DNA of 64,000 bases from Bacillota bacterium (GTDB lineage: Bacteria; Bacillota; Sulfobacillia; Sulfobacillales; Sulfobacillaceae): contig JAKBWA010000009.1 in assembly GCA_021841025.1 (NCBI GenBank), positions 1-64,000 of the forward strand, read 5' to 3'. The translations under genes were made by a program, and so were the position numbers. Of the stretch, positions 1 to 64,000 are shown one piece after another. A model generated the notes under the pieces. That model ran no database searches. It was not told the DNA's origin and was given only the letters and a program-made list of their open reading frames with translations. Position 1 is the first letter of the stretch. Every line of letters starts with the position of its first letter.

Positions 1-2
1 CC

Positions 3-182
3 TTTCGTTGTGGTGGTACACATAATACTAATCCCTCTACTGGTGAAGGTGCCTTTGTTCGGTATGTCAGCGGGATTGTCATCATATCGTCCCAAAACGC
101 CTTAACGAGTGTGACACAATATGCAAACGACCTGAGGAATGACTTGACGCCAATATTTTGGACTTTTGCTATTGAGGAATAA
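3..182 (+). CDS. possible C-terminal end of a gene cut by the window edge
   Basis: Frame 3 is open from the left edge to a TAA at 180-182 and encodes 59 residues ending in TFAIEE. The residue composition is protein-like, but no family is recognised. A frame-1 reading also stays open to 105, so the choice of frame rests on length and composition only. It would be the last gene upstream of the sugar transporter operon. Confidence 0.35.
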   Translation, partial: FRCGGTHNTNPSTGEGAFVRYVSGIVIISSQNALTSVTQYANDLRNDLTPIFWTFAIEE

Positions 183-317
183 CACTCAACACATAGTTAT
201 TTTTCTTATCTTATAAATTAAATTATAGTACGAATTCATATAATTGGGTTGATTTATAAGCATGGTTGTTTTAGACTACCAGTAGTTCTATTGATGGGAA
301 GAGAAATTTGGAGACAA

Positions 318-344
318 CCCCGATAGCGTTTATTCGCTGCGGGG
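318..344 (+). terminator. stem-loop ahead of the sugar-transport operon
   Basis: CCCCG (318-322) pairs with CGGGG (340-344) and TAGCG (324-328) with CGCTG (335-339, one T-G pair), around a TTTATT loop with a one-base bulge. It is followed by ATTTCTTATTG. It could terminate the upstream gene or act as a leader structure for the binding-protein gene, which starts 61 bases further on. Confidence 0.45.
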
Positions 345-405
345 ATTTCTTATTGTCACACTAAAACGTATCAAAATTGCGCGATATATAAAGGAGACAA
401 ACGCA

Positions 406-1716
406 ATGCGAAAGACAAAAACGGCTCTTTTAATTGCTGCCTCGACGACGATGCCCGCCTTATTACTTTCCGCTTGTGGACAAACACCGACTCAAGGTGC
501 GGCCTCTCCATCGTCAGGCGTGGTGACGATAACGTGGTACGCGGGCCCAATCACGGGCACGGGCGTTCGTTCGACATTGATATCTAAATTTGAAAAATCT
601 CACCCTAACATTCGGGTGAAGTTGATTTCCGCTCCGACGAGCACCAATACAGACCGTGCTAACCTAACTGCCGAAATATCTGGTGGGGCGAGCACTCCTG
701 ATGTCTTCAACGGGGATGTTATTTGGCCGGCGCAATTTGGACATGCCCATCTTGCCCTGGATTTATCGCATCATTTGCCCAAGAGCTTTTTTAACCGATT
801 TGCTCCAGGCCTTGCTGCCGGCGCTAGCTACAAAGGCCAAGAATATGGAGCGCCTTTGTTTATGGACGCAGGATTTCTCTATTACCGGAAAGATCTGTTG
901 GCCAAGGCACATCTGCCTGTACCGAAAACCTGGAGTCAACTATATCAAGATTCACGAATTCTCCAACAAAAAAAGCTGGTGCGTTATGGATATGTGTGGG
1001 AAGGAAATTCCTACGAGGGTCTGACGTGTGACTGGATGGAATTCATGACCGATGCTGGCGGCAAAATTTTCAGCAATGCCTCGTTAACCCATTCGGTGAT
1101 TGACTCTGCGGCATCACTGAAAGCCCTGACCTTTATGCGTAAGTTAATTACCAGCGGAGTTAGCCCGTCATCGGTTACGACCTTTGAAGAACCCCAAGCG
1201 ATGGCTGTTTTCGACGCGGGCAACAGTGCATTTTTACGCAACTGGGACTATGCATGGTCCAACTCTAACGATCCGAAAGTCTCGAAGGTTGTGGGTAAAG
1301 TGGGCGTTGCTCCTCTTCCGACATTTTCGCAATCGCAATACCCAGGCTATTCCAACATAGGTGGATGGGATATATACGTCAATCCTCATAGTCAGCACAT
1401 TTCGCAAGACTTAACTTTTATTCGGTGGATGACGGGTACTCAAGCACAAACGATACTGGCTACTAAATATTCGGAAATCCCTACAAACTATGCGGTGCAA
1501 AAGAACCCCGCCGTCAGAAGGGTGAATCCTGTCCTGAACATCGTGAGCAAAGTGAGGCTGGTACCGCGGCCATCTGGGACTCCATCCTATCCTAAGATTA
1601 GTCAAGCCATCTACACAAACATCAACAGTGCCCTGACGGGCTCCATCTCTCCAACGGCCGCTCTCAAAAAAGCTCAAACACAGATAGACCGGGCGGTTAG
1701 CAGCAATTCACTGTAA
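406..1716 (+). CDS. ABC sugar transporter, substrate-binding lipoprotein (family 1)
   Basis: A 436-residue extracellular solute-binding protein. The N-terminus has a charged start, a hydrophobic stretch and a lipobox LSAC with the lipidated cysteine at residue 24, so the protein is expected to be tethered to the outer face of the membrane. The body has family-1 features such as the ITWYAGPITG start of the mature domain and the late GGWDIYVNP region. The start has a good ribosome site (AAAGGAG, 9 bases upstream). It heads an operon with two inner-membrane permeases. The substrate is probably a sugar or oligosaccharide, inferred from the permease type, and cannot be named from sequence. Confidence 0.9.
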   Translation: MRKTKTALLIAASTTMPALLLSACGQTPTQGAASPSSGVVTITWYAGPITGTGVRSTLISKFEKSHPNIRVKLISAPTSTNTDRANLTAEISGGASTPDVFNGDVIWPAQFGHAHLALDLSHHLPKSFFNRFAPGLAAGASYKGQEYGAPLFMDAGFLYYRKDLLAKAHLPVPKTWSQLYQDSRILQQKKLVRYGYVWEGNSYEGLTCDWMEFMTDAGGKIFSNASLTHSVIDSAASLKALTFMRKLITSGVSPSSVTTFEEPQAMAVFDAGNSAFLRNWDYAWSNSNDPKVSKVVGKVGVAPLPTFSQSQYPGYSNIGGWDIYVNPHSQHISQDLTFIRWMTGTQAQTILATKYSEIPTNYAVQKNPAVRRVNPVLNIVSKVRLVPRPSGTPSYPKISQAIYTNINSALTGSISPTAALKKAQTQIDRAVSSNSL

Positions 1717-1770
1717 GAGACCTATAAGCAGAGTTGTTTTCTAATTCTAGTGTGCCAAAAGGAGTTGTGT

Positions 1771-2736
1771 ATGGGTACCCCAAACCCCTTAGAGCCTGAA
1801 TTGACAAATCATGCCTCTAGGCCAGAGAAGAAATCGCCAGGGATAAGACGTCGTCTAGCTCGGCAAGGTTGGGCGTTCGCCTTGCCTGCTTTGACTATCA
1901 TTGCAGCCATTACGATTTTCCCTATCTTGTACTCGATTATAGTGAGCCTGAATCATATTACCTTTACCTCGCAAGGCTATCATTTTCACTGGGTAGGTCT
2001 CCATAATTACTCAGTGATTTTTTCCAATCCGTTATATCGCTACTCGTTGTTTTTTACCGTGATTTATACGGTGGTCACGGTGTTTATTGAATTAGTTGCA
2101 GGGTTGCTCATTGCCCTGGTTCTGGATAAATTGATTGCGGGCCGGGGGCTGATGTTAGCTGTATTGCTTCTTCCCTGGTCCCTGATTACGGTCATTTCGG
2201 CTGAAATGTGGAATTACATCTATAACGGCGTATATGGTGTGCTCAATGCTCTTTTGATAGGCATCGGCATATTGCATACGCCGGTCGTGTGGCTTGGAAG
2301 GCCACTGATCGCTATTGTTTCCATGATGTTCGCAGATATCTGGAAAACGACTCCTTTTGTTGCCATTATCTTGCTGGCCGGGCTGCAGATGATTCCTCAT
2401 GAATTATATGAAGCCGCTGAGATTGATGGTGCCAACGGCTCAGCTCGTTTTTGGCGCATAACATTTCCGCTCTTGCGCCCGACTATTGCCTTATCCGTCC
2501 TTTTTCGGGTGTTGCAGGCATTTGGTATTTTTGACTTGCCGTTTGTCCTGACCCAGGGCGGACCCGGGCATGCAACAGAATCATTGGCATTGCTAGGATG
2601 GCAAGTGATGTTTCAGGATTTGAACATGGGCCGGGGTGCAGCTATCGCTGCGAGTACAACACTTATTGTCTTATTCGCGTCCCTATTAGTTTTGCGCGCT
2701 TTTCGCGCTCAAGTTGGAGAGGAGGACCTAGGATGA
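1771..2736 (+). CDS. ABC sugar transporter permease, MalF/UgpA type
   Basis: A 321-residue membrane protein of the binding-protein-dependent transport family, with about six hydrophobic segments. The cytoplasmic EAA loop that contacts the ATPase is visible near residues 210-236 (core EAAEIDGANG). I take the ATG at 1771 because AAAGGAG lies 8 bases upstream; the frame is open from a GTG at 1750 that lacks such a site. The stop overlaps the next permease start (ATGA), so the two are translationally coupled. Confidence 0.9.
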   Translation: MGTPNPLEPELTNHASRPEKKSPGIRRRLARQGWAFALPALTIIAAITIFPILYSIIVSLNHITFTSQGYHFHWVGLHNYSVIFSNPLYRYSLFFTVIYTVVTVFIELVAGLLIALVLDKLIAGRGLMLAVLLLPWSLITVISAEMWNYIYNGVYGVLNALLIGIGILHTPVVWLGRPLIAIVSMMFADIWKTTPFVAIILLAGLQMIPHELYEAAEIDGANGSARFWRITFPLLRPTIALSVLFRVLQAFGIFDLPFVLTQGGPGHATESLALLGWQVMFQDLNMGRGAAIAASTTLIVLFASLLVLRAFRAQVGEEDLG

Positions 2737-3572
2737 ATGTACGGCGCCGCACCCAACGTGTGCAAATGATGGCGACTTTATGGTCTATTGTTATTGCGCT
2801 ATTTATGCTGGCTCCTCTATACTGGCTGATTGCCACGTCACTCAAAAGTCCGGCAGCGATTGGCGCGTTTCCGCCCCAGGCGGTGCCAAATCCTGTTAGT
2901 TTGCATAATTATGCCCGCGCGTTTGCCTACTACCATTTTCAGATTTATATGCGCAACAGTGTGATTGTATCTGTAGGAGCCACGATCCTGGTTTTGGCTT
3001 TTGGGTCCATGGCGGGATATAGTCTAGGACGTTTGCCAGTGCGCGGCAAGCATGGCATCATGGTGGCTCTTCTAATGATTTCCGTATTTCCCGAAATCGC
3101 TGTGATTTCACCATTATTCATGTTAATGCGGACGCTGGGGTGGCTCAATTCCTATCAAGCACTGATTATTCCGTATACTGCGTTCAATTTGCCCTTTGCC
3201 ATTTGGATCTTACGCAATTACTTTTTAGTGATCCCGCGAGAAATGGAAGAGGTGGCGAGGATTGACGGAGCCTCTGCTCTTAGAACGCTGGTTCAGATCA
3301 TCTTGCCGCAAGCGACACCCGGCCTTTTTACAGCAGGGGTCTTTACGTTTACCGCTGCCTGGACCGAGTTTCTCATGGCTTTAACATTTAATTCCAGCCC
3401 AGCATTTCGCACCATCCCGGTCGGGATTGCTCTTTTCGGTGCCCAATTCGTCGTCCCCTACGGAACCATTTTTGCTGCGTCCACTGTTGCTGTTGTACCT
3501 ATTGCGATTTTGGTGTTGGTTTTCCGGCGCTCAGTGGTGTCCGGCCTGACCCAAGGGGCCGTCAAAGGTTAG
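2733..3572 (+). CDS. ABC sugar transporter permease, MalG/UgpE type
   Basis: A 279-residue permease partner of the preceding gene. The EAA loop is near residues 170-196 (core EEVARIDGAS). The ATG at 2733 overlaps the upstream stop codon and is preceded by GGAGAGGAGG. The frame extends further upstream inside the previous gene, but those starts are not credible. No ATP-binding subunit follows, so the importer presumably borrows an MsmX/MalK-type ATPase encoded elsewhere, as happens in many Gram-positive bacteria. Confidence 0.9.
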   Translation: MNVRRRTQRVQMMATLWSIVIALFMLAPLYWLIATSLKSPAAIGAFPPQAVPNPVSLHNYARAFAYYHFQIYMRNSVIVSVGATILVLAFGSMAGYSLGRLPVRGKHGIMVALLMISVFPEIAVISPLFMLMRTLGWLNSYQALIIPYTAFNLPFAIWILRNYFLVIPREMEEVARIDGASALRTLVQIILPQATPGLFTAGVFTFTAAWTEFLMALTFNSSPAFRTIPVGIALFGAQFVVPYGTIFAASTVAVVPIAILVLVFRRSVVSGLTQGAVKG

Positions 3573-3930
3573 CCAGTCTATCTCTTTGAAGAAGTTCTCG
3601 TGTAGCGGTTCCCAAAAACTAGAGGGTGAGCTTAAAGTGTGGCACGGCCCACACCATGGCAAAAAAAGGCATCATGGCTCTCTCTTCAAAATGCGGCGCG
3701 CTTGAAAAATCTCAGCCTTTGGGGGATAAGGGTGGTCACGACGACGGAGTTCCCGGAACACATGGCGAATGCCTGTGATACGCACTAACTTGTACACAGA
3801 TATCTTCCGTGTCGCGGGATGTGGCGAAAAGATGCCGAGATCTTGATGTGCATGGCTTCATGAAGGAGGGGCCCATAGGTGAGCCCAGACTTCTTGCCTA
3901 GGCCCATGCCTTTTGCTTAGCACGCAAATC
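3573..3930. other. intergenic region between convergent genes
   Basis: This stretch separates the permease gene from the convergent APC transporter. A weak CCATG/CATGG hairpin around 3654-3677 is the only structure I see. No ORF with a ribosome site is apparent. Confidence 0.5.
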
Positions 3931-5235
3931 CTAAGTGGCATTCCAATTTTTTTTCGGCCTGCCCTGAGCCTCTGAACGTATGTGAATGATCCCGAGACTG
4001 AGTCCCAACAGCACTAGGCTCAGCGGATAGAGCAGTCCTACACCAAACGAGCCGGCGAAGAGTAAACAGCATAGAAAAGTCCCTAGTCCAAAAATCTTGG
4101 CAAAGGTGTTGCGAAAGAGTCGCAGATAAGCCAAGGCGCTAAATAAATAGAGAAGAAAGAAAGTTTTTCCGGCGAGCGAAAACATCTCATGAAGAGACAG
4201 AATGCTCAGCCCGTGGATAACCACTACCAGGATGCACATGAATGTCGTCATGAACACTGATCGTCTCGGAATCCCTACCTTGGGACTAATGCCCGCGAAA
4301 AACTTTGGCAACAGTCCCTCCCGGGCAGATGAGAATAACAGTCGCGACGCGGCCCATATGGCCCCGTTGAGGTTGGTCAAGATAATGAGGACGCCTATGA
4401 TTGCAACCGCCTTACCACTCCAACGTCCTAGGACTTTGGCCATAATAGCAGCAATGGGAGCTTGTATCGCTCGTATGTCGTTAAGAGGCAGTGTCCTTTG
4501 AATGGCCAGAGCTACTCCCACATACACGAAGACCACAAGCAGGAAACTGACAATTATCGCGAGAGGGAAATCCCGTTTCGGATTACGAAATTCTTCGCCC
4601 ATGAACGACAGCATTTCCCAGCCCGTGAACGCAAAAAAGACCATGCCTAAGACAGGGATAGTTTTCACCCAGGCTCCGGGTGGGGCGATCGAGTGGGAAG
4701 GATGCGGAACAAACAACACAGACACAAGGGAGACCCCGATTAAAATCAATACGAGAGTATACGACAAAATCTGCTGCACGGTTTTAGATAAGGGTGTGCG
4801 CAAATAATTAAGCACGCCTGCGGTAACAAGCAGTCCGGTCGATTCCAAAACGTGGGCCAGTGCTCCCTCATGCCAAAGATAGCCAAAATAGTTGGCTCCC
4901 GTTAGTGCGATGCCGGGAATTCCGAGAAAGAATGCGCCCATTAACAGGATTGCGGCAATGTCTGCGGAGATTGAGCCAAATGCTGTGCGTACAAATCCCG
5001 CTACCCCTCCAGCGTTAGGATAGCTTGAACCCAAGGTGCCAAAAACCACGAGCAATGGGATGACCATGATTGCATCAATAATCCAAGCATACACGGCGGC
5101 TGTTCCGGCCTGAAAATAGACCAGTCCGGGTAATATCAAGAGCCCAGATCCTATCACAATTCCCGTAGCCAAGACTACGGCTTGACCAACATTTAGTGTT
5201 TGCGCCAGATTTGCGCTGGGTTTTTCTGACTCCAT
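3931..5235 (-). CDS. APC-superfamily amino-acid transporter, YjeH-like exporter
   Basis: A 434-residue integral membrane protein with about 12 hydrophobic segments. The N-terminal region (VIGSGLLILPG, then YPNAGGVAGFV) closely resembles the APC subgroup containing E. coli YjeH, an exporter of methionine and branched-chain amino acids. The start at 5235 has GGGAGG 8 bases upstream; a longer open frame to 5307 has no such site. It is divergent from a LysR regulator, the usual arrangement for LysE/YjeH-type exporters. Export rather than import is inferred from similarity and this pairing. Confidence 0.8.
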   Translation of the reverse strand: MESEKPSANLAQTLNVGQAVVLATGIVIGSGLLILPGLVYFQAGTAAVYAWIIDAIMVIPLLVVFGTLGSSYPNAGGVAGFVRTAFGSISADIAAILLMGAFFLGIPGIALTGANYFGYLWHEGALAHVLESTGLLVTAGVLNYLRTPLSKTVQQILSYTLVLILIGVSLVSVLFVPHPSHSIAPPGAWVKTIPVLGMVFFAFTGWEMLSFMGEEFRNPKRDFPLAIIVSFLLVVFVYVGVALAIQRTLPLNDIRAIQAPIAAIMAKVLGRWSGKAVAIIGVLIILTNLNGAIWAASRLLFSSAREGLLPKFFAGISPKVGIPRRSVFMTTFMCILVVVIHGLSILSLHEMFSLAGKTFFLLYLFSALAYLRLFRNTFAKIFGLGTFLCCLLFAGSFGVGLLYPLSLVLLGLSLGIIHIRSEAQGRPKKNWNAT

Positions 5236-5375
5236 TCTTGACCTCCCGAGTACGGTTATTGCAGAAAATCGCATAGAGAATCTTCCTCTCCTGGTGTAGA
5301 AGGCCATTCCAGATGGATAGTGTAGGCCACTATCGCCGCGTCATCAGGAAATGTGAGGGCTCTGTGTCATACCAA

Positions 5376-5388
5376 TTGGAGGCTCCAA
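5376..5388. promoter_or_regulatory. LysR-type operator (T-N11-A palindrome)
   Basis: TTGGAG-G-CTCCAA is a perfect 13-bp palindrome and fits the T-N11-A LysR recognition motif exactly. It lies in the 328-bp divergent region between the exporter (start 5235) and the LysR gene (start 5564), so it is the most likely site for the adjacent regulator. Confidence 0.6.
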
Positions 5389-5563
5389 CGATTTCTTTCC
5401 GCCTCACCCTAGAGAAAGGATTTTGCCAGGGACCAAAACAATCTATAGATTGTCGGCTTCAGCAACACCAGAATCACTAGAATCATCATAATCAATAGCA
5501 TATGATGTCTGTATACGATAAATTGGATAACTCTCATCGGATATGACGATGGAAAGGATGATT

Positions 5564-6496
5564 ATGGATTTCAAACAGCTTCGTACGTTTTCTGTCGTGG
5601 CTAAAACGCAGAACTTCACCCGTGCCGCAGAGATTCTCAACTATTCTCAATCCACCGTGTCTGGCCAAATTCAGGCTTTGGAACATGATCTTGGCATTCC
5701 CTTGTTTGACAGGTTGGGGCGGGGGGTTTTGCTGACTGAAGAGGGCAGAAGAATTCTCGTCTACGTCGAAAATTTATCACGGATTGAAGAGGAAATCCGA
5801 GCTATCGCTCAGGGACAGGATGAACCCGCCGGCTCGTTAATTGTGGGAGCGCCGGAGAGCATTATTGCCTATCGGCTTCCGGAGGTTCTGCTGAAATTCC
5901 GGGCGTTGTATCCAAAAGTCCAATTGAAATTCGCGCCGGGGTCCTGCTCGGAGCATCGAACAGCACTGAGATTAGGGGAGATCGACGTGGCTATTTTGCT
6001 GGAAGCGCCAATAGACACGGATCATCTCATCACAGAGTGTTTGATGGAAGAATCCATCGTGCTCGTATCGGCTCCCACACATCCATTGGCCCAGATGGAC
6101 AAAATTAGTGACAGTGATTTAGCTGATCAAGTATTTATTATGGTGGAATCAACACAGGGTGGCTGGAGCTACCGTGAGATGTTTGAAAATACTATGATCC
6201 TATCACATATATATCCTTCAGACCGGCTCGAATTTTCGAGTGTTGAAGCCGTAAAACAATGTGCCGTGTCCGGACTGGGAATTGCGTTATTACCGCAAAT
6301 GACTGTCGAAAACGAAGTGAGAGAGAAGAAATTGGCCATGCTTCACAGACCTTCTATCCGCCTTTCAACCCACTTGGCTTGGAACCAGCAGCGGTGGATA
6401 TCTTCTTCAATGCAAGCCTTTATAGATGTAATCCGGCAGTTTAAGGCCCCAATGAGATCCGCAAAGATGTCCAGGAGTACACGTTCAAATGTTTGA
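5564..6496 (+). CDS. LysR-family transcriptional regulator
   Basis: A 310-residue LysR regulator. Residues 1-60 form the winged helix-turn-helix (DFKQLRTFSVVAKTQNFTRA, then STVSGQIQALE), followed by a periplasmic-binding-protein-like effector domain from about residue 90. The ATG at 5564 has GGAAAGG 6 bases upstream; two in-frame ATGs at 5543 and 5549 lack spacing. It probably controls the divergent APC exporter in response to an amino acid, inferred from gene order. Confidence 0.88.
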   Translation: MDFKQLRTFSVVAKTQNFTRAAEILNYSQSTVSGQIQALEHDLGIPLFDRLGRGVLLTEEGRRILVYVENLSRIEEEIRAIAQGQDEPAGSLIVGAPESIIAYRLPEVLLKFRALYPKVQLKFAPGSCSEHRTALRLGEIDVAILLEAPIDTDHLITECLMEESIVLVSAPTHPLAQMDKISDSDLADQVFIMVESTQGGWSYREMFENTMILSHIYPSDRLEFSSVEAVKQCAVSGLGIALLPQMTVENEVREKKLAMLHRPSIRLSTHLAWNQQRWISSSMQAFIDVIRQFKAPMRSAKMSRSTRSNV

Positions 6497-6547
6497 GAAG
6501 ACGATTATGAACTTGAGAGTTATCCGTGCACAAGGGGGAGGACCGTC

Positions 6548-6714
6548 ATGAATCTTCCGTCAGCCAAGAATTATGGTGCGCCAGGCGTGCTCATATTCCC
6601 TGAGGGGGAGGGTGGATTACAGTAGCCAGCACTTTTGGTCATGAGATCCGCCTGCAAAAGGTTTACGCCCCTTCCTTTCGGGTCACAGAAACAGGGAGGG
6701 ACATCGGTGCTTGA
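6548..6714 (+). pseudogene. short frameshifted reading frame with strong ribosome site
   Basis: GGGGGAGG lies 6 bases before an ATG at 6548. The frame runs 25 codons (starting MNLPSAKNYG) to a TAG at 6623. A single frame change near 6612 would extend it to 57 residues ending at 6714. The composition after the shift is protein-like. No family is recognised. It could be a decayed gene, or a genuine 25-residue peptide. The flanks 6497-6547 and 6715-7023 show nothing else convincing. Confidence 0.3.
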
Positions 6715-7023
6715 ATTTTGTGAGGCGATCTGCCTGGGGAAATTCATCCGGATTGAATTGTAAACTGTCAATTCACTGTACAAGCTGGCGGCTTCTCTCG
6801 AATTAAAGCGCCAACGAGATCACTTTGAATGGGGCAGATGGGACACACTGGCAACTAAAGAGCATGGGCGGTTGTCACCCGCCCCTACTCGATATTAGTT
6901 GGAGGTAGAAATCAGTAGCCATGTCAATCCTGACAGGGCAGGCAAATTCCGGTCTCTTCGTTCCGGAAGGTGCTTTTAGGTCCCCGTTTTAAGGGCACAT
7001 TACCTGAAGGTCTTCGGGTGTTG

Positions 7024-7131
7024 TTAGTGATTACAAGAACACTCAGAGCAGTTGCATTGCTTCGAGCATCTGCAGTCTGATCCGCAATGACCCGAGTGAC
7101 ACCCATCGCAACAACAATGATTTTCAGCCAT
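7024..7131 (-). CDS. metallothionein-like Cys-rich micro-protein (35 aa)
   Basis: A 35-residue frame starting MAENHCCCDG with 11 cysteines (residues 6, 7, 8, 11, 16, 20, 22, 26, 28, 31, 33) and 4 histidines (5, 12, 15, 35). The C-x-C and C-C pairs are the signature of thiolate metal-cluster proteins. The ATG at 7131 follows GGGAGG at 10 bases, and an in-frame stop just upstream fixes the start. A different minus-strand frame overlaps it and looks like a shadow. A metal-binding or detoxifying role for Cu, Zn, Cd or Ag is inferred from composition. I do not recognise a named bacterial metallothionein family. Confidence 0.65.
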   Translation of the reverse strand: MAENHCCCDGCHSGHCGSDCRCSKQCNCSECSCNH

Positions 7132-7676
7132 TTCTCATCATCCTCCCTTCGTTCCTTAGCTAGACTTCCCCAATCGGTAAAGGATATGCACCGAAGATTG
7201 CTGGTCGGGGGCGAAATCTCTCTGATATGTCGGCTTCTGAGGGGACTTTCTTTATGGCTTGTTCAGGCCGTCGAGTCAACAACAGAAAGACGTTTGTGAA
7301 CAACGAGTTTTCCTGGCGAAAGAGGGAAGGTCAAGACGTCAAGATGGATGCTCCGATAAAGACCACGGCGTAGCCATTACACCCTTCTCATCGTCTCCGG
7401 TAAAATAGAAGAGGCAGGCGGAGGTTTGCTGAGTTATCTCGGTGTGCGGTGAAGTTTTCTTCTGAATAAGATTCATGGAGGGCCATGGACGATCTGGTTC
7501 CGCGGCTAAGGAGATTGACTCTTCTTGGCCGATTCATCTGCCAAGAACGAAAATGACTTAACACAGGCGGTGGGGCTTTCAGTCGCTATTCGAGCTTGTG
7601 TAAGCCAACAATTGGGTCAAGGGGGTTTCGAAGATTTTCGAGTGGGAAATTCTATCCGAAAGGAGCAAGGATTTTA
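7132..7676. other. non-coding stretch upstream of the methyltransferase
   Basis: About 545 bases with no reading frame that combines a ribosome site and protein-like composition. It must contain the promoters of the minus-strand Cys-rich gene and of the plus-strand methyltransferase. I see no strong -35/-10 pair and no clear inverted repeat. Confidence 0.5.
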
Positions 7677-8309
7677 ATGAGTGAGCGCGAGCAATACATT
7701 TTGGATCTATTTCAGCCGGAAGATTCAGTTTTGCGAGATATTCGGGATGAGATTCGCATACGAGGCATGCCGGAAATCTCGATTCATCCTTTAGTGGGGG
7801 CATTTCTTGGCTTTCTTGTCAAAGTTCATGAAAGTCGGGATGTCCTGGAAATTGGTGCTTTAGGCGGTTACTCCGCCGTGTGCCTGGCCCGGGCCCTGCC
7901 GCGAGACGGACACGTGGTGTCCTTGGAACTTAATCCGGATTATGTCGCTGTGGCCCGGGCAAATCTTCACCGTGCGGGATTAGAAAACCGGGTGACGCAT
8001 ATGGTTGGCTTGGCGGAAAAAAGTCTGGATACCCTGCATCATCAAGGACGGCGATTTGATTTTGTGTTGATAGACGCCGATAAAGAAAATTACCCGCTCT
8101 ATTTGGACAAATCCTTGAAGGTTCTACGACATGGTGGGTTGATAGCTGCGGACAACACACTTTGGGGTGACGAAGTGTGGCATCCCCAAGCACAAGGGAC
8201 AGCCGTTGAAGCTATTCGCCGCTTCAATGATATGGTGGCACACCATCCAGCTCTGGAAAGTTTGCTCTGGCCTGTCGCGGACGGTCTCACGCTCGCGCGC
8301 TACCTGTGA
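7677..8309 (+). CDS. SAM-dependent O-methyltransferase, family 3
   Basis: A 210-residue class I methyltransferase of the caffeoyl-CoA/catechol type. Motif I is VLEIGALGGYSAVCLA (about residue 55), the acidic SAM-ribose contact follows in VVSLELN, and the catalytic/metal region is VLIDADKENYPLYL (about residue 127) with a later AADN. The family uses a divalent cation and methylates hydroxyl groups of small phenolic substrates; the substrate here is unknown. ATG 7677 is chosen because the conserved family N-terminus (EREQYILDLF) starts right after it and AGGAG/AAGGA lies upstream. Confidence 0.85.
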   Translation: MSEREQYILDLFQPEDSVLRDIRDEIRIRGMPEISIHPLVGAFLGFLVKVHESRDVLEIGALGGYSAVCLARALPRDGHVVSLELNPDYVAVARANLHRAGLENRVTHMVGLAEKSLDTLHHQGRRFDFVLIDADKENYPLYLDKSLKVLRHGGLIAADNTLWGDEVWHPQAQGTAVEAIRRFNDMVAHHPALESLLWPVADGLTLARYL

Positions 8310-8395
8310 AGAGTCTGATGCTAGATGGGGGATCTGCCTGAAGACACGAGCCTAATCATCCTATGTCTTGAATTGGCTTATATAGACATTTAAGA

Positions 8396-8415
8396 TTAAC
8401 TGTAGCATTAGTTAA
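8396..8415. promoter_or_regulatory. perfect inverted repeat, candidate operator of the acetyl-CoA synthetase gene
   Basis: TTAACT (8396-8401) and AGTTAA (8410-8415) are exact inverted copies around an 8-base spacer, in an AT-rich region 160 bases before the synthetase start. The 20-bp size and spacing suit a dimeric repressor or activator. Which regulator binds is unknown. Confidence 0.5.
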
Positions 8416-8574
8416 AATTGTGTGAGTTTATAGACAGCACTGGCGCAAGAAATACGGAGACAAGACACATCAAGTCATCTTGGAGCAACACGTTATTGGA
8501 AAATGGCCGGCTTTAAGTTCAGTTCTCTAATATGGAGATCGTTTAGGGTCAATCTATGCGAGGAGGCTCTGGTT

Positions 8575-10488
8575 ATGGATATTATCCATCCCCGGGTTCG
8601 GGCAGAACTTGACGATGCCCGCGACTGGAAGAAGTATTGGGCACATGAGGCTCGACATATTGCATGGCATACGCCCTGGGAGCGGGTATATGAGAAGGTG
8701 GACGGAGTGACGCATTGGTATACAGGGGGAACTACCAATCTAGGGGCCAATGCGACCCAGTTCCACTCCCCGGATGTCATGGGTCGTGCCGCCATTATTA
8801 GCATTCGGGAAGATGGATCCGTCAGAACGTTTACCTATGCTCATTTAGCTGATGTCGTTCTCCGCTTGTCGCGCGGATTTCGTAAATTAGGCATTGGCAA
8901 GGGAGATCGAGTCGTGCTTTACATGCCCACGGGACCCGAGGCCATTTGTTCTATGCTGGCTTTGTCCCGAATTGGTGCGATTCACATGGTTGTTTTTGCC
9001 GGCTTTGGTGCTCAGGCTTTAGCTCAGCGCATTCGTTTGGTCGGCGCTAAAATGGTGATTGCCTCAGACGTGACCTGGCGCAAAGGGCGTCATGTCAATT
9101 TAGCTGCCATTGTTCAAGACGCCATGAAAGATCCCCAAAGTCCTGTTCAGAGCATTATTTGGGACTGTCGCGAAACGGATCCTCCTTCCATTCCCGGTAT
9201 TGCGCCGCATCGGCTCGCCGAGGTGGAGAATATGGGAGTTAAGACTCCATTTTGGGAAACGGAAGACGTGGAATGGATGGACTCCAACGATCCTGCCTTT
9301 ATCTTAGCGACCAGCGGAACGACCGCTCAACCCAAACTCGTAGTGCACACGCACGGGGCATATCAAGTCGGGATCATTCATACCAGCCGGGTGTTATTCG
9401 GTTTAAGGCCGACGGATATTTGGTGGACAACCTCGGACATTGGATGGATTGTCGGTCACAGCTTTATTGTTTATGCGCCCCTATTGATTGGAGCGACGAC
9501 TTTAGCTTACGAAGGTGCCTTAGATTATCCCGGACCGGAAAATTTTTACCGTATTATTCAAGAACAGCACGTCACCGGACTCTTTACTGCCCCAACAGCC
9601 ATTCGTTTATTAAACCGCTACGGCGCTCTGCCCAGCAAAGATTATGATCTTTCTTCGGTAGAGCGTATTTTTTCTGCCGGTGAGCCATTGAATCCTCCTG
9701 CGTGGAAAATGTTTCAGCAAGAGATATTTGGAAATCGGGTGCCCCTTGTCGATCATTGGTGGCAAACCGAAACAGGGGCTCCGGTTGTGGGCAATCCTTA
9801 TGGATTGGGTTTGCTGCCCATCAAACCCGGATCGGCGGCATTGTGTCTCCCGGGCTATTCGATGGAAATCAGGCGTCCTGACGGAAGCCCCTGCGAAGCA
9901 GGCGAAATCGGCAGTGTGGTGATTACCCGGCCCTTTCCGGGACTGGTGGCAAGACTGTGGGGCGATGATGGCAGCCGATATGACAGTACCTATTGGGAGA
10001 AGATTCCCGGCACATTTCTGACGGGAGACGCGGCCTCCCAAGATGAAGATGGATATTTTTGGTTTCGGGGACGATCAGATGAGGTGCTGAAGATTGCGGG
10101 ACACCGGATTGGCACAAGTGAGGTTGAATCAGCCTTGTTGAAACATCCTGCCGTGTCGGAGGCTGGCGTTACGGGATTGCCAGACGACCTTCGAGGCGAG
10201 GTTATTTTGGCATTTGTTGTCTTGCGCCCCGGAGAGGACCCTAAAGAGGGGCTGGCTCAAGAACTCAAGGATACAGTTCGACGGGAATTGGGTCCTGTGG
10301 CGGTTATAGGGGGAATCGAGTTTGTTCCGAACTTACCCAAGACACGCAGCGGAAAGATCATGCGGCGGTTATTGAAATCGGTTGTTTTGGGCCAAGACAC
10401 CGGGGATATTTCCAGTATTGAGGATCCCACCGCGGTGGATGCCGCGAGAAGCGCATGGGAGAATGAAGCTCACAAGTCAGAAAACTAA
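8575..10488 (+). CDS. acsA: acetyl-CoA synthetase (AMP-forming)
   Basis: A 637-residue adenylate-forming enzyme that activates acetate with ATP and CoA (EC 6.2.1.1), possibly also propionate. Visible motifs are the P-loop-like ATSGTTAQPKLVVHTHG (about 243), the ACS-specific WWTTSDIGWIVGHSFI region (about 282), WWQTETG (about 396), GRSDEVLKIAGHRIG (about 498) and the C-terminal SGKIMRR with the catalytic, acetylatable lysine (about 592). The ATG at 8575 has GAGGAGG 8 bases upstream; the frame is open from 8503. It is monocistronic, and an inverted repeat lies ahead of it. Confidence 0.9.
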   Translation: MDIIHPRVRAELDDARDWKKYWAHEARHIAWHTPWERVYEKVDGVTHWYTGGTTNLGANATQFHSPDVMGRAAIISIREDGSVRTFTYAHLADVVLRLSRGFRKLGIGKGDRVVLYMPTGPEAICSMLALSRIGAIHMVVFAGFGAQALAQRIRLVGAKMVIASDVTWRKGRHVNLAAIVQDAMKDPQSPVQSIIWDCRETDPPSIPGIAPHRLAEVENMGVKTPFWETEDVEWMDSNDPAFILATSGTTAQPKLVVHTHGAYQVGIIHTSRVLFGLRPTDIWWTTSDIGWIVGHSFIVYAPLLIGATTLAYEGALDYPGPENFYRIIQEQHVTGLFTAPTAIRLLNRYGALPSKDYDLSSVERIFSAGEPLNPPAWKMFQQEIFGNRVPLVDHWWQTETGAPVVGNPYGLGLLPIKPGSAALCLPGYSMEIRRPDGSPCEAGEIGSVVITRPFPGLVARLWGDDGSRYDSTYWEKIPGTFLTGDAASQDEDGYFWFRGRSDEVLKIAGHRIGTSEVESALLKHPAVSEAGVTGLPDDLRGEVILAFVVLRPGEDPKEGLAQELKDTVRRELGPVAVIGGIEFVPNLPKTRSGKIMRRLLKSVVLGQDTGDISSIEDPTAVDAARSAWENEAHKSEN

Positions 10489-10511
10489 CATGTCTTCTGC
10501 CAACTAAGGCT

Positions 10512-10561
10512 CCAGTGGTGCCGTCTTCCTTAACCACTTAAGGCGGGCAGGGCACCACTGG
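10512..10561 (+). terminator. two-tier stem-loop after acsA
   Basis: An exact 11-bp inverted repeat CCAGTGGTGCC (10512-10522) and GGCACCACTGG (10551-10561) encloses a second perfect hairpin, CCTTAA (10528-10533) / TTAAGG (10538-10543). There is no T-run, so it may be an mRNA-stabilising 3' structure rather than a simple intrinsic terminator. It starts 24 bases after the acsA stop. Confidence 0.6.
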
Positions 10562-10922
10562 GGTGATGACGACGGTCGTTCTCGTCGTGGAGCACGCAGA
10601 TAAGATCAGGGGTAGTTGCAAGGCCAATAACGATTATCAGCCTCTTGAAGGGGTTGGCATTGGCTGATTCATGACAGTATCTCCCGGCATCTCTTTATGC
10701 GTGACAGACTTTATGCAAAGGGAATGTCTCAGCAAAATTGGTCGTCCATCTGATGCTGTCATATTAGCCATAGACACCCTCAGAAGGGCCAAAGGCCCCC
10801 AGAGGCAGTAGACCTTTAGACCCGCAGAATGGACCACATGGCATCTACCCGAATAATAGCAGAGTGATAACATAATTAGTGAAAGGATTCACAAGCAAGA
10901 AAACAGAAAGGGCGTGGGGATC
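10562..10922. other. intergenic region before a small membrane protein gene
   Basis: About 360 bases. A short GGGCC-AAA-GGCCC hairpin near 10787-10799 is the only structure seen. A minus-strand frame at 10637-10873 has no ribosome site and a composition unlike the neighbouring genes, so I do not call it. Confidence 0.45.
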
Positions 10923-11387
10923 ATGAGTACACAAATTAAAGTACTGGACAGTGTTCCATCTGCCCAAGACAAACGAATCCACCTAATTCATGGGCTTAGA
11001 TTATCGTTGGTGTTTTTCGCTCTCTTGGACGTAGCGGCCCATTTATTTGCCACACCCGGAGCGACTCCGATTGTGTCCTATTGGATTGACATTGAAACCG
11101 CATCTTATGGACTGATTGCCATCGTTTATCTCTTGGGTCTTCGGATGTTCTATGGGCCTCCCATCATATTTACCGCTTATAACATGGTGATGTTCTTTGT
11201 AACTGGCTTCGTCGCGCTGCCCTTCGGCATTAACAAGACCCCTTTGACGGGACATCTGCAAATTCTCCAGTACTCGTTTGGTCGTGGCTTTTCATTAGCG
11301 GCATGGCTGTACCTCCTCATTATTGGCCTGATTATGCTGAAAATGGACAAAGGCAGTCAACTCAATGACCTGCTGAAAGGCAGTTAG
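10923..11387 (+). CDS. hypothetical four-helix membrane protein
   Basis: A 154-residue protein with four hydrophobic segments, roughly residues 22-42, 55-75, 82-103 and 128-148. I do not recognise a family. ATG 10923 is preferred over the in-frame GTG at 10914 because the purine-rich AGAAAGGG site is better placed. A strong hairpin follows the stop, suggesting a single-gene transcript. Confidence 0.7.
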   Translation: MSTQIKVLDSVPSAQDKRIHLIHGLRLSLVFFALLDVAAHLFATPGATPIVSYWIDIETASYGLIAIVYLLGLRMFYGPPIIFTAYNMVMFFVTGFVALPFGINKTPLTGHLQILQYSFGRGFSLAAWLYLLIIGLIMLKMDKGSQLNDLLKGS

Positions 11388-11418
11388 GCAGAGAAAATTG
11401 GGAAAAAAGCTAAAAACC

Positions 11419-11456
11419 CGTACGGCCCCAACGAGAGCAAAGTTTGGGGCCGTACG
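11419..11456. terminator. bidirectional intrinsic terminator
   Basis: CGTACGGCCCCAA (11419-11431) pairs perfectly over 13 bp with TTGGGGCCGTACG (11444-11456). The A-rich run just before it becomes TTTTT...TTTTTT on the minus strand, so termination should be strongest for minus-strand transcripts. It also sits 30 bases after the stop of the plus-strand membrane protein gene. Confidence 0.75.
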
Positions 11457-11694
11457 CCGTGTTTAGAGTTTCTGTCCAACTCGGCGGAGGATCCCATGAA
11501 ATTCTCGGATTGTTGGGTCATGAACCCTTTTTTGGATGGCAAAGAGTGGTGGATCATCTGTTCACACTTCTTGCCGACCGTCCTTTTTAAGGCTTTTTAC
11601 GGATGATTGCGGCCTTAATAAAGTGCGTGAGGCTGTTCTTTGGCCTCGGCCTGAATTCTTCGAGGATGCCGATCTTTGTGAGAACGAACTTGCG

Positions 11695-11700
11695 TATAAT
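11695..11700 (+). promoter_or_regulatory. -10 box upstream of rmuC
   Basis: An exact TATAAT lies 52 bases upstream of the rmuC start. The -35 region is weak (CTTTGTG around 11674-11680). Confidence 0.4.
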
Positions 11701-11752
11701 GGGAGCCGTGGAATTTGATGGCACAGGAACAATATAGAGGATGGGAGACGTT

Positions 11753-13246
11753 ATGGCCCTAGTAGATGTTTTAATATCGATATCCGTGTTATTGAATTTG
11801 GTGATGTTAATTTTATGGCTCACGGGCAATCTTGCCAGAAATCTCCAAGATTTTATTGCGCATCAAATCTCAGCCTTAGAAAAAGGTCAAGAACGCATGG
11901 AAAAGGCATTGCGAGAAGAAATGGCCTTGGCGCGAGAGGGGAGCCAACTGTCCTTCAAACAGCTTCGGGAGGAAATGGTGGGCATGCTTCAGGTACTGGG
12001 CGATAAGATGGTCAATGAACAGCGGCAGCATTGGCAGTCTTTCCAAGCCCAAGGGGAGCAGTTGCGCAATAACCTGCATGAGACCATCGTGGAGATGGGA
12101 CGTATGGAAAAGGACCGCTTCGAAACCTTTAACCGTGAGAGCTGGGAGTTGGTTAACCAACAAGACAAATATCTGCGGGCGCAATTAACGGAAATGGCGA
12201 GCCAACAAAAGAATCAACTGGATTCTTTCATGAAACAGCTGGCGGAGTTGACGCAAATGAACGCAACCAAATTGGAGCAACTCCGCAGCAGTGTGGAAAA
12301 GCAGCTGGCCCTTCTGCAAAAAGACAATGCCGAGAAGTTGGAGCAGATGCGGGCTACGGTAGACGAAAAACTTCACCAAACCTTAGAACAGCGTTTAGGG
12401 GAGTCTTTCAAGCTGGTGAGCGAACGCCTGGAACAAGTGCAGAAAGGACTGGGTGAGATGCAGGTTTTGGCTTCCGGTGTGGGTGATTTGAAAAAGGTGC
12501 TGACTAACGTCAAAGCCCGGGGGACCCTTGGGGAAATTCAATTGGATCATATTCTTGAACAAATATTGTCTGCAGATCAATACGAGCCCAATGTTTCTGT
12601 CAAACAGGGCAGTTCAGAACGCGTCGATTTTGCCATCCGTTTACCGGGCAAAGACGACGGGCATGACAATGTATTTCTGCCTATTGATGCTAAATTTCCC
12701 TTGGAGGACTATCACCGCTTATTGGATGCGGAGGAGGCCGGCGATTTGCTTCTGCTCCAGGAGGCTTCCAAGACTTTGGAGAACCGGATCAAAAGCGAGG
12801 CGCGCAGTATACAAGAAAAATACATTAATCCTCCTAACACCACCGACTTTGCCCTCATGTTTTTACCCTTGGAAGGGCTTTTTGCGGAAGTGCTGCGACG
12901 CAGGGGGCTGTGGGAGCTTTTACAAAGGGAGTACCATGTCATCGTGACGGGGCCGACCACGGTAACGGCTCTTTTGAACAGTTTGCAAATGGGATTTCGC
13001 ACCCTGGCTATTCAAAAACGATCCAGTGAAGTATGGAAGTTGTTGGGCGCGGTGAAAACCGAATTCGGCAAATTTGGCGATGTGTTGGAGAAGACCCAAA
13101 AAAAATTGCAAGAAGCCAGCCACAGTATCGATTCAGCAACTGTGCGGTCGCGGGCCATTGAAAGAAAATTGCGAAGCGTGGAGTCCGTATCTTCTGCCGA
13201 AAAAGACGAGCCGTGGCTACAGGAAATCGAGCAGGGTCAAGACTAA
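11753..13246 (+). CDS. rmuC: DNA recombination protein RmuC
   Basis: A 497-residue protein with an N-terminal membrane anchor (about residues 4-24), a long Gln/Glu/Lys-rich coiled coil (about 35-235) and a C-terminal PD-(D/E)XK-like RmuC domain. Family hallmarks are KARGTLGEIQLDHIL, PIDAKFPLEDYHRL and FALMFLPLEGLFAEVLRR. RmuC limits inversions at short inverted repeats and is thought to act as a nuclease on structured DNA. ATG 11753 is preferred over the in-frame ATG at 11741 because GGGAGA sits at the right distance. Confidence 0.9.
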   Translation: MALVDVLISISVLLNLVMLILWLTGNLARNLQDFIAHQISALEKGQERMEKALREEMALAREGSQLSFKQLREEMVGMLQVLGDKMVNEQRQHWQSFQAQGEQLRNNLHETIVEMGRMEKDRFETFNRESWELVNQQDKYLRAQLTEMASQQKNQLDSFMKQLAELTQMNATKLEQLRSSVEKQLALLQKDNAEKLEQMRATVDEKLHQTLEQRLGESFKLVSERLEQVQKGLGEMQVLASGVGDLKKVLTNVKARGTLGEIQLDHILEQILSADQYEPNVSVKQGSSERVDFAIRLPGKDDGHDNVFLPIDAKFPLEDYHRLLDAEEAGDLLLLQEASKTLENRIKSEARSIQEKYINPPNTTDFALMFLPLEGLFAEVLRRRGLWELLQREYHVIVTGPTTVTALLNSLQMGFRTLAIQKRSSEVWKLLGAVKTEFGKFGDVLEKTQKKLQEASHSIDSATVRSRAIERKLRSVESVSSAEKDEPWLQEIEQGQD

Positions 13247-13364
13247 ATTATTCCCCTTCAAAGCCTATATAATCCTTACCTGTTCCACTGACGGTGCTCG
13301 TCCCTTTCTTGTGGCGGTCTTCTGAGTAGTGTGCCTTTGTGGGAATAGATTTTCTGGGTGGGGT

Positions 13365-14183
13365 TTAACCAATCAAAATTATGCCCAGAATCCCCACGGC
13401 CACCGAAACAGCTGCCAATTGCGCAAGATTATGCACGCGAAAATAACGCAAGAGGAATTTGGCCGACAGCCATGCTGTCATGCCCGCTAAAATCCCGCCA
13501 ATCAAGGACGGGATGAATAGCCCGTGCAGTCCTCCATGCAATTTGGGCAATTCCAGAACGCTGGCCGCCAAAATGATGGGAGTGGCCAAAAGAAAACTAA
13601 AATGGGCAGAATCTTCAAAAGAAAGGCCCTGGCGCACCCCTCCGGTTATGGTCGCTCCTGAGCGGGAAAGCCCGGGAATGAGAGCCAGTATTTGGAACAG
13701 TCCAATTTTGATGGCATCGGGTACGCTGAGATGCGCCAGCCTGACCCGGTGTTGTTTTTGTGACTGATACCATTTGTCGCCAAGGAACATGAGTAAGCCA
13801 TTGACAACAAGAAAAATGGCTGCTAACAGCGGCTGTGCAAAGAGGCGTTCCAAAAAATGTTTAAAGATCACTCCGACCAGCCCGGTGGGGATAGTGCCCC
13901 AGATTAACAACCAGGCCAATTTGCCGTCAACAGTGTGTTGGCCCTTGAGCCAGAGAAACCAACCGCGCACAATTCGTATCCACTCACGGCGGAAGAGAAG
14001 CAATAAGGCCAACGCTGTACCGGCGTGCAGTGCAACCAGAAACGGCAAATAGCGGGAACCTTGGGTCGGAACCTGAAGGGCGACTACATGGGGAAGAATG
14101 ACCAATAGTCCCAATGACGAAAACGGAAACAACTCGGCAAATCCCTGGATGACCCCTAAAATGATTGCGCTTAAGAGTGGCAC
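13365..14183 (-). CDS. UppP/BacA-family protein (undecaprenyl-diphosphatase-like), copy 1
   Basis: A 272-residue membrane protein of the BacA/UppP family, which recycles the cell-wall lipid carrier undecaprenyl diphosphate. The first signature reads QGFAELFPFSSLG, keeping the catalytic glutamate (residue 17) and the two serines. The histidine that normally follows SSxG is leucine (residue 26). The second signature IPGLSRSGATI keeps the phosphate-binding arginine. It starts with GTG at 14183, with AAAGGAG 8 bases upstream. A second homologue lies at 36292. Whether this copy is a phosphatase is uncertain because of the lost histidine. Confidence 0.85.
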   Translation of the reverse strand: MPLLSAIILGVIQGFAELFPFSSLGLLVILPHVVALQVPTQGSRYLPFLVALHAGTALALLLLFRREWIRIVRGWFLWLKGQHTVDGKLAWLLIWGTIPTGLVGVIFKHFLERLFAQPLLAAIFLVVNGLLMFLGDKWYQSQKQHRVRLAHLSVPDAIKIGLFQILALIPGLSRSGATITGGVRQGLSFEDSAHFSFLLATPIILAASVLELPKLHGGLHGLFIPSLIGGILAGMTAWLSAKFLLRYFRVHNLAQLAAVSVAVGILGIILIG

Positions 14184-14439
14184 TTCAACGACTCCTTTAA
14201 TTTATTCTTGTGTGGTATCGATAGAGTCAGAAATGAAATAACATGGGGAAAAGGTTCTTCCCTTACACTATTCGACTGTTGCTTGTCTATTGTAACCGTC
14301 ATTCAAAAATTTCGCACACAGCCGGTGTTACGGGGAATTTTACTCTCGTTCCGTAATTTGCGTGTGAACTATGCTAAGCTCAATATGATCGTGTCATTCT
14401 TAGGTATTCATCCCTTTATCGGTTATTGGAGGAATGAAA

Positions 14440-14808
14440 TTGAGTACCAAAAATAATGTGAACAAGAATGATATTCTGGCTATTATCCAGGCCAATCGCC
14501 AGCTGGGAGAAGGCTACGATATACAGTCTGCAGATCAGATTTATGAATTGATTGCACAGAGTCAGAAACCTTCGGAGATGACACCGGAGGATGTTGTCCG
14601 GGTTTTGGGACAATTGACCGCGTCCGAGCGCAAAAGGTTGCTGCGTCCCTTTGTTAAACGCAAACACTCCACGGTAGGCACCATTGCCACTGTCATGGCC
14701 TTGTCGATTCCTTTAATGGGGATAGCCGGCGCTTCCGCCAACATGGATGGGGTAGTCGCGGTTTTGGCATTTGACGTTTTTGTGATCGTGTTTAGCCTTG
14801 TGCGTTAA
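14440..14808 (+). CDS. hypothetical protein with soluble N-domain and C-terminal membrane hairpin
   Basis: About 122 residues. The N-terminal 75 are polar and helical-looking (SADQIYELIAQSQKPSEMT, then VVRVLGQLTASERKRLL), followed by two hydrophobic segments to the C-terminus. The ribosome site GGAGG is only one base from an ATG at 14434 but 7 bases from an in-frame TTG at 14440, so TTG is the likely start. No family is recognised. Confidence 0.65.
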   Translation: MSTKNNVNKNDILAIIQANRQLGEGYDIQSADQIYELIAQSQKPSEMTPEDVVRVLGQLTASERKRLLRPFVKRKHSTVGTIATVMALSIPLMGIAGASANMDGVVAVLAFDVFVIVFSLVR

Positions 14809-14880
14809 CCCAGGGATGCTAAAGTGGCGACCGTGCGGGAATGAATGGGATCTTGAAGTACGGGAGAAAGGGAGGAGTGG

Positions 14881-15441
14881 ATGGCGGCCATCTGGCCCTT
14901 TGGGCGTGATCAGTATTTTTTGCGAGCACTCGATGTCCGGGACGCAACCTCGCGTCTGGACTTTTTTGTCAGAAACCGCGACTTTCTTGAACCTGTGATG
15001 CCGATAAGTCCAGAATTGGATTATACTTTATTCCGCCAGCGTCAGATTCTTGCCCAAGGCTGTCAAGATATGAAAGACGATCGCCGGTATTTGTTTGGTA
15101 TTTTTTCTTCCCCAATATCTCAGGGAGGTCTTCTCTTGGGATATATTAATTTCAACAATGTTATTCGCGGCGTGTTTCAGAGCTGTGACATCGGATATGC
15201 TCTGGACCAAAACTGGACCGGGAAGGGAATTATGAGCCAGGCTGTCCACAAGGCCACTGAGGTGGCATTTTGCACATTGCATTTACACCGTATTCAAGCG
15301 GCTATCATGCCTTCTAACAAGCCGTCTTTACGCGTGGCCGAAAAAGCCGGATTTCAATTTATTGGACTGTCGCGCAAACACTTAAAGATACACGGCGTCT
15401 ATCAAGATCATGTGTTGATGGCCAAGTGCTGCGACGAATAG
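14881..15441 (+). CDS. GNAT acetyltransferase, RimJ/RimL type
   Basis: A 186-residue GNAT N-acetyltransferase of the ribosomal-protein-acetyltransferase group. The acetyl-CoA-binding region is IGYALDQNWTGKGIMSQAV (about residues 101-119) and the later HRIQAAIMPSNKPSLRVAEKAGF block is typical of RimJ-like enzymes. It has a very good ribosome site (AGGGAGGA). The substrate is not predictable from sequence. Confidence 0.85.
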   Translation: MAAIWPFGRDQYFLRALDVRDATSRLDFFVRNRDFLEPVMPISPELDYTLFRQRQILAQGCQDMKDDRRYLFGIFSSPISQGGLLLGYINFNNVIRGVFQSCDIGYALDQNWTGKGIMSQAVHKATEVAFCTLHLHRIQAAIMPSNKPSLRVAEKAGFQFIGLSRKHLKIHGVYQDHVLMAKCCDE

Positions 15442-15449
15442 GCTGCCGT

Positions 15450-16301
15450 TTAGGGTCCTTTCGTGTGTAACCACGGCGGAAAAAACGTATCTTGCGCGAT
15501 GTCTTCTGGATTCAGACTTCGTTCTTCGACCGTCAGCTCCCATATCGATTCTTGTTGGCTCTCCCCGGTAAAACTTAGGGGAAATCCGCTGGAGGATTCG
15601 ATCTGGCACTTAAAGGTGTCTGCGAAGCGAAATAACCGATTGGGATGAGGGGGCCAGACGGCTGCATCATCGTGAGATGGCACCGAAATGCCTTGCCATA
15701 TCCGCTTGTTGTTCGCCCTATTGTCGTCCTCAAGGCGCCACTCCCAACTAGGGTGTGCCGATGAAAAATCGACCCACGGCCACAAGGCTGCATTGGCGCG
15801 CGCCGAGTATCCTCCCATGCCGGTTAAAAATGGGACGAAAGATGACCCCACCTGGCCTTGGCTTGTGATCACAATTTCGGGCAAAGACAAATCTTCTTTT
15901 GGTGGCAGCGACCGGTAAGACCACCACTGTGAGCCCTGAATCAAAATACCGCTGGTAATGAAAGACGGGTCTCGGGCGGGAGAACATTCATGCCGCCAAA
16001 AATGTGGTGCTTGCCACCATGATCGAAAAATCTGGGTATGCCAAGCTCCTGGCCCCAAGTCGTAAATGAGACCATGACGGCTTTGGTTCCATTGGCGGGT
16101 TCGTTCGGTATGCTCTCGCATGATCGCTCGAACCCGCTGAAATGGATAACGATCAAATGGGGCATCAATCAAGACCGATAGTGGCTTAAATCGCGAGTCC
16201 GTCACAAAAACTCCCTTATGGCGCAAATCACAGTATTTTGTCCCCAGAGGTGAATCCTGCAGAACATCATAACGTGGCTTTCTCTTTTTACATGATATCA
16301 A
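15450..16301 (-). CDS. hypothetical Trp-rich protein
   Basis: A 283-residue soluble-looking protein with about 15 tryptophans, many in pairs (SWWQAP, QWWSYR, LWPWVDF, SWEWRLE). No signal peptide, membrane segment or known motif is visible. It converges on the GNAT gene with 8 bases between stops. The start is uncertain: the frame opens at a TTG at 16301 with GAGAGG too close, and the first in-frame ATG lies about 60 codons inside. Confidence 0.55.
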   Translation of the reverse strand: MISCKKRKPRYDVLQDSPLGTKYCDLRHKGVFVTDSRFKPLSVLIDAPFDRYPFQRVRAIMREHTERTRQWNQSRHGLIYDLGPGAWHTQIFRSWWQAPHFWRHECSPARDPSFITSGILIQGSQWWSYRSLPPKEDLSLPEIVITSQGQVGSSFVPFLTGMGGYSARANAALWPWVDFSSAHPSWEWRLEDDNRANNKRIWQGISVPSHDDAAVWPPHPNRLFRFADTFKCQIESSSGFPLSFTGESQQESIWELTVEERSLNPEDIAQDTFFPPWLHTKGP

Positions 16302-16530
16302 ACCTCTCTTTCTAAAACATGGATTTGGAGGATTTAGCTGGCATAGAAGTTAAATTGAAGAGCAAAAACCAAGACCGCGTCTAAGCTGACGGGTTCAAAG
16401 ATGTCCTGGTTGCCCCGTTATTCGGGGTATTCACGGGTTTTTCTTGCCGTGAGAGGGTTATGGTGCGTGACGGTCGGTCTCGAGACACAAAAGGTATGGT
16501 CAAGACATTGATCGTAGACTAGATGTGGTA
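16302..16530. other. intergenic region left of the DnaA-box cluster
   Basis: It holds a short CCCCG-TTATT-CGGGG hairpin (16413-16427) followed by a T-rich stretch. I see no credible gene. Confidence 0.45.
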
Positions 16531-16669
16531 GTTATCCCCCGGTTGTTCACAATCTGTGGATAACCTGTAGATTCAGTCTGGACAAAATGTCGATAAATCG
16601 ACTGCATCTGCTCACATTCATCGACAGTAATCCACAAATAATCCACAAAATGATGAAATCTGTGGATTA
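16531..16669. promoter_or_regulatory. cluster of DnaA boxes
   Basis: One perfect consensus box reads TGTGGATAA (16555-16563, complement of TTATCCACA). Three further boxes differ at one position: TAATCCACA at 16628-16636 and 16639-16647, and TGTGGATTA at 16661-16669. A weaker TTATCCCCC lies at 16532-16540. Four strong boxes in 115 bp is far above chance and defines a DnaA-binding region. No dnaA, dnaN or rep gene is near, so it may be a titration/reactivation site or a relic origin rather than oriC. Confidence 0.75.
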
Positions 16670-16720
16670 TTTTGCAATGGCGAAGGTTTCGGCGGTCCTA
16701 ACTGCCCATCCTATGGGGTC

Positions 16721-16754
16721 ATATTCAAAATGTCTGTCAGGACATCTTGAATAT
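16721..16754. repeat. 14-bp inverted repeat beside the DnaA cluster
   Basis: ATATTCAAAATGTC (16721-16734) and GACATCTTGAATAT (16741-16754) are inverted copies with one mismatch, separated by TGTCAG. There is no T-run after it. It may be an operator or part of the same DnaA-dependent locus. Confidence 0.55.
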
Positions 16755-16841
16755 CTGTGCTGTTGCCAATCGCTTGTGAAGGGACTGTGACGGGAGTATG
16801 GATATTCCGGGGGGCCAGAACTGGCTGCGGAAAGAATTTTT

Positions 16842-16863
16842 TACATAACCATATGGTTATGTA
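16842..16863. promoter_or_regulatory. 22-bp perfect palindrome, ArsR-like operator of arsC
   Basis: A perfect palindrome with half-site TACATAACCAT. Its ATAACC/GGTTAT core resembles operators of ArsR/SmtB-family metalloid repressors. A TTTACA (-35-like, 16840-16845) overlaps it and TAAGAT (16865-16870) could be the -10, so a bound repressor would block transcription. It lies 145 bases upstream of arsC. No arsR gene is in the window. Confidence 0.6.
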
Positions 16864-17007
16864 GTAAGATAATGCTGGTGCCAGATGATCTTGAAATGCG
16901 TCCAATGAAGACTCAGGGACTGTCAAGACAGGTTTTAGATCCGTTATTCTTGAGTTTATCCAGGGATAGCCTTAGGCGTAGCGCATTCATAAGGAGGAAT
17001 CGCTTGC

Positions 17008-17427
17008 GTGTTAATTTACTTTCTTTGTACGGGGAATTCCTGCCGCTCCCAAATGGCTGAAGGATTGGCCCGCCATATGGCTAAAGAAGGCGTTCAAATC
17101 AGGAGCGCCGGGGTTGAGGCTCACGGATTGAATCCAAGAGCAATCAAGGTGATGAAGGAAGCAGGGATAGACATTTCGGCCCACGAGTCGAAATTGATGA
17201 ATGTTGATGAAATACGCCGTGCGGATTTTGTCATCACCTTGTGCGGGGATGCGCGGGATCGTTGCCCTATTACCCCGCCTGAAGTCAAAAGACTCCATTG
17301 GGGTTTTGAGGATCCTGCCCGCGCACAGGGAAGCGAAGAAGAGATTATGGCGGTCTTTCGCCGGGTGCGAGATGGCATTCGCTCTCAAATCGAACAGTTT
17401 TTGCACGAACAAAATCTGCTGCGTTAA
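17008..17427 (+). CDS. arsC: arsenate reductase, thioredoxin-coupled (LMW-phosphatase fold)
   Basis: A 139-residue protein that reduces arsenate to arsenite. The phosphatase-type P-loop CTGNSCRS has the nucleophile at Cys7 and Arg at 13. The redox pair Cys79 and Cys86 in [10 protein letters not shown] matches the triad of the Staphylococcus pI258 enzyme (10, 82, 89), so it is an arsenate reductase rather than a tyrosine phosphatase. It starts at GTG with AAGGAGG 10 bases upstream. No arsenite pump or arsR adjoins it; a palindromic operator precedes it. Confidence 0.9.
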
Positions 17428-17434
17428 TCGGTGT

Positions 17435-18979
17435 CTAATCCCGGGGTTCTTGCGACAGCATGTCGAGTTTCGAGGCCAGGTTTTGCTTATGAATTTTGCC
17501 CACACTGGTAAGGGGCATCTCTTTGATGTAGAAGATATGATCAGGTATCCAGAATTTGGGGATGCGTCCGGCTTCCACTTGGTTCATGAGATAGGCGATG
17601 ATGGTTTCGGGCTCGAGAAAGTGTCGGGTTTGCACAACGGCAACGGGTCGTTCCCCCCATTTCGGATCGGGCTGGGCTAAAATGGCGACTTGGTCAATTT
17701 CATCAAGTTCCGACAAAATTGTTTCCAGTAAGTTGACGGCAATCCATTCTCCTCCGCTTTTAATAGCTTCTTGGAGACGATCAACTACCGCCACGGTGCC
17801 GTCCTCGTATCCGATTCCCAGATCGCCTGTGGCGAACCAACCCTCGCGAAAACTTTTTTGGGTAGCGTCTTGATCGTGAAGATACTCTTTGGGAAGCCAG
17901 AGGCTTTTGACCCAGATTTCTCCAACGACGCCAGCTTTGGGATTGATGGGAATGAGATTGTCGTCGCGGATCTGGATTTCCACGCCGGGTAAGGGCATGA
18001 GGCGTTGAGTAGGCAAGGTGTCGGTTTCAGATGGCAACAGTGTGTGTGGGCCTGGGGGGGCACAAATAGCGGAAGCCAGTTGATCGGCTCCGCCATAAAT
18101 GACGGCCAGTTGAATGCCCAAATTTTGGGCCTTTTTTGCGAGCCCGTGCGTGAGGGCGCTTCCGCCGACGAGGACCTTCAGCGTATTGCCCAGTGGTTCG
18201 GGCAAGTTCTCGAGAAGGCGGTACAATTGGCTCGGTACCATATTGGCCCAACTCACATGACGTTTCTGGATCATTTCCACCTGATCGGCGGGCGACAATT
18301 TTTGCGACAAGGCCAAAGAGGCGCCAATATAGGGAGCAATAAATGGAATCCCCCATCCGTGGGCATGGGCAAAAGGGATCAAACACAGCATGGTGTCCTC
18401 ACTGGTGGGCTTGGCTAAAGAGTCATGAAGCGCCAGATGGTGCACCACTTGCCACGAGCTTAACAAAATATCCCGGTGACGGTAGAGGACCGCCCGGGGA
18501 CGGCCTGAGGTTCCCGTCGTAAAGCCAATGGAAAACGGGTCGGATTCTTTGAGGGGAAGATCGGGAAATTTTTCATTTCCTTCGGCAACTAAGGCTTCAT
18601 ATTGTGTGGGCATGGTGATGTGTTGGGGCACGAGGCTTTTCAGGGCATCCGCCAAGGATGAGAATTCAGGGCCGACGATAAGCCAGCTGTCCTGCGCCTG
18701 GCGTATGGTGTATTCCAGATCATTTAAAGACAGCTGAAAGTTCAAAGGATGCATGATAGCGCCTAGGAACCCCAGAGCATAGTGGAGCTCGAGAAATCTC
18801 TGAGAATTGGCATCTAGCACTCCCACGACCGTCCCTGGCCCGATGCCCAGAGTGTGCAATGTGTTGCTGAGCTTCACGACGCGGGTTAGTAAGAGCGGGT
18901 AGGGAGTGAATTCATTGTTGTGCCAAATGCCCTGATAGGGATATTTGGCGCTGGCTTCGACTAAGAGTTGAGGCACCAC
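17435..18979 (-). CDS. fatty-acyl-CoA synthetase-like AMP-forming ligase
   Basis: A 514-residue adenylate-forming enzyme of the medium/long-chain acyl-CoA ligase (AlkK/FadD) group. Motifs are FTTGTSGRPRAVLYRH (about residue 153), the A5-like IYGGADQ, GWFATGDLGIGYEDG (about 385), and the C-terminal SVGKIHKQ with the catalytic lysine. The first core motif has TTGTSGRPRA in place of the usual TSGTTGxPKG, so the lysine is arginine. The start is uncertain: two tandem GTG codons (18979, 18976) lack a strong ribosome site, though the frame is open only about six codons further. Confidence 0.8.
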   Translation of the reverse strand: MVPQLLVEASAKYPYQGIWHNNEFTPYPLLLTRVVKLSNTLHTLGIGPGTVVGVLDANSQRFLELHYALGFLGAIMHPLNFQLSLNDLEYTIRQAQDSWLIVGPEFSSLADALKSLVPQHITMPTQYEALVAEGNEKFPDLPLKESDPFSIGFTTGTSGRPRAVLYRHRDILLSSWQVVHHLALHDSLAKPTSEDTMLCLIPFAHAHGWGIPFIAPYIGASLALSQKLSPADQVEMIQKRHVSWANMVPSQLYRLLENLPEPLGNTLKVLVGGSALTHGLAKKAQNLGIQLAVIYGGADQLASAICAPPGPHTLLPSETDTLPTQRLMPLPGVEIQIRDDNLIPINPKAGVVGEIWVKSLWLPKEYLHDQDATQKSFREGWFATGDLGIGYEDGTVAVVDRLQEAIKSGGEWIAVNLLETILSELDEIDQVAILAQPDPKWGERPVAVVQTRHFLEPETIIAYLMNQVEAGRIPKFWIPDHIFYIKEMPLTSVGKIHKQNLASKLDMLSQEPRD

Positions 18980-19279
18980 GAGGTCTTTGATGTGAGTTCA
19001 TTCCTTTCACTTTCGCATGGAAAAAAATAATGGGGGTCTTGGGATTCAGCAGATGACCCAGCCCTCTGGGGTAACCGAAGGGGTCCCAACGGCTTAATCA
19101 ATATGCCGGGAATCAAGAATTTTTCCCCCGGTTGCTCCAGGGAGTTGCCCCTATTTCATTGTGCCAAATTTTTCTTCCTCGTTCCATGGTTGGGGGAGTA
19201 TCCTTTCTGCCTGTCTCTGACGGCTTTCTCTCGCTCTATCATGGTTGCGGGTTCATGGCGACTTCGCTCTTTTTGGGGA
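18980..19279. other. intergenic region between regulator and acyl-CoA ligase
   Basis: A loose TTGGGA...TCCCAA stem-loop around 19038-19089 encloses CCC/GGG pairs and may end the upstream minus-strand gene. I see no coding frame with a ribosome site on either strand. Confidence 0.4.
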
Positions 19280-19924
19280 CTATAGTGTCGGCAAAGCGGC
19301 GCGGGTTTTATGCAATATGCCCATTTGATGCGCAATTTGCACGCAGTGGTGGCGGTCGGTGGCGTTTAGTTTGCGCAAGAGATGCTCAACATGGCGTTTT
19401 ACGGTATGAATAGAAATGAGCAAAATATCGGCAATTTCAACATTAGAAAGATTTTGATCGAGCAGCGACAAGATCTGATATTCGCGCTCTGTCAGCCCGG
19501 AAGAATAGTCGGAGGAAGAGGAATTCTCGTGAAAAACTGTTTTCCAAAACGATTGGCTTACCATGACACATGGCGAATCTAAGATGCTGCGGAATAAGTG
19601 GGGCAATTGCTCGCATCCTTGTGTGCTGTCCAACAGAATATCTACGCCCATTTTCATGATGGCAGGCGCTAAATGAAAAGCCAAGGGGGAAAGAAAAACG
19701 GCCGTTTTAACTCGGTAATTGGACAGGCGGCAGAGCATTAAAATGGATTCAATGTGGTTCAGATTGTCCGATTCAATGATGAGGGCCGTGAGAGGAGGCC
19801 AGTCGTGTTGGGAAGAGGGCAGCACGATGGCGTGGGTTCCCAAATCTCGCTCCAAAACGGATCGTATCCCTGCCGCAAAAATGGGGGAATGGCTGATAAT
19901 ACCAACGTCTAAGGGATCATCCAC
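19280..19924 (-). CDS. LuxR-type regulator with degenerate receiver domain
   Basis: A 214-residue protein shaped like a NarL/LuxR response regulator. The C-terminal helix-turn-helix is intact (LTEREYQILSLLDQNLSNVE, then HTVKRHVEHLLRKL). In the N-terminal receiver-like domain the acidic pair at the end of strand 1 reads SHS and the phospho-acceptor region reads IIESD, so normal phosphorylation is unlikely. Start: AAGGAG is one base from the GTG at 19933 but 10 bases from the in-frame GTG at 19924, which I prefer. No histidine kinase is adjacent. Confidence 0.8.
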   Translation of the reverse strand: MDDPLDVGIISHSPIFAAGIRSVLERDLGTHAIVLPSSQHDWPPLTALIIESDNLNHIESILMLCRLSNYRVKTAVFLSPLAFHLAPAIMKMGVDILLDSTQGCEQLPHLFRSILDSPCVMVSQSFWKTVFHENSSSSDYSSGLTEREYQILSLLDQNLSNVEIADILLISIHTVKRHVEHLLRKLNATDRHHCVQIAHQMGILHKTRAALPTL

Positions 19925-20019
19925 GGATTCCACGCTCCTTTTTTATTGTTCACGAGCTTCTTTTGCATTCCCCCCCAGGGGTGTGTCACGAATCACAAGA
20001 CCAACCGTTCTCCACTAAA

Positions 20020-20043
20020 TTTGACAAAATTATCCTTGTCAAA
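20020..20043. promoter_or_regulatory. inverted repeat with promoter upstream of the LuxR-type gene
   Basis: TTTGACAA (20020-20027) and TTGTCAAA (20036-20043) are perfect inverted copies around 8 bases. On the minus strand the right arm supplies an exact TTGACA -35 box, with TTTAGT 17 bases on, about 95 bases before the regulator start. It could be both promoter and operator. Confidence 0.5.
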
Positions 20044-20235
20044 GAGAAAAAATCTTCTGCCGCCCTTAAGCGTGATAGCTCGCCACCTATACCTTACTAC
20101 GCCGACCTTGGTTCGGTGTCTCATTCTTGGTCTTTCTTGGCGACTTCTGTGTGACACAAGACGTCAAAAAATCCCAAGAGATTACACCGGAACAGGCCGA
20201 TTGTCCAACACATCAAGCCTGACGATAGGGAGGAC

Positions 20236-20439
20236 ATGACCATAAAGCCAGATCCAAGACCATTTGTTATAGGTCGAAATGAAGCAGGACTAAAGAAAAT
20301 CGCCACAGGAATGATCGGCTCAAAATGTTTGGCCCAAGACTCTTGTGACATTCAAAGAGGCCCAATGAGTGCGGCCAATTTAGATATCATTCGACAACAG
20401 GGACCGTCATGCCCTCCTTCTAACGCAGTGAATTCTTAA
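20236..20439 (+). CDS. doubtful small ORF
   Basis: A 67-codon frame starting MTIKPDPRPF. GGGAGG lies only two bases before the ATG, which is too close for normal use. No family is recognised. It lies in a 900-base stretch (19925-20816) otherwise free of convincing genes. Confidence 0.25.
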   Translation: MTIKPDPRPFVIGRNEAGLKKIATGMIGSKCLAQDSCDIQRGPMSAANLDIIRQQGPSCPPSNAVNS

Positions 20440-20484
20440 CAGTCCAACAAGACTCATAGAAAAAATTTCTCTAGTGATATCGAG

Positions 20485-20718
20485 TCACCCAGGGGTGTAA
20501 CAGCCAGACCAGGCAGAAAAGGCAATAAAGGAAGGACAAAAATGTGAGAGGGGGAATTGGGCCGCAATGGGAAGAATTGCCAAGACCAATGTGGCGGTCC
20601 GGATCTGACCCATGGCATACCCAAAATGACTGTTAGGGGATTCGCCTTCTAATTTTCTCAAGACGTCATCATAAACGGGAAGCGAGAGAAATAAATATGT
20701 GAAAGAAAGCGACTCCCG
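20485..20718 (-). pseudogene. possible remnant of a membrane protein gene
   Basis: A minus-strand frame stays open for 77 codons with protein-like composition (LRKLEGESPN, then a hydrophobic ATLVLAILPIAAQF segment), but begins after an in-frame TGA and has no start with a ribosome site. This suggests the 3' part of a decayed gene. No family is recognised. Confidence 0.25.
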
Positions 20719-20772
20719 TCATTTTGGGTATTGTATTGGAGTTATTGTCTTCTCTAGGATTTGATCCGCAGG

Positions 20773-20812
20773 CCACCGGATAGGTCCTCATTCAAGAGGA
20801 TCTATCCGGTGG
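20773..20812 (-). terminator. stem-loop ending the copper operon
   Basis: CCACCGGATAGGTCCTC (20773-20789) pairs with GAGGATCTATCCGGTGG (20796-20812) over 17 bp with one G-T wobble and loop ATTCAA. It begins 4 bases after the stop of the YHS gene on the minus strand. No T-run follows, so folding strength would have to cause termination. Confidence 0.65.
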
Positions 20813-20816
20813 AAAA

Positions 20817-20972
20817 TCACTTGATGTATTTCTCGGGATTTTGTTCGAACGCTTTTTGGCATGCAGTACAACAGAAATAATAGCGATTTTCCTCGTAGTC
20901 AGCGTGAGGAGTGTTCTCTTGGACATCAACATCCATGTGGCAGACGACATCAACGGCAGTGGCCACAGTCAT
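20817..20972 (-). CDS. YHS-domain small metal-binding protein
   Basis: A 51-residue protein with a complete YHS domain: VDVVCHMDVD near the start, then YYFCCTACQKAF, ending EQNPEKYIK. YHS domains are found fused to or beside copper P-type ATPases and are thought to bind or deliver metal. The gene is the third member of the copper operon, 27 bases after copA. The start codon follows AAAGGAGGTG. The additional cysteine in CCTAC may contribute to metal binding; a copper-chaperone role is inferred from position. Confidence 0.8.
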   Translation of the reverse strand: MTVATAVDVVCHMDVDVQENTPHADYEENRYYFCCTACQKAFEQNPEKYIK

Positions 20973-20999
20973 TCACCTCCTTTCTTTGGTGTCCCTGAG

Positions 21000-23411
21000 C
21001 TAAAATACTGGAGTTTCCGGCAACCGGGCAATTTTTAAGAGCAAAGAGTTGGATACGACCGAAACGGAACTCATCGCCATGGCAGCACCCGCTAAAATGG
21101 GCGAAACAATACCAAATGCAGCCAGAGGGATCATAATGACATTGTAGATCAGAGACCAAAATAGATTTTGGCGAATCTTTCCTAAAGTCTTGCGACTGAG
21201 GGATAGGGCTCTTATCACCCCATAGATCTCCGGTGCCAACAGAGCCACATCGGCTGTTTGAAGAGCAACATCGGCACCTGTTCCTACCGCCAGACCTAGG
21301 TCCGCCGTGGCCAAAGCCGGTGCGTCGTTAATGCCGTCGCCAACCATTAAGACTTTGTAGCCAGCGGTTTTTAAGTCCGTAATCACCCGCGACTTGTCTG
21401 TGGGCAAAAGTTCTGCATAGACGTGATCGATGCCTAAACTTCCCGCAATGGCCAAAGCCGCCTTATTTTGGTCCCCTGTGAGCATAGCGGTCTCGATGCC
21501 TTGGGCATGCAAGGCGGCTATGGTGGCGGGGGCATCATCGCGTAGGGTATCGGCCACAATAATAGCGCCCGCCAATGCGTTGTCAGAGCCAATCCAAATG
21601 ACACTGGCTCCTTGATTCTGCCAGGTGTGAACGGTGTTCTGGATTTGCCGGGGGACCGAGACTCCATATTGTTCCATGAGTCTAAAGTTTCCGATTACCA
21701 CTTCTTTCTCCGCAACATATCCCACCATGCCCAGTCCCGGTTCGGTGTAAACATCCTCGGCAGTCCACTGTGGGGCTCCTTGGCTTTTTGCGCCCCGGCA
21801 AACGGCTTCGGCTAAAGGATGAGTGGATTCTTTTTCTACGGCCCAAGCCAGCGCTAACACCTGGGAGGACGTAAAGGAACCGTAGGCTATGACGTTTTGC
21901 ATATCCGGTTTGCCGCGTGTGAGGGTCCCGGTTTTGTCAAATGCCACCATATTAATATGGCTAAAAGTTTCCACAGCTGCCCCGTTGCGGAACAGTATGC
22001 CTTTTTTCGCTCCCATGCCCGAACCAACCATAATGGCCGTTGGGGTAGCCAGCCCCAGAGCGCAGGGGCAGGCCACAACCAATACCGCCACACCGTCAAG
22101 CAATGAAGAGCGCCAGTGTCCGGTAGCTAAACCCCAAGTGATGAAGGTGATCAGAGCGAGTATTATCACAACGGGAACAAAGATGTTGGCAATAGCATCT
22201 GCATAACGCTGGACTGGAGCCTTGGTGCCCTGGGCTTCTTCAACGGTTTTGACGATCTGAGCTAAAGTGGTATCCCGTCCCACTTTTTCGGCTCGGATTT
22301 CCAAAGTCGAGGTGCCGTTCAACGTGCCCGCTGTGACTGTGTCCCCCACTGTCTTATCATGCGGCAAGACTTCTCCTGTAAGCATGGATTCGTCGACTGA
22401 TCCCCGCCCCAGAGTGACGGTACCGTCTACACCAAAGCGCTCTCCGGCCAACACTTGCAAAATGTCCCCCGGTTTCACGCTGTCAATAGGAATGGGTTCC
22501 CATTCTCCTTGATTATTGAGTCGCCGAGTCTCTTGAGGACGCAAGGCTAGCAGTTCCGAAATGGCCTGGCTAGTCCGTCCCTTGGCTACGGCTTCCAGGT
22601 ATTTGCCGACGAGGACCAGGGTGATCACTGTGGACGAGATATCAAAATACAAAGGACCGTGAACGGTTAAGTCATATACAGACAGCCCCCATGCGGCCAA
22701 AGTCCCCGATGCCACCAAGACATCCATATTGGCGTTTTTGTGGCGAATATTCATCCACGCTCGGCGAATAAATCCCCATCCAGGCCCCCACTCCACGAGA
22801 GTGGCGAAAATCCCTAACATGACCCCTTGGCCAAGCCACGAAGGGCCGATGCGAAAGATCATATGAATCATGCCAATCCAGATCGGAATGGTGAGAATCA
22901 CCGATAAAATGAGCCGGTTTCGCGCTGCCGTCATTTCATGAGAGCGAGGGCTGAGTTCATCGGATTTTAAGGCTTTAACACTATAACCGGCATTTCGCAA
23001 AGCTTCCGTCAAATGTTCGGCGTCAGCGACTCCGCGGATTAAATCCGCAGAAAGAATCCCACTCACCGCATTGATTTGAACATTGTCAATCCCGGCAACG
23101 GATTGGGCAACTTCCAGGGCGCGCTGGCGCAAGGGTTCTTCGTCCATTCCCGATAGGCTCCAGGACATATGATCCTTGCGCACGGTATACCCTAGTTCAG
23201 TGATCGTATCGACGAGTCTCGGCATGGTGACAAGACTAGGGTCAAATGTGATGTTGGCCCGCTCCAATGCTAAATTCACGTGGGCATCGACGCCATCGAG
23301 TTGATGCAAGGCCTTTTCAATGCTGTTGACACACGTTGCGCATGTCATCCCCCCAATGTCCAAATTAATGGATTGGCCGCGGGAGTTGGAATCAAGGGGA
23401 CTGGTGGCCAT
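21000..23411 (-). CDS. copA: copper-exporting P1B-type ATPase CopA
   Basis: An 803-residue heavy-metal ATPase that pumps Cu(I) out of the cytoplasm. The N-terminal metal-binding domain carries GMTCATC (Cys 24 and 27). A second HMA-like fold (about residues 83-145) lacks any CxxC. The transmembrane ion site is CPC at 448-450, the phosphorylated aspartate is D492 in DKTGTLT, and GDGINDAPAL completes the hinge. Its start lies inside csoR (20-bp overlap) with GAAGGA upstream, so translation is coupled. It is repressed by CsoR until copper rises, by analogy with known csoR-copA operons. Confidence 0.93.
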   Translation of the reverse strand: MATSPLDSNSRGQSINLDIGGMTCATCVNSIEKALHQLDGVDAHVNLALERANITFDPSLVTMPRLVDTITELGYTVRKDHMSWSLSGMDEEPLRQRALEVAQSVAGIDNVQINAVSGILSADLIRGVADAEHLTEALRNAGYSVKALKSDELSPRSHEMTAARNRLILSVILTIPIWIGMIHMIFRIGPSWLGQGVMLGIFATLVEWGPGWGFIRRAWMNIRHKNANMDVLVASGTLAAWGLSVYDLTVHGPLYFDISSTVITLVLVGKYLEAVAKGRTSQAISELLALRPQETRRLNNQGEWEPIPIDSVKPGDILQVLAGERFGVDGTVTLGRGSVDESMLTGEVLPHDKTVGDTVTAGTLNGTSTLEIRAEKVGRDTTLAQIVKTVEEAQGTKAPVQRYADAIANIFVPVVIILALITFITWGLATGHWRSSLLDGVAVLVVACPCALGLATPTAIMVGSGMGAKKGILFRNGAAVETFSHINMVAFDKTGTLTRGKPDMQNVIAYGSFTSSQVLALAWAVEKESTHPLAEAVCRGAKSQGAPQWTAEDVYTEPGLGMVGYVAEKEVVIGNFRLMEQYGVSVPRQIQNTVHTWQNQGASVIWIGSDNALAGAIIVADTLRDDAPATIAALHAQGIETAMLTGDQNKAALAIAGSLGIDHVYAELLPTDKSRVITDLKTAGYKVLMVGDGINDAPALATADLGLAVGTGADVALQTADVALLAPEIYGVIRALSLSRKTLGKIRQNLFWSLIYNVIMIPLAAFGIVSPILAGAAMAMSSVSVVSNSLLLKIARLPETPVF

Positions 23412-23799
23412 GGCTCATTCCTTCTTTCATGATGGTTTGCACATTGTCCGGTGTTTGTTCACTATGACAATGACACAGGGGATGTTCGACTAAGGGGGAT
23501 AGGGCATGATCGGGTCCTAACGCTTCCCCCGCGGAAAAGGGCATATATTTCATAGCCCCTATCAGTTCTTCTACGATAGGAGTGCCCATACCGTCTTTCA
23601 TCGCATCCTGAACGCAGGTCAGTAAATGGTTGCGAAGCAAAATGCGCTGCACCTGTTCCAAACTGGCTTGAACAGCGGAAACTTGCTTCATAATGTTGAC
23701 ACAGTAGATGTCCTGATCAACCATGCGGCGAATGCTTTCGAGATGGCCGGCAATGACCTTGAGCCGTAATGCGGCATCTTTTTTCAATTCTGGCTCCAT
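23392..23799 (-). CDS. csoR: copper-sensing repressor CsoR
   Basis: A 135-residue DUF156 repressor, all helical, that releases DNA on binding Cu(I). The ligand triad Cys33, His58, Cys62 (in IYCVNIM and LRNHLLTC) is the CsoR signature. After about residue 90 there is an unusual 45-residue tail with HPLCHCHS and SHGHQ, which may add metal ligands. GGGGGAG lies 5 bases before the ATG. First gene of csoR-copA-YHS. Confidence 0.9.
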   Translation of the reverse strand: MEPELKKDAALRLKVIAGHLESIRRMVDQDIYCVNIMKQVSAVQASLEQVQRILLRNHLLTCVQDAMKDGMGTPIVEELIGAMKYMPFSAGEALGPDHALSPLVEHPLCHCHSEQTPDNVQTIMKEGMSHGHQSP

Positions 23800-23825
23800 A
23801 AAATCTCCCCCTCAACCCCTCCCCC

Positions 23826-23878
23826 ACCCCCGGTGGGGTATTTACCCATACTGTATAATTTTTACTCTAAAATGTCAA
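23826..23878 (-). promoter_or_regulatory. csoR promoter and CsoR operator
   Basis: On the minus strand an exact TTGACA (complement at 23873-23878) is followed by TACAGT at 17 bases or TATACA at 15 (23850-23857). Just downstream lies a GC-rich palindrome with arms ACCCC and GGGGT around four bases (23826-23839), the form of known CsoR sites. It falls between promoter and start codon, suiting repression of the operon by its first gene. Confidence 0.7.
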
Positions 23879-24074
23879 CGAATATTCCCAATTTCCGTCT
23901 CGTTCTTTCCTCAAATTACACAGTCATAAGAAGTATGTGCGCCAGAACTTGTTTGTTCTCCCGCTTCTATGTAAAGTGTGTTTTCTGGCCTGTTCTATGC
24001 GCAAGAATGTTCCGTCATGGATTGATCTCCATGCTATTCTTGAGAGGATAACTGGGAAAGGACGGGATCGAAGA

Positions 24075-24797
24075 ATGTATCAAGAGCTGCAATCCTACGA
24101 CGATGTAGAGAAGCTTATGCAGCGGTATGTTGACGAAGTGTTTTTAGATCAGCCCTTTTTCCGCACTCTCTTAAGTGGAGAGTGGGATAACCGGCTTCTA
24201 ATATATTTCGCTCAGCAGTATCAGCATTACAGCGCCAATTTTCCTCGTGTGCTGGGAGCTGCGATTGCCGCCATGGCTCCACAAGACCGGTGGTGGATTC
24301 CTTTGGCGGATAATTTGTGGGATGAAGCGGGACGGGGAATTGCGGAAAATTCTCATGCGCGCTTGTACCGCAGTTTTTTGCAAAGTGTCGATGCTTCTTC
24401 GCCACAATGGTATCCTCACCCAGATTACTGGCCTCAGATGGGATTAAGTGTACAGGGGGCTTTGGAGACATTTATCCGATTCTTCCGGACATCCTCTCCT
24501 CTAGAAGCCATGGCGGCTTTTGGCCTGGGATCAGAGTTTTTTGCCGGACAGGTGATGGGGGTTATGGCCCAAGGTTTGGCTCATCCCCAGTATCAAAAGA
24601 ATGGCCCCGTCAATACAACTTTTTGGGATATTCATGCCAAACATGACGAGCCTCGTCATTATGCTTTGTGCCGCAGTATTTTGTGCGAAGAGACAACGCG
24701 TCAAAACTATAGCCGGATCCTGGATATCGGGCAATACATAGCCGGTTCCGAAGCCCGTATGTACGGAGGCCTCTATCAAGAAGCCCAAAATCTGTAG
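24075..24797 (+). CDS. haem-oxygenase-like diiron protein (iron-containing redox enzyme family)
   Basis: A 240-residue helical protein of the haem-oxygenase-like/TenA/PqqC superfamily. Candidate metal ligands lie in NLWDEAGRG with a following SHARLY, in GLGSEFF, and in DIHAKHDEPRH near the C-terminus, the pattern of diiron oxidases and oxygenases such as CADD, UndA and BesC. The substrate is unknown. The start at 24075 follows GGGAAAGGACGGGA; an in-frame extension to 23937 would run into AT-rich promoter-like DNA and is rejected. Confidence 0.7.
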   Translation: MYQELQSYDDVEKLMQRYVDEVFLDQPFFRTLLSGEWDNRLLIYFAQQYQHYSANFPRVLGAAIAAMAPQDRWWIPLADNLWDEAGRGIAENSHARLYRSFLQSVDASSPQWYPHPDYWPQMGLSVQGALETFIRFFRTSSPLEAMAAFGLGSEFFAGQVMGVMAQGLAHPQYQKNGPVNTTFWDIHAKHDEPRHYALCRSILCEETTRQNYSRILDIGQYIAGSEARMYGGLYQEAQNL

Positions 24798-25214
24798 CCG
24801 GGTGTTGACGTCAAAAATTACTGTTGACCGCCTTGACATTTCCCATATCTCAAGGCCCTTGGCTTCCGGGAAGTGATTGCGCTCTGGTATGTTGAAGGGA
24901 TATTTGCGGTCGATAGATAGCCCGGGTCTCTTTTTTGTCATAGGTCATGTTGAAATAAGACAGATCATCAGCCCCGCCTTCCCAGAGCCAGTGTTAGCAC
25001 AAGCTTAGCCCATCTCTTATGAGAGATCGGATGAAAATTCCAAGTATTTGAGCTATGATGTTAACGGATTGATGGGCGGGATGATTTCTTTTGTCGGCTG
25101 CGTAGGGAATCGTTAAAGAGTTTCCAAAGTCCCGGTTAACGGGGTATCGATGGGATGATGCGGTGGGTCTGTTCTGAGGCTGTCAAATTTCTTTATAACA
25201 AGAAGGTGGTGGCA
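24798..25214. other. non-coding region upstream of the IS110-like gene
   Basis: About 415 bases without a credible gene. It contains ATCTCT-TATG-AGAGAT (25012-25027), a perfect short palindrome, and a TTGACA at 24835-24840. In intact IS110 elements the region left of the transposase gene encodes the bridge RNA, so a relic could lie here, but I cannot recognise a bridge-RNA fold by eye. Confidence 0.45.
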
Positions 25215-25955
25215 ATGGACTCAGATATCGTGGTGTCGCATGCGGCAGCTTTGGACGTATATAAGAAGACAATAACAGCAACGGTGATCACGCCCGCAAT
25301 AACCGAAACCCGGTCCTACGGCGTGGCCACTCCGGAGCTTTTGGAGTTGGTTGACTGGATGGATGCACGCAATATCACCCACGTTGCAGTGGAAGCGTCC
25401 GGAGTTTACTGGAAGCCTGTCGTCAATCTTCTGGAGGCGTATGATTACACCAGTATTATATTGATCGCTCCTCAACACCTCACGGCTTTGCCTCAGCGCG
25501 ACCCTGATATTCCCCCGTCGCAATGGATCGCCTCGTTGCTTCGTCAAGGCGCTTTAAACCATCATCTTCCGCCGCGTCCCAAACGAGAGTTGCAAGAAGT
25601 GGTGCAATATCGAATGAGTATGGCTCACGAGCGGGCGCAAGAGGCTCAAATAATACAGAAGATTCTAGCAGAATCAGCGCGTTCTGTCGCAACAGATGTT
25701 ATCGCCCGTATTTTTACGGATCACAAGCGCATTATCCAAGCTCTGGCCCATGGGGAGAGTAGTCCTAGAAAACTTGCGGATTTGGGAGAATCGAGTCTTA
25801 AGGTGCCGCGCGAAACGTTGATATCGGCCCTTAGTGTATTGGTGGAAGCGCGTCGGCATGCCATGCTAAGTGTTCGGTTGCAGCATGTGGCCTTTTTGGA
25901 CCTTCAAATTGAAACGCTGGACCAAGAAATTACGCAACGCCTGAAACTATTTTGA
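25215..25955 (+). pseudogene. truncated IS110-family transposase with altered catalytic site
   Basis: A 246-residue protein matching the N-terminal RuvC-like half of IS110 transposases: ALDVYKKTITA (Asp14), VEASGVYWKP (Glu60) and QRDPDIPPSQWIASLLRQ (Asp98). The fourth acidic residue, expected three positions after Asp98, is Pro101. Family members run about 400 residues, and the C-terminal serine domain is absent: a stop at 25953 is followed by DNA with no recognisable continuation. ATG 25215 has AAGGTGG 6 bases upstream. It is either a dead remnant or a retained N-terminal domain. Confidence 0.8.
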
Positions 25956-26207
25956 AGTGGCGGGGGGCGGCATGAAAAGGCTCTACCGCGTGGAAGACTC
26001 TAAGACGGATAAATCGTTGCGGTAGCATCAATGTCGTCCGCATCCTCATGACGCAATGATGATCAGCTGACTTGGCGAGATCGCGGGAAACTCTTTTTTG
26101 ACTTGGCGGCCCTACTAGCGGCTGCCAGTTAAGTAGTTATGGAATTTGGGTTTTAGACAAACTGTGAAATTTTTGTGGCTAATCCCTTTAACCATAACCC
26201 CTTTGCT

Positions 26208-26262
26208 CCCCCTTAGACTTTTCGCAAGGGGGCATTGGGGCTTGGCATCAAGCCCTTTCTTC
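26208..26262 (+). terminator. double hairpin after the IS110 remnant
   Basis: CCCCCTT (26208-26214) / AAGGGGG (26226-26232) is followed at once by GGGCTTG (26238-26244) / CAAGCCC (26249-26255) and then TTTCTTCTATT. The second hairpin with its pyrimidine tail is a good intrinsic terminator. The rest of 25956-26356 shows no gene. Confidence 0.6.
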
Positions 26263-26356
26263 TATTGCCATCATCAACCGCGAATCCAACCAAGACCTTT
26301 AGTCTCATCAAGCCAGGGGCGATAGTGCAGTACTCTCGGACTCAAGAATGGGTGAA

Positions 26357-27766
26357 TTACCTCCGGGAGAGAGGAGAGGATGAAAATACTTTTCCTTGGG
26401 TCATTAAGGTGACCAATTCAAACCGGTTCTTGACGCCGGTTTTTCGGTAAATATTATGTAAGTGCGTTTTCAGGGTATTGGGTGAGATGTAGAGTTCCGT
26501 AGCAATTTGGGCATGATTCATGCCTGCGAGCAAAGCTTCGCAGACACGGAGTTCTTGAGGAGTCAAGTGAAGGGATAAGGACTGGGCCCAGGACGCTACA
26601 TCGGCTTGATCGCCGGCCAAGTCATCTTGAGATTTTCTATCAATGTCTATAGCCGACGCTTGTTGATTGCGGTTGACAACGTCTTGACTGGCGTTGCCAA
26701 CGATAAAGGAAATGGTGGAGGGCACGACCAAAAAGAGAACAATTCCCGACCATTCTTCAATCGGGAATTTGTGCACGGAACTGAGCCACCAGACCCCAAT
26801 TTCGCGGCCGGCAGCAGCCAAAAGAAGAGAAGCGCTCAGCATGATGGAGATGAAGGCTTTATGCGCGTGACGAAAGTGGTTGATTGCCTGAATCCACCAA
26901 AAGATGACCAGGTTGCGGGCCAGAAGAAACAAGGGCAGGCTGAGCCAGACGAATGAGTGTGCTTCTAAAAGAATAATGGCCACTCCGCTTAGGGTAATGC
27001 TCAGATAAAGCATCAGGGTATCCATGAAGTCCAATAACAGGGGAAAAATAACCACAGCGCCCAGGATGGGCAAAATCTCCAGAGCATAAAGGGGGGAGGC
27101 GTCGGCCACCGGAATTCGGCCCACGATTGCCAAAAAGGCTTGTGTGACGAGGAGAATGATCCCCACTACGGCAAAGGAAATCATGCGCAGCGATGTTCTC
27201 GAGTCTTCACTGTTCTTTTGATCGGTTTCTGGGGATGAAGGCCAAAATATCTTCAGAAGCGCAAGGATCACAGCAAGCAGCACACAAATGTACGGGCTGC
27301 CGGAGAATAGCTGCAGATGGGCGAAAACCCGATTCATCGTCAGCTGAAAAAGCGAGATGAAAGCCCAAATGGCCGTGATAACACCGCTTTGGCGCTCAGA
27401 GTATTGCAACAGTTCATCGATCCAGTGGCTCAATAGGGGAACCGTAAAAACGACTAACAGACACTGCCACCACAGATGACTGTCTTCGCTAAGCCCCGTG
27501 GCAGTCAAAAGGCTCCACAGGACAACGTACCACGGGGAAAGAACACGGAAGCGTATCCGTTCTATCGGGAGGTAACGGTAGACCGCCAAGACCATAGCGG
27601 TGAAGGCTATAGGAAGACTGTCGGGAAACGTCGGGGCGGTAGTTCTGCTGAATTCCGCCAAAGTAGACACCAGCCATGCGGTGAGCACCCATGAATAGAC
27701 CACAAAACGGTGATGATGCCATACTGGTTGCCAATATGTTGCGATTTGTCCGACTGTGGATTTCAC
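26357..27766 (-). CDS. membrane-anchored LuxR-type transcriptional regulator
   Basis: About 469 residues. The N-terminal three quarters hold roughly ten hydrophobic segments, and the C-terminus has a LuxR/GerE helix-turn-helix (LTPQELRVCEALLAGMNHAQ, then SPNTLKTHLHNIYRKTG). The DNA-binding domain would sit at the inner face of the membrane, a rare architecture suited to sensing a membrane or envelope signal. The frame is open from a GTG at 27838, but GAGGAGG lies 12 bases before an in-frame GTG at 27766, which I prefer with reservation. It lies just downstream of the TasA/SipW operon on the same strand and may regulate it. Confidence 0.75.
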   Translation of the reverse strand: MKSTVGQIATYWQPVWHHHRFVVYSWVLTAWLVSTLAEFSRTTAPTFPDSLPIAFTAMVLAVYRYLPIERIRFRVLSPWYVVLWSLLTATGLSEDSHLWWQCLLVVFTVPLLSHWIDELLQYSERQSGVITAIWAFISLFQLTMNRVFAHLQLFSGSPYICVLLAVILALLKIFWPSSPETDQKNSEDSRTSLRMISFAVVGIILLVTQAFLAIVGRIPVADASPLYALEILPILGAVVIFPLLLDFMDTLMLYLSITLSGVAIILLEAHSFVWLSLPLFLLARNLVIFWWIQAINHFRHAHKAFISIMLSASLLLAAAGREIGVWWLSSVHKFPIEEWSGIVLFLVVPSTISFIVGNASQDVVNRNQQASAIDIDRKSQDDLAGDQADVASWAQSLSLHLTPQELRVCEALLAGMNHAQIATELYISPNTLKTHLHNIYRKTGVKNRFELVTLMTQGKVFSSSPLSRR

Positions 27767-27877
27767 TTTCGTCTTAGTCCTCCTCGCTCCCCTGGTCTTG
27801 TCCCATATTGCCACACGGGGTAATGGGCGGCTATCCACCCTTCGTCCTATCTTGGACAGCCTCCCGACTAGAGGTCG

Positions 27878-27900
27878 AAAGACCTATGATATAGGTCTTT
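27878..27900. promoter_or_regulatory. perfect inverted repeat between fibre operon and membrane LuxR gene
   Basis: AAAGACCTAT (27878-27887) and ATAGGTCTTT (27891-27900) are exact inverted copies separated by GAT. The near-continuous 23-bp dyad resembles LuxR-type operators and lies about 110 bases upstream of the membrane LuxR start. It could instead be the terminator of the fibre operon, but it is AT-rich with a 3-base loop. Confidence 0.5.
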
Positions 27901-27987
27901 GCACCGATTGCACGCAATTTGGAAAGGTTGTTGAACTATTGGGTTGGTGTCTTTCCTAGTGTCGGTATTCATATTTTATACTCTCTT

Positions 27988-28728
27988 TTATGATCCCACG
28001 TGGGACAACGAGCCGGATGAAGACGGCGGAGTGGCAGGCGATGAGGACCCAGACAGAGATGATGACGTGTGCGGTGTGGCACGCGAGACGGATGAGGACG
28101 ATGTTGAGGATGAAACCGGGTTATGAGTTGAACTGGGTGTGGAAGAAGACGACGAAGAATCGGAAGAGGAAGATGAGGGAGTCTTTGAACTCACACCGGA
28201 AGGCAAAGGAGGCAAGGGCATGGTGAAAGTATCCAGGGCGCTTTCTGTAAATCCCCCCAGGTTCAGAGTCACCACGGCTTGATAAATTCCTGGGATCAAA
28301 CCGTTTGGGGCAGGAAATAACAAGATATCCGTTGTTCCGGGGCCTAAAGTGAGAGAAACTTGCCGATTTTGTGGCGGAAACTGTGGGGGAGATGCGACTG
28401 CCGAAAATTTGGTGGAATGGGCCTGGTCTTTAGTCGTGCTCAGGGGCCGGTGAAATGCGGTGGATAGGTGAATAGCCATGTTCACGCTAAAAGAAAGGGT
28501 CCTTCCCGTATTATTGCTGACAAATCCGTAATTCACGGGAATATCGGGTCCAATGACACCGCCTCGCCCGGAAAGAGGAAGGGACTGAGGCAGAGAAATA
28601 GCCCGAAACGCCAGGGGCTGGGTGCTCGCCTGATCGGTGAAAGCCGAAAAAGTTGAGCCCCAGGGCAGCAAGACGCAAATGGCCGCTGCGGCTAACCCCA
28701 TGCCTCCCAGGACGGTTGTCCATTTCAT
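27988..28728 (-). CDS. secreted TasA-like protein with Ser/Thr/Pro-rich tail
   Basis: A 246-residue exported protein. The signal peptide spans about residues 1-28, and the mature start FSAFTDQASTQ resembles the TasA/camelysin N-terminus. The middle (about 40-175) looks like a beta-sandwich. From about residue 178 the chain is almost entirely Ser, Thr and Pro with runs of serine, as in cell-surface stalks. ATG 28728 overlaps the sipW stop (ATGA) and has GGGAG 7 bases upstream. Likely a SipW substrate and minor fibre or anchor component. Confidence 0.75.
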   Translation of the reverse strand: MKWTTVLGGMGLAAAAICVLLPWGSTFSAFTDQASTQPLAFRAISLPQSLPLSGRGGVIGPDIPVNYGFVSNNTGRTLSFSVNMAIHLSTAFHRPLSTTKDQAHSTKFSAVASPPQFPPQNRQVSLTLGPGTTDILLFPAPNGLIPGIYQAVVTLNLGGFTESALDTFTMPLPPLPSGVSSKTPSSSSSDSSSSSSTPSSTHNPVSSSTSSSSVSRATPHTSSSLSGSSSPATPPSSSGSLSHVGS

Positions 28729-29306
28729 GACGCGGCTCCCTTCTTTCGTGAAGGCCGGATCAAACGACTGAGCACCAGGTCGATCAGTATCAGTCCGGCA
28801 GCCATTTCCGCGATCCATAACCAGCGCGTTTTGATAAACATGATGACATAGCCCAAATACGGGATAGAGAAATGATAGACTCCCACGATGTTGGATTTCG
28901 GAGTGAGAAACGGATCGGCATGTTTATTGGCTTTCCCTTGAGTTTTGATGAACACGGCATGGTCTTTATGAATGATTCTGACAATTTGGTGGGTCAACAA
29001 GGTTGTGGGCTCAATGGGGTTCACGAAAGTTACAATTTCGCCCGGGTGAATGGATGACGAGGGACTAAAGCGTGTATCGACGACAATAGAACCCGTATTG
29101 AAGATCGGAGACATAGACCCAGAACGCACGATAAAGCTGTAAGGCATGCCTTGAACACCGAAATCACCCAGATCGATGACGATAAAAAAAGCCATGATCA
29201 AGAGAAAAATTGTCATGACAGACCAGGTGCCGACACCTTTCCACGATATTTTTGAGACCTTGCTGACGTGGCGGCGACTGTGTGCCGACTGAACAGGGTC
29301 TTTCAT
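28725..29306 (-). CDS. sipW: SipW-type signal peptidase I
   Basis: A 193-residue membrane-bound signal peptidase of the ER-type (S26B) class. The catalytic serine is Ser64 in VRSGSMSPIF. The usual bacterial lysine is replaced by His106 in LTHQIVRI, the hallmark of SipW. There are membrane segments at about residues 26-46 and 158-180. In Bacillus, SipW processes TasA and TapA for biofilm fibres; the tasA-like genes on both sides support the same job. It has a good AAGGAGG site. Confidence 0.88.
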   Translation of the reverse strand: MKDPVQSAHSRRHVSKVSKISWKGVGTWSVMTIFLLIMAFFIVIDLGDFGVQGMPYSFIVRSGSMSPIFNTGSIVVDTRFSPSSSIHPGEIVTFVNPIEPTTLLTHQIVRIIHKDHAVFIKTQGKANKHADPFLTPKSNIVGVYHFSIPYLGYVIMFIKTRWLWIAEMAAGLILIDLVLSRLIRPSRKKGAAS

Positions 29307-29532
29307 AATGATAGTGCCTCCTTCATTACAAAGATACCGATACGAGAACGTTTCTTTATGTGGGCCGTTGTGCTGAGGCTTATTTCACTTTGCCTCGACA
29401 CGTTCAATGACGCATTTGCCTGTCTTCTGCAGACTTTTCTTCATTAACAATCCCAAACAATCCCAAAATGCTCTGGTTTGTTACGGTAAAACTTGGAGGG
29501 CAACTAAAAATAATAGATACGCACTCCGGCAT

Positions 29533-29859
29533 TTAAGGAAAATGAGGGGACTTGCGAAAAATGGTATAACTGAACAACAACAGGGCCAACACCATCCAAA
29601 TGGTCCACAACAGGCCGCCTAACGGTGTAATGATGTGATGATCCAGGGTCTTGATGCCCCGGTACGAAATATACCCCCAAAAAATTGTAACGAGTGAGAG
29701 AAAAACCAGCCCCCCTGTATGAAGCGTTTTGAGGGGACTTGTGAATACAAACCACAGGGCCAGATAGCTGGAAGCCGCTCCCACTTTGAGATAGGAGCGG
29801 GACCTCTGCCACCGAATCCAAGGTTGCAAGGGTAGAGGTCTTGAGCACTTGGTAGGCAT
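29533..29859 (-). CDS. small membrane protein in the TasA/SipW operon
   Basis: A 108-residue protein with two or three hydrophobic segments (about residues 26-44, 50-68 and 80-100) and a basic N-terminus. AAAGGAG lies 10 bases before the ATG at 29859. An overlapping longer frame in another phase lacks membrane-protein character and is rejected. It sits between tasA and sipW, where Bacillus would have other fibre genes, but no homology to TapA is visible. Confidence 0.65.
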   Translation of the reverse strand: MPTKCSRPLPLQPWIRWQRSRSYLKVGAASSYLALWFVFTSPLKTLHTGGLVFLSLVTIFWGYISYRGIKTLDHHIITPLGGLLWTIWMVLALLLFSYTIFRKSPHFP

Positions 29860-30001
29860 GGTCCCTAAGCTCCTTTGTTGTCCTCACTTTCACATGTTGT
29901 CTTAAGATTCAAAACATGGTACAGTATCTTTCAGGTTGAGTCCGCCAAAGCCGTCTGAATCCTTGAGGGATGAAGATGGCTTTTTATGGTGGAGAAGATC
30001 C

Positions 30002-30637
30002 TCACGAAGGAGGTGACGGAGGTGACGTAGGTGACGGAGGATTCACGACGTGATCGCTGGGCGCCAAGACGGTGTTGTCTGCCTGGACTGCTGAGGCGTA
30101 CATCGTGAAAGACCCGCCTTGCCCTTGATACGAGTTGCCTGCCGCGTAAGGCAGGTGCACACTGATGTAGATACTGGCGGACTGTCCGGGTTTGAGGAGT
30201 ACATAATCATTGGACCCTAAGCTTTGAGACGGAGGCGGCAGAGGCGGAATCGGATCGCTTGGAGCTCCGAAATAGTACGAAACGTTTGCCGGCGTGGGTC
30301 CTCCAAACAAGTATCCGGATACATTGGTTGAGCTTACGTTGAATAATTCGGATAAGCTGCCGGTATTGGTGACCGTAATGGGGCCGCTCCACGTGTCACC
30401 GGGGTTCATGTTCATCGGCGTGTCGATGTTCAGTTCGGCAATAGTGCCGTGGCTGGTTTCACTTTCGAGATACTTCACACATTGGTTGCTTACTTGAATC
30501 TTTACGGTGCCGGCTTGAAAGGTTTGGGTGGGAGAAGTGCTGTTGGCGGTAAATTCTGCAAAGCTGGATGCTCCCATGGCCGCCAGCATTGCTGCAACGG
30601 CTGCTCCCGCTCCAATCAATTTCGTTTTTGTGGTCAT
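30002..30637 (-). CDS. tasA: TasA/CalY-family fibre protein
   Basis: A 211-residue exported protein of the TasA/camelysin family. A signal peptide of about 27 residues ends GASSFA, and the mature N-terminus EFTANSTSPTQTFQAGTVKI is characteristic. The core contains the conserved PMNMNPGDTWSGPITVTNTG region. It ends in a Pro/Ser tail (NPPSPTSPPSPPS). In Bacillus, TasA polymerises into biofilm matrix fibres after SipW processing. First gene of the minus-strand operon, with AAAGGAG before the start. The metalloprotease activity reported for camelysin cannot be judged from sequence. Confidence 0.85.
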   Translation of the reverse strand: MTTKTKLIGAGAAVAAMLAAMGASSFAEFTANSTSPTQTFQAGTVKIQVSNQCVKYLESETSHGTIAELNIDTPMNMNPGDTWSGPITVTNTGSLSELFNVSSTNVSGYLFGGPTPANVSYYFGAPSDPIPPLPPPSQSLGSNDYVLLKPGQSASIYISVHLPYAAGNSYQGQGGSFTMYASAVQADNTVLAPSDHVVNPPSPTSPPSPPS

Positions 30638-30790
30638 ACCTTTCCACTCCTTTGGGTTAAGACAGTTCTTACAGTGGTTCGCTTGTCATAAGTACTCAGC
30701 TGGTTTGAAAGCCGCTCGCCACGAAGATGCGATGTTTTGGGGCCTTTATGGCGAGCGCATGTTCAAAATAAAGAATGGACGGCACTAAAA

Positions 30791-30824
30791 GAAATCACCG
30801 GGAGAGGTGATTTCCGTGCTTTTT
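30791..30824 (+). terminator. bidirectional terminator-like hairpin
   Basis: GAAATCACC (30791-30799) and GGTGATTTC (30806-30814) form a perfect 9-bp stem with loop GGGAGA, followed on the plus strand by CGTGC and TTTTT. On the minus strand TTTT also follows. A second set, ATCACCC (30831-30837) with GGGTGA or GGGTGAT (30842-30855), could pair alternatively, as in an attenuator. Confidence 0.55.
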
Positions 30825-31102
30825 GGGGGAATCACCCGCCAGGGTGAGAGGGTGATGAACGGTTTAGTATCCAGGAAGGAGAGAATGATCCAACCGCCAA
30901 AAGTGGGGATACGGACTCCAGTTGAGACTCTTGGCAGCCTTGTCACTGGATTGATCCTCAGGGCCTCTAGGTTTCACGATGATAAAACTTCAACAAGAAC
31001 CTTCCTGTTTTTCTGCTATCTTGAAGGACGGTGTAGCCTGGAAAACTTGCGGATCGCGACTAGACACTGGGCGATGTCTGTGTGCACCCAGGACAGATGA
31101 CC

Positions 31103-31126
31103 AAAGTCATCAAAGGTTATGACTTT
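31103..31126 (+). terminator. hairpin upstream of the ABC exporter
   Basis: AAAGTCAT (31103-31110) and ATGACTTT (31119-31126) pair perfectly over 8 bp, with TTG following. It sits about 100 bases before the ATPase start and could be a weak terminator or a two-component response-regulator site. Confidence 0.4.
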
Positions 31127-31223
31127 TTGTTCTCAACATGGGAATGGAAACTTTGCGACAATCAAAATTGCGTATACTGCTCTTAATGAAAAGAGAGAGA
31201 AAATTCGAACGGAGGACGTGTCT

Positions 31224-32126
31224 ATGGCACCAGTTATCGAAGTCATCAATGCCGTTAAAGAATTTAACGGGGTGCGGGCCCTTGACGGATTGTCCTTGAC
31301 AGTGAATTCGGGACAGGTCGTGGCAATTTTAGGGCCCAATGGAGCCGGGAAGACAACCCTTCTTGAAATTCTTGAGGGTCTGCAGCGTCTTAACAGGGGG
31401 GAAGCCCGGGTTTTGGGTTATGACGTCGGGCGTGAGAGTCGGGAGGTCAAGGAACGTATCGGCATCAGCCTCCAAAGCACGGCATTTTTTGATCGTTTGT
31501 CCGTGGAAGAAACGGCGGAACTATTTGGATCCTTCTTTAGCCACCCGCAAGATCGGCGGGCACTTCTTAGGAATACCGGATTATGGGAATTAAGAGGACG
31601 CCGGGTATCGCGGCTCTCGGGAGGGCAAAAACAGCGTGTGGCATTAGCTTTAGCTCTGATTAACGATCCACGGCTCATCTTCCTGGATGAACCGACGACG
31701 GGTCTTGATCCCGCTGCCAGACGAGAAATCTGGTCGTTGGTGGAACGTATCCAACAAGAAGGAAGAACGGTCATATTGACTACACACTATATGGAAGAGG
31801 CGGCCTATTTGGCTGACAATGTCGTGATCATGGATCAGGGCAAGATATTGGCGGAAGGCACGGTGGCACAGCTCTTGCGAGATTACGCCGATCAGCAGAC
31901 GGTGATTTTAGACGGGGAAGGCCTGGACTATTTGACCGAACCTCCCTGGAATTTTGTGGAGGATAATGGGCAGTTGTTCTGGCATGTGCCGAATCTCTCC
32001 GATCAATTAGACAGTCTGTTGTCGTCTATCCGAAGTCGTGGAGGGAAGATTCACCATCTGGTCGTGCAAGAAGCAACCCTGGAAGATGTGTTTTTGCGGT
32101 TGACTGGAAGGAGGCTGGTTTCGTGA
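31224..32126 (+). CDS. ABC exporter ATP-binding protein (CcmA/DrrA type)
   Basis: A 300-residue ATPase. Walker A is GPNGAGKTT, the signature is LSGGQKQRVALALAL, Walker B is LIFLDEPTTGLD, and the H-loop is in TTHYMEEA. The C-terminal extension (about 220-300) is typical of DrrA-like drug and lipid exporters. ATG 31224 has GGAGG 8 bases upstream. It overlaps the permease (GTGA), and the whole set of exporter, kinase and regulator is one operon, as in Bacillus linearmycin-resistance (Lnr) type systems. Confidence 0.88.
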   Translation: MAPVIEVINAVKEFNGVRALDGLSLTVNSGQVVAILGPNGAGKTTLLEILEGLQRLNRGEARVLGYDVGRESREVKERIGISLQSTAFFDRLSVEETAELFGSFFSHPQDRRALLRNTGLWELRGRRVSRLSGGQKQRVALALALINDPRLIFLDEPTTGLDPAARREIWSLVERIQQEGRTVILTTHYMEEAAYLADNVVIMDQGKILAEGTVAQLLRDYADQQTVILDGEGLDYLTEPPWNFVEDNGQLFWHVPNLSDQLDSLLSSIRSRGGKIHHLVVQEATLEDVFLRLTGRRLVS

Positions 32127-33169
32127 GGGCTTATTTGACTTTGGTGCGAATGAATTTGAAAATGCTTTTTAGGGCCCGCGATGTACTGTTTTGGAATTTT
32201 GCTTTCCCGGTTCTGTTTATGGTCCTCATCGGGACGGCCTTTGGTACGACTCCCGGGTTTTCTGCCCACGTGGGCGTGGAAGGATCGGGAGCTTTTGTGT
32301 CCGGGTTAGTTCAGGCCTTGCACCATATTAAAGGAATGAAAGTGAGCGTATTGGCATCCGGAGGAATTGAGGCGTTGAAAGCCGGGCATATCGATGTGCT
32401 GGTGCACAGTGCCAATCACCACATTGATCTTTACCGCACGAATGCATCCACGTCACAAAGTGTATCCTCGATTGTGCTTGGTACGGTCATGTCCATGAAT
32501 TTGCAAGTTTTGCACCAACCTCTGCTTTTTCACCCCATCGTCCATCAAATTTCTATGCAAGGCACATCCTATATTGATTTTCTGGCTCCGGGCATTCTCG
32601 GCATGACCTTAATGAACACCGGGTTATTTTCCGGAACGATGTTAATAACCCACCGGAGCCAGGGTATTTTGCGGCGCATTCGGGGCACGCCTTTGTCCAC
32701 CGGCATTTTTATCGGGGCCCGGATTACCACGCAAATGCTCATAGCGCTTGTTCAGGCTGCTCTCATTCTGATGCTCGCACGGGAAGTGTATCATTTTACG
32801 CCGGTAGGAAATCTTTGGTCTTTGATTCCTTTATTGATTATCGGGGAACTGGCTTTCATGACGATCGGCTTTTTCATTGCGGGTGTGGCCAACACGATGG
32901 AGGTGGCAGCGGCTCTGACCAATATTGTCAGTTTGCCCATGATGTTTCTGGCCGGGGTCTTTTATCCTATCAGTCAGTTGCCTCGGTTTATCAAGCCCTT
33001 AGCCCAAATTCTGCCGCTTAGGTATTTAACCTCAGGCCTTAGGGCCATCGTCGTGCATGGCACGTCCCTCGCCCATCTCGGCAATGATTTCATGGCTTTG
33101 GCGATGGTGACGGTGGTGTGCGGATTTTTGGCCATTAAATTTTTCCGTTGGGAAATGCCTCATGTTTAG
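32123..33169 (+). CDS. ABC-2 type exporter permease
   Basis: A 348-residue permease of the ABC-2 family. It has one membrane segment near the N-terminus (FWNFAFPVLFMVLIGTAFG), a large extracytoplasmic loop (about 45-165), and five or so segments in the C-terminal half, including LAGVFYPISQLPRFI, a family hallmark. It starts with GTG overlapping the ATPase stop. It likely exports a membrane-active compound or lipid; the substrate is not predictable. Confidence 0.85.
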   Translation: MRAYLTLVRMNLKMLFRARDVLFWNFAFPVLFMVLIGTAFGTTPGFSAHVGVEGSGAFVSGLVQALHHIKGMKVSVLASGGIEALKAGHIDVLVHSANHHIDLYRTNASTSQSVSSIVLGTVMSMNLQVLHQPLLFHPIVHQISMQGTSYIDFLAPGILGMTLMNTGLFSGTMLITHRSQGILRRIRGTPLSTGIFIGARITTQMLIALVQAALILMLAREVYHFTPVGNLWSLIPLLIIGELAFMTIGFFIAGVANTMEVAAALTNIVSLPMMFLAGVFYPISQLPRFIKPLAQILPLRYLTSGLRAIVVHGTSLAHLGNDFMALAMVTVVCGFLAIKFFRWEMPHV

Positions 33170-34304
33170 AGGTGACTTAACGTTTTTGCGGATCTTGCGT
33201 TTTGTGGTGCTGCTGGTTCCATTGTTGGCTGAACTAATTCTGGGTCAACTGCCGTGGTGGCCCCTGGGTTTTTTGAGCTTAGTGGCGAGTCTTGCGATTT
33301 CCCTGGCACCCTTTTATCGCACTCGTAAAGAACCATGGTCCACCCTGGTGCTGGCCCTAGAAGTGGTTCTGGGCGTGTTCATTGGCCTTGTGGTACCAGG
33401 AATCGGAGTTTTTGCCGCGTTTGTCATTGCCAGCGACATCGGTTTTGGTTCGTGGTCCACACGCATTTTGGCCATAGTTGATGCGCTTTTGGGAATCGTG
33501 GCGACATTAAGCGCCGTAGGTCATCCCACCAGTGCTTCGAATATCCAGGCCATCGAAGATCTGCCCTTAGGGCTGGTCTTTGTGCTCGCTATGTGGGGGA
33601 ATACCCAAGGAACCCGCCAAATGGTGGCTCTAAGCAAAGCCTATGACGCTTTAAAACGTGCCCGGCTGCAAGAACAAGAATTGATTAAGCTTAAGGAGCG
33701 TGAACGCATTGCCCAAAATCTGCATGACGTGTTGGGGCATTCGTTGACCTTAATTGTGCTAAAGGCAGAACTGATAATGGAACATCTCAACCGCCATCAT
33801 TGGGACACTAGCCTCGAGGAAACGAATGCCCTACTCGTGGTGGCGAGAAGATCCTTGGAAGAAGTGCGCAATGTCGTTGAATCCGTTCCTGCCTACTCCC
33901 CCATCAGAGAACTGGTGGAAGAATTGCGTCAGGCACAAATCGAAACGGATCTGGACTGGCGCCCTCCGAAGACTTCTCTCCCTCAACTCCTTCAGGACTG
34001 GGATTTGATAGTCAGAGAAGGAATTACTAACATTTTGCGTCACGCTAAGGCGACTCGAGCCAGCATTACGCTGGGGCCAGACGGCCCCGGCTGGCTTCTA
34101 GTCGTTGAGGACAACGGCCGGGGCATGAATGAGCCCAAAGGACACGGGCTGTGCGGGATGGAACGGCGCGCCGCCAAATGGAACGGAACGATGAACATTG
34201 TTAGTGCTCCTGGCCAAGGCACTCGCATTGATGTGCGCGGAGAATATCAAGAAGTGATCAAAGACGGAGGTGAAAGGGATGATGATTCGGGTTATTGTGG
34301 TTGA
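33162..34304 (+). CDS. sensor histidine kinase, DesK/LiaS type (HisKA_3)
   Basis: A 380-residue kinase. The N-terminal 150 residues contain about five hydrophobic segments with almost no extracytoplasmic domain, suggesting intramembrane sensing. The dimerisation helix carries the phosphorylated His188 in RIAQNLHDVLGHSLT, and the ATPase domain has ITNILRHAKA, VEDNGRGM and GHGLCGMERR. Its start overlaps the permease end, and it probably senses the cargo or membrane stress handled by that exporter. Confidence 0.87.
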   Translation: MFRGDLTFLRILRFVVLLVPLLAELILGQLPWWPLGFLSLVASLAISLAPFYRTRKEPWSTLVLALEVVLGVFIGLVVPGIGVFAAFVIASDIGFGSWSTRILAIVDALLGIVATLSAVGHPTSASNIQAIEDLPLGLVFVLAMWGNTQGTRQMVALSKAYDALKRARLQEQELIKLKERERIAQNLHDVLGHSLTLIVLKAELIMEHLNRHHWDTSLEETNALLVVARRSLEEVRNVVESVPAYSPIRELVEELRQAQIETDLDWRPPKTSLPQLLQDWDLIVREGITNILRHAKATRASITLGPDGPGWLLVVEDNGRGMNEPKGHGLCGMERRAAKWNGTMNIVSAPGQGTRIDVRGEYQEVIKDGGERDDDSGYCG

Positions 34305-34890
34305 GGACCAGTGGCTGGTGCGAGATGCTTTGGTCGCTTTGTTGTCACTGCAGCCGTCCATTGAGGTGGTGGGGAGTGGTGCTAGCGGAAAAGAAGGGGT
34401 GGCCCTTGTCTCAGAGTTAAAACCCGATGTGGCTCTTTTGGATATCCAAATGGCGGATGGGGATGGAATTTGGGCGGTAAGGGAAATTCATCGCCTATTT
34501 CCGTCAATTCGTTGTCTTCTGCTTACGACGTTTGCCAAAGATGACTATTTGCGCCAAGGGCTGGCCGCGGGGGCGTCCGGCTATGTCCTTAAGGATACGC
34601 CGACAAAGGAGGTCGTGCAGGCCATAGAAGCTGCTTTGGCCAATCAAACCTGGATTGCGCCCAGTATGCAGTCCCGACTATCAGAGATGTTTCGCCCCGA
34701 TCGTTTAAACGACAGAGAACGGAATATGCTGCAACTGGCCGAAAAAGGGGCAACCAATCGAGAGATCGCGGCGCAATTGTTTTTGGCGGAAGGATCCGTC
34801 AAGAATATGTGGACGGAGATTTTTAGCAAATTGTCTGCGAAGAATCGCGTTGAAGCCATAGCGATTGCGCGCAACCAAGGTATTATTTGA
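34279..34890 (+). CDS. NarL/LiaR-family response regulator
   Basis: A 203-residue regulator with a complete receiver: acidic pair at residues 9-10, phospho-acceptor Asp55 in VALLDIQMADGDG, and a conserved lysine in YVLKDTP. The C-terminal helix-turn-helix is LNDRERNMLQLAEKGATNRE, then GSVKNMWTEIFSKL. ATG 34279 lies 8 bases after GGAGG; GTG 34270 overlaps that site. It overlaps the kinase gene by 26 bp and is its cognate partner. Confidence 0.88.
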   Translation: MMIRVIVVEDQWLVRDALVALLSLQPSIEVVGSGASGKEGVALVSELKPDVALLDIQMADGDGIWAVREIHRLFPSIRCLLLTTFAKDDYLRQGLAAGASGYVLKDTPTKEVVQAIEAALANQTWIAPSMQSRLSEMFRPDRLNDRERNMLQLAEKGATNREIAAQLFLAEGSVKNMWTEIFSKLSAKNRVEAIAIARNQGII

Positions 34891-35055
34891 ATTGAGACCC
34901 AATTGTTCTCTGAGGGAGATCCTGTTAGGAATCAGCCCTTAGGGAGTTGAGAATGAGTAGCAGAGAGCAACCCTTCAGGTATTACTTAAAAGACAGATGT
35001 GAGTACCTTTGCGGCAAACCTCAATCGCAATTCTCCCGGGGGTTGTCATCGTAAA

Positions 35056-35103
35056 GGGCCTCTTGCCGGATCTGTCATGGAACAACCCTCCAGAAAGAGG
35101 CCC
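35056..35103 (-). terminator. stem-loop downstream of the thioesterase gene
   Basis: GGGCCTCTT (35056-35064) and AAGAGGCCC (35095-35103) pair perfectly over 9 bp around a 30-base loop. It lies about 85 bases after the thioesterase stop on the minus strand and 165 bases after the response regulator on the plus strand, so it may serve both. The remainder of 34891-35186 is non-coding. Confidence 0.45.
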
Positions 35104-35186
35104 CTGAGAGGATATGGGCCACTTATTGAAAGAAATTTTATGATAGCGAAAGGTTTTATGCCGCACAATGTTCGGGCCCGACTCAG

Positions 35187-35681
35187 CTAAGAATGAGATG
35201 TCATTGTATCCGGCGCTACGACCAGGACAGCCTCACAACGCACACAGACATCCGATCGGGCATATAACTCACTGTGAACAATGACCTTGCGCGTTCCCAT
35301 TTCAACGATGTGGCCACGTACCGAGAGCACCGAACCTAATGGCGTCGGTTTCACATAGTCAATCTTTAACGAAGCGGTAACACAACGGGGAACCGGTGCC
35401 GCATCACCGGGCTCGTGACCCATTCGGTGATAGAGCGCTAAGGCAGCTGAGCCTGTGCTGTGGCAATCAAGCAGCGATGCTAACAGACCTCCATAGACAA
35501 ACCCCGGAATCGCGATATGTTCTGGTGAAGGAAGATACTCGGTCAAAGTTTCGCCTTGGTTCCAGCGCGTTTGGAAGTGATGTCCTTGGTTGTTTAAGCG
35601 CCCGCATCCATAACACCAGGCGAAGTCTTCTTCATAAAAGTCCTGTATTGCCGCCGGTGATCTTTCATTATTATGAGTCAT
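35187..35681 (-). CDS. PaaI-like hotdog-fold thioesterase
   Basis: A 164-residue single hotdog domain. CYGCGRLNNQGHHF near the N-terminus and FVYGGLLASLLDCHSTGSA (the catalytic-helix region) are typical of PaaI/4HBT family acyl-CoA thioesterases, as is KIDYVKPTPLGSVLSVRG. The substrate is unknown. ATG 35681 follows GCGAGGA. It is monocistronic. Confidence 0.8.
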   Translation of the reverse strand: MTHNNERSPAAIQDFYEEDFAWCYGCGRLNNQGHHFQTRWNQGETLTEYLPSPEHIAIPGFVYGGLLASLLDCHSTGSAALALYHRMGHEPGDAAPVPRCVTASLKIDYVKPTPLGSVLSVRGHIVEMGTRKVIVHSELYARSDVCVRCEAVLVVAPDTMTSHS

Positions 35682-36211
35682 AAATTCACGTCCTCGCCGT
35701 CGTAATCGATGATACCTTTTATCCTACGCCAATTTCTTTATAGCCATTTTTCCCGCATTCCTTCAACACCGTTGTGAAGAAAAGAAACCGTGCCGCCGTA
35801 CCGAATCTCATTGGCAGCGTAGTGTAATGAACATGTCCGTAATGATTTGCCAATGGTCCATGCCAAAGCAGAGCATCTGGGACCAGAACAATTCAGCCGT
35901 GGTATTATGAAAAGCTGAAGCCTGTTCCTAACGGCTATTCTCTATGGTAGCATGCCGGGGAAAAAGTTTCTTGCCGTCTTGTTAGTGGATAATCCCTTAA
36001 GAATCTCGAGATATTTGGTGTGCCGATTCCTTATACACGATCTGACTGGTGATGGAATGAGGGAAGGGTGACGGTGCTCTCATCTTAAGTTAATTTATGA
36101 AGATTACCGTAAAACCGTGGACTAGACTGTCAAAACTTCACCATGAAGGGGAAGTCCCCTGGGGTTGGGACTCGGGGAGAAATATACGTTTGAGTGGGCT
36201 AAAATGGGGTT
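35682..36211. other. long intergenic region before the second uppP-like gene
   Basis: About 530 bases. A plus-strand stretch from about 35855 to 36070 reads in a protein-like way through one internal stop, but I recognise no family and see no ribosome site. An AGTCCC/GGGACT hairpin lies near 36149-36172. Confidence 0.4.
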
Positions 36212-36220
36212 TGTTATAAT
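36212..36220 (+). promoter_or_regulatory. extended -10 promoter
   Basis: TGTTATAAT is a perfect extended -10 element 72 bases upstream of the uppP-like start. A TTGAGT lies 19 bases upstream as a weak -35. Confidence 0.55.
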
Positions 36221-36291
36221 GGATGGCGGCATTTCCCGTACCATCTTGAGGGTTAACAATTCAATTCATTTTTCTTCGAGGAGCATGATGC

Positions 36292-37143
36292 GTGAGTCAC
36301 CATTATTTGATACCTGCCTTAATTGCAGGTTTAATTCAGGGCGTGGTTGAATGGCTGCCGGTAAGCAGCAAAACCATGATTACGATTTACTTTACGGTAA
36401 TGGGGATCAAGGTGCAAAACGCCTACGACTTGGGCCTTATTGCCAACTTCGGATCCTTTTTCGCGGCTGTATACTACTTTCGTAAAGAAGTCGTTCAGAC
36501 CTTTAAGGTCCTTATTCGGCCATTTGATTCTCAATATTATTCCCGTCTTTTGCGCTTTCTATTTATTGGCACTCTGGCCACGGGGGTAACCGGACTTCCC
36601 GCCTTTATTCTTGTGCGCCATGCCTTTAGCGCCATCGGTGGTTCGGCGGCTATGGTGGTCATTGGTATTCTGTTGTTATTTACGGGATTTGTCGTGCGAA
36701 ACAAAGAACGCATGGTGGAGAACCAAGGCAAGCAGGAAAGGGAGAACACCCGTGTTCCCGGATTTGGCGCTTCTGTTTTGACCGGTCTCATGCAAGGCCT
36801 GGCCGGGCTGCCGGGAATTAGTCGCAGCGGGATGACCATTACCCCTTTGCTGTGGATGGGATTTGAGGCCAAGGAAGCGATTCGCCTGTCCTTTATGCTT
36901 GATGTGCTTGCATTGGTGGGAGCCGGTGTGGTCCCGCTCGTGATTGGCCGAGGCGGCTTTCAGGCTGTGGCCCAGCTAGGGGTCGTCACAACATTGCTTA
37001 TGATAGCAGTGGCCGCCGTAGTGTCATTCTTAGCCATGTCTACCGTTTTGAAATTTGCCAGCCGTTGGCGAACGTCCACAGCAACCTTTGTCATTGCTGG
37101 GATTACTTTGGTTGTAGCAACGGCTGCGTTGCTGGGCGTGTAA
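36292..37143 (+). CDS. UppP/BacA-family protein (undecaprenyl-diphosphatase-like), copy 2
   Basis: A 283-residue membrane protein of the BacA/UppP family. The first signature is QGVVEWLPVSSKT: the catalytic Glu20 and both serines are present, but the usual SSxGH glycine and histidine are Thr28 and Met29. LPGISRSGMTI keeps the arginine. It starts with GTG at 36292, GAGGAG 8 bases upstream. Because it stands before a polyprenyl-linked glycosylation cluster, a role in recycling a lipid carrier fits, but the altered motif leaves activity uncertain. Confidence 0.82.
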   Translation: MSHHYLIPALIAGLIQGVVEWLPVSSKTMITIYFTVMGIKVQNAYDLGLIANFGSFFAAVYYFRKEVVQTFKVLIRPFDSQYYSRLLRFLFIGTLATGVTGLPAFILVRHAFSAIGGSAAMVVIGILLLFTGFVVRNKERMVENQGKQERENTRVPGFGASVLTGLMQGLAGLPGISRSGMTITPLLWMGFEAKEAIRLSFMLDVLALVGAGVVPLVIGRGGFQAVAQLGVVTTLLMIAVAAVVSFLAMSTVLKFASRWRTSTATFVIAGITLVVATAALLGV

Positions 37144-37173
37144 AGGATTTCTTGGACTGGCATTTAAGAAAAT

Positions 37174-37221
37174 CTTGGAGACAAAGGCTTGAGCGGGGTG
37201 ATTACCCGCTGACCCTCCAAG
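37174..37221 (+). terminator. nested terminator after the second uppP-like gene
   Basis: CTTGGAG (37174-37180) pairs with CTCCAAG (37215-37221), and within it AGCGGG (37192-37197) pairs with CCCGCT (37205-37210). CTATTTCTC follows. Confidence 0.6.
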
Positions 37222-37524
37222 CTATTTCTCAATAAGTAGCACAAGGCGCTCGTTTTCAGCGAAATCTTCGGCAGCAAGGACGTTACTGAGGTTGGTCAAG
37301 AGGGTGCTGCTAGCCAGCTGAGGGGACCAACCATACGCCGATAAGAGGATACGCCCAAACTCCTCTCCATCCGCCAGGATGAGAAAAAGGTCAGGCGAAC
37401 AACTGTTGTCTATGTTTGGATATGTTTTTGGGCAACTGTTAGCACCACGCATAAGTTTACAAGCGTCTTTGACCACATTGAAGGAGGCTGCAGCGGGTGC
37501 TGTTTCACTGGAACTTGCGGTCAA
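37222..37524 (-). pseudogene. possible gene remnant
   Basis: A 100-codon minus-strand frame whose last 60 codons read like a soluble protein (ADGEEFGRILLSAYGWSPQL, then LSNVLAAEDFAENERLVLLI). No start codon has a ribosome site, and the first part is less convincing. The opposite-strand frame at 37379-37645 looks like its shadow. The family is not recognised. The rest of 37525-37801 is non-coding. Confidence 0.3.
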
Positions 37525-37801
37525 CGGCAGGGATTACCAAGGGCTGTATTCACACAGTTTCTTGGTCAGACATTACGTCGCCGCAAGACCGATCGACGAA
37601 ATGGTGTATCCAGGAATCCTAGTCTGGTGTAGAAAGCGGCCGTGACGAAAAACTGCCGTGCCGTGAAGGGTTTCTGGGGAGGGATACTAGGCTTAAGAAC
37701 CTGTTGGATCCCAGATTGACGTAAGGAGGCAAAATACATTACAATGGCCCAATCAGTGTGCGAATTCAGCGAACCTTCAGTGGGATTGGCTGCCGATTCG
37801 C

Positions 37802-37807
37802 TATAAT
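37802..37807 (+). promoter_or_regulatory. -10 box of the glycosylation cluster
   Basis: An exact TATAAT touches an in-frame ATG at 37808. A promoter here means that ATG lies at or before the transcript start, which supports the later start at 37895 for the following gene. Confidence 0.5.
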
Positions 37808-37894
37808 ATGCGTAGTCTGAAAAGGGGGACATCCCGACTGAAATCTGATCGGCTATGGGCACGCGAGCCGAGGGGATCTCACGATGACAAGGAG

Positions 37895-38899
37895 ATGATT
37901 AGCACGGCTAATCCCAAACGTCGTCCGGGACGGTGGTTCAAAAGCGCAGCAATTCTCGGCGTAAGCACAGTGGTAGTGCTTTTACTTGTACACAAGATGC
38001 CACTGGACAAAGTCTCGGAGGCGTGGCAACGGTTATCGGTGACGATTCTGGCGGGGGCCCTATTGTGTCAGATTTTTTTCGTGGAAATGCGCACCCTTCG
38101 TTTTGGGATGATGGCGGGCTCCTTGCCTGACTCACATCCCCTTTCCCGGGCATATCGGTGGTTCGGTGCCACTGCGCTTTATTCCATGACTTCCGCTGTT
38201 TTTCCTGGGGGCATGGGCGAATTAATGCTTCCAGTCTATCTCAAACCTTTCGGCGTGAATACCGGGTCGAGCCTGGGACTAGCGGTTGGCTCCCGTCTGT
38301 TTGACATTGGATGGTCAATCATGCTGGCGCTATTATTTGGTCTTTGGCTGATTCCGGCCCACGGCTGGATTGTGGTCCGGATGGTGCTAGTGCTGGCCGC
38401 TTTGGGAATCATTGCCATAAGTGCTTTGATTCGTTTCGTGGATCCTATGCGTTTGAATGACCGTCTGCGACTTCCCGGGTGGGCTGGACGAATCCTCTCT
38501 ACGGCTCAAAAGGCTCGCGCGGTCATCAACCGTCTCTCGTGGACGGATTTTCTCGTGATCTCGGGGATGACTCTATCGATTAAGCTAGCTAGCACGCTAT
38601 TTTACTATTTAATTGCCCGGGGTATGGGATATACGCCGGGTTTTCTTCATGTGGCGGCAGCGATGATGTTCTTTTCGCTCTTTATGACTGTTCCGATTCA
38701 AAGCCCAGGAGGATTTGGCACATCTGAGGCGTGGTGGACATTGGGCTTGAGGTTAGTGGGAGTGCCGCTGAAAGAGGCCCTGATTCTAGGCATCGCGTTT
38801 CAAATATTGAACCTGCTTTACGTATGCGCCATTGGGAGCATATTTATGCTCGTTCGAATTTGGCCGCGGTACGGGGTGTTGCGGAAATCCGGAACTTAG
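37895..38899 (+). CDS. LPG_synthase_TM (UPF0104) membrane protein, flippase-like
   Basis: A 334-residue protein with about eight membrane segments of the family found in the membrane half of MprF and in AglD. Typical spots are MTSAVFPGGMGELMLPVYL and VPIQSPGGFGTSEAWW. Next to GT2 and YfhO-type genes it may flip or handle a lipid-linked sugar. ATG 37895 directly follows AAGGAG, an unusually short spacing. A four-codon frame (ATG ACA AGG AGA TGA at 37883-37897) with GAGGGG upstream ends on it and may deliver ribosomes by re-initiation. Confidence 0.75.
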   Translation: MISTANPKRRPGRWFKSAAILGVSTVVVLLLVHKMPLDKVSEAWQRLSVTILAGALLCQIFFVEMRTLRFGMMAGSLPDSHPLSRAYRWFGATALYSMTSAVFPGGMGELMLPVYLKPFGVNTGSSLGLAVGSRLFDIGWSIMLALLFGLWLIPAHGWIVVRMVLVLAALGIIAISALIRFVDPMRLNDRLRLPGWAGRILSTAQKARAVINRLSWTDFLVISGMTLSIKLASTLFYYLIARGMGYTPGFLHVAAAMMFFSLFMTVPIQSPGGFGTSEAWWTLGLRLVGVPLKEALILGIAFQILNLLYVCAIGSIFMLVRIWPRYGVLRKSGT

Positions 38900-38913
38900 G
38901 AGGGTACAAGTTT

Positions 38914-39936
38914 ATGTTTGCAACGCGCATTATTTTTATGATTTTGACGGTATTGACGTTGGGATTGATGGGTTTTTCCGGAAATTGGCGCAACCGCAAG
39001 CAATGGGTATGGGTCGCAGTATTTTTGACCTTGATGATGGAAGCTGGACAAATATCTCACTTCGTGTCGGTCAACAATCTGCATTTGGTCGATGTCATGA
39101 TCATATTCTTAGCCATTGTTGCGGTGATATTGTACTCCGCCTTGAAGGCGGCTAACGTGAAGGCAGGGAAAACGCTTAATATTATCAATCAATTGGTGGA
39201 TCAACAAGCGCTAGCCGATTTTGCAAGAGAATACACCCATGCGGTGTTTCATCCTGTCACCGTGGTCATCCCCGCTTACTTTGAGGTAGATAATATTGGC
39301 AGGGTGCTCGACAGTATTCCCCGGAATATTGACGGCACGCCGGTTTCCGTATTGGTGGTCGTGGACGGAAGTGCTGACGGCACGGATGATGTGGTCAGAG
39401 AGCATGGAGACTTTGTGTCTTATGTGTCCGTTAACAGAGGACAAGGAGCGGCACTGCGAGTGGGCTACCGCATCGCCATTGACCATGGCGCTCAGTATAT
39501 TGTCACTCTGGATGCCGACGGACAATATGATCCGTCAGAAATGTCCGGGTTGGTGAAGCCGGTTCTCCGGGACGAGGCGGATTATGTGCAAGGATCTCGG
39601 CGTATGGGTCGGTATGTGAGTGATGACGTGATTCGCGTCATGGGTGTATATTGGTTTAACTGGCTCATTGGGCTGTTGTTGCGTCAGCGCATTACGGATT
39701 CATCCAATGGATTTCGGGCTATCAAAGCCGGTGTGCTGAGGAATCTGGCTTTAAGCGAAGATCAATATCATGCGGCAGAATTGTTAATTTTGGCGGTGAG
39801 AAAACGCTTCCGGGTTATCGAGAGACCCGCTTCCATGTATCCAAGAAATTCCGGCGAAACCAAAAAAGGCCACAATCTCCTTTACGCATACCATTATGCT
39901 CGGGTGATCTTTAAAAGCTGGCTTCGAGCTATATGA
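38914..39936 (+). CDS. GT2 glycosyltransferase with N-terminal membrane domain
   Basis: A 340-residue protein. Residues 1-80 form two or three membrane helices resembling the DUF2304 protein that often accompanies such enzymes. Residues about 108-320 are a dolichol-phosphate-mannose-synthase-like GT2 domain: TVVIPAYFEVDNIGRVLDSI, VVVDGSADGTDD, and the metal-binding TLDADGQYDP. It probably transfers a sugar from a nucleotide donor to polyprenyl phosphate on the inner membrane face. AGGAGGG lies 9 bases before the ATG. Confidence 0.82.
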   Translation: MFATRIIFMILTVLTLGLMGFSGNWRNRKQWVWVAVFLTLMMEAGQISHFVSVNNLHLVDVMIIFLAIVAVILYSALKAANVKAGKTLNIINQLVDQQALADFAREYTHAVFHPVTVVIPAYFEVDNIGRVLDSIPRNIDGTPVSVLVVVDGSADGTDDVVREHGDFVSYVSVNRGQGAALRVGYRIAIDHGAQYIVTLDADGQYDPSEMSGLVKPVLRDEADYVQGSRRMGRYVSDDVIRVMGVYWFNWLIGLLLRQRITDSSNGFRAIKAGVLRNLALSEDQYHAAELLILAVRKRFRVIERPASMYPRNSGETKKGHNLLYAYHYARVIFKSWLRAI

Positions 39937-42521
39937 TGTCTGGGGCAAAGACCTCACTGCGCCGTCACCCCGATGGGTTGGCGATAGCGTCTTTCCTGGC
40001 AATTTCTCTGATTTTATTTGGGCTCTTGAAACCCGGGGTTTCGTCGCTGCATGGTGACAACCTCATTCAAAATTATCCTCTGCGGGTATTTGTCGGGGAC
40101 ATTTTGAGCAGTGGGCATCTGCCTTTGTGGAACCCTTATATTTGGAGCGGCACCCCCTTGTTAGCCGGCTTTAACGCGGGTGCTGCTTATCCGCTGACAT
40201 GGCTCTTCGCGGTATTGCCCGGTCCCACGGCTTGGACTTTAACACTAATCGCCGTGTATACCCTGGCTGCGAGTGGGTTCTATTGTTTGATGCGGGAATT
40301 AGGACGGTCTTGGTGGGCGAGTTGGCTTGCCGGAGCCACATTTGGGTTTTCCGGCTTTATGATCGCACAGATGGTGCATTTGGGTAACGTTCAAGGTGTC
40401 GCCTGGGTCGGTTGGATCAGCCTCTTTGTCATTCGGGTGACAAAATCCCAGGACTGGCCGGAACGTCTAAAATGGACAATGTATCTGGGAGTCTCTGCGG
40501 GTTTGGTCATTCTCACTGGAAGCCCGGAACCTATGGCTTTTGGGTCTGTTTTTGCTGCTATCACGGCGTTTTATGCTCTCTTCAGTCCAGAGGCCAAACG
40601 CGGGCCCAGCCTAGCGGCATTCGTCCTGGCCGGGATTCTGGCCCTCTGTATCGGAGCCATGCAGTGGGTTCCGGGACTGGCATTTATTCATATGTCGCAA
40701 CGGCACAAAGTCAGCTTGACAACATTTGGCTCGATGTCCCTCCCGCCGATCTCTTGGATCTTTTTCTTTTGGCCCTATATTCACGGAGGGTATTCCCGCT
40801 TTCCCGCTCCCATCAACTACAAAGGAACATTTAACTTGCCGGAGATCAGCGGTTACGTCGGGCTGTTGCCGGTTCTAGCGGCATTGTCCTTGGTATTCTC
40901 TAAATGGAACAAATTAGACCGCCGACAATTATGGATGTTTTATACCTGGGGCATTGCGGGAGCTCTTTTGAGTGCCGGACGTTTTACGCCCTTGGAAGGA
41001 ATTCTCTATCATATTCCCCTTTATCATGGGATTCGGGCTCAAAACCGCAATCTTTTTATGGTCGATGCTGCGTTAGCGGCCATTTTCGCCTACTGGCTCG
41101 ATGGGATCCGCCAAAGAAAGCTCTTTGACTCCGGAAAACTTTCCTGGCGCGTATTTGTTCCGGGGATGATATTTGCGGCTTTGTTCTTTTTGTGTCTTCG
41201 CATAGGCATAACCACTGACCCTTTGATTATCCATGGTCTCGGTGTTTATGTGGTGATCGGGATTTTACTGGGTGTGATTGCCATGGGGATATATTTCAGT
41301 CTTCCCTGGCTGTCCTCGCCAAGACGCATGCAGATTGTCACGATTTTTACCGTGATTGACGTCGCTCTTTTTACTGGAGGGCAATATTGGCTGAATCCTC
41401 CGTCCATTAATGTGGCCACCGGTGGGCCTTCCCTATCCACCAGAATGACCGCAATTGTGGGAACGGGGGGGCGTTACGGAATCTATGATCCCAATTTGAC
41501 GTACTACCCTCAAGTGGAAGCGTTAAACGAGCCGGATCTTAATTTGCTCTATGGACTGAAGAGTTTCCAAGGTTACGGATCTTTGGTTTCCGGCCGTTAT
41601 CAAAAGGCTACCGGATCCCACCGCCAAGCTGTGTTTAAGCCTTCTTTGCTGGCTTCTGATCCGTTGGTCAATAAACTGAATGTGACAACCGTCTTTACGT
41701 TGCCCGAGGATCTTTTGAAAGCCGTTTCGGCAAACGCACCCTGGTCTCAAATGCGTCTTCGCCCCCACAGTGGCTTGCCAAATTTGCGTCATCCCTGGTT
41801 TTTTGGCACGAAGCTGAATGTGAGGACTGTGCGCTTGAACTTTCCTGTCGGCATTGGGCTTCCTTCCCGATCATGGCATGTAGGATCTTTGCTGTCCTCT
41901 GGTAAGATAAAGTGGTATAGACCCTTCATATCCCGGGCGGGTAATGTTCTCTCCTTGAATTTTCCTTCTGGTGTGCACGCCACCGCGATTGTCATTCGTG
42001 CGCCCCAGGGATTTACGGGTCAACCCCAAGGTGCGGTGATTGCCGCGGGAAAACCCGCAGCAATTCAGCTATTGGTGCCGAACCAAGCTTTGACGGGAAG
42101 TCTGCCGTTTCCCCAATGGCGTTATGAAGGACAGGTGGGATCTTTCGCGCTATTTCACAACACCCGGGCGCATGGATGGTTTTGGCTGGGGAACCAGGGC
42201 AACGTGGAGCCTTTTCATCCTGCGAGCCCAATCGACCCCAATCATGTCACGGTGAGGGTGAGTGCTCCCGGGGCTACGCGCCTTCATTGGAGTGAATCCT
42301 ATGCCCCGGGCTGGACAGCAACCATCACCCATAATGGGACTACCCGGACAGCTAAGGTTTCACCCGGGGTGATTCAGAGCGTAAAAGTTCCCAAGGGGTT
42401 ATCTCGCGTAAGCTTTCGGTACCAGGAACCGGGGCTGGATCCGGGAATTTTCCTCTCGGTAGCTGGGTTCCTGGCGGCTTTGGCTATATGGATCGTCGCG
42501 CGAAGAAGAGACCATGCTTAG
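39933..42521 (+). CDS. YfhO-like multi-spanning membrane glycosyltransferase
   Basis: An 862-residue protein with about 12 membrane helices in the first 520 residues and an extracytoplasmic C-terminal domain before a last helix. The N-terminal loop LHGDNLIQNYPLRVFVGDIL, then WNPYIWSGTPLLAG is the YfhO hallmark and holds the acidic residues of GT-C enzymes. YfhO-type proteins use polyprenyl-phosphate sugars to decorate surface polymers, which fits the preceding GT2. ATG 39933 overlaps the GT2 stop; there is no strong ribosome site, so coupling is likely. Confidence 0.8.
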   Translation: MMSGAKTSLRRHPDGLAIASFLAISLILFGLLKPGVSSLHGDNLIQNYPLRVFVGDILSSGHLPLWNPYIWSGTPLLAGFNAGAAYPLTWLFAVLPGPTAWTLTLIAVYTLAASGFYCLMRELGRSWWASWLAGATFGFSGFMIAQMVHLGNVQGVAWVGWISLFVIRVTKSQDWPERLKWTMYLGVSAGLVILTGSPEPMAFGSVFAAITAFYALFSPEAKRGPSLAAFVLAGILALCIGAMQWVPGLAFIHMSQRHKVSLTTFGSMSLPPISWIFFFWPYIHGGYSRFPAPINYKGTFNLPEISGYVGLLPVLAALSLVFSKWNKLDRRQLWMFYTWGIAGALLSAGRFTPLEGILYHIPLYHGIRAQNRNLFMVDAALAAIFAYWLDGIRQRKLFDSGKLSWRVFVPGMIFAALFFLCLRIGITTDPLIIHGLGVYVVIGILLGVIAMGIYFSLPWLSSPRRMQIVTIFTVIDVALFTGGQYWLNPPSINVATGGPSLSTRMTAIVGTGGRYGIYDPNLTYYPQVEALNEPDLNLLYGLKSFQGYGSLVSGRYQKATGSHRQAVFKPSLLASDPLVNKLNVTTVFTLPEDLLKAVSANAPWSQMRLRPHSGLPNLRHPWFFGTKLNVRTVRLNFPVGIGLPSRSWHVGSLLSSGKIKWYRPFISRAGNVLSLNFPSGVHATAIVIRAPQGFTGQPQGAVIAAGKPAAIQLLVPNQALTGSLPFPQWRYEGQVGSFALFHNTRAHGWFWLGNQGNVEPFHPASPIDPNHVTVRVSAPGATRLHWSESYAPGWTATITHNGTTRTAKVSPGVIQSVKVPKGLSRVSFRYQEPGLDPGIFLSVAGFLAALAIWIVARRRDHA

Positions 42522-43414
42522 ACAAATTGCTTAAAATCCTCCCACACAAGTTTCAAGCCTTCCGGCAGATCGACTTGCGGTTTGAGACCGTGGCTTTGGA
42601 GTGTAGCGGTGTCGACAATAACGGCTGGCATCTCCCCCGGCTTGGGATCCACATAGTCGATGGGAATCGGGGCTCCGGTGGCTTGCCGGGCCATATTCAC
42701 CAAGGAATTAACGCTGACGGAACGGCCGAAACCTACGGTTAAAGGTCCGGTTATGCCTTGTTTGACAACCATGAGGAAGGTTTCCGCCACATCATCGAGA
42801 AAAATGTAGTCCCGGACTTGCTCGCCGTTGCCGTATATATGAACCGGGCCTTGGCCTAGAGCTGAGCGCATTAACCGAGGAATCATGCTGTCCTTATTCA
42901 TCATGCCTGTCCCATAGACGTTGGTCATGCGCAGTGAGGTGCCTAAGATGCCATAAGCATGGTGGTAAGTTGTCAACAGCATTTCACAGGCCGCTTTGGT
43001 CGCTCCATAGGGCGTGAGCGGTTTTAACACCATTTCTTCATGAATGGGAACCGATCCGACATTGCCGACAACGGCATTAGAAGAGGCCAAAAGAAACTGG
43101 CGCACTCCCACTTGCCGGCTTCGTTCCAGTAAATCCATAGTCATTTTCAAGTTGGTTTCATACACGTGATAGGGTCTGGACAGAGACTTGAGAACGGAAG
43201 TGAATGCTGCGAGATGGATGACGGCATCAGTGCCGGGTGTCACACTCGATTCTAAAACGTGAGGATCCAACAAATCTCCGACCACTTGCTGTACCCCAGA
43301 ATGTCTCGAAGGTTTCAAATCCGCAACCGTAACCTCAAAACCCTCTTCTATCAGCCGACTTACAAGGGCATGCCCGATAAAGCCGGCACCGCCCGTTACC
43401 AGAATTTTCCCCAT
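42518..43414 (-). CDS. NAD-dependent sugar epimerase/dehydratase (extended SDR)
   Basis: A 298-residue short-chain dehydrogenase of the UDP-glucose 4-epimerase-like group. The nucleotide site is TGGAGFIGHAL, the active-site tyrosine and lysine are in YGATKAACEM, and serines occur at LLASSNAVVG. NVYGTGM and QVRDYIFLDDVAE are typical of sugar-nucleotide epimerases. The stop codon overlaps that of the convergent YfhO gene by 4 bp. It probably makes a nucleotide sugar for the neighbouring glycosyltransferases. Confidence 0.83.
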   Translation of the reverse strand: MGKILVTGGAGFIGHALVSRLIEEGFEVTVADLKPSRHSGVQQVVGDLLDPHVLESSVTPGTDAVIHLAAFTSVLKSLSRPYHVYETNLKMTMDLLERSRQVGVRQFLLASSNAVVGNVGSVPIHEEMVLKPLTPYGATKAACEMLLTTYHHAYGILGTSLRMTNVYGTGMMNKDSMIPRLMRSALGQGPVHIYGNGEQVRDYIFLDDVAETFLMVVKQGITGPLTVGFGRSVSVNSLVNMARQATGAPIPIDYVDPKPGEMPAVIVDTATLQSHGLKPQVDLPEGLKLVWEDFKQFV

Positions 43415-43530
43415 AGTTTCCGCCTTTCTACAAATTCCCGAGGCTGTTTTTGGTTGCCTTCGAGAATATTATCATCATAATAATTCGACAGAAATATGGC
43501 TATCATGTCGGTATCTGGTGGGAGATTCTT

Positions 43531-43560
43531 TCTGGATGTCTTTGGCATCCAGAGGTTTTT
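43531..43560 (+). terminator. orphan intrinsic terminator
   Basis: TCTGGATG (43531-43538) and CATCCAGA (43546-43553) pair perfectly, followed by GGTTTTT. There is no intact plus-strand gene upstream, so it may belong to a lost gene. Between 43415 and 43933 I see no convincing gene; a plus-strand frame ending at 43934 has no usable start. Confidence 0.55.
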
Positions 43561-43933
43561 GGCAAGCCCGGATAACACCGGGAATGGCAAAATATTACGA
43601 CCCGCCACCAGGATGTGACGCCCGGGAATGCCGATTGAGGCCTTGGCTGATCTCACTTCTCCGGTATTCCCGAACCTCTCGGTGAAGGGAATAGCGGGTG
43701 TGGCGTACACCCGGTGCAACTCAATGCGCACAAAGGAAAATCTCTGCAAATGAAGCCAATTTTGCTGCTTGCCGGCGACCGTTGGCCGCCATCGTTACTC
43801 AGCCCGTAGCGAATGCTCTGATCAAGGCCGATCCTCCTATACGCGAGTGGGTTGCCGCTACCGTAACCGAGACCGCAGAGGGACCTGCACTGTCTTTTGT
43901 CATTGCTTACGCGGCCTGGATGGCATGGGATTA

Positions 43934-44194
43934 AATAGATTGGGGAAAACCATTCTCTTTACTGAACACACGGAGTGGCCAACCACCAAATTTGTTGCCA
44001 CATACCGTGACGCGTGACCTGTGGAAGAGACGTTTCGGGACATGAAGCAGACGTCTTGGATTCATGGGCACCGTAATTTCACAGAGTCGTTCCATGTTTT
44101 GTTTCACGTTCTGCGCATGGGGGTGAAATGGACTATTGAGGGATTCTATGGCATTTGTGGGCCAACCTTTGGCATAAAATCCCGGCACACGTAA
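43934..44194 (+). pseudogene. fragment of an IS1634-type transposase
   Basis: The frame reads RLGKTILFTEHTEWPTTKFV, then VATYRDA, a TGA at 44015, and VEETFRDMKQTSWIHGH. This matches the C-terminal catalytic block of IS1634/IS4-like transposases, where a block like GKxLLFTDxxxW precedes IVxAYRxxxxVExAFRxMK. Only about 50 codons are recognisable (to about 44085) and they include a stop, so this is a decayed remnant. Confidence 0.65.
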
Positions 44195-44263
44195 CCGGTG
44201 CACGGTGAATGTCTCGGCCAGTTCTTTAAGCGCGTGCTGCTGCTGACCCATCTGAGACCACAT
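44090..44263 (-). pseudogene. fragment of an IS256 (mutator)-type transposase
   Basis: On the minus strand the frame reads LKELAETFTVHRLRVP, then WPTNAIESLNSPF and HAQNVKQNME. This resembles the late part of mutator-type transposases (ETLTVxRLGVP, RSTNxIESM, NVKxW). No start or other domains are present, and the catalytic aspartates are missing. It abuts the IS1634-type fragment on the other strand. Confidence 0.5.
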
Positions 44264-44385
44264 TGGATGGCGAATCTGCTCGATCGAGACTTAGGACGAG
44301 AGGAATTTTGCTCTTCCCTTCATGTCATCACGGAACAGTGGCCGAGATTCACCAATAATCCTCATACCCGAAATTTTGTATGCTT

Positions 44386-44925
44386 CTATTTCCGCTGATT
44401 TGAGCGCAGTTCTTTAAAAACCAGGGCTTCTTGCTGCCGCAATTGTCGGCGAAACCTAATGGCACTCCATTGAGGAAAATAGCGGATATGCAACAGGTTA
44501 GTAGGGGTAGGTTGCCCGTTGTCGTCCAGCCCCCAGCGTTCCCGTAAGATGGTACGCCATAACGCATCAATGTGTTCCAGGGCTTTCGTCATGGCAGGTG
44601 ACGTCAAGTCGGAGCGATCAAATGGCTTCATTGCTTTAGTTGGCGGGGTTGATGAGAGTACACGATCTTGAAACAGACCGTGGTTTTTTGCCATGGCCAC
44701 GGCTTTTTCCAGACAGTCGACACAAATGGTCGTACCGGTCTTGGCTTGAGCCACAACTTTGTGTGAAGGACGGCGGCAGTAGCTGCAATATTGCTCATAG
44801 CTGTTGTCCCTCTCAGGGAGTAGACTGGCTAGCAACATTGCTTGACATTCTATGCAGAGATTCATATTATTGCGTGACCATAACGATCTCCCGGGTTCGT
44901 CATCACCGCAAAAATGGCAAATCAT
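44386..44925 (-). CDS. tandem ClpX-type zinc-finger protein
   Basis: A 179-residue protein with two C4 zinc fingers of identical spacing, C-x2-C-x17-C-x2-C: Cys 3, 6, 24, 27 and Cys 47, 50, 68, 71. The second (CSYCRRPSHKVV, then ICVDCLEKAV) resembles the ClpX N-terminal zinc domain. There is no AAA+ domain. Residues 90-179 are polar and helical with no known motif. ATG 44925 has GGAGG 7 bases upstream; the frame is open to 45003 without a site. An adaptor or regulator role by protein-protein contact is a guess. Confidence 0.75.
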   Translation of the reverse strand: MICHFCGDDEPGRSLWSRNNMNLCIECQAMLLASLLPERDNSYEQYCSYCRRPSHKVVAQAKTGTTICVDCLEKAVAMAKNHGLFQDRVLSSTPPTKAMKPFDRSDLTSPAMTKALEHIDALWRTILRERWGLDDNGQPTPTNLLHIRYFPQWSAIRFRRQLRQQEALVFKELRSNQRK

Positions 44926-45084
44926 CAAGGTGCCTCCTCTCGTGGATGGGATGATGGTAACGTAAGTATAACCCATGACCGTGCGACATTCTGGCATTGT
45001 CATGGGATGGCCCGCTAAGATAATAATCCGGCGCAGTTTTATCCAAAATGCACCGCAAAACTCCGCCGTTCAGGGAGGGGAGTG

Positions 45085-45828
45085 TCAAGCAGGTTTTTTT
45101 ACCAGATAAGCACTGAGACCCAGGCCACATGCCGCATACAGTATGGTCCCTGCCCCCCATAAAAGCGGGTGGATGGGCACGTGGAACATAATGGACTTTA
45201 AAAGGTGCAGGGGAGCAGTCGAAGGCAATAGCCACAATACTGCCGTCCAAGGTCCCAGCGAGGACAGCGGAAGCATATCTAAAAACAAAATCGCCATCAT
45301 GAGCAGATTGCCGAATAGGCCGGCTAACCCCTCATCAGGTGCTAAAAGTCCAATGATTGTGCCCACAGACCCCATGCCGAGTCCTGTCAACACCCACAAC
45401 GCAATGAGCCATAGTGAGAAATGGACTGAAAGATGCTCCAGATACCGGCTTTCCAGGGTAATCAAGGCGATACCAGGCCACGCGAATAACCCGTAGGCTG
45501 TCGCGAGAACTGTGACAAGCATTTCAAGAGACACCGGCAAAGTTCGGTAGTGATCGAGCGCCCGGGTCTCCTTCAGCCAGGCTATATATTGGGAAAGCAT
45601 GACAATTGTCGCAATAGATTCCGACAAGAGCATGGCGCCGGTAATAATGTCTTCTTTTTGGAAGCGGGGCATGTGATGATTTGTGAAATAAAGCAATAAG
45701 ACAATGCCAGCCGGCATTACGGCGCTGACGATGACATACGGGCGCCAGTTGCGCCTCAACCGCGCAAACTGCATTCGCATCAAAACCCGAAACATCGTAC
45801 CCCAAGAGGCTCGTCCTGAACTATTCAC
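45085..45828 (-). CDS. ABC transporter permease (ABC-2-like)
   Basis: A 247-residue protein with about six membrane segments. It starts with GTG at 45828, overlapping the ATPase stop (GTGA), with GGAGG 7 bases upstream. The reading frame stays open far upstream inside the ATPase gene, which is a shadow. Family features such as TRALDHYRTLPVS and a late LLPSTAPLHLLK match ABC-2 permeases. The cargo is unknown. Confidence 0.8.
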   Translation of the reverse strand: MNSSGRASWGTMFRVLMRMQFARLRRNWRPYVIVSAVMPAGIVLLLYFTNHHMPRFQKEDIITGAMLLSESIATIVMLSQYIAWLKETRALDHYRTLPVSLEMLVTVLATAYGLFAWPGIALITLESRYLEHLSVHFSLWLIALWVLTGLGMGSVGTIIGLLAPDEGLAGLFGNLLMMAILFLDMLPLSSLGPWTAVLWLLPSTAPLHLLKSIMFHVPIHPLLWGAGTILYAACGLGLSAYLVKKPA

Positions 45829-46787
45829 AAATCTTCCTCCTCGATGCTGTGGTTCTGATTCCAATTTTGCCGAAGAGACAAATAGGCATCTTCCAAGGAT
45901 GGTTCCTTGATGGCAACCTGTTCTATGAGTCCGGGATCGCGCAACCACCGGGAGAGCAAATTTAAGGCGAGAATACGGGGACAGGTAAACTGAACCGTCT
46001 GATCTTGCCAAGTAGCCTGGAATGTTTCTTGCACCAATTCGTTGTGAATCCGGGAAAGTCTTTCGTGACCCAAAGCCACCTTGATGGTGATTTTTAAAGC
46101 GTCATCAGTCTTTCGGCGCAGCTCATTGGGCGAACCGTCGTGACGTATGCGTCCATGATGCATAATTAAGACCCGATCCAAAACCTTTTCTGCCTCAAGC
46201 ACATTGTGAGACACGAGCAAGATAATGCGGGAAGGATCTTTAAGGCGTTCAATCATATTCCACACTTGATGGCGCATTAAGGGATCCAATTCATTGGTTG
46301 GCTCATCCAAGGCAACGACGGGGGTCGGGGCGACAACTATTGTCGCAATCCCTACCAACCTGTGTTCTCCTCCCGACAGCCGGCTCACCAACTGGTTTCT
46401 TAAGGGCGTTAAGTCCAGTCTTTCCATGACGTCCTGGGTCCTGGCGCTGGCAAAGGCCCATGATTGCCCGCGGAGCAAGGCGGTCGCCCGGATAGCTTCT
46501 TCCACAGTCAAATCGCCAAGAGCGAGCGGATGTTGCGGAAGGTATGCGATCTGGCTTTTTACCCAGGCATGGCCTGGACCAATCACCCGTCCGTTCAGTG
46601 TGATGTGACCTTGAGTGGATCTCGAGAGTCCAACGAGCTGGCGCAACAAAGTGGTTTTCCCTGCTCCGTTGGGACCGAGAATGCCCACGATATTTCCGCT
46701 TTCCAGGGTCAAATCGACGTCGCGATTGGCCCATAGCCCGCCATAGCGTTTGGAGAGATGCTCAAATTCGAGAACAAGGGAAGGCAT
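45825..46787 (-). CDS. ABC transporter ATP-binding protein
   Basis: A 320-residue ATPase. Walker A is GPNGAGKTT, the signature is unusual (LSGGEHRLVGIATIV instead of LSGGQxQR), Walker B is VVALDEPTNELD, and the H-loop is in LVSHNVLEAE. A C-terminal extension of about 95 residues resembles DrrA/CcmA-type proteins. ATG 46787 follows GGAGGAGGA. It forms a two-gene operon with the permease. The atypical signature could lower ATPase activity or mark a subfamily. Confidence 0.82.
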   Translation of the reverse strand: MPSLVLEFEHLSKRYGGLWANRDVDLTLESGNIVGILGPNGAGKTTLLRQLVGLSRSTQGHITLNGRVIGPGHAWVKSQIAYLPQHPLALGDLTVEEAIRATALLRGQSWAFASARTQDVMERLDLTPLRNQLVSRLSGGEHRLVGIATIVVAPTPVVALDEPTNELDPLMRHQVWNMIERLKDPSRIILLVSHNVLEAEKVLDRVLIMHHGRIRHDGSPNELRRKTDDALKITIKVALGHERLSRIHNELVQETFQATWQDQTVQFTCPRILALNLLSRWLRDPGLIEQVAIKEPSLEDAYLSLRQNWNQNHSIEEEDL

Positions 46788-47081
46788 TGTTCTTCCTCCT
46801 CCATCGAGTGCCTCGGGGAAGATGATCACCCGCCGGATTCAAAAATCCCCTGGGATAGTCCTCTTCCACTACGTGTCCTTCCCTGAGAATAGCACGGCTT
46901 AGGATCAAAAACGTGATTGATCTCACGCACAAAGCCCGTCTTGGGAAAGGACTGAGTAGAGGTTTTTAGGGGAATGTCCATAGGGTAGCAATTTTCTAAC
47001 GAGGCTACGGGGTAAAGACAACTTTGATAAATTAAAGAAAAGGGAATGAGCCAGCGGGCCGGACAAGGATGTGATCCCATC

Positions 47082-47786
47082 ATGACGTCATTTCGGAAAA
47101 CTTTCTGGTTTATGGGAGTGGGAGTGATATGGGTGGCCTTGATAGCATTAGGGGCCATGGAATTTCAGGGCCGTTTCAGTTCACCAAAGCCGGCTTTCCC
47201 GTCCCATTTTGCGTCAGCCACTGCAGGCTCTGTGCCGCCATCTTGTCGCACTTCACAACTTACCCTTCGGCTAGGAGACCAAAACGGGATAGCCGGGGGC
47301 AGCATTGTTCTTAAGCAATTGCATAATGTTAGTCATCAGGCGTGTTCTCTTCAAGGCACTCTCAGAGTGCATACCTTTGTCAGTGCCCACCCCTCGGCCC
47401 CTTTGCCCTTCCGCTTAGACATCACCTATGGAACTAAAGCCGGGCAGCCGGTGGTGATTAAACCTAAGGGGTGGGCATCGTTTTACGAAGTGGTGCACTA
47501 TCTTCGTTATGACCCCACATTATCCCTGCCGCCTCTTTCAAGTCAATGGCAATTGCCTGGAGCGAGTAGAACTCTCTTCATGGAGACGGCGCCTGATTCT
47601 CACAAGACTATTGGGGCTTATCGTATCATATCGGTTTTTATATCGCATATTTATCCAGGAAAAACTCCGTCCCATACGCTCGGCATTCAGTGGAGCAACC
47701 ATAGCGGCCATCCGCCTTCTGCTCCTCCGTTACGTTCTCGGAAGAAAAAAGTACCGGGAATGACGTCGTACGGCCGATTGTCATGA
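47082..47786 (+). CDS. membrane-anchored DUF4232-like secreted protein
   Basis: About 234 residues. An N-terminal membrane anchor or signal (FMGVGVIWVALIALGAM) is followed by an extracytoplasmic domain with CRTSQLTLRLGDQNGIAGGS, then CSLQGTLRV, the pattern of DUF4232, in which the two cysteines probably form a disulfide. The function is unknown. The start is uncertain: ATG 47082 has AAGGA 12 bases upstream; ATG 47046 has its purine run too close. The 294 bases before it (46788-47081) hold no visible gene. Confidence 0.65.
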   Translation: MTSFRKTFWFMGVGVIWVALIALGAMEFQGRFSSPKPAFPSHFASATAGSVPPSCRTSQLTLRLGDQNGIAGGSIVLKQLHNVSHQACSLQGTLRVHTFVSAHPSAPLPFRLDITYGTKAGQPVVIKPKGWASFYEVVHYLRYDPTLSLPPLSSQWQLPGASRTLFMETAPDSHKTIGAYRIISVFISHIYPGKTPSHTLGIQWSNHSGHPPSAPPLRSRKKKVPGMTSYGRLS

Positions 47787-47873
47787 TGTTCATCACGACA
47801 AAAAAGTGTTCAAATCAGTTCAGTCATTCTCGACAAAAATTTCCGGTTGTTGGTCGTGGGGTGAGGAGTTGAG

Positions 47874-49119
47874 TTAGGCATCCGATCTCTCTTTGATTTT
47901 CCATAGACCACTGGCCAGTATCACCAGGGGCAGAATGAGGCTTAGGGCAGTGGTCAGTACAATACTTATACCCCAAGGTGTCAACGAAAACGCCGGCGCT
48001 GAGCCCGCCAATGATGGCCAGAACACTCATGGCTATGCGTTGAGTCGTAAATATCCTTCCTAAGAATTGTCCTGGCGTAGTAAGTTGGCGAAGGGTGTTG
48101 AGATTTATATCCAAAATGCTGCTGGAAAGGCCTGATACTACCGCGCTGATGGCTAAAATATCGATAGTAACCCCATGGTCTTGATGGGCAGTGGTCATCG
48201 CCACGCCTCCAAATCCCGCGACGAACAGGAGACTGGCTACTCCCGTTAAAGGGCCGATCGCCCACCGCAACCAAAGTCTCGTGTGAACGACTGCCCCCAT
48301 AATCCCTTCGAGCGCTCCCGCCATGGCCAAAATTCCGTAGATCGGGACCGTGAGTTTTAAGTAGCGAATAACATATAACACATAGAGCACGCGCCACATG
48401 GCAGACACAATGCTGGGTGTCAGTGTGACAAAAGTTACCGCTCGCATTAAAGAGTTAGCCCATAGGATTTTTAATCCCTCCGTTATTTCCGCCCCAGTTC
48501 CTCTTCTCGCTGAATCGCTCCGAGGGTCAGGTCTATGTGTGTGATGACGAATGCGTGCCAAGCACACCAAAGCCACAAGATACGACACGGCATCAACAAG
48601 AATAGCTCCAGGCGGTGTTAACTACGCAACCAACACTGCTGCCAGCCCGGGCCCAATCAGTGACGCAACAAAGGCACTCGCTGTTAGCCAGCTATTTGCT
48701 CTTCCCAGAGAATCAGAATTCACCAGTTCTGGCAAGAAGGCATGCCATGCTGCCCCAAACGCACTAACACAGCCGAGTAAAACGATAACGGCATAAAGCA
48801 AGCTGATAGAGAGAACATGCATGGTTGCCGCTAGTGGCACTATTCCTATCAACATGGCAGCCAGGAAATCCCATCCCATGAGTATTTGTCTTTTGGGCAG
48901 TCTGTCAATCCCAACCCCGCTCCATAATCCCAGCATTATGACGGGCCCCAATTCTGCGGCTGTGGCCCAGCCCAATTGTAGTGCGGATGCATGGAGGGAC
49001 AGAACGAAGATTAGCGGCAAGGAAAATCGGCTGACTTCAGACCCAACGAAGGAAATGGACTCCCCCAGCCAGAACTTGAAAAAGTCACGAGGCAGCAACT
49101 CTTTTGGCTTTTTTATCAT
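47874..49119 (-). pseudogene. MFS transporter, broken by a stop codon and a frameshift
   Basis: The first 165 codons are a normal major-facilitator N-half (WLGESISFVGSEVSRFSLPL, then GVGIDRLPKRQ). A TAG at 48622-48624 interrupts the usual loop, and the same frame then continues (LTPPGAILVDAVSYLVALVC) for the C-half. Near 47969-47974, at a run of four C/G, the frame shifts: the other frame supplies the expected last helix (TTALSLILPLVILASGLW) to a stop at 47874. With two lesions the gene is very probably inactive. GGAGA lies 6 bases before the original ATG. Confidence 0.82.
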
Positions 49120-49311
49120 CCTCCGTCTCCTTGTCCAGGCTCTCCTTTTTGTTTATGGGGCTACCCCTAAAACTGACAGCACTGCCCATGAGAGTTCCTG
49201 ACGACTGCGTTCTATCCCGTTTATTCAAGATAACAGGCCATGGGTGTGAGGTGGGGACATTAAAATGACTATCTCACCCAATCTTCTCTCGGCTTTACTG
49301 CCAAAAATGTC

Positions 49312-49342
49312 GAGGACCTTCTTGATTTTCAAGAAGGTCCTC
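49312..49342 (-). terminator. terminator of the ferredoxin operon
   Basis: GAGGACCTTCTTGA (49312-49325) and TCAAGAAGGTCCTC (49329-49342) are perfect 14-bp inverted copies. On the minus strand GACATTTTTGG follows. It lies 27 bases after the last gene of the operon. Confidence 0.8.
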
Positions 49343-49368
49343 AGCAAAGATGAATTCGACATCCGGTG

Positions 49369-49710
49369 TCAGTGTGATCCGCCGCACCCGCAACCGGACC
49401 CAGATCCAGAATTGGGCACCGCGTTGGGAGCAACAATCCGAAATCCCCTGGTCATAGGATCATCGGAATAGTCAATAGTACCGCCGTGAAGTTGGGCTTT
49501 GGCATTGCGATCGACCACGAGCTTGGGACCAGAAGTCTTGATAACGGTATCGCTAAATCTTTTGTGGTCGTCCCACTGCATTTGGAATCCGCCTTTACCG
49601 CATCCGCAGGATGATCCTTGAAAAATCCGGATGTAATCTGCCAACGGATTTTGCGCTAATTTCAGCAGCGCTTTGGATGCATTCGGGGTTATTTCGACTG
49701 CGATTCCCAC
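49369..49710 (-). CDS. A-type iron-sulfur carrier (HesB/IscA-like)
   Basis: A 113-residue A-type Fe-S assembly protein. Family features are ITPNASKALLKLA, GKGGFQMQWDD, LHGGTIDYSDD and GFRIVAPNA, with conserved cysteines in SSCGCGKGG and in the tail GCGCGGSH. The doubled CGC clusters and the Gly/Ser linker are richer than usual. GGAGG is 8 bases from the GTG at 49710, which I prefer to the overlapping GTG at 49719. Last gene of the operon, probably maturing the neighbouring Fe-S proteins. Confidence 0.8.
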   Translation of the reverse strand: MGIAVEITPNASKALLKLAQNPLADYIRIFQGSSCGCGKGGFQMQWDDHKRFSDTVIKTSGPKLVVDRNAKAQLHGGTIDYSDDPMTRGFRIVAPNAVPNSGSGSGCGCGGSH

Positions 49711-49715
49711 TACAC

Positions 49716-50000
49716 TCACCTCCGTAATTTATCGTAATAATCGGCGTTGATTTGTATGAACTTCCGGTCTTCCGGGCTTAAGTCATCTTCCATGAATATC
49801 GCTCCCACAGGACATTCGGGCACACACGCGCCACAGTCAATGCAGACTTCGGGATCAACATAGAGCTGCGGAGTGTCATTGTACATTTGATCGCCGTCCA
49901 AGGAAGAAGCCGGGTGAATGCAATCCACGGGGCAAACTTCCACACAACTTTGATCCTTGGTCCCCGCACACAAATCGGTAATAACGTGGGCCAGTGTCAT
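49716..50000 (-). CDS. fdxA: FdxA-type 7Fe ferredoxin
   Basis: A 94-residue ferredoxin. The first cluster region has Cys 11, 19, 23 and 27 in CAGTKDQSCVEVCPVDC, and the second has Cys 53, 56, 59 and 63 in CIDCGACVPECP. The C-x7-C-x3-C spacing is that of [3Fe-4S][4Fe-4S] ferredoxins such as FdxA. It is a soluble low-potential carrier. AAGGAGG lies 4 bases before the ATG. Its position beside a complex I without NADH subunits makes it a candidate electron partner. Confidence 0.88.
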   Translation of the reverse strand: MTLAHVITDLCAGTKDQSCVEVCPVDCIHPASSLDGDQMYNDTPQLYVDPEVCIDCGACVPECPVGAIFMEDDLSPEDRKFIQINADYYDKLRR

Positions 50001-50057
50001 CAGTCCTCCTTACCTGGAAATTACACAACCTAGCGATCATTTGCTAGCCTGGCGCGG

Positions 50058-50387
50058 TTAGTTCGATTGTCCGGCCAGCACTTCTTCTTCCTCTTCTTCC
50101 GCGGTGTCATCGGAAACTTGCGCCACCACGCGCGATTTTTTGGGTTTGCGGTTTTTGGCATAGATACTGTCACGCAATTCTTTGTTGGGCTCGGCCCAAA
50201 AAGGGAGGGCAATGGCGTTGAAAGGACACATTCTCTCACACGCTCCGCAAGCCCAGCAAAGTTCTTCCGAGACCTCAACCCAGTTGCGCTGGAGGTCGAG
50301 TTCAATCGCGTGGGTCACTCCGCAAGCGCGGGTACACAGTTCGCAGCCTACACACCGTTCGTGATTGACAATTGCTATCGTTGCCAT
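50058..50387 (-). CDS. 2[4Fe-4S] ferredoxin-like protein with acidic tail
   Basis: A 109-residue protein with two complete [4Fe-4S] motifs: Cys 12, 15, 18, 22 (CVGCELCTRACG) and Cys 44, 47, 50, 54 (CWACGACERMCP). After about residue 65 a basic stretch and a run of glutamates form a tail that could dock a partner. ATG 50387 is 6 bases after GAGGTG; an in-frame GTG at 50396 lies within that site. It is probably the direct redox partner of the membrane Fe-S protein encoded just upstream. Confidence 0.83.
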   Translation of the reverse strand: MATIAIVNHERCVGCELCTRACGVTHAIELDLQRNWVEVSEELCWACGACERMCPFNAIALPFWAEPNKELRDSIYAKNRKPKKSRVVAQVSDDTAEEEEEEVLAGQSN

Positions 50388-50409
50388 TGAATTCACCTCG
50401 CTTGGGATT

Positions 50410-52221
50410 TTAGAAAGGAGGAGCCAAAGGATGACCGGGGTTTATTAAGGCGATGTAATAGTAGCCCCCAAGCAACAAGGCCATCAAAAGAATGACAGTA
50501 CCTTGCATGAGGACATTTATGGCCACGGCTCCGGGCCGGTTTTTGAAGTCCAGTTGGGTGATCTTCTGGGTGACGAACATCGAGGCTACGGCACCGATAA
50601 CCACCAATGCGATTTGCACAAATAAAATCCAGTGATAGGCAAAGTGGCGAGCATGCATATGCAGGTTGGCCGTGCCGAGCATATTCCAGCCAAACCCGAA
50701 AGGATCGGAGATGACTTGGGCAATGGTGGGTCCGTTGGTCAACACTTTAGGCAATTGCCGAGCCAAAATGCCTAACCCGAAGAGAGGGATCCAGCCATAG
50801 GAATAGCGCGTAAAAAGCTCCCGGGCTTTAATTTGTCCGCGGCTAATCCACGAACCTGCCTTCGCGATGATCCACCCGAAAAGGGGAAACAGAAAAATGA
50901 TCCCCAAGTAATCCAAAGGATTGGGATAGCCCGACAATTGTCCGTCCAGCGCCTTGGCAATAGGCACCCATCCCGTAGCGTTGCTCAGCCACGTGTCAAA
51001 TGCTGCATATTGCGGGGTCGCATTGACAATTTCGAAAAATAAGGCGCCCATCATTAATGCCACGCCGAAGGCTAAATCGAACCGCTTCTTTTTGGGCTGA
51101 TAAGCTTCTTTCAAAGGAGCATGCACGGATAATCCAATGTTTTCGTAAGGGCAGCCTTTAAAGCATTCACCGGTGAGTCCGCAATAAAAGTTTGAGGACA
51201 TACTCCCGGGGTACTCGTACCAACCGCAGCCATAGCTCCGGTTGCTTCCGCGCATGCACTCTTTCGTGGTGCAGGTTTTGCACAACGTGCGGTCTTTGGC
51301 TCGAAAACCCTCAAAGGGTGCCACGGCCGACACGACGCCAATGACGCCGTTCAAAGGACATCCGTAGTGGCAGAAAGACCGTCTTTCAAAAGTCACGGCA
51401 TAGAAAAGATCCCACATAATGATCCCCGCTACCAACATGGAGGTAAAAGCGGGCTTGCCGGGACCGGCCACATTATAAAATTCTTCAGCCCAGGTGAGAC
51501 CCAGAAAAAAGAATACGGAGATTAGCAAAGTGGAATACTTTTGCGGCCATTTCCATCCCATCGTAAGAAGTTTTTTCCCTTTGCCGAAGAGTCCCAGGCG
51601 CTGTACCCACTCTGCTTGGGCGCTAAAAGGACAAATTAGACACCAGGCTCTTCCTACCCCAATCATCAAAACGAACAAGACGCCGAACCATACATACCAC
51701 GTGATGACAGTGGCGAAATTGCGATTGGGATTGACCACACCGATAAGGCCGGCAATGATCACGATATTGAAAATAATCACATTGGGTAATTGGGCCGCGA
51801 ATTGGTACCAGCGGCGGTGAAATAGCCAGCGAAAGAAGGCATTTTGGGTCAAGTCGTAGCGCTTACCCGTAACCGAGCGGAAGAAATCACGCTGCATCTC
51901 AACCTTTTGCGCTCCGACCGTATCCGCTAGCGGATTTCTTTTTTTGGGTCCGGCGAATTCCCAGCGGCCGTTCCAGTTCTGGGCAATGTCTTTGACAGCC
52001 ATGATGACATAAAATAAGGTGGTCGGTATCCAAATGGCGAAGAAGATGAGACTGCGCCAAGTGGCGATGTGGGTGGGAGATTTCAGCATCCACCACGAAT
52101 AGTCAACAAACACCGTCATCATAAAGAGCGCGAGGCCGATTGGTGCTAATCGGTCCAGCCATTTATAAAACGGCTTCGAATATGGAGAAGTTTGAGGAGT
52201 TACTTGTTGTGGCGTCGCCAT
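50410..52221 (-). CDS. large NapH/NosR-like membrane iron-sulfur protein
   Basis: A 603-residue protein with about ten membrane helices. Cysteine motifs of the NapH/NosR/CcoG group occur on the same side: CLICPFSAQ, CHYGCPLNG, LCKTCTTKECMRG and YCGLTGECFKGCP, enough for at least two [4Fe-4S] clusters. Histidine-rich segments (NLHMHARHFAYH) lie in the C-terminal membrane half. Relatives pass electrons between quinol and Fe-S partners. ATG 52221 shares bases with the upstream stop (TAATG) and has GGGAGA 8 bases away. I infer exchange between the membrane quinone pool and the two ferredoxins. Confidence 0.78.
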   Translation of the reverse strand: MATPQQVTPQTSPYSKPFYKWLDRLAPIGLALFMMTVFVDYSWWMLKSPTHIATWRSLIFFAIWIPTTLFYVIMAVKDIAQNWNGRWEFAGPKKRNPLADTVGAQKVEMQRDFFRSVTGKRYDLTQNAFFRWLFHRRWYQFAAQLPNVIIFNIVIIAGLIGVVNPNRNFATVITWYVWFGVLFVLMIGVGRAWCLICPFSAQAEWVQRLGLFGKGKKLLTMGWKWPQKYSTLLISVFFFLGLTWAEEFYNVAGPGKPAFTSMLVAGIIMWDLFYAVTFERRSFCHYGCPLNGVIGVVSAVAPFEGFRAKDRTLCKTCTTKECMRGSNRSYGCGWYEYPGSMSSNFYCGLTGECFKGCPYENIGLSVHAPLKEAYQPKKKRFDLAFGVALMMGALFFEIVNATPQYAAFDTWLSNATGWVPIAKALDGQLSGYPNPLDYLGIIFLFPLFGWIIAKAGSWISRGQIKARELFTRYSYGWIPLFGLGILARQLPKVLTNGPTIAQVISDPFGFGWNMLGTANLHMHARHFAYHWILFVQIALVVIGAVASMFVTQKITQLDFKNRPGAVAINVLMQGTVILLMALLLGGYYYIALINPGHPLAPPF

Positions 52222-52433
52222 TATTCCCATCTCCCTTGATTAAAGCGGCTGATAACCATTGCTCCACCAACACTCAGCCAGAGTGCAATCGTCATGACGT
52301 CGACCGATATTAAATCGGGGGTATGGGTGTCAATGCCCAGAGCCAACAATCCTCCCAGAATAGCGCCGATAAATAGAAATCCCTGATCGAATTTTCTATT
52401 GGGATTGGGGTTTTTTTCGCGGGATTTGAGCAT
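52221..52433 (-). CDS. small two-helix membrane protein, first gene of the ferredoxin operon
   Basis: A 70-residue protein with a basic N-terminus and two hydrophobic segments (about residues 18-35 and 42-60). GGAGG lies 7 bases before the ATG. The stop codon overlaps the start of the large Fe-S protein, suggesting it is an accessory subunit made in equal amounts. No family is recognised. Confidence 0.7.
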   Translation of the reverse strand: MLKSREKNPNPNRKFDQGFLFIGAILGGLLALGIDTHTPDLISVDVMTIALWLSVGGAMVISRFNQGRWE

Positions 52434-52921
52434 GTGTCCACCTCCAATTTATCGTTATGCCCGTCTACGGCTCTTTTGGGGATTTGCACCATCCGCACAC
52501 GAGTCGAGATTAGGTCGTCACTCCCGAAAATTCGGGAACTTACGGGTGTGTTCGCCAAAACGTTTTGTAAAAGCAGAGGATTCAGGTAATTTCCAACAAA
52601 GAACCCCTGAAGTCCATTTAGCTAACGCCGAATAGTACTACCGAATAGCACTAATTACTAAGAACTAGCCAAATGGTTATGATATATAGTAAAATAACCT
52701 ATGAGAAAGTCAAGTAACAAAACGGTCATTTTGAGAGAATTTTTCTGGGGTGTTGCATTTTGCTGCGGGACCCATTACCATCTTCAATAAACTTTAACAG
52801 CGGATAGTTGCTTATTTTTGTAGTCACTAATGACTAAACCGCGGAATCGCTCCCGCTGATTTGCGACAAAGAGGCAGAAGCGGCTGATGCTGATCAATTA
52901 CACCAAAAAAGGGGATGCATT
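52434..52921. promoter_or_regulatory. shared divergent control region of the nuo and ferredoxin operons
   Basis: It contains an imperfect tandem repeat of 13 bp, CCGAATAGTACTA (52628-52640) and CCGAATAGCACTA (52641-52653, one change), an AT-rich segment near 52677-52735, and a dyad TAGTCA-CTAA-TGACTA (52821-52836) about 85 bases before nuoA. The dyad and the repeats are candidates for one regulator acting on both operons. Confidence 0.55.
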
Positions 52922-53278
52922 GTGATGATTAGTCGAACAATTTTGATCTATCTGGCTTTAGGCCTGATCATCCCCTTCTCCATGGAGCGGGTAGGTCGGT
53001 TGTTAAGAGTCAAGACGACAAGCTCCGGTGCCATGGAAGAGAGTTATGAATCCGGCATCGAAGCGGTGGGTGATACGTGGACGCCGCAATATCTTCGCTA
53101 CTATCTCTATGCGTTAGTTTTTGTGCTCTTTGACGCAGAGACCGCCATGTTGTTTCCTTGGGCTGATGCTTTTCACAAAATTCCCCCCTTATTAGGAATA
53201 CAGGCCATGGTCTTTATTTTGCTGCTGCTTTTTGGGCTGGTGTATGCGTGGAAAAAGGGGGCTCTGAAATGGGAGTAA
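52922..53278 (+). CDS. nuoA: NADH-quinone oxidoreductase subunit A
   Basis: A 118-residue membrane subunit of complex I with three helices. The conserved loop [12 protein letters not shown] and the [11 protein letters not shown] region identify it. The start is GTG 52922 or the adjoining ATG 52925, with AAAAAAGGGG 7-10 bases upstream. It heads an operon of 11 nuo genes. The last codons overlap the nuoB start. Confidence 0.9.
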
Positions 53279-53820
53279 AAGCGAAAGGAAATTCGGCCGA
53301 AGAAGGATTGAAGCGACAGCTGGGGTTTGCCCTGCTTGACGACTTAGTGGCGTGGGCCCGCAAATCGTCTTTGTGGCCAATGTCGTTTGGTTTGGCGTGT
53401 TGTGCGATAGAAATGATGACCACAGGGTCATCCAATTACGATATTGACCGTTTTGGCATGGTTTTTCGCGCAAGCCCCCGCCAGGCCGACGTCATGATTG
53501 TGTCGGGGACCGTGACGCAGAAAATGGCCCCGGTGCTAAGGCGGCTTTACGAACAGATGCCTGAGCCGCGTTATGTCATTAGCATGGGCGCTTGCGCAAC
53601 CTCGGGAGGTCCCTTCTTTGATGTATACAGCGTGGTTAAAGGTGTCGATATCATTGTACCTGTGGACATCTATGTTCCCGGATGCCCTCCTCGTCCTGAA
53701 GCCTTGATGTGGGGAATTTTCCAGCTGCAAGAAAAAATTACCGGGAAGAAGGCTATCCCTTCACGCCGCTTAGATGCAAAACCTTGCTCCTACCCCTTCT
53801 GGCAGGAGGAAGAAGCATGA
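53269..53820 (+). CDS. nuoB: NADH-quinone oxidoreductase subunit B
   Basis: A 183-residue peripheral subunit carrying cluster N2, the last Fe-S centre before quinone. Ligands are seen in [19 protein letters not shown] and [14 protein letters not shown] 53269 lies inside the end of nuoA, 7 bases after AAAAAGGGGG. Confidence 0.93.
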
Positions 53821-54197
53821 ACAAAGAGGTTGTCTTGGCGGAAAAACTAGTCGAGAGCGCTCAAAAGTGTGTGGCGGAAGGATACACCTTTCCGGTGGTG
53901 CACACCGCTGTGGATCACAAGGACAGCTTGGAATTAATCTATATATTCAGAGATGTCAGGGATATGGACCGGGGGGAAAGAGTTCTCTCGGTGCAATTGG
54001 ATCCGGATCATCCGGTCGTGGATTCTCTCACTCCTTTGATACCCGGGCTCGTCTTTCAAGAACGGGAAGTCTACGACCTCTTTGGGGTGGTTTACGAAGG
54101 CCATCCTGATCTCAGGAGGCTCTTACTCCCCGAAGGATTTGTAGGCCATCCCTTGCGCAAGGATTATACCAAGACCCAAGGGGATGTTGTCCAATGA
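53817..54197 (+). CDS. nuoC: NADH-quinone oxidoreductase subunit C
   Basis: A 126-residue peripheral subunit, short for the family but ending with the conserved [16 protein letters not shown]. The [20 protein letters not shown] block is intact. It starts at ATG 53817, overlapping the nuoB stop (ATGA), after GCAGGAGGA. Confidence 0.9.
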
Positions 54198-55309
54198 TAG
54201 CCAACAAAGAAGGGATTACTCAAGAAGAGCTCGTCATCAATTTAGGACCGCAACATCCCAGCACGCACGGTGTCTTCCGAATGGTGCTGGAATGCCGGGG
54301 AGAGAGCATCGTTGGTGTCACACCGCACATGGGCTACTTGCACCGGGGATTCGAGAAGCTTGCGGAGCGACGGACGGCGGTCCAATATCAACCCTATCCA
54401 GACCGCTGGGATTATCTTGCTGCCATGTTTGATGAAATGGCCTACATTGGTGCTGCGGAAGCATTGCTTGGCATTGAAGCGCCCCCGCGGGCCGAGTGGC
54501 TTCGGGGCATTGTCATGGAACTCAACCGTTTGTCCAGTCATCTTTTGTGGCTCGGAACCTTTTTGCTGGACGTCGGAGCCTTATCCCCTTTCTTGTATAC
54601 CTTTCGCGAAAGGGAGATGATTTTGGATCTCTTGATGGAACTGACAGGGGCGCGCTTGACATATTCCTACCTCCGCTTTGGCGGTCTGGCTCATGACGCA
54701 GAAGATATCTGGCTGAAAAAAGTCCGGGCGGGCATTCCCTATTTCCGCAGCCGTGTTCGAGAGTACCGGCAGCTAATCGACGACAATGAAATTTTTCGCA
54801 AACGGGTACAAAATATCGGCGTCATTGACCAAGACACAGCAATTCGCTATGGACTCACCGGACCCATGCTAAGAGCTTCAGGCCCGGCATGGGATTTGCG
54901 CCGCCATCGGCCTTATGGAGTGTACCGGCAGATCGAGACGCCTGTCGTGACCCGCGACAAAGGAGATACGTGGAGTCGGTATCAGGTCAGAATGGATGAA
55001 ATGGACGTGTCATTGGATCTGCTGGATATTTTCTTGGAGGGCATTGAGCCAGGCGCTGTCAATGCCAAGGTGCCTAAGAATATCAAGTTTCCGGAGGCTG
55101 ACACTTATTTTGCCGTGGAAGGACCCCGGGGTGAATTGGGAGTGTATTTGGCAGGCGACGGCACGGCTCATGCGAAGCGCATGAAAATTCGCCCGCCCAG
55201 CCTTTTCAACCTCCAGGTATTGTCTCAGTTGTTGGTTGGCCATATGGTATCGGATGCGGTGGTGATCTTGGGCAGCGTAGATATTGTATTAGGGGAGGTA
55301 GATCGATGA
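54194..55309 (+). CDS. nuoD: NADH-quinone oxidoreductase subunit D
   Basis: A 371-residue [NiFe]-hydrogenase-like 49-kDa subunit forming the quinone pocket with NuoB. INLGPQHPSTHGVFRM, HMGYLHRGFEKLAERRT and the late VDIVLGEVDR are conserved. The His and Tyr expected at the quinone head are present (PQHPSTHG, YPDRWDY). ATG overlaps the nuoC stop. It is followed directly by nuoH: nuoE, nuoF and nuoG, which oxidise NADH, are absent. Confidence 0.93.
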   Translation: MIANKEGITQEELVINLGPQHPSTHGVFRMVLECRGESIVGVTPHMGYLHRGFEKLAERRTAVQYQPYPDRWDYLAAMFDEMAYIGAAEALLGIEAPPRAEWLRGIVMELNRLSSHLLWLGTFLLDVGALSPFLYTFREREMILDLLMELTGARLTYSYLRFGGLAHDAEDIWLKKVRAGIPYFRSRVREYRQLIDDNEIFRKRVQNIGVIDQDTAIRYGLTGPMLRASGPAWDLRRHRPYGVYRQIETPVVTRDKGDTWSRYQVRMDEMDVSLDLLDIFLEGIEPGAVNAKVPKNIKFPEADTYFAVEGPRGELGVYLAGDGTAHAKRMKIRPPSLFNLQVLSQLLVGHMVSDAVVILGSVDIVLGEVDR

Positions 55310-56211
55310 ATAATCTGATAATTGCAACGGTTGTTGGAATGATCCTCCCGGGTATTGCTGCCTTTTTGCTGTGGTACGAACGCCGTTTGCTGGCTCGGCT
55401 TCAAGTGCGTATGGGGCCCAATCGCGTTGGCCCTCAAGGATTATGGCAGTCATTGGCGGATATTATCAAACTGTTGTCTAAATCGGACACCGTGCCCAAG
55501 GACTCTAACCCTTGGTTATTCAAGCTCGCTCCAATCATGGCGTTTTTGCCGGTGTTCATGGCCTTTGCGGCGCTTCCGCAGCTGGATCCCCGGCTCAATA
55601 TCGGGCTCTTGTACCTGGTCGCGATATTGAGTCTGTCCGCTTTGTCTTTCTTGGCAGCCGGGATGGGTTCGCACAGCAAGTACGCATTATTGGGGGGATT
55701 TAGGGCTACCGCCCAAATGGTCAGTTATGAGATCCCCTTGAGTTTGGCGCTTTTGGGACCGGCCATGGCGGCCGGATCACTAAACCTCAACGTGATAGCT
55801 TCCTGGCAGCAACATCATCTTCCCTACATTCTGACGCAGCCTTTGGGCGCGATCGGATTTTTTATAGCGGCCATGGCCGAGGCGCACCGCCCGCCTTTTG
55901 ATTTGGCAGAAGCCGAATCAGAATTGGTGGCGGGATATCACGTGGAATACAGCGGAGTCCGGTTTGCGTTGTTTGTGGTTTCCGAATATGCGCATTTGCT
56001 GTTGTTATGCTGGCTTGTGGCTGTGATGTATTTAGGCGGGGGTGCGCCCTGGCTGGTGGCTTTGGAAATTATGACAATGGTCTCGATCGTTATCTGGCTA
56101 AGAGCCACCATGCCCCGCATTCGGGCCGACCAACTCATGGCCTTGGGATGGAAAGTTTTGATTCCCTTGACCTCTTTGAACCTCCTGTGGACGTGGGTCT
56201 GGAATCTGTAA
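55306..56211 (+). CDS. nuoH: NADH-quinone oxidoreductase subunit H
   Basis: A 301-residue membrane subunit with about eight helices at the junction with the peripheral arm. RMGPNRVGPQGLWQSLADIIKL is absolutely characteristic, as is EAHRPPFDLAEAESELVAGY. ATGA overlap with nuoD and AGGGGAGG upstream. Confidence 0.92.
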   Translation: MNNLIIATVVGMILPGIAAFLLWYERRLLARLQVRMGPNRVGPQGLWQSLADIIKLLSKSDTVPKDSNPWLFKLAPIMAFLPVFMAFAALPQLDPRLNIGLLYLVAILSLSALSFLAAGMGSHSKYALLGGFRATAQMVSYEIPLSLALLGPAMAAGSLNLNVIASWQQHHLPYILTQPLGAIGFFIAAMAEAHRPPFDLAEAESELVAGYHVEYSGVRFALFVVSEYAHLLLLCWLVAVMYLGGGAPWLVALEIMTMVSIVIWLRATMPRIRADQLMALGWKVLIPLTSLNLLWTWVWNL

Positions 56212-56297
56212 AAGATGGGGCAAATTCGAATCACTTGTGCAAAATGCTGTGAAATACCGAGAAGAGACAAAAATATCAGGAAAAGGAGGGAGTTTCT

Positions 56298-56723
56298 GTG
56301 CATGTCAAACAAATCAGCCGCGGTTTGGTGATGGGTCTGAAAGTGACCGGTACCCATGTCTTTAAAAAGCCAATTACCCGTCCCTACCCCGAACAGCGGG
56401 CATCGACTCCCCCCAGATTTCGCGGAGCCCACCGGCTTATCGAGGAAGATTGTGTGGTCTGTCATGCCTGTGATCGCGTGTGCCCGGTGAACTGCATTGT
56501 CATTAAAGGATTCCGGGGAGAAGACCGCCGGTTTGTTCTCGAACAATTTGATATCGATTATAACTTGTGCATGTTTTGCAATTTGTGTGTCGAAGCTTGC
56601 CCTCCGAAGTGTTTGTTGATGGGGCCCGAATTCGAAATTTCTTCCGAAAGCCACAAAGACTTGGTCTGGAGCATCAAAGATTTGCGTTACGAAAAGGAGA
56701 CGAGAAAGGAGGAGTCCTTGTGA
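56298..56723 (+). CDS. nuoI: NADH-quinone oxidoreductase subunit I
   Basis: A 141-residue ferredoxin-type subunit with two [4Fe-4S] clusters (CVVCHACDRVCPVNC and CMFCNLCVEACPPKC) linking electron input to NuoB. It starts with GTG 56298, 8 bases after GGAGG. The 86-base gap after nuoH is the first break in the overlapping gene chain. With NuoG missing, NuoI is the probable docking point for an external donor such as ferredoxin. Confidence 0.92.
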   Translation: MHVKQISRGLVMGLKVTGTHVFKKPITRPYPEQRASTPPRFRGAHRLIEEDCVVCHACDRVCPVNCIVIKGFRGEDRRFVLEQFDIDYNLCMFCNLCVEACPPKCLLMGPEFEISSESHKDLVWSIKDLRYEKETRKEESL

Positions 56724-57199
56724 GTGTCATGCCCATTACCTACGGAATTACCGCTGCCATCACGGTGGCATTTGCGATAGGTGTACTGTTAGCCAAAAGG
56801 CCCCTGTTGGCCGGATATCTATTGACATTAACCATGGTCGGACTCGGTGCGTTGTTTTGGGAGTTGAAAAGTCCTTTGTTGGGCGGTATTCAGATTTTGG
56901 TTTATGGCGGCGGGGTTTTGGTCATGGTCTTATTTGTCGTGATGCTGACTCCATCCGGGCAGAAAGTGGAGAATTGGTCCTCGTCCTGGAGTGCACTCTG
57001 GCTTCTGTCTCCTTTGGCCGGCTATCTGGCGTTTCGATCCTATCCCGTTCATGGGCCTGTTATTTCCGGAAGGATTTTGGGTGTGGCCTTATTGACCAGG
57101 CAGGGTCTGTCGTTGGAAGTTCTGGCGGTATTGTTGCTCTTGGCTTTGGTGGCAGCGCTGGCGATTGCTATGACCCAAAAAGGAGAGAAGACGCCATGA
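56720..57199 (+). CDS. nuoJ: NADH-quinone oxidoreductase subunit J
   Basis: A 159-residue membrane subunit with five helices, including the proton-pathway region YGGGVLVMVLFVVMLT. It starts with GTG 56720 overlapping the nuoI stop (GTGA), 7 bases after GGAGG. Confidence 0.9.
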   Translation: MSVMPITYGITAAITVAFAIGVLLAKRPLLAGYLLTLTMVGLGALFWELKSPLLGGIQILVYGGGVLVMVLFVVMLTPSGQKVENWSSSWSALWLLSPLAGYLAFRSYPVHGPVISGRILGVALLTRQGLSLEVLAVLLLLALVAALAIAMTQKGEKTP

Positions 57200-57495
57200 T
57201 CTACTTGCCGTGTCTTATTTTAGCCTTGCTTGGGCTGGGAATTGTCATCAAGAATCGCCAGGCTGTCCTGATGTTTATGGGTGTGGAAATTCTTTTGGCA
57301 GCGGGAAACTGGACCGCTCTTTTGGCGGCGGATCAGCATTTGATAAACCAGCATGTCGCGGTGTTTGTGCTCTTCAGTATTGTGGTGGCAGCAGCCGAGG
57401 CGACCATCGGCTTGTCCATTGTGCTCAGACTGGCACAAAGACATAAAACAATCGATGTCAACCGCTTTAGTCAATTGCGGGATGGGAGGGACTAG
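57196..57495 (+). CDS. nuoK: NADH-quinone oxidoreductase subunit K
   Basis: A 99-residue, three-helix subunit with the conserved membrane glutamates in MFMGVEILLAAGN and VVAAAEATIGLSI. ATG 57196 overlaps the nuoJ stop. Confidence 0.92.
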   Translation: MIYLPCLILALLGLGIVIKNRQAVLMFMGVEILLAAGNWTALLAADQHLINQHVAVFVLFSIVVAAAEATIGLSIVLRLAQRHKTIDVNRFSQLRDGRD

Positions 57496-57496
57496 C

Positions 57497-59161
57497 ATGC
57501 TATTGTTTGTGGTTTTCACGCCTCTCATCGCGGGAACCCTGGGGGCTTTGTCGTTTGCGCGGATAAAGTCCGGCATTCTAGCCCGGATTATGACGGGATT
57601 GTCCGTGGCCGTTTTAGGGGGCAGTATGATGACGGCCCTAGGGCCGTCCCAGCAGCTCCACTGGACCTTTTTGCAACTCTCTTCTTATAAGCTGCCTTTA
57701 GTTTTAGCCACAGGCACATTGCCGGGATGGATGGCTATCTTAACGGCTTTAGTGAACACTTTGGCCCAAGTCTATTCACTGGGATATTTCGCTCAGGATT
57801 CCCGGCAAGGATACTTCCAAGCGGTGCTTTTGGCCTTCACCGGATCCATGCTGTTAACAGTCTTTGGTCTGAATTTGTTCACGCAATTTGTCGGATGGGA
57901 ATTCATGGGTATTGGTTCCTACCTTTTGGTGGGATATTTCCGTACCCAGGACAGCGCCAGATATGCTGCCTCCAAAGCCATGATGGTGACGCGCATAGGG
58001 GACGTATTCTTCTTGCTGGCGGTCGCATTTTCTGTGATGCACGGACAAAATCTCATTGCGCAAGTCAATAACCATGGAGCGGGAATCATTGCTTGGGCCT
58101 TGGTCGTGGCCGTGGCCGCCAAATCTGCGCAAGGCCCCAATCTCTCGTGGCTTTTGGATGCTATGGCAGGTCCGACGCCGGCCAGTGCTTTGATTCATGC
58201 GGCGACCATGGTCGCGGCGGGGCCTTATCTCTTGATACGGTATTTCCCATTGCTCAGTCATACCCCCGGTGTGCTTTTGGCCCTCGTTGTCCTGGGCGGC
58301 CTGAGTGCAGTGGCAGCAGGCGTTGGCGCGGTGGGATCGCAAGAGGCCAAAAGGCTCTTGGCTTTTTCCACGGTGAGTCAGTTGGGCATGATGGTGTTAG
58401 CCATTGGCCTGGGGTATCCTCAAGTCGCTTGGACGCTATTGGTGGCGCATGCATTTTATAAGGCTCTGCTCTTCTTTATGGCAGGGATTGCCTCTCACCG
58501 GGCCCAATCTGGTCTCTTGGTCCGAATGAAAGGAACTTTAGGCAGTTTTGAATTTGGTGCGCTGTTTATGGTGGGGGCTCTAGGGGTCATGGGCTTGCCG
58601 CCTACTGGGGGATTTCTCGCGAAAGAAGCGTTATTTCACATTTCCCAGGGATCTTTGCCGCATATCGTGCTGGATTTTGTCCTCTCTTTCGTGGGAGGTG
58701 CGTATACTGCCCGTCTTATCAAGCCCTTGGCATCCAAATCCCCAGGACCTTTAGCTCCTGTGGGAAAATGGATGCAGATACCGGCCGTGGTATTAAGCTT
58801 TTTAGTCCTATTGAATTTTGTTTGGCATCCTTGGGTGTCTCTGCCCGTTATGCCTTTGGCCAATGCCTGGCCCAGTCTTCTTTTGATTGGGTTGGGAGCC
58901 ATGACAGGCTTTTTATGGAACAAACCGTTCCGTCTCTTTTCAGGAGGGCTGTTTTGGGTGTTGTGGAGATTTTTACAAGGTGCGCAGAGGAGTGTGGCAT
59001 GGCTCGACAATAGCTTGTTCGAAGGGGTCTGGGACATCCGTTTGGTAGCCGCCAAGATGACAACCGTAGTGCATTGGGGAGGATCGGGACTGGCTCGGCG
59101 CTATGTATTGATTTCCTTTGCAGCCCTGGCTATTTTGCTCATCTGGAACATTCACCCATAG
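57497..59161 (+). CDS. nuoL: NADH-quinone oxidoreductase subunit L
   Basis: A 554-residue antiporter-like proton pump subunit. WEFMGIGSYLLVGYF, GPTPASALIHAATMVAAGPYL and LLFFMAGIASHR are conserved. It is shorter than the usual 610 or so residues, mainly in the C-terminal part that holds the lateral helix. ATG 57497 is 6 bases after GGGAGGG. The frame is open well upstream inside nuoK. Confidence 0.9.
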   Translation: MLLFVVFTPLIAGTLGALSFARIKSGILARIMTGLSVAVLGGSMMTALGPSQQLHWTFLQLSSYKLPLVLATGTLPGWMAILTALVNTLAQVYSLGYFAQDSRQGYFQAVLLAFTGSMLLTVFGLNLFTQFVGWEFMGIGSYLLVGYFRTQDSARYAASKAMMVTRIGDVFFLLAVAFSVMHGQNLIAQVNNHGAGIIAWALVVAVAAKSAQGPNLSWLLDAMAGPTPASALIHAATMVAAGPYLLIRYFPLLSHTPGVLLALVVLGGLSAVAAGVGAVGSQEAKRLLAFSTVSQLGMMVLAIGLGYPQVAWTLLVAHAFYKALLFFMAGIASHRAQSGLLVRMKGTLGSFEFGALFMVGALGVMGLPPTGGFLAKEALFHISQGSLPHIVLDFVLSFVGGAYTARLIKPLASKSPGPLAPVGKWMQIPAVVLSFLVLLNFVWHPWVSLPVMPLANAWPSLLLIGLGAMTGFLWNKPFRLFSGGLFWVLWRFLQGAQRSVAWLDNSLFEGVWDIRLVAAKMTTVVHWGGSGLARRYVLISFAALAILLIWNIHP

Positions 59162-59244
59162 AGGGGATGAATGGGCGTTATCGGGTCCGAATAGGCCGTC
59201 ATTATAGAAAATTTGGAAAAATTGGAAAGGAGGCTCGCTGAACG

Positions 59245-60633
59245 ATGTTGGCGCTATTGATCATTCCCGGTATATTTCTGGTCATCTTGCCCCTGTTGCC
59301 TGACAATTGGTTAAAACCGGCATTCGTTGCGATGGCCTTTTCAGATTTGTTGCTGGCGCTTTTCGTCTTAGCGCCGGGCGAGAGTATCGACGTAGCTTGG
59401 TGGCCTCAATTGGGATTGAATTTTGCTCTGGGGGTGAGCCGGTACAATCAACCGTTGCTATGGCTAAATGGGCTGGTTTTGCTAAGCAGTGCTCTGGCCA
59501 CAAAAGCAGGGAAAGCCTGGTCCCCTTTGTCTAAAGGGTCCATATTTTGGTTGTCTACCGCGTACCTTGGGGTGAGTCTGGCATTTTTAAGCCAGAATCT
59601 CTTGCTCTATTTCGTGGGATTCGAGATGGCTGTCCTCCCCTTCTTTTTGTTGGTCCGTAAAGACGGAGGGGAGAATAGACGGCAAGCGGCCTTTTATTTT
59701 CTGGGCTTTTCGGCTGTGGCGGGGATGATGCTGTTGGCCGCGGTATTGAGCTTAGTCGTCCGTCACGTGACGGGCTTTTACTCGAATCACAGCGTGCCGG
59801 TGGGTCTGCAATTCGTGGTCTATCTGCTCTTGCTAGCAACCTGGGCGATTAAAACACCCTTGTGGCCCTTTCATCTCTGGCTTCCCCAAACGCATGGGGA
59901 AGCTTCCACGCCAGCCTCTATGTATCTCTCTGGAGTGGCTTTGAAGGTGGCGCCTTACGGTTTTCTCTTGTTTTCCCACATTCTTCCTATCGCGAGCCAC
60001 CGTGCTTCGCCCACTTTGGCCATGTGGGGAGGTATCACGCTTTTGGCGGGAAGTCTTTTAGCATTAGGCCAGCGAGACTTAAAGCAAACCGTGGCCCAAA
60101 GTTCCATTGCGTCCATGGGCTATGTGATGATTGCCTTATCCCTGGGCACACCTGCCGGAGATCAGGCAGCAGTGCTGGTGATGGTCGGCCATGGGCTGGC
60201 CTCGCCGTTGCTGTTTTGGATTGCGGGAGAAGTGGAAAAAGTGCAAGGAAGCCGCCAACTGGACGATTTGCCCGGATTATACCGTAAGGATCCCTTCTTG
60301 GTGACATTTCTGAGCGTCGCGGCTTTTGCCTATATGGGGATTCCTGGTCTCGCTTTGTTTCCCGGAGAATTTGGGGTCATCCTGGTGGCCTTTAGACACA
60401 TGCCCGCAACACTGTACTTAATTGGGCCGGGAATTTTGGTCATGGCCGCGACGTGGCTGCGTGTGTTAGCCCGTGCCCGTTTTGGCGGAAGGGATCAAGA
60501 TTCTGCGATTAGCCGTCTGTCTTTTGGACGCCAGGGGACAGGGAGCGGATTGTGGCTGACAGTTCCTTTGCTTTGGGTGGGACTTTTTCCCGAGTGGTGG
60601 ATACATTTGTGGCACTGGGGGGGATTGAGATGA
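59245..60633 (+). CDS. nuoM: NADH-quinone oxidoreductase subunit M
   Basis: A 462-residue antiporter-like subunit. FVGFEMAVLPFFLLV, LWLPQTHGEASTPASMYLSGV and KQTVAQSSIASMGYVMI are typical. GGAGG lies 10 bases before the ATG. An 83-base gap separates it from nuoL. Confidence 0.9.
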   Translation: MLALLIIPGIFLVILPLLPDNWLKPAFVAMAFSDLLLALFVLAPGESIDVAWWPQLGLNFALGVSRYNQPLLWLNGLVLLSSALATKAGKAWSPLSKGSIFWLSTAYLGVSLAFLSQNLLLYFVGFEMAVLPFFLLVRKDGGENRRQAAFYFLGFSAVAGMMLLAAVLSLVVRHVTGFYSNHSVPVGLQFVVYLLLLATWAIKTPLWPFHLWLPQTHGEASTPASMYLSGVALKVAPYGFLLFSHILPIASHRASPTLAMWGGITLLAGSLLALGQRDLKQTVAQSSIASMGYVMIALSLGTPAGDQAAVLVMVGHGLASPLLFWIAGEVEKVQGSRQLDDLPGLYRKDPFLVTFLSVAAFAYMGIPGLALFPGEFGVILVAFRHMPATLYLIGPGILVMAATWLRVLARARFGGRDQDSAISRLSFGRQGTGSGLWLTVPLLWVGLFPEWWIHLWHWGGLR

Positions 60634-61967
60634 TCGCGTGGCTGGCTTTGGGCCTGGAATGTGTCATAGCAATGACGTTGGAATTAATTCCCCTCAAAAG
60701 GAATATTAGCCGATGGATTTTAGCCGGGGGCATTGTGTTGTTAATGATCCTCTTTCCCTTTGCGGGAAGCCTGCCCCATCTCTATGAACGACTGATCTAT
60801 GCGCCTCCCGTGCATGTGGTCTATCAGGAATTGGTTCTGGCCACAGCGCTTGGCTTGACGGGCATTTTGTCTCGGGAAGGAAATCCTGTGGCGTCGACAC
60901 TTTTGATGCTGAGCTTGGCGGGAGGACTTGTGGCGGTTTCGGCTAATAACTGGGTGGTGTTGTTTTTAGGCATAGAGACTCTGAATATTGGGCTTTATGG
61001 GTTAGTCGGCCATACGAGCCGGCAACGGGCGGGAGATGAAGCCCTTCTAAAATTCTTTATTCTCGGCAGCATTTTCACCGCTTTTGAAGTCGCGGGCATT
61101 GGCCTTATCGGCGGCACCCAGGGCAGTCTTCAAATTATGATGTTCCGGGTGCCCAATCCCGCAGAGATTGCTGGGCTGAGTCTCATGCTGGCAGCGCTCT
61201 TGTTCAAAATGGGCAGTTTCCCCTTTCATTTGTGGGCCCCCGACACGTACGAGGGATCACCCTGGCAGACCACTACCATCATTGCAACCTTGCCAAAAAT
61301 TGTGGCCGGCAGCCTGATTATCCGCCTGATGGCTACGGGCGTATTTTCCGTGATTCCTCGGCTTCCCGAAATATTGGAGGTGGTGGCTTTAGGCACAATG
61401 ATAGTGGGAGCCTTGGGAGCCTGGCGCCAACCCCGTCTCAAAAGAATGCTGGCTTATGCCGCCATTTCTCAAGTGGGTTTCGTCATTTTGCCTTTATCTG
61501 CCGGACATATCGGGGCGGCTGGGGTGTATTTGGTAAGTTATATCTTGGGCAGCTTGGCCGTATTTAGCGCCGGCCAATCTTTAGGAGGCCAAGATAATCC
61601 CACCCGTTTGGATCTGGTAGGAGCCTTTAAGACGAAAAATCGGTGGCCGGCTGTGGCTTTGGTCTTGGCTTTAGCAGGATTTGCCGGATTTCCTTTGACG
61701 GTGGGCATGGCTGCCAAACTTTACAGCGTGGAAGCCGTGATGGGAGAACCCGCGATTATTTGGCTGGGTGCAGTATTGGTGACAGGATTTACGTTTTTCT
61801 ACTATTTCCGCTGGATATTCCCGTTTTTTGCGTCGGGAGACGTGAAGATTACCAAAAATGCGGGTGTGGGCGCCATCGCCATCAGTCAGATATCCGCCTT
61901 TCTTATCGTCGTGTTGGGAATCTGGAGTTATCCGATGATCTGGCTTACGCAACATCTGACACTGTAG
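60630..61967 (+). CDS. nuoN: NADH-quinone oxidoreductase subunit N
   Basis: A 445-residue antiporter-like subunit and the last gene of the operon. FLGIETLNIGLYGLVG, HLWAPDTYEGSPWQTT and RMLAYAAISQVGFVIL identify it. ATG 60630 overlaps the nuoM stop, with GGGGGG 6 bases upstream. Confidence 0.9.
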   Translation: MIAWLALGLECVIAMTLELIPLKRNISRWILAGGIVLLMILFPFAGSLPHLYERLIYAPPVHVVYQELVLATALGLTGILSREGNPVASTLLMLSLAGGLVAVSANNWVVLFLGIETLNIGLYGLVGHTSRQRAGDEALLKFFILGSIFTAFEVAGIGLIGGTQGSLQIMMFRVPNPAEIAGLSLMLAALLFKMGSFPFHLWAPDTYEGSPWQTTTIIATLPKIVAGSLIIRLMATGVFSVIPRLPEILEVVALGTMIVGALGAWRQPRLKRMLAYAAISQVGFVILPLSAGHIGAAGVYLVSYILGSLAVFSAGQSLGGQDNPTRLDLVGAFKTKNRWPAVALVLALAGFAGFPLTVGMAAKLYSVEAVMGEPAIIWLGAVLVTGFTFFYYFRWIFPFFASGDVKITKNAGVGAIAISQISAFLIVVLGIWSYPMIWLTQHLTL

Positions 61968-61980
61968 TGATGCCTTCCTT

Positions 61981-62008
61981 TTAGGATCTCTGACTTAGGA
62001 TCTCTGAC
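61981..62008. repeat. perfect tandem 14-bp duplication
   Basis: TTAGGATCTCTGAC occurs twice head to tail (61981-61994, 61995-62008), directly after nuoN and before a hairpin. Probably a replication-slippage duplication. Confidence 0.8.
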
Positions 62009-62013
62009 TCAGG

Positions 62014-62039
62014 CGGCTCAAGACATCAGTCTTGGGCCG
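62014..62039 (+). terminator. hairpin ending the nuo operon
   Basis: CGGCTCAAGAC (62014-62024) pairs with GTCTTGGGCCG (62029-62039) over 11 bp with one T-G pair and loop ATCA, followed by TCTTGACTTG. It lies 47 bases after nuoN. The rest of 61968-62272 is non-coding and must hold the sigma-factor promoter. Confidence 0.65.
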
Positions 62040-62272
62040 TCTTGACTTGCCAAGCAGTAGAGAATTGACCGGATTAGACAGAACACGCACCCTGAAAGGC
62101 GCCAGTGAGAATGTCATGTTCCCATGGTTCTTCTCCCGGGGTTCATCGCGGGAACACTTCGACTCTCGGTTGTCGGTTCAATGAAGAGGAAGAGATTTCT
62201 CCTTTTCTCTGTCACTTCTACGGTCACCTCTTTACCGGCTACGACGTCTTTCTTAATAGGAGGATTTATTTA

Positions 62273-62782
62273 ATGTTGGACGAAGAGGATCAAAAGTGGA
62301 TCGAGCCATGGGTGGAGTTGTGGGGCGACAAAATGACGCGCATGGCTTTTCTTATCATTCATGATCGGGAGCTGGCTCAAGACGTGGTTCAGGAAGCTTT
62401 TTTTCGACTCCACCGGCAACATTGCCAAAATCCCCACGTGTCAATATCGGTGGGATGGCTCTACGCCGTGACACGCAATGTGGCCCTGGATGCCCGCCGA
62501 AAGCGCAAACGTGACGGCGTCCCCTTTCCGATTGAATCAGAAGACATGGTGTCACCAAATTTCGAATCAGCGGTTGCCATGCGCCTTGATGTAGATAAGG
62601 TACTCTCCCAACTCTCCCAGAAAGACCGCGAGTGCCTGTGGCTTTTCTATTACGCTGGGTTGTCGACCCCAGAGATTGCGGAGGCATTGCATATGTCCAA
62701 CGTTAGTGTTCGTAAAAGGTTGCACCGGGCTCGGTGTCGGTTCTCCACAATCTGGAAGGAGATGACTTATGCCGAAAAATGA
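62273..62782 (+). CDS. ECF-family RNA polymerase sigma factor
   Basis: A 169-residue sigma-70 family factor. Region 2 reads RMAFLIIHDRELAQDVVQEA, then RLHRQ and WLYAVTRNVALDARRKRKR. Region 4 is KDRECLWLFYYAGLSTPEIA with the recognition helix VSVRKRLHRARCRF. ATG 62273 lies 9 bases after AGGAGG; an upstream extension to 62105 is not supported. It overlaps the presumed anti-sigma gene by 14 bp. The regulon cannot be deduced. Confidence 0.88.
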   Translation: MLDEEDQKWIEPWVELWGDKMTRMAFLIIHDRELAQDVVQEAFFRLHRQHCQNPHVSISVGWLYAVTRNVALDARRKRKRDGVPFPIESEDMVSPNFESAVAMRLDVDKVLSQLSQKDRECLWLFYYAGLSTPEIAEALHMSNVSVRKRLHRARCRFSTIWKEMTYAEK

Positions 62783-63758
62783 CCAGTGGCGTGGATTAGG
62801 CGACGAAACGCTCCAGACTCTGTTTCGTCAGATGGCGCATCATAAGTCCTTGGATTCTGTCCACTTTGACGCAAATCGTTTGTATAAACGTCTCTCTTCC
62901 CACAAGACCGCATCTCGCCGACTAGCTCCCTCTGATGTGATGTGGTGGACGGCTGTGGGGGCCGCATTTACCGCAGTTGTGGCTCTGGCCCTCACGAACA
63001 TACCCCATGGCGCTGCAAGATTATCCGGAAGAAGATTCCAGAGTACGGCATCTCGGGTTCAGACAGATCAGAAAATAATGAAAGACCTTCAACAGGGCAT
63101 ACCTTTGCTCGTCCAGGCGGGCCCCTTTCGGGTTTTGGTGTTTCGTCTGCCCGCAGAGCCGAGCGTTCACCCCGGTGAGATGATTAGAGGTTGGTACCAA
63201 GGAGGAATAGGAACTGGGAAGGTGCTGTCCCTGACCTGGGGTCAATATGCCTTCTTTTCCAATAAGCCGAGTCTGTGGGGGGCCATTGGACAAAAGGCAA
63301 CCTATGGCGGTTTGTCTCTGAAAAGTCTTCCGGGAGTGTCTGTGCCCGTACAGGCAAGGTGGATAGAGGGATCCAACGCTCATGCCCATGAATACGTCGC
63401 ATCGGTCCCCTTCAGCCGAGCGCAGCCTTTGCAGGTGACGAGGCGGCTTGATTTGGCGGGTCGTAATCCAAACTGGTCGGTCTCCTACCGCAGAGAAACG
63501 TTCACCGGCCATGGCACTCAAGAGTCCACGGGAATGCTCACGGTTATCCGTCATGCGGCAATCCCCAAGGGACTCAGCTATGATCTCGTGCTTGCGCCCG
63601 GATTGCTCAATATGAAGCAAGGAACTTTTGGTCAAAACACCCGAAGGGCAGCCTGGGCCGATTACAACCTGGCATGGACCGGAACTCCCAAAAGTCCCGA
63701 CCTTATACTGAAATGGCCGGGTCACCGGGTATCCATAAAGCTGCACAAGTCATCTTAA
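62769..63758 (+). CDS. presumed membrane anti-sigma factor
   Basis: A 329-residue single-pass membrane protein: cytoplasmic N-terminus (about residues 1-56), one membrane helix (about 58-78, WWTAVGAAFTAVVALAL) and a large extracytoplasmic domain. The overlap with the ECF sigma gene and this topology suggest an anti-sigma factor sensing an envelope signal. No zinc anti-sigma HxxxCxxC motif is present and the outer domain matches no family I recognise. Confidence 0.65.
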   Translation: MPKNDQWRGLGDETLQTLFRQMAHHKSLDSVHFDANRLYKRLSSHKTASRRLAPSDVMWWTAVGAAFTAVVALALTNIPHGAARLSGRRFQSTASRVQTDQKIMKDLQQGIPLLVQAGPFRVLVFRLPAEPSVHPGEMIRGWYQGGIGTGKVLSLTWGQYAFFSNKPSLWGAIGQKATYGGLSLKSLPGVSVPVQARWIEGSNAHAHEYVASVPFSRAQPLQVTRRLDLAGRNPNWSVSYRRETFTGHGTQESTGMLTVIRHAAIPKGLSYDLVLAPGLLNMKQGTFGQNTRRAAWADYNLAWTGTPKSPDLILKWPGHRVSIKLHKSS

Positions 63759-63799
63759 GAGTCACTGTCAGCAAAAGCTGTTTTTGCCCGAGACGCCTA

Positions 63800-64000
63800 C
63801 TATTCTTTGGCGGCCGCGATTTGACTCGAGGCGATATCATTGGAAGACAGGCGGAACACGGGTTGATGTTCGCCCTTCGTGATCAAAGAGACTAAGGCGG
63901 TTAACAGCATATTGGCTAACAGCGCCACGAGGCCCAGATTCCATCCCCAAAGAGTTGTGTGAGTAAAATAGAGCACAAGGGCCACAATATCTCCTGTTAT
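63800..64000 (-). CDS. C-terminal end of a transporter, possibly sodium:solute symporter (partial)
   Basis: The minus-strand frame enters from the right edge and ends at 63800. The visible 66 residues hold the last one or two membrane helices (GDIVALVLYFTHTTLWGWNL, then LLANMLLTALVSLITK) and a polar tail. The pattern resembles the last helix of sodium:solute symporters; too little is present to be sure. Confidence 0.55.
   Translation of the reverse strand: MTGDIVALVLYFTHTTLWGWNLGLVALLANMLLTALVSLITKGEHQPVFRLSSNDIASSQIAAAKE

Follow-up and report, generated by a model that had tools for sequence, protein, structure and literature searches.

A 35-residue, eleven-cysteine metallothionein-like family with a predicted, gpr-type forespore promoter in the class Sulfobacillia

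Introduction

In this work, we describe a family of very small cysteine-rich proteins that is likely to be made in the forespore and to hold soft metals in the spore interior, either as a protection or as a metal store. One of its members is encoded in the window, by which we mean the whole stretch of 64,000 nucleotides of a Bacillota bacterium that was analysed. The corresponding open reading frame (ORF) is a real gene and, judging from its sequence and that of its relatives, it is best described as part of a new metallothionein-like family that is invisible to current protein models. Given the gpr-type, predicted forespore promoter that precedes it, this gene does not obviously belong with the ordinary genes that metals induce. 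The features of the window that are considered here are collected in Table 1.

Table 1. Features of the window discussed in the text
Feature	Position	Strand	Basis
35-aa Cys-rich metallothionein-like protein	7024..7131	(-)	ATG start, TAA stop; homologues in 28/154 class genomes
Shine-Dalgarno GGGAGG	7142..7147	(-)	read from sequence; ten bases 5' of ATG
-10 element AAGTCTA, gpr-type, of a sigma-F-like predicted forespore promoter	7161..7167	(-)	top gpr-matrix match
-35 element GCATA, 17 bases from -10	7185..7189	(-)	pattern and gpr-matrix match
CopA-type copper-translocating P-type ATPase	21000..23411	(-)	TIGR01511 570 bits, cut-off 397
CsoR-family metal-sensing repressor, in operon with copA	23392..23799	(-)	PF02583 E=5e-20

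The gene and its family

The translation of the gene is MAENHCCCDGCHSGHCGSDCRCSKQCNCSECSCNH*, and the composition given in the preliminary description (35 residues, 11 Cys and 4 His) agrees with it, as does the cysteine pattern C-C-C-x2-C-x4-C-x3-C-x-C-x3-C-x-C-x2-C-x-C. The start and the ribosome site proposed there hold as well: the frame opens one codon ahead of the ATG (EMAENH...), which is fixed as the start since an upstream stop closes the frame at that point, and purine-rich sites comparable to its GGGAGG are found 5' of most homologues. Cysteines make up 31% of the protein, a share that falls in the range of about 20-35%, carried in CxC/CC motifs, which is that of the metallothionein class. 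On its two sides are a gene for a LysR-type regulator and one for an O-methyltransferase-like protein, both unrelated to metals, and no strong intrinsic terminator was found 3' of it.

Searches of the tblastn type found homologues in other genera, and a profile HMM built from 15 of them has matches in 28 of the 154 genomes of the class, in 14 of its 88 genera. The HMM had no match outside the class among 398 genomes drawn from the phylum, and a plasmid search for the family returned none either. The distribution is patchy even at close range: the gene is missing from all seven other genomes of its genus that were analysed, and in those of these relatives that possess the neighbouring O-methyltransferase, neither a copy nor a remnant of the ORF could be found upstream of it. 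These seven genomes do carry SASP genes and, where they are complete, gpr, so the gene is not essential for sporulation. Since most of the spore-forming members of the class lack it, it is an accessory gene and not a core sporulation gene.

All 11 cysteines are invariant across the 28 aligned family sequences and little else is kept, the histidines included, which gives the consensus CCC-x2-C-x4-C-x3-C-x-C-x(3-6)-C-x-C-x2-C-x-C. When the codons of 24 equal-length cores are compared, those for cysteine show no difference at positions 1 and 2 and a 46% pairwise difference at position 3, while the non-cysteine codons differ by 56-67% at every position. Cysteines that remain invariant while their third codon positions drift indicate selection on the cysteines of a protein. 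The conservation of the pattern under drifting DNA, which had been put forward as a check on the preliminary description, is thus borne out, and so is its central claim of a small metallothionein-like protein. Three members (L032, L036 and L040, on G033:C5, G029:C80 and G032:C23) form a second family type, with a longer x6 loop between Cys 7 and Cys 8; this second type, which is devoid of a clear forespore promoter, may be regulated differently.

This conservation bears directly on the possibility that the ORF is a chance product or a cysteine-rich artefact, such as the frame of a TGC/CTG repeat. Artefacts of this kind do occur, as the matches to cysteine patterns in public genomes include many poly-Cys repeat frames: among the 116 loci listed by a scan for nine spaced Cys codons, in a listing filled by TGC/CTG repeat frames, a single one (L139) is real. 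However, repeat frames would hardly keep 11 of 11 cysteines in 28 diverged sequences with synonymous changes in the Cys codons, together with start codons that have ribosome sites and, mostly, a shared promoter. When the window was shuffled 30 times with its dinucleotides preserved, the most cysteine-rich 28-aa stretch over all frames held 5 to 8 Cys, against 11 in the 35-aa ORF, and as the shuffles peak at 8 Cys and never reach 11, the ORF is not a product of chance. The artefact reading, to which we give practically no weight, is already refuted by the conservation of the family.

Relation to known metallothioneins

The window protein has no Pfam match at E<=10 and no NCBIfam match, and the 28 members give only stray matches to eukaryotic metallothioneins, at E values of 0.05-0.1. 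The bacterial metallothioneins SmtA and BmtA have conserved His ligands beside their cysteines, and SmtA is of the zinc type. The 35-aa proteins are likewise small and cysteine-rich, with many CxC motifs, and probably cytosolic, as are SmtA/BmtA and MymT, so that they may work in a similar way. In contrast to these, they have a CCC start and a fixed 11-Cys pattern, their histidines are not conserved, and their gene has a forespore-type promoter and does not adjoin a metal-repressor gene. The early statement that the cysteine pattern does not match that of SmtA is in line with the absence of any match to PF02069, the SmtA/BmtA model; for MymT the comparison was made through NCBIfam models alone and gave no match. 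Membership of the Csp proteins can be set aside too, since 35 residues are too short for their four-helix bundle and there is no match to that family.

When the family profile is compared with solved structures, it picks the wheat Ec metallothionein (2kak, E=0.024) and the vertebrate metallothioneins 2mrb, 2mrt and 2mhu (E=2.7-4.1). They are picked because their cysteines share the spacing of the last six of the family, C-x-C-x3-C-x-C-x2-C-x-C, which is that of a vertebrate metallothionein domain; the N-terminal CCC-x2-C-x4-C is extra in the 35-aa family. These similarities are driven by composition and not significant as homology, and the shared spacing is probably a convergent likeness of design.

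A gpr-type promoter upstream of the family

The region upstream of the window gene carries, on the minus strand, the sequence GCATA-N17-AAGTCTA, whose end at 7161 is 29 bases 5' of the ATG. The motif was first spotted by eye in the family upstreams, as GCATA/GAATA and CANNCTA separated by 17-18 bases. Written as GHATR-N17/18-NANNCTA, it is present in 22 of the 31 family upstreams and in 11 of the 13 family genera for which the upstream sequence is complete, against 3 of 366 upstreams of other ORFs at the same loci; two of these three are located just downstream of a family gene, so the family promoter lies inside their upstream region. A first-order Markov control gives 0.3%. With spacers of 10 to 27 bases, matches occur at 17, at 18 and once at 19 only, and the reversed and complementary strands of the family upstreams contain none. 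This arrangement, fixed in spacing and strand, is that of a promoter, in which GHATR corresponds to the -35 element of the forespore sigma factors known from work in B. subtilis. About 9 of the 31 upstreams have no strict match, among which are the copper-linked L205 (spacer of 19) and the three loci of the second type.

As the motif was noticed in the metallothionein family itself, it was also examined, within the same taxonomic family, upstream of genes whose compartment is known, namely gpr (PF03418) and the alpha/beta SASP genes (PF00269), and gpr provided an independent confirmation. The motif precedes 23 of 26 gpr genes and none of 31 SASP genes. A scoring matrix trained only on gpr promoters, applied to both strands of the 64-kb window, gives its best score to the site before the 35-aa ORF (19.1 bits, the runner-up having 16.1). 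Scored with this matrix, 18 of the 31 upstreams of the family lie above the 99th percentile of 334 control upstreams and 8 above their maximum, with an AUC of 0.925 for family upstreams against controls, while SASP upstreams do not stand out. The gpr-trained matrix and the spacing and strand controls agree with a promoter that matches those of known forespore genes of this lineage. The second-best site of the window, at 9521 (-), is inside an acyl-CoA synthetase-like gene (8503-10488) and is probably due to chance.

The gpr gene depends on sigma-F in C. difficile and on sigma-F and sigma-G in B. subtilis, and the SASP gene sspA belongs to a later forespore stage (PMC3789829, PMC3789822). Having a gpr-type promoter in common, gpr and the 35-aa gene are probably expressed in the same compartment and at the same time, their proteins being unrelated, whereas the SASP genes of this lineage have promoters of a different kind. 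By likeness to gpr, the sigma factor would be sigma-F, possibly also sigma-G, and the forespore is probably where the protein is made. As for the SASP upstreams themselves (loci L207-L236), 19 of 31 carry GNGTA-N17/18-NATANTA, and the two forespore promoter classes, gpr-type and SASP-type, look separable by sequence alone.

The host has the sporulation genes SASP, gpr and spoIIR. SASP genes are present in all 34 genomes of the taxonomic family and in all 28 metallothionein-bearing genomes, but also in most of those without the metallothionein, so this co-presence alone proves little. The spoIIR gene was unusable as a promoter control, since it sits behind a preceding reading frame; at loci L267-L293 it appears to follow directly on a frame ending in ...SQAQVSRLEKAAL..MRKY, which resembles the end of sigF and suggests a single operon.

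The promoter also bears on the idea that the protein binds no metal and is a disulfide-linked structural component of the spore, in the coat or exosporium, like CotY/ExsY or CsxA. The cysteine-rich proteins of coat and exosporium are of greater size and are usually made in the mother cell. Some that self-assemble are known at spore surfaces (PMC7333573, PMC8546674), and a promoter of the sporulation type would suit such a role. However, the promoter is of the forespore type, and of the mother-cell patterns, sigma-E matches none of the 31 family upstreams and sigma-K only one. In addition, a protein of 35 residues with tight CxC motifs and the spacing of vertebrate metallothioneins fits a metal cluster better than a lattice, and its nearest relatives adjoin copper operons. 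We therefore find a structural role very improbable.

Neighbouring genes and the link to copper

The neighbourhoods of 31 family loci were compared. Most of them adjoin metal-unrelated genes that are conserved only within a genus, and neighbours such as GH31, CtaB, CO dehydrogenase, PBP and MurA (names given partly by eye) rule out a metal-gene neighbourhood as the general context of the family. Some relatives are nonetheless linked to copper. The two copies closest to that of the window, with 63-66% identity (L021 on G031:C396 and L022 on G008:C77), are preceded, on one strand and in one order, by genes for a copper P-type ATPase, an SCO1/redoxin protein and a DUF4396 membrane protein. In L021, where ORF calling resolved this stretch, genes for a CopZ-like HMA protein and for a membrane protein that is CcdA-like (the latter assigned by eye, with no Pfam match) are found between those of the ATPase and SCO1. 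These two islands are related and found in different genera, and L021 adjoins an integrase and a TnsA-like gene and L022 a serine resolvase, neighbours which suggest that both are probably mobile. At L205, genes for a cupredoxin and a two-component system precede the copy, CopA and a CsoR-family repressor being encoded further away, and at L023 a sulfocyanin-like cupredoxin and a two-component system are nearby.

These operons of the relatives, and not the neighbours in the window, are the reason for the copper link, and they point to Cu(I) as the most likely metal, zinc or cadmium being also possible. The copper resistance genes that had been attributed to this organism are indeed there, in the form of a csoR-copA operon at 21000-23799, but at 14 kb from the 35-aa gene they are context only and not linked to it.

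An alternative to a copper trap would be a thiol redox buffer, or a zinc store for germination, which we hold to be doubtful, yet worth keeping in mind. Any 11-Cys peptide could serve in this way, and it is zinc and cadmium metallothioneins (wheat Ec and vertebrate) that the profile weakly resembles. On the other hand, the metal context, where present, is that of copper, and the lack of conserved histidines contrasts with the zinc-type SmtA.

The same operons could also mean that the protein is a vegetative metallothionein, induced by copper via CsoR or a two-component system, the forespore-like promoter being secondary or misread. This would account for the copper operons next to the closest homologues and to one or two further copies, but most copies have no metal gene nearby, and the gpr type, which is the only recurring promoter element, is kept even by the copper-island copies L021 and L022. 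Moreover, the housekeeping (sigma-A), sigma-B, ECF, sigma-E and SASP-type patterns that were tried match none of the 31 family upstreams. A vegetative role thus seems unlikely to us.

A proposed role in the spore

Our preferred explanation remains a forespore-made metallothionein. The 11 invariant cysteines would form a metal-thiolate cluster. During sporulation, the early forespore factor sigma-F, and possibly sigma-G as well, would drive transcription of the gene within the forespore, and the protein would be laid down in the spore interior. There, in a dormant spore that is without ATP, the ATP-driven efflux of metals would be idle, and the peptide could retain soft metal ions passively, with Cu(I) as the most likely of them and Zn or Cd as possible others. 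With pumps idle in dormancy, a passive thiol trap would make sense in metal-rich surroundings. The outcome would be the protection of the dormant core and of the outgrowing cell, or a small metal store kept for outgrowth. A more specific version makes this the first spore-specific metallothionein family, in which the forespore would be pre-loaded, under sigma-F, with an 11-Cys copper mini-protein for the survival of the dormant spore in copper-rich surroundings, and whose gene would also be carried about by mobile copper-resistance islands without losing its spore promoter; the chances of this version seem to us evenly balanced.

The open-access literature that was searched, from which most subscription papers are absent, yielded no description of a forespore metallothionein. 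What comes closest is the Csp3-CotA copper route in the mother cell of B. subtilis, in which Csp3, a four-helix bundle made under the mother-cell sigma-K, feeds the coat laccase and is dispensable for copper tolerance (PMC9484137). Csp3 is likewise cysteine-rich and tied to sporulation, and it is a copper store; here, in contrast, the protein has 35 residues and a forespore-type promoter.

The handling of metals by dormant spores, whose efflux pumps are idle, has been little studied, and a family of 35 residues with a forespore promoter makes this question directly testable. It would also be relevant to biomining, if these organisms are the metal-leaching acidophiles that their gene content suggests.
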